Assembly: GCA_945861315.1 (NCBI GenBank)
Contig: CAMAUB010000002.1
Span: 1-22,307, forward strand
Origin: Chlamydia trachomatis
GTDB taxonomy: Bacteria; Chlamydiota; Chlamydiia; Chlamydiales; JAAKFR01
Length of the DNA stretch: 22,307 nt
Reading direction: 5' to 3'
Below the pieces are notes generated by a model, which was not told the origin of the DNA, did no database searches, and was given only the letters and a program-made list of their open reading frames with translations. Positions 1-22,307 of this stretch are shown here, piece by piece. The position numbers were made by a program, and so were the translations under genes. Each line of letters begins with the position of its first letter. The stretch's first letter is position 1.

Positions 1-364
1 TCTTTTTGTTAGCTCTGTATGTTTTGTAACTAACAAGCTACCACAAGAGGACCAATATTTTTTATTTTTTCGCGCTAACTCTCTAAAAAACCTATCTTAC
101 CATTGAATTTTGCAACCGCCTCTATATTGGGTCAGTTACGATCTATCAATCGCGAGGCTTTCACGCAGGTCAAAATTATCATTCCGAACTTAATCGACTA
201 TAAACATTTATTGAATCTTAATTTATATTCTTCTACAATCCAGTCACACCGATTCATAAAGAATTAGAAGCTTGGGCAGCTTCGCAGGAGTGCGTATCAA
301 CCTAAGTTTTGGGTTTCTCTATAGATGTTTATTCAAATAATAAAAAATTAAGGTTGGGTCAAAA
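1..364. other. Non-coding region with two decayed repeat relics
   Basis: No intact gene is visible on either strand. Two fragments can be recognised. Positions 108-128 match 19 of 21 bases of the right arm of the inverted repeat at 15931-15951. Positions about 222-305 contain an open stretch translating to HKELEAWAAS followed by a stop. This matches the N-terminal module of the LRR protein that begins at 365 (residues about 94-104, LHEELEAWAAT). The region therefore looks like the remains of an upstream paralogous gene end and a dispersed repeat. No convincing promoter for the LRR gene was found. A weak AAGG lies 11 bases before its GTG start. Confidence 0.55.
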
Positions 365-2338
365 GTGTGCAGTAATTCTGAATTTTCAATAGCAGCTTCT
401 CTAGAATTCTATCTTCATCCATTTCTTGAAGAAGTAGAAGCTTGGGTCGCGTCGGAGGATGGACATGCAACAATGGTAGCTGGGAGGATTATAAGAGCAT
501 TTCAAAATAGATCAGATAGATTGGCAAGGCAAGTAACTGCCCCTGCTGAACTGCCGCCTCAAAGGAGAGTCACATATCCTTTACCGGTTTCAAGTACAGT
601 ACCAGCATCATCCCCAAGTGCTCCCTTGCTAACAGATCGGCAGCTTCATGAAGAATTAGAAGCTTGGGCAGCAACGGAGGGTGGACGTGCAAGAGTGGCA
701 GCTGAGAGGATTAAAAGTGCATTTCAAAATAGATCGACAAGTCTAGATTTATCTTCTTTCGGATTAAAAACTCTTCCCACTGTCATTTGCAAATTCATTC
801 AGCTTCAAACACTTAACTTGTCTGAGAATCAACTGACAACCCTCCCAGCTGTTATTGGCCAGCTGCGGCAGCTTAAAAGGCTTGGCTTGGCTTCGAATCA
901 ACTGACAACTCTTCCTGCTGAAATTGGCCTGCTTGTGCAGCTTAAAAGGCTTGACTTGGATTCGAATCAACTGACAACCCTTCCTGCTGAAATTGGTCAG
1001 CTCCTGCAGCTTCAAGAGCTTGACTTGTCTTGGAATCGACTGACAACCCTCCCTGCTACAATTGGCCAGCTCCTGCAGCTTCAAGAGCTTGACTTGTCTT
1101 GGAATCAACTGACAACCCTCCCTACCGTAATTGGCCAGCTGCTACAGCTTAAAGTGCTTTGCTTGAATTCGAATCAACTGACAAGCCTTCCTGCTGAAAT
1201 TGGCCAGCTGTGGCAGCTTGAAAGGCTTCAGTTGTCTTCGAATCAACTGACAATCATCCCTGCTGAAATTGGCCAGCTGCGGCAGCTTGAATTGCTTCAC
1301 TTGAATTCGAATCAACTGACAACCCTCCCTGCTGAAATTGGCCAGCTGCGGCAGCTTGAATTGCTTGTCTTTTCTGAAAACCCAGCACTTTCTGAAATTC
1401 CTATTTCTTTTTGCAACCTGTTACATATAACATACTTAGATACTAATGAAACATCCATACCTCATACGCAGCCAGGTCTAGTCTTAACTGCAATCCAAAG
1501 ACAAAGAGGGGCAGTGGCTGTAGAACGATTACCTCCAAAGCTTAATCTATGGAAAAGCTATGCACAGATGACGGATCTCAATCTAGATATAAGTGTTTTG
1601 GATCAAGGACAAAAAGAAAGCCTTCATGAGTGGCTTGTGCGATTAGAAAGAGCTAAAGACTTTCAGCGATCTCAACGATCTTTATGCGAAACTGCATGTA
1701 GAATATTAAACACTGTTTTAGAAGATGGAACATTCAGAGAGACTTTCTTTGTCCAAGTTAGGGACAATTTAGAGGGCTGTGGAGATCGTGCAGCGATGTC
1801 CTTCAATGAAATTTATACAGCTTGGGTATTGGTCACTCTTCCGCCAGACGGGACTACCCACCGCAAACTTGAAATCTTAATAGGAGTTGCCAAGACAAAC
1901 ACCTTGCGTAGCTGTTTGCAGCAGATCATTGGTACCCATGAAAGCGAAACCAGTACGCAAGAACAAGAGAGTGTAGAAATTTATTTGTATTATGAGAGCC
2001 TTCTGCGAGAAGAGTTATCTCTTGTAAGTGCTATCCAACATATGCTCTACGCTACTATAGGTCGAAGAGATTGGATCGATATAAGTCATCTTACAAGACA
2101 AGTTATGGAATCTTATTTAGATACACTTATTCAGATTCCTGCTTTTGATGCATTAATTAAGCAAGACTCAGCTTTTATGGAGCAGTGGGTGTCAGTAGAA
2201 GATCGGTTCCAAGTGCAACTTGCAAGCTTGCCAGAAGACGTTACTAGTGAAGAGCTTTTAACTCGTTCTGTGCAGATTCAAGAAGCACGTAATCTAGAAT
2301 GGAAAACAGCAGCGATTCAATGGGCTCAAGACAGCTAA
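365..2338 (+). CDS. LRR protein with C-terminal NEL-type E3 ubiquitin ligase domain (predicted secreted effector)
   Basis: Seen: 657 residues from a GTG start; the frame is closed just upstream and the next in-frame ATG lies inside the first module. Residues 21-50 and 94-123 are two copies of an approximately 30-residue helical module (EAW...RAFQNRS), joined by a Pro/Ser-rich linker. Residues 125-147 begin the LRRs, then eight 23-residue repeats of the NQLTTLPAEIGQL type run from 148 to 331, with degenerate repeats to about 365. The C-terminal part (about 390-657) carries CGDR at 472-475 followed by AMSFNEIYTAW, and later a VEIYLYY segment. Known: this matches the NEL domain of IpaH/SspH ligases, whose catalytic Cys lies in a CxDR motif before a TWNNL-like segment. 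In those proteins the LRRs select host substrates and restrain the ligase. Inference: a type III-secreted ubiquitin ligase with Cys472 as nucleophile. No classical signal peptide is seen, as expected for such effectors. Confidence 0.82.
   Translation: MCSNSEFSIAASLEFYLHPFLEEVEAWVASEDGHATMVAGRIIRAFQNRSDRLARQVTAPAELPPQRRVTYPLPVSSTVPASSPSAPLLTDRQLHEELEAWAATEGGRARVAAERIKSAFQNRSTSLDLSSFGLKTLPTVICKFIQLQTLNLSENQLTTLPAVIGQLRQLKRLGLASNQLTTLPAEIGLLVQLKRLDLDSNQLTTLPAEIGQLLQLQELDLSWNRLTTLPATIGQLLQLQELDLSWNQLTTLPTVIGQLLQLKVLCLNSNQLTSLPAEIGQLWQLERLQLSSNQLTIIPAEIGQLRQLELLHLNSNQLTTLPAEIGQLRQLELLVFSENPALSEIPISFCNLLHITYLDTNETSIPHTQPGLVLTAIQRQRGAVAVERLPPKLNLWKSYAQMTDLNLDISVLDQGQKESLHEWLVRLERAKDFQRSQRSLCETACRILNTVLEDGTFRETFFVQVRDNLEGCGDRAAMSFNEIYTAWVLVTLPPDGTTHRKLEILIGVAKTNTLRSCLQQIIGTHESETSTQEQESVEIYLYYESLLREELSLVSAIQHMLYATIGRRDWIDISHLTRQVMESYLDTLIQIPAFDALIKQDSAFMEQWVSVEDRFQVQLASLPEDVTSEELLTRSVQIQEARNLEWKTAAIQWAQDS
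806..1357 (+). repeat. Eight tandem 69-bp LRR-encoding repeats
   Basis: Each 69-bp unit encodes one 23-residue LRR. The units are very similar at DNA level, not only in protein: segments such as AATCAACTGACAACCCT and GAAATTGGCCAGCTG recur almost unchanged. Such identity points to recent unit duplication or gene conversion, so repeat number may vary between strains. Confidence 0.9.
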
Positions 2339-2350
2339 TAGCAGCCAAAT

Positions 2351-2528
2351 GGTTAGTAACCTGAATTTTGGATTTATTCCTCAGATCTTCAGTGATCTTT
2401 CTCGATCTTTTTGCGCTTTTTTCCTCGAAAAGGGTACAAGACCCTTCCCTTCGGAAAAAATCCCAAAAATTTTCGAGAAATCTCCTCTGAATATCTGCGG
2501 AATAAACCCAAAACTCAGGTTAGTAACC
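2351..2528. repeat. 178-bp near-perfect palindromic element (MITE-like or giant hairpin)
   Basis: Both ends read GGTTAGTAACC, itself an odd palindrome. From each end inwards the two strands match for about 88 bases with scattered mismatches: left ACCTGAATTTTGGATTTATTC, right reverse complement ACCTGAGTTTTGGGTTTATTC. The apex is AGGGT-ACAAG-ACCCT around 2431-2445. The element starts 12 bases after the LRR gene stop and ends 40 bases before the MFS gene start. A transcript would fold into one very long hairpin that could end or protect the LRR mRNA. A 66-codon open frame running through it is a by-product of the palindrome. Whether it is a mobile MITE cannot be decided without other copies. Confidence 0.85.
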
Positions 2529-2568
2529 TTATTTCTTGCACTTGTCTAGTAGCTTTTAAAAAGCAAAA

Positions 2569-3795
2569 ATGCTAACTCAGTCAGTTGAGATGGGGTCTAA
2601 AAAACGCACATTAACAGCGATATTTATCATTCTATTTCTCGATACGTTCGGGTATGCACTGCTGTTTCCTTCCCTTTTTCTTAATTCAAAAATTGCAATC
2701 TTACCAATTGATACAAAAGAGACAACTTTTCATATCTTACTTAGCATCATGCTAATGGCCTATCCTCTTACTCAATTTTTTGGCGCGACTTTTTTTGGAA
2801 ATATCAGTGACCACTATGGACGAAAAAAAATTCTAAGTGTCACAATTCTAGGTACAATTATTGGAGATATTTGCTCTGCACTCTCGCTTTATGCACAATC
2901 TTACACGCTCCTTTTACTAAGTCAACTTTTTACCGGATTTTTTGCTGCCAATCTCGGTATTTGTATGGCCGTTTTTGCAGATATATTCGGGACAAAAAAA
3001 GCACGAGGCAAAGCATTTTGCTTTGTCGCTGCTATTTTAGGCTTTAGCTGGATGATTTCGTTTTTCCTCGTAGTCCTCTTCAATAGCCCCAAATTCAACT
3101 ATCATCCAGCCACCCCCTTTTGGTGTTTTGCTCTTTTTTCCCTTATTAGCCTGATTATTTTTCTTCCCCTTGTGAAAGAGACAGCACCAACTTATGCTTG
3201 TACTAGGCAAAAATTACTTGCTCGCGATCATTTGCGCATGCTTTATTTGATCATCTTTTTTTGGTCACTAGGGCTTTTTATTTCCTTTCAATGGCTCTCT
3301 CCTATTTCATTTATTAAGTTCAAAGTTACCGAAAATGAAATCCTTCTTCTCTTCTTATCCATTGGAACGTTTTGGATTTTGTCTGCACTGCTCCTCGGCT
3401 ACTGGATGGTGAGCCGCTTCTCTCTTTGGAAAGTGAGTCTTTGGATGCTTTTTTTCATCAGCCTTTTTCTCTTTTTTGCGGGAACAAGCGACTATTTTAG
3501 TTACTTTATTATAACATATTCATTATCAATGATTTTTGCAGCTCTTGTCTGGGGAATTGTTTTGGCACTCACATCAATGGCAGCAAAAGCAGGAGAACAG
3601 GGGCGTGTAATGGGGCTGATTCAATCGATGTTTGCATTGAGCAAACTGCTTGCCCCCTTTATTGGAGGTATAATTGTTGGAATTTCTTTAAATCCACTGC
3701 TCTATTGCTGCGCTTTTTTGATCTTCGTTGCATTTATTCTTCTGTTGATCAATGTGATTAGACGAAGCAATAGAGACTTGCTCATTCAACATTAG
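2569..3795 (+). CDS. MFS transporter (DHA1/TetA-like)
   Basis: 408 residues, the usual size of a 12-helix major facilitator. Hydrophobic segments run through the whole protein, starting at about residues 14-38. The loop between helices 2 and 3 carries GNISDHYGRKK (77-87), the conserved MFS motif A (GxxxDxxGRRK). An LDTFGY segment in helix 1 resembles the drug:H+ antiporter-1 group, which includes tetracycline and bicyclomycin exporters. The substrate cannot be predicted; nutrient or metabolite uptake is equally possible in an intracellular bacterium. There is no clear Shine-Dalgarno before the ATG; a second Met at residue 8 (2590) is an alternative start. It ends 3 bases from the stop of the convergent gene, leaving no room for a separate terminator. 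Confidence 0.85.
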   Translation: MLTQSVEMGSKKRTLTAIFIILFLDTFGYALLFPSLFLNSKIAILPIDTKETTFHILLSIMLMAYPLTQFFGATFFGNISDHYGRKKILSVTILGTIIGDICSALSLYAQSYTLLLLSQLFTGFFAANLGICMAVFADIFGTKKARGKAFCFVAAILGFSWMISFFLVVLFNSPKFNYHPATPFWCFALFSLISLIIFLPLVKETAPTYACTRQKLLARDHLRMLYLIIFFWSLGLFISFQWLSPISFIKFKVTENEILLLFLSIGTFWILSALLLGYWMVSRFSLWKVSLWMLFFISLFLFFAGTSDYFSYFIITYSLSMIFAALVWGIVLALTSMAAKAGEQGRVMGLIQSMFALSKLLAPFIGGIIVGISLNPLLYCCAFLIFVAFILLLINVIRRSNRDLLIQH

Positions 3796-3798
3796 TTT

Positions 3799-4245
3799 CT
3801 AAAATCCTATCCCGAGAGAAAAGCGTACTTCAGGTGATCTGTTTTTAGAGATACCACACTCTACTTGCGTATACATCTTCATGCGATGATTTTGTAGAAA
3901 TTCACAACCTACAACAGTTTCTAAATTCTTTTCTTTTTCTGCATGCTTCCAAACATGGTAGTTTGGAAACTTCTGCTCTCGCATGGTTCCAGCAACTCCA
4001 CCCCCAAAATAGAGGCGCGCTTGTTTCTGAGGTTGGGGGTAGAATAGGTAAAGAGATTTAGCAGAATACTGCCTTTCATCATAAGTGGGGTTCATTTCTA
4101 GTGATAAATCACACCCATGATGTCCAATAGATTGACGTATCCCAAGGCCAATGCTTGGCTCAGAGCTAAACTTCGCGTAGGGATTAGCTACCAAAGAGAG
4201 ATTCAAAAATCCCATTAACACAAATAAGGCGATCCATTTTTTCAT
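3799..4245 (-). CDS. Small secreted protein, possible outer-membrane beta-barrel; function unknown
   Basis: The start is placed at the ATG at 4245, giving 148 residues. The open frame extends to 4290, but the downstream start gives a good signal peptide: MKKW, a hydrophobic stretch of about 15 residues, then a likely cleavage site at VAN/P. The mature part alternates polar and hydrophobic residues (for example LYLFYPQ, ARLYFGGGVAG, EVRFSLGIGF). It ends in phenylalanine, the typical C-terminal signal of outer-membrane barrels read by the BAM complex. Two Cys residues remain after the signal peptide. At this length it could be a small barrel or a soluble beta-rich envelope protein. I do not recognise a family. 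It converges on the MFS gene and diverges from the M16 protease gene. Confidence 0.6.
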   Translation of the reverse strand: MKKWIALFVLMGFLNLSLVANPYAKFSSEPSIGLGIRQSIGHHGCDLSLEMNPTYDERQYSAKSLYLFYPQPQKQARLYFGGGVAGTMREQKFPNYHVWKHAEKEKNLETVVGCEFLQNHRMKMYTQVECGISKNRSPEVRFSLGIGF

Positions 4246-4367
4246 AGAGGTGTTGATTATAACATGCTTATTATTAATAATAAAAAGCATTTATCCTTGT
4301 TTTAAAAAAAAGAATAGGTGATAGAAAGCTATTTACGGATAGCGTCTCATCCGTTACACTTTTTTTT

Positions 4368-7271
4368 ATGCGTTTTAAGATGGTAAAAGAGATTGATATT
4401 GAAGAGCTGAAGTGCACTTTAATTGAGATGGTCCATGAGCCGAGCGGGGCTTGTATCATGCACATTGCAAATGAAGATGATGAAAATCTTTTTAATCTTT
4501 CTTTTCGCACTCTCCCTGAGTCATCAAATGGGGTGGCTCATGTCCTTGAACACACTGTTTTGTGCGGTTCAGAGCGTTTTCCGGTGCGCGACCCCTTCTT
4601 TGGAATGACAAGACGAAGTCTTAACACTTTTATGAATGCATTGACAGGCTCAGACTTCACGTGTTATCCAGCTGCCTCTCAAGTTCCAAAGGATTTTTAC
4701 AACTTACTAGATGTCTATTTAGATGCTGTATTCCATCCAAAACTTTTAGAAGAAAGTTTTTTGCAAGAGGGACATCGCCTTGAGTTCACTCAAATGGCTG
4801 ATCCAAAATCTTTGTTGCAATACAAGGGCGTTGTCTTTAATGAAATGAAAGGTGCATTAGCAACTGGAGATGCTCGTTTAGGTGAGCTATTAATGGAGGC
4901 GCTTTTTCCTGATATCACCTATGGAGTGAACTCGGGGGGCGATCCAAAAGAGATTCCAAGCTTGACATACGAGCAGCTCAAAGCATTTCACGCAAAGTAT
5001 TATCACCCAAGTCGCTGTCTTTACTTTTTCTATGGCAATATTCCACTTGAGAGTCATCTTGCTTTCTTGGAAGAGAAGATTCTAAAAAATGCAAAACCGT
5101 GTGAGCTGATCCCTCCTATTGCTAAACAGCCTCGTTTTGAAAGCCCACGTTTTGTAGTCAGCTCCTACCCTCTTTCAGAGGATCCCAAGGAGAAGACATT
5201 GATTGGATTTGGATGGCTAACATGTTCGATTTTGGATCAAGTAGAATTACTAGCTTTGAATGTAATCGACACAGTTTTGATGGGAACAGATGCAGGACCA
5301 CTTAAGCGCGCACTGCTTGCATCAGATCTTTGTAAACAAGCTGACACCACTTTAGACAATGAGATGAGTGAAATCCCCTATTTTCTTGTCTTTCGTGGAT
5401 GTCGCAGTGATGCCGAGCATATGCTGGAAGAGCTTGTGCGTAAAACACTGTTTGAAGTCGTCGAAAAAGGATTACAAAAGAATCTTGTTGATGGTGCAAT
5501 TCATCAACTGGAAATGTCACGCACCGAAATCACTGGCAACTCATGCCCCTATGGCTTATCGCTCTACTTCCGCTCTGCTTTATTACAACAACATGGTGGA
5601 AATGCTGAAGATGGTCTTTGTGTCCACTCTCTTTTCAAGACATTAAGAGAAAAGATAGTTGATCCAACTTATTTGCCATCTTTGATTAAAAAACATATCC
5701 TCAATAACAAACACTTTATACGCGTTGTGATGCATCCTGATCTTGAACTCTCTCAAAAAGAGGTGCATGAAGAGGAAAAAATTCTAGCACAGATCCAGAA
5801 AAAGCTCTCTGCACAACAAACTGCAAAAATTATTAAACAAGCTCAAGATCTTGCAGATATGCAAGAGGAAGATAATATTGATCTTCTTCCAAAGGTAACT
5901 CTTCAAGATGTCGCAGATCATGGAAAAGAGTTTTCTATTGAAAAAGAGAAGGTAGGGCCTTACTCCCTTTTCCATCACAATTGCTTTACCAATGGACATA
6001 TCTATACTGACATTGTCTTTGATCTTCCCCTTATCTCAGAAGAAGATCTGACCTACCTTCGTCTTTTTACGCTGATTTTACCACAGATGGGATGTGGAGG
6101 TCGAAGCTATGTAGAAAATCTTGATTATATCTTGGAGCATATTGGAGGTGCCGGTCTCTCGCTTGATCTTTATCCACAAGCAAATGATCCAAACCTCATC
6201 AAGCCCGCTCTTTCAGTACGAGGGAAAGCGCTTGGGCGGAAAATGGATAAACTCTTCCCACTTTTACGCGATATGATTGTAAGCACCAACTTCCGTGATC
6301 CGATGCGGATCAAAGAGATCTTGATGCAACACTATTATGGCATTGAAAACAGCATCCAAACAAGCTCTTTGCGCTATGCTGTCAATTTAGCCTCAAGTGG
6401 TCTTTCAATCCCCTCTAAAATCACAAACTCCTGGTTTGGTCTTAACTACTATTGGAAGCTAGCAGAGATCGTCAAGGCTTATGATCAAGATCAAGACTCC
6501 TTGATTACAAAACTTGAAGCAATGCAAGAAAAGTGTCTCGGGCTTAAAAGTGCTGAGCTTGTTCTAACATCAGATAAACAGACTTTAGAAATGCTCAAGA
6601 AAGAGCATTTCTATGGACTTTACGAGATACCACAAAAACAGTTTTCTTCTTGGAAAAATGATTTTTCTCTCGATCCTGTTGAATCCCAAGGACGAATAAC
6701 TTCTTCTCCAGTTGCATTCACAGCTCTTTTATTTCCAACTGTATGTTACACCCATCCAGATGCACCCGCCTTGAGTATTGCTGCAGAAATTATGGAGAAT
6801 AAGACTCTCCATAAAAAAATTCGAGAACAAGGGGGTGCATATGGAAGCGGCGCCTCCGCTAGTCTTTTATCGGGTCAATTCTATTTCTATGCTTACCGTG
6901 ATCCCCACCTTGTCTCAACACGCGCCGCATTTGAAGAGGCGACAAAAAACCTTGCAAAAGGGAAATTTGAAGAAAAAGATATTGAAGAAGCTAAACTCGA
7001 GCTTTTCCAAGAGCTTGACTCACCCATAGCACCAGGTACACGTGGGTTGACAACCTATAGTCGCCTGCGTGGCGGACGTACTGCCAAAGTTAGACAAGCT
7101 TTTAGAGAAAAGTTATTGACTGTAGGTAAACAAGAGCTCATGCGCGTAGCGAAAGAGCATCTTATTGAAGGAACTCAATCTGGAATACTAGTGAGCTTTG
7201 CAAGTAAAGAGTTTCTCCACAAAGAAAATTCCCTTTCCAAACAGTCCCCTCTTCCCTTATATTCTGTGTAA
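4368..7271 (+). CDS. M16C zinc metalloprotease (presequence-protease/insulinase-like)
   Basis: 967 residues, the normal length of the single-chain M16C (PreP-like) family, which degrades peptides of up to a few tens of residues inside a closed chamber. The inverted zinc motif HVLEH lies at residues 58-62 with Glu61 as general base. The third zinc ligand is probably Glu159 in VFNEMKGAL. The following CGSERFPVRDPFF stretch is diagnostic of M16C. The inactive C-terminal half shows the QGGAYGSGA segment that completes the active site. No signal peptide is visible, so it is probably cytosolic. It starts at ATG 4368 without a Shine-Dalgarno; ATG 4380 is possible. Its stop overlaps the next start by one base (TAATG), so it is cotranscribed with the M20 peptidase. 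An M16 protease next to htrA is also found in Chlamydia. Confidence 0.93.
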   Translation: MRFKMVKEIDIEELKCTLIEMVHEPSGACIMHIANEDDENLFNLSFRTLPESSNGVAHVLEHTVLCGSERFPVRDPFFGMTRRSLNTFMNALTGSDFTCYPAASQVPKDFYNLLDVYLDAVFHPKLLEESFLQEGHRLEFTQMADPKSLLQYKGVVFNEMKGALATGDARLGELLMEALFPDITYGVNSGGDPKEIPSLTYEQLKAFHAKYYHPSRCLYFFYGNIPLESHLAFLEEKILKNAKPCELIPPIAKQPRFESPRFVVSSYPLSEDPKEKTLIGFGWLTCSILDQVELLALNVIDTVLMGTDAGPLKRALLASDLCKQADTTLDNEMSEIPYFLVFRGCRSDAEHMLEELVRKTLFEVVEKGLQKNLVDGAIHQLEMSRTEITGNSCPYGLSLYFRSALLQQHGGNAEDGLCVHSLFKTLREKIVDPTYLPSLIKKHILNNKHFIRVVMHPDLELSQKEVHEEEKILAQIQKKLSAQQTAKIIKQAQDLADMQEEDNIDLLPKVTLQDVADHGKEFSIEKEKVGPYSLFHHNCFTNGHIYTDIVFDLPLISEEDLTYLRLFTLILPQMGCGGRSYVENLDYILEHIGGAGLSLDLYPQANDPNLIKPALSVRGKALGRKMDKLFPLLRDMIVSTNFRDPMRIKEILMQHYYGIENSIQTSSLRYAVNLASSGLSIPSKITNSWFGLNYYWKLAEIVKAYDQDQDSLITKLEAMQEKCLGLKSAELVLTSDKQTLEMLKKEHFYGLYEIPQKQFSSWKNDFSLDPVESQGRITSSPVAFTALLFPTVCYTHPDAPALSIAAEIMENKTLHKKIREQGGAYGSGASASLLSGQFYFYAYRDPHLVSTRAAFEEATKNLAKGKFEEKDIEEAKLELFQELDSPIAPGTRGLTTYSRLRGGRTAKVRQAFREKLLTVGKQELMRVAKEHLIEGTQSGILVSFASKEFLHKENSLSKQSPLPLYSV

Positions 7272-8605
7272 TGTTCTACGATGTTCAAGATGATTACTTT
7301 TCTTTTTTACGATTTCAAACAATTGCGACAGACCCCCTATACAGCAAAGAAGTTGAAAATTGCGCCAACTGGCTTGAACTCTATCTAAGAAAGTGTGGAT
7401 TGAGTGTTGAAAAATGGAATACACGTATTGGCCCTCCAACCCTTTTTGCCTCGGACCTCTCAGCTGGACCTGATAAAGAAACCATCCTCTTATACTGCCA
7501 CTACGATGTGCAGCCTGTTGATCCACTTGATCTTTGGGACACACCGCCATTTGAGCCCAACATCCGCAACGGAAAGGTTTATGCACGTGGAGCCTCTGAT
7601 AATAAAGGGCAATGTTTCTATACAATTTGTGCATTGAAAGACTACTTAAAACACCATGGGAAATTTCCTGTGAACATCAAATTCGTTATAGAAGGCGAAG
7701 AGGAGAGCGGTAGCAGGGGGCTCTCATCACTTCTTGAACAAAAAAGAAATGAGCTCAAAGCAGATCATCTACTTGTAGTCGACAGTTCAATCGATAACAT
7801 TGAAGATCCCTTTATCACACTTGGAGCACGTGGAATTGTTGGTGTTGAGCTCACCATTGAAGAAGCTCCCTATGATCTACATTCAGGCCTTTTTGGAGGC
7901 ATTGCATACAACCCAAACCGCGCTCTTGTTGAACTACTCTCCTTGCTGCACGATTCAACAGGCACTGTGGCAATTGCAGGGTTTTATGATGAAGTAATTG
8001 GGCCAACTCCTCAAGAGCTTTCTGAACTTTCAATGGATTTTGATGAAAAGACTTTTATTGAGTCTTATGGTTTTCGCCCAACAGGGATGGAAGATGGCTT
8101 AAATCCCATTGAAGCAAACTGGTTTCGTCCAACCCTAGAAATCAATGGAATTGCAGGCGGTTATGCTGGAGTGGGATTTAAGACTGTTATTCCTTCCAAG
8201 GCAGTTGCAAAAATCTCTTGCCGCTTAGTTCCTCAGCAAACTCCTGAACGAATTATCTCTTTGCTTAAAGAGTTTCTCTTGGCAAAAGCACCTAAAGGAC
8301 TCAAAGTCACAATCGAATCTATTCAAGGATCAGGAAAAGGCTTTCGTCACTCTGCTCACTCCCGTATTGCCAAAATCATGACACAAAGCTATAGCGATGT
8401 CTTTCAAAAGCCGTGTAAGAAAATTCTCATTGGCGCTTCTGTTCCAATCACCCCCGCCTTAATGGATGCCTCAAAGGCTGAGGGAATTTTAATTGGTACC
8501 GCGCTCAATACAGACCTTATCCATTCGCCTAACGAACATTTTTCTATTGAGTCATTTGAGAAGGGATACAACACTATTTACCGAATGCTTGAATTATTCG
8601 CCTAA
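7271..8605 (+). CDS. M20 family metallopeptidase (dipeptidase/CPG2-like)
   Basis: 444 residues with the M20 di-zinc site: His77 and Asp79 in CHYDVQPVDP, bridging Asp110 in GASDNKGQ, general base and ligand in EGEEESGS (141-148), Asp171 in VVDSS, and His418 in IHSPNEHF near the C-terminus. The Trp-Asp-TPPFEP and GRGASD-like segments match the subfamily of cytosolic dipeptidases and carnosinase-like enzymes rather than DapE or ArgE. The dimerisation domain would lie at about residues 190-310. It starts one base inside the M16C stop, so the two are translationally coupled. The pairing suggests stepwise peptide breakdown, oligopeptides by M16C and then dipeptides by M20. Substrate preference is an inference. 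Confidence 0.9.
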   Translation: MFYDVQDDYFSFLRFQTIATDPLYSKEVENCANWLELYLRKCGLSVEKWNTRIGPPTLFASDLSAGPDKETILLYCHYDVQPVDPLDLWDTPPFEPNIRNGKVYARGASDNKGQCFYTICALKDYLKHHGKFPVNIKFVIEGEEESGSRGLSSLLEQKRNELKADHLLVVDSSIDNIEDPFITLGARGIVGVELTIEEAPYDLHSGLFGGIAYNPNRALVELLSLLHDSTGTVAIAGFYDEVIGPTPQELSELSMDFDEKTFIESYGFRPTGMEDGLNPIEANWFRPTLEINGIAGGYAGVGFKTVIPSKAVAKISCRLVPQQTPERIISLLKEFLLAKAPKGLKVTIESIQGSGKGFRHSAHSRIAKIMTQSYSDVFQKPCKKILIGASVPITPALMDASKAEGILIGTALNTDLIHSPNEHFSIESFEKGYNTIYRMLELFA

Positions 8606-8641
8606 TTTTTCTATATTCTCTTTTTAATTGGAGGCTTTAAT

Positions 8642-10066
8642 ATGAAAAAAATTCTTCTTGGACTACTTTTTTTAACTCTTCCTCTCTCAGCTTTAGAGCC
8701 GTCGACAAGCGAATCGCATCTGCTCAAACAGATCTCAAAAGGATTTCGTCAGGTTGCTAAATCGGCTACACCAGCAGTTGTGTTTATTGAAACCCAAAGT
8801 GAAGAAAAAGTTGCACAACTACGTTCTCAAAAACGTGGTCCACACGAAAATCCCTTCGATCATTTCAATGATGACTTTTTTAGTAATTTTTTTGGCTTTC
8901 CCTACCAACAAGAGCGTCCCAAAACTCACAAAGAGAAAGCACGCGGTACAGGATTTTTAATCTCCTCCGATGGCTATATCGTTACAAACAACCATCTAAT
9001 TGATCACTGCCATAAAATCAGTATTGCACTCAATGATGGAAGAGTTAGAACTGCAGAGGTTGTTGGAGCAGATCCTAAAACTGATATTGCTCTTCTGAAA
9101 ATTGAAGGGGATAATCTCCCTTTTCTAACCTTTGGAAATTCTGATGAACTCGAAGTGGGCGATTGGCTTATCGCCATTGGAAACCCCTTTGGCCTTAATG
9201 CCTCTGTCACGGTTGGTGTTGTGAGTGCAAAAGGACGCAACGACCTTCAGATAGCAGACTTTGAAGACTTTATTCAAACTGATGCTGCGATTAATCCAGG
9301 TAACTCTGGAGGGCCCGCCCTGACTGTTGAAGGAAAAGTCATTGGCGTTAATACAGCGATTGCTAGTGCCTCTGGAGGGCACATGGGAATTGGTTTCGCC
9401 ATTCCAAGTAACATGGTAAAGCATGTCGTTGACCAACTAATGGACCAAGGAACAGTCACCCGCGGCTTTCTTGGAGTCTCTCTACAAAAAATTGATGACA
9501 ACCTAGCTAGTTACTATGGCATCGATTCAAATAGTGGTGTTTTTGTTACGGAGGTTGTCAAAGACTCTCCTGCCGACAAAGCAGGCATTAAGCAAGAAGA
9601 TGTGATTATTGGATACAATAAGTGCACAGTTGACAATCTCAATACATTCCGCAATGCAATTTCTATGATGTCACCTGGCTCGCAAGTGATTTTGAAAGTG
9701 AAACGAGATGGAAAGATCAAAGATATTCCAGTCACCATTTCGGCAGTTCCAGGAGAATTTATCGGCCCTAATGCACCCCTTCAACAGCTAGGTCTTACAG
9801 TGAAACCACTAACTGCTGAGCTTGCATCAAAAATTGGAACCACTCTTCAATCTGGAGTTGTTATCTCTGCTGTAGATCCAGAAAGTCCAGCTCAAATCGC
9901 AGGCATTCGCCCCGGATCTGTTATTGTAGCTGTCAACAGAAAGTCTATAGATAGCATTGAAGAGTTTAATACAGCGATTAACAGTGCTGCAAAAGATGGA
10001 CAAGTCCTGCTTAAAGTTGTTGAAGGAGACTCTGTGCGATTTATTGCACTCCACTTTGAACATTAG
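8642..10066 (+). CDS. htrA: Periplasmic serine protease/chaperone HtrA (DegP family)
   Basis: 474 residues, similar to chlamydial HtrA and E. coli DegP. The signal peptide (MKKILLGLLFLTLPLSA) is cleaved after about residue 17. The trypsin-like domain has the triad His118 (TNNHLID), Asp148 (KTDIALLKI) and Ser222 (NPGNSGGPA). Residues 70-86 (FDHFNDDFFSNFFG) form the phenylalanine-rich LA loop. Two PDZ domains follow at about 270-360 (RGFLGVSLQ start) and 385-470. The protein should act in the periplasm on misfolded envelope proteins. GGAGG at 8630-8634 lies 7 bases before the ATG, the best Shine-Dalgarno in this half of the window. It follows the M20 gene by 36 bases and could be cotranscribed with it or have its own promoter. 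Confidence 0.96.
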   Translation: MKKILLGLLFLTLPLSALEPSTSESHLLKQISKGFRQVAKSATPAVVFIETQSEEKVAQLRSQKRGPHENPFDHFNDDFFSNFFGFPYQQERPKTHKEKARGTGFLISSDGYIVTNNHLIDHCHKISIALNDGRVRTAEVVGADPKTDIALLKIEGDNLPFLTFGNSDELEVGDWLIAIGNPFGLNASVTVGVVSAKGRNDLQIADFEDFIQTDAAINPGNSGGPALTVEGKVIGVNTAIASASGGHMGIGFAIPSNMVKHVVDQLMDQGTVTRGFLGVSLQKIDDNLASYYGIDSNSGVFVTEVVKDSPADKAGIKQEDVIIGYNKCTVDNLNTFRNAISMMSPGSQVILKVKRDGKIKDIPVTISAVPGEFIGPNAPLQQLGLTVKPLTAELASKIGTTLQSGVVISAVDPESPAQIAGIRPGSVIVAVNRKSIDSIEEFNTAINSAAKDGQVLLKVVEGDSVRFIALHFEH

Positions 10067-10087
10067 CCTTCTTGCGTATTAGAAGGC
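10066..10087. terminator. Short hairpin between convergent htrA and the coiled-coil gene
   Basis: GCCTTCT (10066-10072) and AGAAGGC (10081-10087) form a perfect 7-bp stem with an 8-base loop. The stem overlaps the last base of the htrA stop and the last codons and stop of the opposing gene. No U-run follows on either side, so it is not a canonical intrinsic terminator. Its position between two gene ends suggests a bidirectional 3'-end structure. Confidence 0.4.
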
Positions 10088-10447
10088 AACATCGTACTGA
10101 TCAGTTAGCTCAGTGAGATAGGCTAAAATCGTATCGTGCACATCTTGAGCACGATTGGCGCATGAAGGGATTGTGTTAATAATATTTGCCAATATTTCTC
10201 GTTGTTGAGTTAGAAAAGAAAGATACTCTGGTTTTGGAGGCCGTTTTTTCAGTTCACTTCTCTCTTTTGAACGCTCAACCAAATTTTCAATTCGATTGAT
10301 TTCTTTTATTGCAATCATGTAACGCAACTCTAAGACACGCTCTTGTGCTAAAGCCAATTCCGTATTTGCGCTGTCCAGCTGATGTTTAAGATCCTCAATG
10401 GAAGTAGCTTTTGCAAAAAGCGTCAGAATTAATAATATAACCAGCAT
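10079..10447 (-). CDS. Small secreted coiled-coil protein, unknown function
   Basis: 122 residues. The N-terminus (MLVILLILTLFAKA) is a short hydrophobic signal sequence, probably cleaved after about residue 14. Residues about 17-75 are rich in Glu, Lys, Leu and Ile in heptad-like order (DLKHQLDSANTELALAQERV), which predicts a coiled coil. A short Pro-rich hinge (KKRPPKPEY) and a second helical part follow. One Cys is present (near residue 95). A strong Shine-Dalgarno (GGGAGG) precedes the ATG on the minus strand, so this is a real gene. I do not recognise a family. It converges on htrA and diverges from the AlbA_2 gene; a periplasmic or membrane-anchored role is likely from the signal sequence. 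Confidence 0.7.
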   Translation of the reverse strand: MLVILLILTLFAKATSIEDLKHQLDSANTELALAQERVLELRYMIAIKEINRIENLVERSKERSELKKRPPKPEYLSFLTQQREILANIINTIPSCANRAQDVHDTILAYLTELTDQYDVAF

Positions 10448-10571
10448 AGTTAACCTCCCTGTAACCTAACTTGGTTTAACAAAAAAAAAATTCGCAATCA
10501 AGCAAATTATTTAATAGACTCTTTCGTAGCTTTTATAGACCATATAAAAAAATTGTAAATAAGGCTACAAT

Positions 10572-12245
10572 ATGACGGCACTTCCCATTAATATTGATGA
10601 GTTACTAAGGGGACAGATTGTTGAATGGGAACGTCTTGAGTTCAAAAAAGGATGGAATCCTGAAGAAATCATTCACACCATTTGCGCTTTTGCAAACGAC
10701 ATCAACAATTGGGGTGGGGGCTATTTAATAGTAGGAATAGAGGAGGACAAAGGGCAACTGCTTTTTCCTCCAATCGGCTTATCAGCCAATAAAATTGACG
10801 CAATTCAAAAAGAACTAGTCAACTTGAGTTACAGGCTACGTCCCAACTATCATCCAATAGTTGCACCTGTCGTTTTTCAAGAAAAAATGATCTTGTTAAT
10901 CTGGTGTCCTGGTGGTCAAACAAGACCCTATCAAGCGCCTGATACATTAGGTAAGAATGCAGCTTATTCATATTTTATAAGGCGCAATTCTACAACTATA
11001 AAGAGTCAGACAAAAGATATTCAGCGACTTCATGAGATGGCAAATCAAGTGCCATTCGACGATCGAATCCGCCATCAAGCTGACCTGAAAGATCTACAGT
11101 TGGGTATTATTAAAGACTTCCTAAGAGACGTTAAAAGTGATCTTGTAACTGAATCTGACAAAATTCCTTTCGAACAACTCTGCCGACAAATGCAACTCAT
11201 TCAAGGCCCTGAGGAGTACCTGAAGCCATTGAACATTGGTTTAATGATGTTCAATAGTAATCCCGAACAATTTTTCCCTTACGCTCGAATTGAAATCGTT
11301 GATTTTCACGACGAAGTGGGTGATAGTTTTTCTGAAAAGATCTTTAAAGGACCTATCCATACTCAACTTAAAGAGGCTTTGAGATACCTTCAATCGATGT
11401 TTATCAAGGAAGAGATTCGCAAGAGACCTGATCGCGCTGAAGCTGATCGTTTTTACAACTATCCATACGTTGCACTAAAGGAGGCTTTAGCTAATGCAGT
11501 CTACCACAAAGACTATGCCCAAAGGGAACCGATCGAAATCAGCATCAAACCAGATCGGATAGAAATTCTGTCATTCCCAGGTCCCTTACCTCCCTTAAAG
11601 ATAGAAGATTTGAACAAGGGATCTGCTCGAGTTCGAACTTATAGAAATAGAAGAATAGGAGACTTTCTCAAAGAGCTTCATCTAACGGAAGGGCGTTGTA
11701 CTGGGGTGCCAAAAATTCATAAAGCTATGGAGGCAAATGGCTCACCTCCTGCTATTTTTGAAACCGACCTAGAATGCCACTACTTTCTCACTATCTTACC
11801 TATTCATCCCGAAGCAACAAGAAAAACAACAACTGCCAATCAAAATCTACTCATGGAGGAGCAAACACACCGGTATACCGGTGTGTCTGACGTCGAAACA
11901 CACCGGTATACGGGTGTGTCTGGCGTCGAAACACACCCGTATACCGGTGTGTTTCCAATTGAAACGCTCCCAAAAGCCCTGCAGATATTGATTAATAATC
12001 TTAATCTACGCTCCAGTAAAAAAGACTTACGTTCAGCGATTCAAAAACTTTGTGCATGGAAGCCATTAACGGCGCAGCAATTAGTAGAGATCCTGAAAAA
12101 AAAGGATAAAAAACACTTTGTCAGGGGCCATCTTACGCCAATGGTTAAAGAAGGGATGCTAAAATACTTATTTCCCGAAGATGAAGACTCTCCTAATCAA
12201 GCATATATCTGTGAAAAAGGAGATGGTGATGAAGGCTCTAAATAA
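10572..12245 (+). CDS. AlbA_2 (Schlafen-like)/RecG-type ATP-binding transcriptional regulator-like protein
   Basis: 557 residues. The N-terminal part (about 10-150) is an AlbA_2 domain with EFKKG at 23-27 and the INNWGGGYLIVGIEE segment (45-58). A linker follows, then a HATPase_c_4 domain with the N-box EALANAVYHKDY at 304-315 and the FPGPLPP segment. This architecture is widespread and often misannotated as 'RecG helicase', but no helicase motifs are present. Residues 432-464 are three in-frame 11-residue repeats (THRYTGVSDVE-like), each starting with a 22-bp DNA palindrome. Residues about 480-545 look like a winged helix. Proposed role: DNA- or RNA-binding regulator; in some genomes the family sits in defence islands, but nothing here proves that. 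AAGG at 10561-10564 precedes the ATG by 7 bases. Confidence 0.82.
   Translation: MTALPINIDELLRGQIVEWERLEFKKGWNPEEIIHTICAFANDINNWGGGYLIVGIEEDKGQLLFPPIGLSANKIDAIQKELVNLSYRLRPNYHPIVAPVVFQEKMILLIWCPGGQTRPYQAPDTLGKNAAYSYFIRRNSTTIKSQTKDIQRLHEMANQVPFDDRIRHQADLKDLQLGIIKDFLRDVKSDLVTESDKIPFEQLCRQMQLIQGPEEYLKPLNIGLMMFNSNPEQFFPYARIEIVDFHDEVGDSFSEKIFKGPIHTQLKEALRYLQSMFIKEEIRKRPDRAEADRFYNYPYVALKEALANAVYHKDYAQREPIEISIKPDRIEILSFPGPLPPLKIEDLNKGSARVRTYRNRRIGDFLKELHLTEGRCTGVPKIHKAMEANGSPPAIFETDLECHYFLTILPIHPEATRKTTTANQNLLMEEQTHRYTGVSDVETHRYTGVSGVETHPYTGVFPIETLPKALQILINNLNLRSSKKDLRSAIQKLCAWKPLTAQQLVEILKKKDKKHFVRGHLTPMVKEGMLKYLFPEDEDSPNQAYICEKGDGDEGSK
11865..11952. repeat. Three 22-bp palindromes at 33-bp spacing inside the AlbA_2 gene
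   Basis: The palindromes occupy 11865-11886, 11898-11919 and 11931-11952, separated by 11-bp spacers (CTGACGTCGAA, CTGGCGTCGAA). The first is perfect, with half-site ACACACCGGTA. The second and third each carry one change and are exact reverse complements of each other. All lie in the same codon phase and encode THRYTGV, THRYTGV and THPYTGV, in the linker between the ATPase domain and the winged helix. Confidence 0.95.
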
Positions 12246-12289
12246 ACTGATACTGCACATTCTTCAAAAGAAAGAAAGGATTTATAATC

Positions 12290-12451
12290 TTGAACACTGT
12301 CAATATTCGATCTGAAATACATCGAATTGTTTCTTTAATGAGTCCTTTAGATGACTTGGAACAAGATCATATCCGTTTTGTTCTCGATTGGATCGAATCC
12401 GGCAGTGAGATTTTCCGGATAGAAAAGCCAGCAACCCCAAATACGCATTTA
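12290..12451 (+). pseudogene. 5' fragment of a NUDIX hydrolase gene, cut off by the IS insertion
   Basis: A TTG start at 12290 is preceded by AAAGAAAGGA (12271-12280), a good Shine-Dalgarno at 9 bases. The 54 codons read NTVNIRSEIHRIVSL...DWIESGSEIFRIEKPATPNTHL and then run into the IS end (TAC TAA, stop at 12455-12457). The ERIEKPATP-like ending followed by VSYFV at the start of the downstream piece (14695) is the ordinary N-terminal layout of a NUDIX protein family. Joining 12451 to 14698 restores a single frame of about 190 codons. The fragment alone lacks the NUDIX box and should be inactive. It starts 44 bases after the AlbA_2 stop and may have been in the same operon. Confidence 0.85.
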
Positions 12452-12480
12452 TACTAATTGCAAGAAATAAGTTCATAAAA

Positions 12481-12583
12481 TCATGCCAGACCGTGCAGTA
12501 GATTTGATCAAGCATTTCGAAGCTCATATTATTAAATATGAGCGAGAAAGGGTTGTTCAAAGATGCTGTGCGAGATGGCATGA
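12481..12583. repeat. 103-bp palindromic element inserted in the IS left inverted repeat
   Basis: TCATGCCA (12481-12488) pairs with TGGCATGA (12576-12583). The arms remain about 70% complementary to a perfect 8-bp apex stem, GCTCATAT (12522-12529) with ATATGAGC (12536-12543). It separates AAATAAGTT from CCCAAGTTCAACG, which are contiguous apart from two bases at the IS right end. A duplicated GT may flank the insert, but its exact edges are uncertain by several bases. The sequence is unrelated to the two other palindromic elements in the window. Confidence 0.7.
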
Positions 12584-12660
12584 ATTTGTCAACCCAAGTT
12601 CAACGGCTTTCTCTATGGGAATGTAAAAAAGTTAGGACAATTTAACACTACAACTTGAAT

Positions 12661-14514
12661 TCACACGATCGTTTTACGAGCTTGCAAAATCTGCGTTGAT
12701 AGGCCAAGAGCATGATAGATTTCTCGTTGCTGTCCTTCCGCCTGGGTAGTACTGCGATAATACAGAGTTCGACCATCTTTCATCTTTGCGCTCATTGTCA
12801 CCCTGGTTCGAGATCTTAATGTGTTGCGTATTGTCTCCCAATGGTGATGGATGCCTCTTGTTTTCAGCTGGTACAGGCACTGTTGCAATAAGTGATAGGC
12901 CATGACCGTAATCCAAAGATGGCCATCTACTCGACTTTCTTTCTGATGATAAACTGGACGAAGTCCAAGAGATGATTTCATAAATCGAAAGGCGTCTTCG
13001 ATTCTTCGCAACGTATTGTACAGTTGCCACAGTTCTTTTGCTTCGAAATGGACTAAATTGGTTCTCAGAAAGTAGCTCCCAGTAAGTTTATCTGTAAGCT
13101 TTTCTGGAATAGGGTGCCATTCAATAGCTGTGGCGGTTTTGCCATCCTCTGATGCGGTCACCGCAATTTCATAGCATCCTGCGATTTTTTTGTGTTTTTC
13201 TTTTAATCGTCCGACACGCTCTATAATCTTGACGTATTTCTTTCTCCCTTTCGGTTTTAAAAGGCCGGCTGCCAGTTTTGTCAAATCTTCTTCAAAACGG
13301 ATCTGAAAGGATTGTTTCATTTGTGTAGCAACGGCAATCTTTGCCTCAGATTCGCAATACAGCCATTTCTCATCACTTTCAGGAGGACTTTTGATCAGAG
13401 CGGCTTTTACTTGATCCAAGGCATCTTCTACAGCGATCAACTCCCCTTCAAGTTCCAGCGTTGGAGCATGTTGCCGTGCGGATACAATATATGAATATCC
13501 ATTTTGTCTCAGCCAGGCTAGATTTTCTTCTGACGAAATCCCAGCGTCTAGCACGATCGTTGGTTTGAGTAGATCGTTATGCGCACTCAATTTCTGAATC
13601 ATTTCTTGGAGAGTTTGTGGTTCAGTAGCATTTCCAGGTAGCATGGAGGTTCTCAGTAAAAAACCCTCTTCATTTATGACAAGTCCCATGGTAATGAGCT
13701 TGCAATCGCGGCGCTTTTCTTTGGACACCCCAAAACACGCCTTTTTATTAGCTTTAGCCTGACCCTCCATGTACACATTTGTTAAATCATAAAGAGCAAT
13801 GGTTGACCTATATCCATGAAATTTCTGCTCAATTTTTTCAAAATGACATTCCAAATCATATTTGTTTTTGTATAATAGATCGCTAATTTTATACATTTTA
13901 TTAAGCGAGGATTGCTTGAAATCATAATTTAAAAGCTCTCCAAGACCGCTCTCATCGCATAACCAAGTATAGGTAGCTCGCTCACTTGCAGGATTGACTG
14001 CTCTTGCAATCACAGATCCCATAGCTGTCGCTGTTTCTGTCTCAGATAAACCAAGTTTTTTGAGCTGTTTAGGAAGCTCTAGCTGTTCAGCCATCTGTAA
14101 CATCAAATGTTCTGCTCCTACAGATCGAGGCTCTGACGTGGCAATCGAATGCACGTCAATGTCCACAAATTCCTGAGGGATTGCCTTGTTGTCATTGGAT
14201 AGAGGTTGCTTCACAGAGAGTTGTTTTACTAACTGCGAAGCATAGTGTTGGGCATACCGCTCGATTTTTTCTGGACATGTCATGAGTGATTGAATGCCTT
14301 TGAGGATCTCTTCAGTGCGATTTGCAAGTAGCTTGCGCTCTTCATCATTCACGTCGAGATGAGCTCCGAGGTTCAAGAGGATGCGTTGTCTAGGTCCTCT
14401 TTCGGTGCGCACAGACTCAATCAGTTGAAAGTTGTAATAGACGGCTTTTGTCTTCGGATTAACAAGGCGTGTTTTTCTGATAAACATGGCCGCTATTGTT
14501 GCCAAGGCTTCCAT
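12661..14514 (-). CDS. IS4-superfamily (IS1634-like) transposase
   Basis: 617 residues and apparently intact. The N-terminus (FIRKTR...YYNFQLIESVRTERGPRQRILLNLG) is typical of IS1634-like transposases, many of which start at a Met equivalent to residue 10 here (14485-14487); either start is possible. The DDE catalytic residues are probably Asp243 (YDLTNVYMEG), Asp323 (IVLDAGISSEENL) and Glu506 in YNTLRRIEDAFRFMK, an IS4-type YREK-like signature. A large beta-strand insertion lies between the second Asp and the Glu, as in the family. No frameshift or internal stop is present, so the element may still be active unless the interrupted left TIR prevents it. There is no obvious Shine-Dalgarno. The gene runs opposite to the disrupted NUDIX gene. 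Confidence 0.93.
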   Translation of the reverse strand: MEALATIAAMFIRKTRLVNPKTKAVYYNFQLIESVRTERGPRQRILLNLGAHLDVNDEERKLLANRTEEILKGIQSLMTCPEKIERYAQHYASQLVKQLSVKQPLSNDNKAIPQEFVDIDVHSIATSEPRSVGAEHLMLQMAEQLELPKQLKKLGLSETETATAMGSVIARAVNPASERATYTWLCDESGLGELLNYDFKQSSLNKMYKISDLLYKNKYDLECHFEKIEQKFHGYRSTIALYDLTNVYMEGQAKANKKACFGVSKEKRRDCKLITMGLVINEEGFLLRTSMLPGNATEPQTLQEMIQKLSAHNDLLKPTIVLDAGISSEENLAWLRQNGYSYIVSARQHAPTLELEGELIAVEDALDQVKAALIKSPPESDEKWLYCESEAKIAVATQMKQSFQIRFEEDLTKLAAGLLKPKGRKKYVKIIERVGRLKEKHKKIAGCYEIAVTASEDGKTATAIEWHPIPEKLTDKLTGSYFLRTNLVHFEAKELWQLYNTLRRIEDAFRFMKSSLGLRPVYHQKESRVDGHLWITVMAYHLLQQCLYQLKTRGIHHHWETIRNTLRSRTRVTMSAKMKDGRTLYYRSTTQAEGQQREIYHALGLSTQILQARKTIV

Positions 14515-14694
14515 TTTTTGTCAATATAATATCTTTGTTTTTATATTTTTTAGACACTACACGGATATCAAAAACGCGGATCGTTGATAATCAGAGATTT
14601 ATAAATTAATTTTCTGCTGCCTCACAACTGTTCTCTCTCTCTATGATGCTACGAGAGCGTTGAACTTGGGTCAACTTATTTTTTTCAATTAGTA

Positions 14695-15108
14695 TTAGTT
14701 TCGTATTTTGTCATTGTCTCTGAAATGGATCAGGTTTTGTTAGTGGATCATAAAAAGGCCGAATTATGGCTTCCACCTGGAGGTCATGTTGATCCAGGAG
14801 AAAATCCAAAAGAAACAGTCAGACGAGAAGCGAAAGAAGAGCTTGGAATGGATGTCGAATTTATATTTGATGAGCCAATTTTGCTGACGGTAACCAAAAC
14901 GGTCGGGAATGTTGCTAAACACACAGACGTGTCTTTATGGTATCTTCTCAAAGGAGATCCTCATCGAACTATGGATTACGACCGTAGTGAGTTTCATCAA
15001 ATCTGCTGGTTTAGGATCGATAACATTGCGTTCGAAAAATCAGACCCTCATATGAGACGATTTATTGATAAAATGCTAATTTTAAAACAGAGGTCCATAA
15101 TCGAATGA
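14695..15108 (+). pseudogene. 3' part of the disrupted NUDIX hydrolase gene, holding the complete NUDIX box
   Basis: The frame is open from the duplicated TTA at 14695 and reads VSYFVIVSEMDQVLLVDHKKAELWLPPGGH. The NUDIX box is complete: GHVDPGENPKETVRREAKEELGM, fitting GX5EX7REUXEEXGU. The catalytic Glu and Mg-binding residues are intact. An internal ATG at 14725 could give a 127-residue protein that begins at the second beta strand of the fold and lacks about 64 N-terminal residues. Whether it is expressed or folds is unknown. A weak outward promoter is conceivable from the IS end (TTGGGT, 18 bases, TAGTAT at 14666-14695). NUDIX enzymes hydrolyse nucleoside diphosphate derivatives; the substrate is unknown. 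The stop overlaps the next gene by 4 bases (ATGA). Confidence 0.8.
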
Positions 15109-15683
15109 GAGTGCAAATTATTTATATTAATGGACCATCAAGCTCTGGCAAAACTACCCTTGCTAAGGCATTGCAGCAAGAGTTTGATCACCCATTTTTG
15201 CATATTGGGATCGATCGGGTTATTGGGATGATGCCGCAGAAACTAAATAATTGGGAAGGTGGCCTGGCTCCCTTAGGCTTCAGCTGGAAGCAATCTGTTG
15301 ATGAAACAGGTCATCCTATGCATGAAATCCAAACAGGCCCTTTTGCTAGAAAAATGGTTCAGACATTAATGGAAATTGTCTTAACGATGACAAGGTTGGG
15401 ACATTATGTCATCATAGATGATCTCTCTTTCGGAAAGAGTCAAGTGGATTTATGGAGAGAAGTTTTGAAAGATTATAAAGTGTTATGGATTGGAATTACA
15501 GCGCCTCTAAGTATTTTAGAAGCTAGAGAGCGCGCACGGAGCAATCGAATTCATGGGTCGACACGTGCCCAATATTCTCAAGTCCACAAAGATATCATCT
15601 ATGATCTTGAATTTGATACAAGCAAAGATTCAGTAAATACAATGGTGAAAAGAATCAAGGAGTTACATGACTGTAAGCGATGA
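15105..15683 (+). CDS. Chloramphenicol phosphotransferase-like P-loop kinase
   Basis: 192 residues, matching the roughly 180-200 residues of the CPT-like family. The Walker A motif is GPSSSGKTT (10-18) close to the N-terminus. An HIGIDRVIGMMP segment (near 36-47) corresponds to the family's conserved HxxxDxxxxxMP stretch. VIIDDL (near 103-108) is the Walker B-like strand with the catalytic acid region, and RERARSNRIHGSTRAQ supplies the lid arginines. Known CPT proteins phosphorylate the 3'-hydroxyl of chloramphenicol, but many homologues have unknown small-molecule substrates, so a resistance role is not implied. The ATG overlaps the NUDIX stop (ATGA), which shows that the two were translationally coupled. 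Since the IS insertion, expression must come from the truncated NUDIX reading frame, from the IS end, or not at all. Confidence 0.85.
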   Translation: MRVQIIYINGPSSSGKTTLAKALQQEFDHPFLHIGIDRVIGMMPQKLNNWEGGLAPLGFSWKQSVDETGHPMHEIQTGPFARKMVQTLMEIVLTMTRLGHYVIIDDLSFGKSQVDLWREVLKDYKVLWIGITAPLSILEARERARSNRIHGSTRAQYSQVHKDIIYDLEFDTSKDSVNTMVKRIKELHDCKR

Positions 15684-15827
15684 CGCCTGGTTTCAAAAAA
15701 CAGGCAGGCAAAAAATTATCATTTAAATTTACCCCCGCCAACAAAAATAACGCGTTACCACTGAGGTTAGTATTCACATATTTGATTATACACTTGATCC
15801 ACATCTTCGTTTTCTAGAAATGAAATC

Positions 15828-15950
15828 ATATAGAGGCAATTGCAAAACTCGAGCTAAGTTGCTCAAAACCAGCCAGATAAATTTTTTCGTAAAAATACAC
15901 AAGTGCTTATGGTTAAGGACTTAGCTCGAGTTTTGCAATTGCCTCTATAT
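15828..15950. repeat. Perfect 32-bp inverted repeat with 59-bp spacer, overlapping the 3' end of the DUF1857-like gene
   Basis: The left arm 15828-15859 (ATATAGAGGCAATTGCAAAA...) is the exact reverse complement of the right arm 15919-15950. Similarity continues weakly outside the arms (TGAAA) and into the spacer, so the whole 123 bp can fold as one hairpin. The right arm encodes the last 11 residues (NIEAIAKLELS) of the minus-strand gene ending at 15913, and the stop lies in the spacer. A relic of the right arm occurs at 108-128. This is either a dispersed palindromic element that supplied a new C-terminus or an unusually large terminator hairpin. Confidence 0.85.
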
Positions 15951-16569
15951 TTTCATATGTTTTTTGAAACATTTGAATAGTGGCAGAAACTTCAGAAGCT
16001 TGGGGTGCCTCCTCATAAAGGTAGGTCCCCACAAAATACCACTGCCCCTCTTCTTCGATGATACTATTGATTGCTGCAAAGCCTCCTGGATGTATCACCT
16101 CATCAGAATCCATCACCCATTCTTCGATGAAAATAACTTGCATGGAATTTTGATCCACAAGAACGTGTTCTTGCACGGTAGGTCCGCTGCCTGCTATTTT
16201 GATATTTCGAATAAAGCCTAGATGGCTGGGAGCGATAAACTGGCTAAAAATAATGACCGGTACGAATCGGTGAGCTTCTTGAGCTTTAATTTGCAAGATT
16301 TTTGCAAAAGTGTTTGCATAAACACTATCTTTAAGAGGATATTTAAACTGGAATCGATAGCAAAAAGGGATATTGTTTCTAAGGTATGATTCAATGCTTG
16401 CAAAAGTCTCTTCCTCTTCACAACTTCGGAGAATGAGCTTCTGAAAGAAATTCTCATCCACAGCAAACTCAAGAGGCTCAAAATAATAGCATTGCTCTGA
16501 AGTAGTGTTGGCAGCTAATTGCGCTGGTACAAAACAAAGAGCCACGAAACAAAAAAGCAGTTTTTTCAC
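15913..16569 (-). CDS. Secreted DUF1857/SRPBCC-like protein (tentative)
   Basis: The start is placed at GTG 16569, giving 218 residues. The frame is open to 16617, but the GTG lies 5 bases after the rhodanese stop and gives a proper signal peptide (VKKLLFCFVALCFVPAQLA, cleavage near ANT). The mature part contains FVPVIIFSQFIAPSHLGFIRNIKIAGSG..VQEHVLVDQNSMQVIF. This resembles the strand pattern of DUF1857 (AtaL-like, SRPBCC fold: hydrophobic ligand cavity); I am only moderately sure, and secretion would be unusual for that family. The last 11 residues are encoded by the right arm of the inverted repeat at 15919-15950, so the natural C-terminus may have been replaced. The close spacing implies cotranscription with the rhodanese gene. 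Confidence 0.6.
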   Translation of the reverse strand: MKKLLFCFVALCFVPAQLAANTTSEQCYYFEPLEFAVDENFFQKLILRSCEEEETFASIESYLRNNIPFCYRFQFKYPLKDSVYANTFAKILQIKAQEAHRFVPVIIFSQFIAPSHLGFIRNIKIAGSGPTVQEHVLVDQNSMQVIFIEEWVMDSDEVIHPGGFAAINSIIEEEGQWYFVGTYLYEEAPQASEVSATIQMFQKTYENIEAIAKLELSP

Positions 16570-16574
16570 AAAAA

Positions 16575-17003
16575 TTATTCTTCTTCTTCTGTCGTTGGAT
16601 ATCCCTTCTGCATCCATTCTTCAAGTCCTTCATGATATTCATAAACGTTATGATATCCCATAGAATAGAGTTTGTCATAGAGCCACCCGCTAGCAGGACA
16701 TTTAACTCCAGCGCAATAGACTACAATAAGGCTCTCTTTATTTGGAACAGTGGCTAAGATTTCTTTTTCTGAAGAGTCAGAAGGTAACCATTTTGCATCA
16801 GGAAGCATTGTTCCATCAAAATAGTTTTTGGATCGTGCATCTAAAACAACCATCTGTTTATTTTGATCATACCACGACTTTAGCTCTTCAGCTTTGATGG
16901 TTTTGTGGTTTTGTTGTGTTGTAGCCGCAGATGTTTGAGATGCTGCTGCTAAGGGCCCTAAAGGTGCTGTCATTAAAATTGCGCAAAAAAGTGTGGATAA
17001 CAT
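16575..17003 (-). CDS. Secreted single-domain rhodanese-like protein
   Basis: 142 residues. Residues 1-21 are a signal peptide (LFCAILMTAPLGPLAAA). The rhodanese fold follows at about 35-135, with the VVLDARSKNYFDGTMLPDAKWLP segment (CH2A-like) and the active loop VVYCAGVKCPAS, in which Cys97 would carry the persulfide and Cys102 is an extra thiol. GYHNVYEYHEGLEEWMQKGYP is the usual C-terminal rhodanese end, followed by an acidic tail (TEEEE). Rhodaneses move sulfane sulfur; the periplasmic single-domain forms have varied or unknown roles. A strong Shine-Dalgarno (AAGGAG, 6 bases) precedes the ATG. It follows the M50 gene by 49 bases and precedes the DUF1857-like gene by 5 bases. Confidence 0.87.
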   Translation of the reverse strand: MLSTLFCAILMTAPLGPLAAASQTSAATTQQNHKTIKAEELKSWYDQNKQMVVLDARSKNYFDGTMLPDAKWLPSDSSEKEILATVPNKESLIVVYCAGVKCPASGWLYDKLYSMGYHNVYEYHEGLEEWMQKGYPTTEEEE

Positions 17004-17052
17004 TTATTCTCCTTTTGATTTATAAAATTTTCTCTAACTCTTGAAGATCAAT

Positions 17053-18201
17053 TTACTCCGCAGCATATTTATCCTCAAACTTAAGAAAGACTGGATTTTC
17101 ACGAATTGTATCAAACTCTAAGCGATTGACCGCATCATTGATGGACGGAAGTCCCTCTCGAATGGAGCACTCAAGCCAACCAATTGCTGGTTCTGCACGG
17201 TCCATTGCTGCATAGGCAAGTGCATTGATCAGTGCTGTATTGTAGGAAGGCGTGTCCTGGAAGCACTTGTTTGCCACTTCAACCACTGCAGGGTAGTCTT
17301 GATTCATGTAAGCTAGAAAGTGGAAAAGTGCAAGATGTTCGCCAGAGAGATGTTTCTTCATTGGTACAAGCAGAGCATAAGATTCATCATATTTTTTCTG
17401 ATCACGATAAATCTCAGCAAGTTCTTGAGTTGCAAGAGTGTATAATATCCCCTCTTCTGTCTGAGAGCGAACTTGCTTAATCTTTTCAAGCGCAGCATCT
17501 ATACGTCCTTCCGCGTAATCAAAATCGGCCTCTTTCATCAACTTTTGCAAATCGGTATCTCGATCTTTTTCATTGTAAATCTTGTAGTAGCGAAGGGAGC
17601 GAAAACTTTCAAATGTGAGAATCAAGAAGAGCGCACCAGCGAGAAACATTCCAACAGCAAAAAAGAAGATACTGATGCCAACCGCAATGACAAGGCCGAT
17701 GACAATAGCCATCTTAATCCCTTTGAATCCAAAAATTGCTTCTAAAATGATGCTCAGTAGATGTCCACCATCAAGAGGAAGAACAGGCACTAGGTTGATA
17801 ATGGTCCAAAAAAGATTGGCAATAAAGGTGAAGCGTACAGCAAAATTGAGCATCTCATGTTCAATTGGCACGTTGCGATAAAAAAGATAGGCCCCAACAA
17901 AGATCATAAATCCAGCAATAGGACCGTTGAGAACAACTATAAATTCTTCCCATAAACGGAGTTTTCTCCCCTCGCGATAGGTGAACCCTCCAAAGGCAGC
18001 TAACTCGATGCGTGCCTTTTGTCCAAAAGCAACGGCCGTTAATGCATGCCCAAATTCATGAAAAAGAACAGAAAACAGAATAACAAAAAGACATAGAACT
18101 GATCCTAAAAGACTTGATGTCCACATCCAACCAATAAAAAGCCCAATCAGCCAAAAAAGTGGATGGATCGCAATTGGAATTCTTCCTGGTATTCTTAGCA
18201 A
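17053..18201 (-). CDS. Membrane metalloprotease of the M50 (site-2 protease) family with C-terminal TPRs
   Basis: 382 residues. Six or so hydrophobic helices span residues 10-205. HEFGH at 48-52 is the zinc motif with Glu49 as base, and [12 protein letters not shown] (136-147) provides the third ligand, Asp144. The N-terminus ([18 protein letters not shown]) is like SpoIVFB-type S2Ps, and no PDZ is present. Residues about 218-382 are soluble, with TPR-like helices ending in the TPR-end motif [12 protein letters not shown]. Such enzymes cut membrane-anchored regulators; the substrate is unknown. The start must be TTG at 18199-18201: no ATG lies upstream in frame, and the next Met is residue 26 within the first helices. 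The TTG lies 7 bases inside the end of sucD, implying translational coupling. Confidence 0.9.
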
Positions 18202-19067
18202 TTTAACACCTGTTTTAATGTTTCTGCAATCACTGCTGGAGTTTTTGCAATTGTGACGCCCGCCTTTTTGAGCGCCTCAATCTTTTCCTTAGCAGTTCCC
18301 TTGCCACCTGAGATAATAGCTCCCGCATGCCCCATCCGTCTTCCAACTGGAGCTGTCACTCCTGCAATAAAAGAAACTATTGGCTTTGAACTATATGCCG
18401 CAATCCACTCGGCCGCCTCTTCTTCTGCCGTTCCTCCAATTTCTCCAATCAGCAAAATCGATTTTGTTTCAGGATCTTTTTCAAAAAGCTCAAGCATATC
18501 GATAAAACTTGTTCCGTTCAAAGGATCTCCTCCAATGCCAACACACGTTGATTGGCCAAGCCCAATTTCAGATGTCTGCCAAACAGCCTCATAGGTCAAT
18601 GTACCAGAGCGAGAAACAATTCCAACAGATCCTTTTTTATGAATGTAGCCTGGCATAATACCAATTTTACACTCTCCGGGGGTAATAATCCCTGGACAAT
18701 TTGGGCCAATTAGGCGCGATTGGCTCTGCCTCATGACTTTTGAAACTTCGAGCATATCACGAACTGGAATTCCTTCGGTAATACAAACAATGATCTCAAT
18801 GCCAGCCTCTTCTGCTTCTAAAATGGCTTCAGCTGCAAAGGGTGCTGGCACAAAGATGAGCGAGGCACTGCAACCTGTTGCCTGCTTCGCCTCCAATACT
18901 GTATCAAAAACAGGCAGATTCAGATGAGTTTGCCCCCCTTTGCCTGGAGTCACACCCCCAACATAAGTTGAACCGTAAGCGATGCCTTGCTGCGTATGAA
19001 ATGAGCCTGCTTTTCCAGTTATCCCTTGCGTGATTACTTTGGTCTTTTTATTGACTAAGACTCCCAT
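18195..19067 (-). CDS. sucD: Succinyl-CoA ligase (ADP-forming), alpha subunit
   Basis: 290 residues, full length. The Rossmann CoA-binding domain is at the N-terminus ([14 protein letters not shown], near 14-27). The ligase domain carries the phosphohistidine His247 in [33 protein letters not shown] is the conserved power-helix region near 207-225, here beginning [10 protein letters not shown]. With SucB-type partner SucC it converts succinyl-CoA, ADP and phosphate to succinate, ATP and CoA in the TCA cycle (EC 6.2.1.5), in the cytosol. The ATG lies 13 bases inside the end of sucC, and the stop overlaps the M50 start, so the three genes form one coupled transcript. Confidence 0.98.
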
Positions 19068-20212
19068 TTCACCGCCTTTTGTGCTCCATCTGCCATATCA
19101 TCCGCAGTGATAATTCCGAGGCCTGATTCAGCTAAAATTTTCTTGCCAATCTCAACATTTGTTCCTTCCATTCGTACAATAAGTGGAACTGGAACACCCT
19201 CTTTTGAAGCGGCAACAATCCCCTGAGCTAAAACACCACAATCCATAATCCCACCAAAAATATTTACAAAAATGGACTTTACATTTGGGTCTGATAAAAT
19301 AATCTTAAATCCATGGGCAACTTGTTCTTTTGTCGCTCCTCCGCCCACATCAAGAAAGTTTGCTGGACGCCCTCCATAATGATGGATAATATCCATCGTT
19401 GCCATTGCCAAGCCTGCACCGTTGACTAAACATCCAATATCTCCATCAAGACCGATATAGGCAAGATCGTACTCTTTTGCCATCACCTCCCCTTGTGTTG
19501 ATTGAGTTGGATCGTACCATTTTGCGATCTCCGGCTGACGAAACAAAGCATTATCATCCACTGCAAATTTTGCATCAACAGCGACAATTTCCCCCTCCGC
19601 TGTCAAAGCTAAAGGGTTGATCTCTAATAAAGAGCCATCTGACTCCAAAAAGGCGCGTGCTAAAGTCGCTGCAAGAGCCATCCCCTGCTTGGCAAGATCA
19701 CCACTCCATCCCATAAACTTCACAAATCGAATCAAGTGATAGCGTCGAATTTTACCAGAGAGCTGAATTGGAATTTTGATAATTCGCTCCGGTTGCTTTT
19801 CTGCTATCTCTTCAATCTCCATCCCCCCTTCAGGTGATGCCATGATGATTGGCTGCGCTGTTTTGCGATCAATAATCGCTGCAATGTAATACTCTTTCTT
19901 AATTCTCACAGTAGGAGCAATCAACACCTTTTCAGCTATCACACCTTTTGGGCCTGTCTGATTATTTGTAATCCGCATCCCAATCATCTGCTTTGCCAAG
20001 GAGAGCAGCTCCTCTACATTCTTACCAAATTTTACTCCCAAAGCCTTGCCGCGTCCCCCAGCATGGATCTGTACCTTGATAACCCCCTCACTGATCCCAA
20101 GATCTCGAATGGCTGCTACTACCTCCGCTTCATTGGAAGCAACTGCAAAACGAGGAGTTGGAATCCCATAGTGAGAGAGTAAAATTTTTGCTTGATACTC
20201 GTGACTATTCAA
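19055..20212 (-). CDS. sucC: Succinyl-CoA ligase (ADP-forming), beta subunit
   Basis: 385 residues, full length. [21 protein letters not shown] is the canonical N-terminus, followed by an ATP-grasp domain ([17 protein letters not shown] near 44-60; [21 protein letters not shown] near 196-216). The C-terminal CoA-ligase domain has [30 protein letters not shown] and [17 protein letters not shown]. The start codon appears to be TTG, preceded on the minus strand by the strong Shine-Dalgarno AAGGAAGGG at about 7 bases; no ATG fits the conserved N-terminus. It is the first gene of the sucC-sucD-M50-rhodanese-DUF1857 run and diverges from ftsY across about 50 bases. Confidence 0.98.
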
Positions 20213-20221
20213 ATAATACCC

Positions 20222-20250
20222 TTCCTTACATCTTCCTTATGTGTTATAAT
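20222..20250 (+). promoter_or_regulatory. Promoter of ftsY (extended -10)
   Basis: A perfect TATAAT at 20245-20250 is preceded by TG one base upstream (TGTTATAAT), the extended -10 form. A poor -35 (TTCCTT, 20222-20227, 17-base spacing) is consistent with that. Transcription would start near 20257, only about 7 bases before the ftsY ATG, so the mRNA would be almost leaderless. This fits the absence of a Shine-Dalgarno there. Confidence 0.5.
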
Positions 20251-20263
20251 ATCATTTTGATCA

Positions 20264-21124
20264 ATGTTTAAATATCTAGGTAATCAGCTCCGAAACCTGT
20301 TCAAGGGAAAAGTTAATGAAGAGATGCTCGACAGAGTAGAAGAGCTCTTTTTTGAGGCTGACCTTGGCGCCCGTACCTCCGAAGAGCTTACGGAGAGTGT
20401 GCGCAAACTTTATAAAAAGAATTCAAAAATTTCTTATACAGATATCATTTCAGAAATCAAAAAGCAACTTATCGAGAAGATTGGGGTGCAAGAAAAACCA
20501 CCCCAAATGGGCTCTCCTCATGTCATCCTTATTGTTGGGGTGAATGGGAATGGAAAGACTACTACTATCGCCAAGCTAGCCCATCGCTACCGACAAGAGG
20601 GCAAATCAGTCCTTATTGCAGCGGCTGACACCTTCCGAGCAGCAGCTATTGATCAGCTTGAGCTTTGGGCCTCTCGCCTTGGAGTTGACATCGTCAAGGG
20701 AGCGCCAGGCAGTGATCCAGCTTCCGTCGCTTTTGATGCAATTACAGCCGCTAAAAGCCGCGGTATTGACATTGTCCTAATTGACACAGCAGGCCGCCTA
20801 CACACCAAACAAGATCTCATGCAAGAGCTTGAGAAGGTGCGCCGCGTATGTAACAAGGCTCAAGAGGGCTCTCCCCATGAGACGCTGCTAGTTCTTGATG
20901 CCACTGTTGGACAAAACGGGATAGAGCAGGCCACCACCTTCCACAAGTTCACTCCCCTTTCAGGGCTTATTCTTACTAAGCTTGATGGAACGGCTAAGGG
21001 TGGAACAGCCATCGCCATCCAAAACAAACTGCAACTGCCTATTCGCTTCATTGGCATGGGCGAGTCTGCGGCTGACCTCAAGCCTTTCCATCCAGAGCAA
21101 TTTGTCAATGATCTTTTTAGCTAA
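20264..21124 (+). CDS. ftsY: Signal recognition particle receptor FtsY
   Basis: 286 residues, essentially only the N and G domains; the acidic A domain of E. coli FtsY is absent, as in other compact FtsYs. The N domain spans about 10-75. The GTPase motifs are GVNGNGKTTT (92-101), DTFRAAA (122-128), DTAGRLH (174-180), TKLDGTAKGG (238-247) and the closing GMGESAADLKPF (264-275). It docks the SRP-ribosome complex at the inner membrane by pairing its GTPase with Ffh. The N-terminal helix MFKYLGNQLRNLFKG is amphipathic and could serve for lipid contact. It has its own promoter in the short gap to sucC. A weak terminator follows. Confidence 0.97.
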   Translation: MFKYLGNQLRNLFKGKVNEEMLDRVEELFFEADLGARTSEELTESVRKLYKKNSKISYTDIISEIKKQLIEKIGVQEKPPQMGSPHVILIVGVNGNGKTTTIAKLAHRYRQEGKSVLIAAADTFRAAAIDQLELWASRLGVDIVKGAPGSDPASVAFDAITAAKSRGIDIVLIDTAGRLHTKQDLMQELEKVRRVCNKAQEGSPHETLLVLDATVGQNGIEQATTFHKFTPLSGLILTKLDGTAKGGTAIAIQNKLQLPIRFIGMGESAADLKPFHPEQFVNDLFS

Positions 21125-21125
21125 G

Positions 21126-21158
21126 AACCTGTTTAAAATCTACAAGTTAACTTTTTTT
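21126..21158 (+). terminator. Weak intrinsic terminator after ftsY
   Basis: AACCTGT (21126-21132) pairs with ACAAGTT (21142-21148) except for one mismatch, followed within 4 bases by seven Ts (21152-21158). The stem is AT-rich and short, so efficiency is doubtful. The T-run abuts the stop codon of the convergent Fic gene. Confidence 0.4.
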
Positions 21159-22251
21159 ACTCCTCATCAGCAAGAGAATAACTTGTGCTCCGTCCTCCTT
21201 CCTTGTTTTTGACTAGGATTCCCTTGTCGATAAGGTCCAAAATATCACGATAAGCCGTATCCTGAGAACATTTTGTCATCTTAGCCCATTTGGTTGAAGT
21301 AAGCTTGCCCTCAAAACCATCCAGCAATTGATTAATGATTTTTCTCTGTCTTTCATTTAATATGGCCCAAGAGATTTTTTCCCAAAATTTGGTCTTAATT
21401 TTTACCCTATCAAGAGTTGATAAGGCTTTATCTATAGCACTTTCTAAACAACCCATAAACCATTCAATCCAACGACTAATATTTAATTTGCCTTTTTGAG
21501 TTTGTTCTAAGATGGTATAATATCCTTTTCTTTCTATTTGAATTTGAGCAGATAAACTGTAAAAGCGATGAGAACTCTTTTCTGAGCGTGCTAACATCAG
21601 GTCCACAATAGCCCGTCCAATGCGTCCATTTCCATCATCAAAGGGATGGATTGTGATAAACCAGAAATGGGCAATAGCCGCCTTCAACACCAAATCAATG
21701 CCCTCCTCATTGTTAAACCAATCCAAAAAAAACTTCATTTCACGATCGACTTGTTTTGCCGGTGGAGCTTCAAAATGTACAATTTCTTTGCCCATTTGAC
21801 CAGATACCACTTGGACTAAGCCTTGGCGCCATCCTCCTACTTTTATCTTCGTAAAACCATTTCCTCCATTAGGGAATAGAGATCTATGCCAATCTAATAA
21901 CCGCTTTTTGGTGAGAGATTGATCAAACTTCTGAGTAGCATCAAGTAACATTTCAACCATGCCTTCCACATTCCTATCAACCTTATCAAGAGCCGCACTT
22001 TCGATTCCAAGGTGACGAGCAACGGATGAGCGCACGAGTGATTGATCTAAAATTTCACCCTCAATTTGACTAGATTTAACAACATCTTGTGTCAAAGTTT
22101 GTAAAATAGTTTCTTCAATATCCTGGAAACCAATTAATTCCATTGATCCAATTAAGCGACCTTGCTTATGGCGAATGGAGACTAGTAACTGTGAAATCGT
22201 TTCTTGAGCCCAGGTAAAATGAGGCCATCCCTCTTGCTGGTATATATACAT
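21157..22251 (-). CDS. Fic family protein (DUF4172-Fic-winged helix), class II autoinhibited
   Basis: 364 residues. Residues 1-80 are the DUF4172-like N-terminal region (YIYQQEGWPHFTWAQETI). They contain SSQIEGE at 60-66, fitting the (S/T)xxxE(G/N) inhibitory helix motif with Glu64 as the autoinhibitory glutamate. The Fic core holds HPFDDGNGR at 202-210 with catalytic His202 and an intact anion hole. Residues about 300-364 form a winged helix (RQRKIINQLLDG...KWAKMTKCSQDTAYRDILDLIDKGIL). Fic enzymes of this type transfer AMP from ATP to protein hydroxyls. The target is unknown: it may be a chromosomal regulator acting on its own partners or, less likely, an effector. GGGAG precedes the ATG by about 8 bases. 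It converges on ftsY with a 32-base gap. Confidence 0.92.
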   Translation of the reverse strand: MYIYQQEGWPHFTWAQETISQLLVSIRHKQGRLIGSMELIGFQDIEETILQTLTQDVVKSSQIEGEILDQSLVRSSVARHLGIESAALDKVDRNVEGMVEMLLDATQKFDQSLTKKRLLDWHRSLFPNGGNGFTKIKVGGWRQGLVQVVSGQMGKEIVHFEAPPAKQVDREMKFFLDWFNNEEGIDLVLKAAIAHFWFITIHPFDDGNGRIGRAIVDLMLARSEKSSHRFYSLSAQIQIERKGYYTILEQTQKGKLNISRWIEWFMGCLESAIDKALSTLDRVKIKTKFWEKISWAILNERQRKIINQLLDGFEGKLTSTKWAKMTKCSQDTAYRDILDLIDKGILVKNKEGGRSTSYSLADEE

Positions 22252-22307
22252 CGATTTGCTCCCTTCCTACAGATGATACCAGGTAATCTCCGCATAAACA
22301 AGCTTAA

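Follow-up and report, generated by a model that had tools for sequence, protein, structure and literature searches.

The window examined here, a 22,307-nucleotide stretch of Chlamydiota DNA taken as a whole, contains three 22-bp palindromes that share one codon phase inside a single gene, which raises the question of whether their symmetry serves the DNA, serves the encoded peptide or stems from the way in which the repeat mutates. The array is located in the linker that joins the ATPase-like domain of the host protein to its C-terminal domain, and the 33-bp unit of the array is palindromic in DNA (Table 1).

Table 1. Features of the palindrome array and its host gene (window positions, or residues of the encoded protein).
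Feature	Position	Strand	Description
Host gene, 557 aa	10572..12245	+	ORF; SLFN_AlbA_2/HATPase_c_4 protein of Chlamydiota bacterium
SLFN_AlbA_2 domain	res. 18-143		Pfam 57.1 bits, gathering score 25.3
HATPase_c_4 domain	res. 320-399		Pfam 48 bits, gathering score 26
Repeat linker	about res. 412-466		before the C-terminal stretch
Fic-like_C-like C-terminal stretch	res. 497-545		22.5 bits, below Pfam gathering score 27
Palindrome copy 1	11865..11886	.	perfect, 11/11 pairs; codes THRYTGV
Spacer 1, 11 bp	11887..11897	+	
Palindrome copy 2	11898..11919	.	10/11 pairs; codes THRYTGV; exact reverse complement of copy 3
Spacer 2, 11 bp	11920..11930	+	
Palindrome copy 3	11931..11952	.	10/11 pairs; codes THPYTGV
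Copies 2 and 3 jointly	11895..11955	+	predicted perfect 25-bp stem with 11-nt loop

Palindromes of the window and their host protein

The initial annotation had described palindromes kept in one codon phase at 33-bp spacing, and this was confirmed by spacings of 33 and 33 bp and by the reading ACA CAC CNG TAT ACN GGT GTG T, in identical phase, of all three copies. Pair counts likewise agreed with its statement that the first copy is perfect and the other two are mutual reverse complements: copies 2 and 3 have one unpaired position apiece, and copy 3 differs from copy 2 at two positions when compared directly and at none when inverted. The 11-bp spacers CTGACGTCGAA and CTGGCGTCGAA, which had been called similar, are indeed one base apart. 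Throughout the window, only three 22-mers had no more than one of their 11 pairs unmatched, all of them palindrome copies, and 40 first-order Markov shuffles of the window yielded a mean of 0.15 such 22-mers (maximum 1). The RNA spanning 11856-11966 has a predicted fold of -65.8 kcal/mol (z -10.4), which none of 200 shuffles equalled.

Both Pfam domains of the host protein score above their gathering scores, placing it in the SLFN_AlbA_2 plus HATPase_c_4 family, several relatives of which are named 'ATP-dependent DNA helicase RecG' in one source. The closest match found among genome contigs (L001, 93% identity) belongs to a 'Chlamydiae bacterium' MAG. Because the AlphaFold model of the host protein has a low pLDDT (mean 48.1, with 351 of the 557 residues below 50), no conclusion was drawn from it. 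Elsewhere in the window, a leucine-rich-repeat protein with a NEL E3-ligase domain match is encoded at 365-2338 (+), its gene containing a 69-bp LRR repeat that spans positions 800 to 1375, and a DDE transposase gene (12661-14514, -) lies downstream of the host gene on the opposite strand.

Repeat units in homologous linkers

A homologue search returned 5263 proteins, and among the best 120 of these, which were examined, 27 contained TH...GV units at 1-4 per protein (one unit in 6 proteins, two in 15, three in 5 and four in 1). Other relatives carry different units in the same linker, such as 15 T[HY]QL/I-type units of 7 residues (21 bp) in P0041 and six THRF/LTDN units of the same 7 residues (21 bp) in P0016, and L118 has units of both 7 and 11 residues. 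In more distant relatives, the short linker repeats are unrelated, VEAQVEAQ being one example. Among homologues of the host protein, variation in repeat length is the rule, and the varying copy number bears out the earlier proposal that a palindromic unit had multiplied within a coding region. The array would have been regarded as a local accident had there been neither further copies nor length variation among homologues; both were found, so it is not one.

Whether palindromic linkers are a general trait of the family was examined in 42 linkers parsed from 81 loci (the window and L001-L080), each compared with 200 synonymous shuffles. This general form of the idea was rejected, with only five of the 42 reaching p <=0.01 (L004, the window, L017, L002 and L059), of which L017 and L059 are non-chlamydial. 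The longest perfect short-loop arm, counting loops of <=4 nt, was not above synonymous shuffles in L001, L003, L005 and L014 (p 0.28-0.75). An extra half-site, AAACACACCGGTA, was observed at 4272-4284 of L003, 20 bp ahead of the first unit and in a different frame (NTPV).

Inverted neighbours and wobble bases

Neighbouring units were compared in 12 arrays comprising 31 units and 19 pairs, with L117, L203 and L204 excluded as having one or only decayed units; the units of L118 in this comparison are partly separated by 7-residue units. Exact but non-identical reverse-complement neighbours were found in five of the 19 pairs (copies 2 and 3 of the window, L113, L116, L114 and L115), so that the local inversion suggested in the initial annotation is supported by five of 12 arrays. 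Four further pairs, one of them fully symmetric (L004), consist of units that are the same when read in one direction, the outcome expected of plain duplication. If the 8-bp cores had diverged by independent substitutions, the chance per pair of an exact inverted match would be 0.016 for two differences, 0.001 for four and 0.0002 for six; the five inverted pairs have chances of 0.016, 0.016, 0.016, 0.001 and 0.0002, which are not independent because the window and L116, as well as L114 and L115, may share history. An inverted core or homogenised arms, as expected of template-switch mutation, are present relative to the neighbouring unit in these five of 19 pairs. Between L114 and L115, both extragenic, each unit differs by one base, at mirrored positions.

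Reverse-complement units also account for the peptide variants THPYTGV/THRYTGV and THRLPGV/THRVAGV, the latter two standing side by side in L113, where inversion alters two residues (RLPG, RVAG). Most TAT-centred units remain open when inverted, and TCT or TTT centres become a stop. No inverted pair was found in L005 and L118, the arrays with TCT or TTT centres, although numbers are small and L118 also has TAT-centred units able to show inversion, none of them inverted. Altogether, exact inversion was absent from six coding arrays (L001, L002, L003, L005, L014 and L118).

These comparisons lead us to consider it probable, with moderate confidence, that the array is a coding minisatellite that has grown by slippage and has been reshaped by replication template switching. 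Slippage would multiply the units, and template switching at the hairpin during replication would flip the 8-bp core between the 7-bp arms and would also re-copy one arm from its partner arm. In the register of the unit, third codon positions 3, 6, 18 and 21 pair with second codon positions 20, 17, 5 and 2. Because the third positions of the TH and GV codons thereby pair with second positions of the opposite arm, an inverted unit would still start with TH and end with GV, and it would stay open if its centre is TAT.

Template switching of this kind is documented for yeast coding DNA, where arm homogenisation and spacer inversion occur (PMC8604942), and for rRNA genes, where loop inversions reach up to 7-8 nt (PMC8794818). 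Those quasipalindrome mutations share with the chlamydial units the homogenisation of arms, the inversion of a short spacer and the joint change of several adjacent bases. They differ from the present case, in which a bacterial tandem coding unit forms the inverted repeat and its inversion keeps frame and ends. In the yeast study, spacer inversions are described only with arms of >9 bp, and the conserved arms of the chlamydial unit, at 7-9 bp, are shorter (PMC8604942).

The wobble bases of the unit were compared in 13 genes, ten of which have GV units and five of which (L008, L014, L113, L116 and L118) are partial. TH was encoded as ACACAC in 40 of 45 units from these 13 genes, the exceptions being ACCCAC in four, all from L006, and ACACAT in one, from L118. 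Counting units with a TH...GV peptide, which excludes an L005 unit ending in DI, GV was encoded as GGTGTG in 26 of 26. Outside the linker, ACA provides 67 of 198 Thr codons, CAC 50 of 150 His, GGT 70 of 278 Gly and GTG 26 of 266 Val, and fourfold sites have a mean identity of 0.39 over 75 gene pairs, three more among the 78 having too few sites. If lineages and sites are assumed to be independent, agreement of all three of L005, L118 and L113 with the window at every one of the four wobbles has a probability of about 2e-5, as estimated from codon identities of 45/101 (L005), 25/67 (L118) and 9/32 (L113) at fourfold-type residues.

Since the wobbles pair with second codon positions, an arm-pairing process ties each of them to a protein-changing base, and this pairing combined with selection on the peptide would lock the wobble bases. 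Judged from the sequences, the pairing register could account for the wobble freeze without a regulatory site, short of proof. Across the 31 units, the outer seven arm pairs were matched in 213 of 217 cells. Pair 8-15, which adjoins the conserved part of the arm, was matched in only 9 of the 31 units and was C-C in 16, indicating that any arm correction is incomplete.

The same freeze could also arise if the palindrome were selected as a nucleic-acid site, either as a dimer-bound operator, perhaps recognized by this very protein, or as an mRNA hairpin tuning translation or decay, with the frozen arms as half-sites and the variable 8-bp core as spacer. Dimer binding sites look like conserved dyads, and the conserved dyad seen here fits such a site, as do the frozen synonymous sites of the arms next to a variable core and the strength of the predicted hairpin (z -10.4). 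However, no half-site pair lies near the gene start: the only ACACACC sites of the window are at 7539, in the three copies and at 20800, and GGTGTGT is confined to the three copies. Relatives with 7-residue units (L006-L008) moreover lack the GGTGTGT arm in their linkers, and selection for pairing alone predicts no exact reverse-complement neighbours that include the mismatches. We regard selection for a nucleic-acid site as less likely than template switching, though a serious rival to it.

It is more doubtful still that the unit is a true in-gene recombination or inversion site. Such a site would consist of the frozen 7-9 bp arms and a variable, reversible 8-bp core; the extragenic copies would lie at the joint of one flank with four different sequences (L114, L115, L117 and L203), and inversion would switch a protein hinge (THPYTGV/THRYTGV, THRLPGV/THRVAGV) far faster than point mutation. 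In intragenic invertons, inversion between in-gene inverted repeats changes the protein, and the segments are longer and recombinase-flipped. The chlamydial case, in contrast, involves an 8-bp core and no known recombinase.

Distribution across genomes and extragenic copies

A pattern scan detected ACACACC-N8-GGTGTGT in ten of 232 Chlamydiota genomes, at no more than two loci per genome, and the reversed control pattern in none of the 232. Matches fell within the host gene in nine genes read (L001-L005, L014, L113 of G042, L116 of G092 and L118 of G082), and in the genes read the array occupies one homologous place. Additional exact-pattern loci were found in G090 (L114), G092 (L115) and G003 (L117), and degenerate forms in G142 (L203) and G002 (L204). 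Allowing two mismatches in the 13 relevant genomes added 19 places, fewer than the 45 gained by the reversed control pattern. Genuine degenerate copies account for two of these 19 additions, G002:C66 and another within the G082 array. In viral contigs, 62 stretches had one site apiece, which was judged to be chance level without a computed expectation. Beyond the host gene and these few extra loci, pattern scans of the 232 Chlamydiota genomes and the viral contigs revealed no arrays, and the 80 plasmid records with a relative were every one <60% identical.

Among the extragenic copies, L117 runs on into the 3' half of the host gene, now decayed and interrupted by stops, with 90% identity to the window across 304 bases, and its sequence marks it as a certain host-gene remnant. 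In L114, L115, L203 and L204, DNA similarity ends with the palindrome units. A remnant origin, certain for L117 only, may therefore hold for the other four copies too. The palindromes of L114, L115, L117 and L203 may be gene remnants or independent joints.

L114, L117, L203 and L204 sit upstream of an ATPase gene with 95-100% identity to the L203 copy; L115 has part of this upstream flank and lacks that ATPase. A similar flank, at 2780-2862 of L114, 1264-1342 of L117, 2498-2575 of L203 and 2420-2503 of L115, stops at the palindrome, and each locus has a different sequence beyond it, amounting to a repeated breakpoint. The host frame of L116 enters an unrelated protein that is also present in L115 (95% over 437 bases); both loci belong to G092, where they represent a rearranged or mixed assembly. 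Upstream stretches of the chlamydial AAA-type ATPase gene (L205-L234, n=30) in many cases contain 2-3 tandem inverted repeats ahead of the start, often about 57 bp apart (by eye, uncounted). Their arms vary by lineage and are still complementary (TCAACAAA/TTTGTTGA, GCAGCAAA/TTTGCTGC, TCCGCAAA/TTTGCGGA, CTACCACC/GGTGGTAG), so that they look like a diversifying operator.

Rickettsia palindromic elements are dispersed in assorted genes, and the initial annotation had likened the unit to such an element, which, being small and mobile, would have inserted in-frame here and elsewhere. The extragenic copies L114 and L115, the decayed copies in L203 and L204, and the flank that L114, L115, L117 and L203 share up to the palindrome before their far sides diverge would be in keeping with this. 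Yet the likeness did not hold up, given the few genomes and loci with the exact motif, the shortfall of two-mismatch additions against the control, the single homologous place of the array in the genes read, the continuation of L117 into the decayed host gene and the isolated viral sites. At the sensitivity used, the scans speak against a widely dispersed element, and we consider a mobile origin improbable. That the repeat is selected as a peptide alone, its palindrome being a coincidence of THxYTGV codons, is very improbable: TH-x repeats (THQLExx) in the same linker of relatives without palindromes, and short linker repeats in this family across several phyla, fit it, but codon choice is frozen despite strong synonymous divergence elsewhere and neighbours that are reverse complements differ in the peptide they encode (RLPG, RVAG).

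Relation to known palindromic repeats

With template switching in a slippage-grown minisatellite as the favoured reading, the array can be set beside known coding palindromes. The palindromic amphipathic repeat coding elements (PARCEL) also form tandem protein repeats from palindromic DNA, with neighbours that pair into longer stems, and their description gives units of 25 residues (75 nt) that are amphipathic, occur in many ORFs and are thought to have spread horizontally (PMC2996958). The chlamydial unit is likewise a tandem coding repeat with dyad symmetry, but it has 11 residues (33 bp), belongs to one gene family and, within the sensitivity of the scans, showed no spread. It resembles Rickettsia palindromic elements, which the same text also mentions (PMC2996958), in placing palindromic DNA in-frame within a bacterial gene; unlike them, the chlamydial unit is not dispersed over numerous unrelated genes or intergenic positions of a genome.

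Coding palindromic tandem repeats (PMC2996958) and template switching are both already known. Among the titles and abstracts of the open-licence papers searched, none was found to describe this repeat or any in-frame unit whose codon phase lets its ends survive inversion. The array offers a natural example of micro-inversion that is legible from adjacent units and that codon phase renders harmless, and it provides a means of telling mutational mechanism and selection apart in palindromic coding DNA. It also serves as a warning that frozen synonymous sites may stem from DNA pairing and not from regulation. If the sites also recombine, they would constitute a novel, inversion-proof kind of coding switch.
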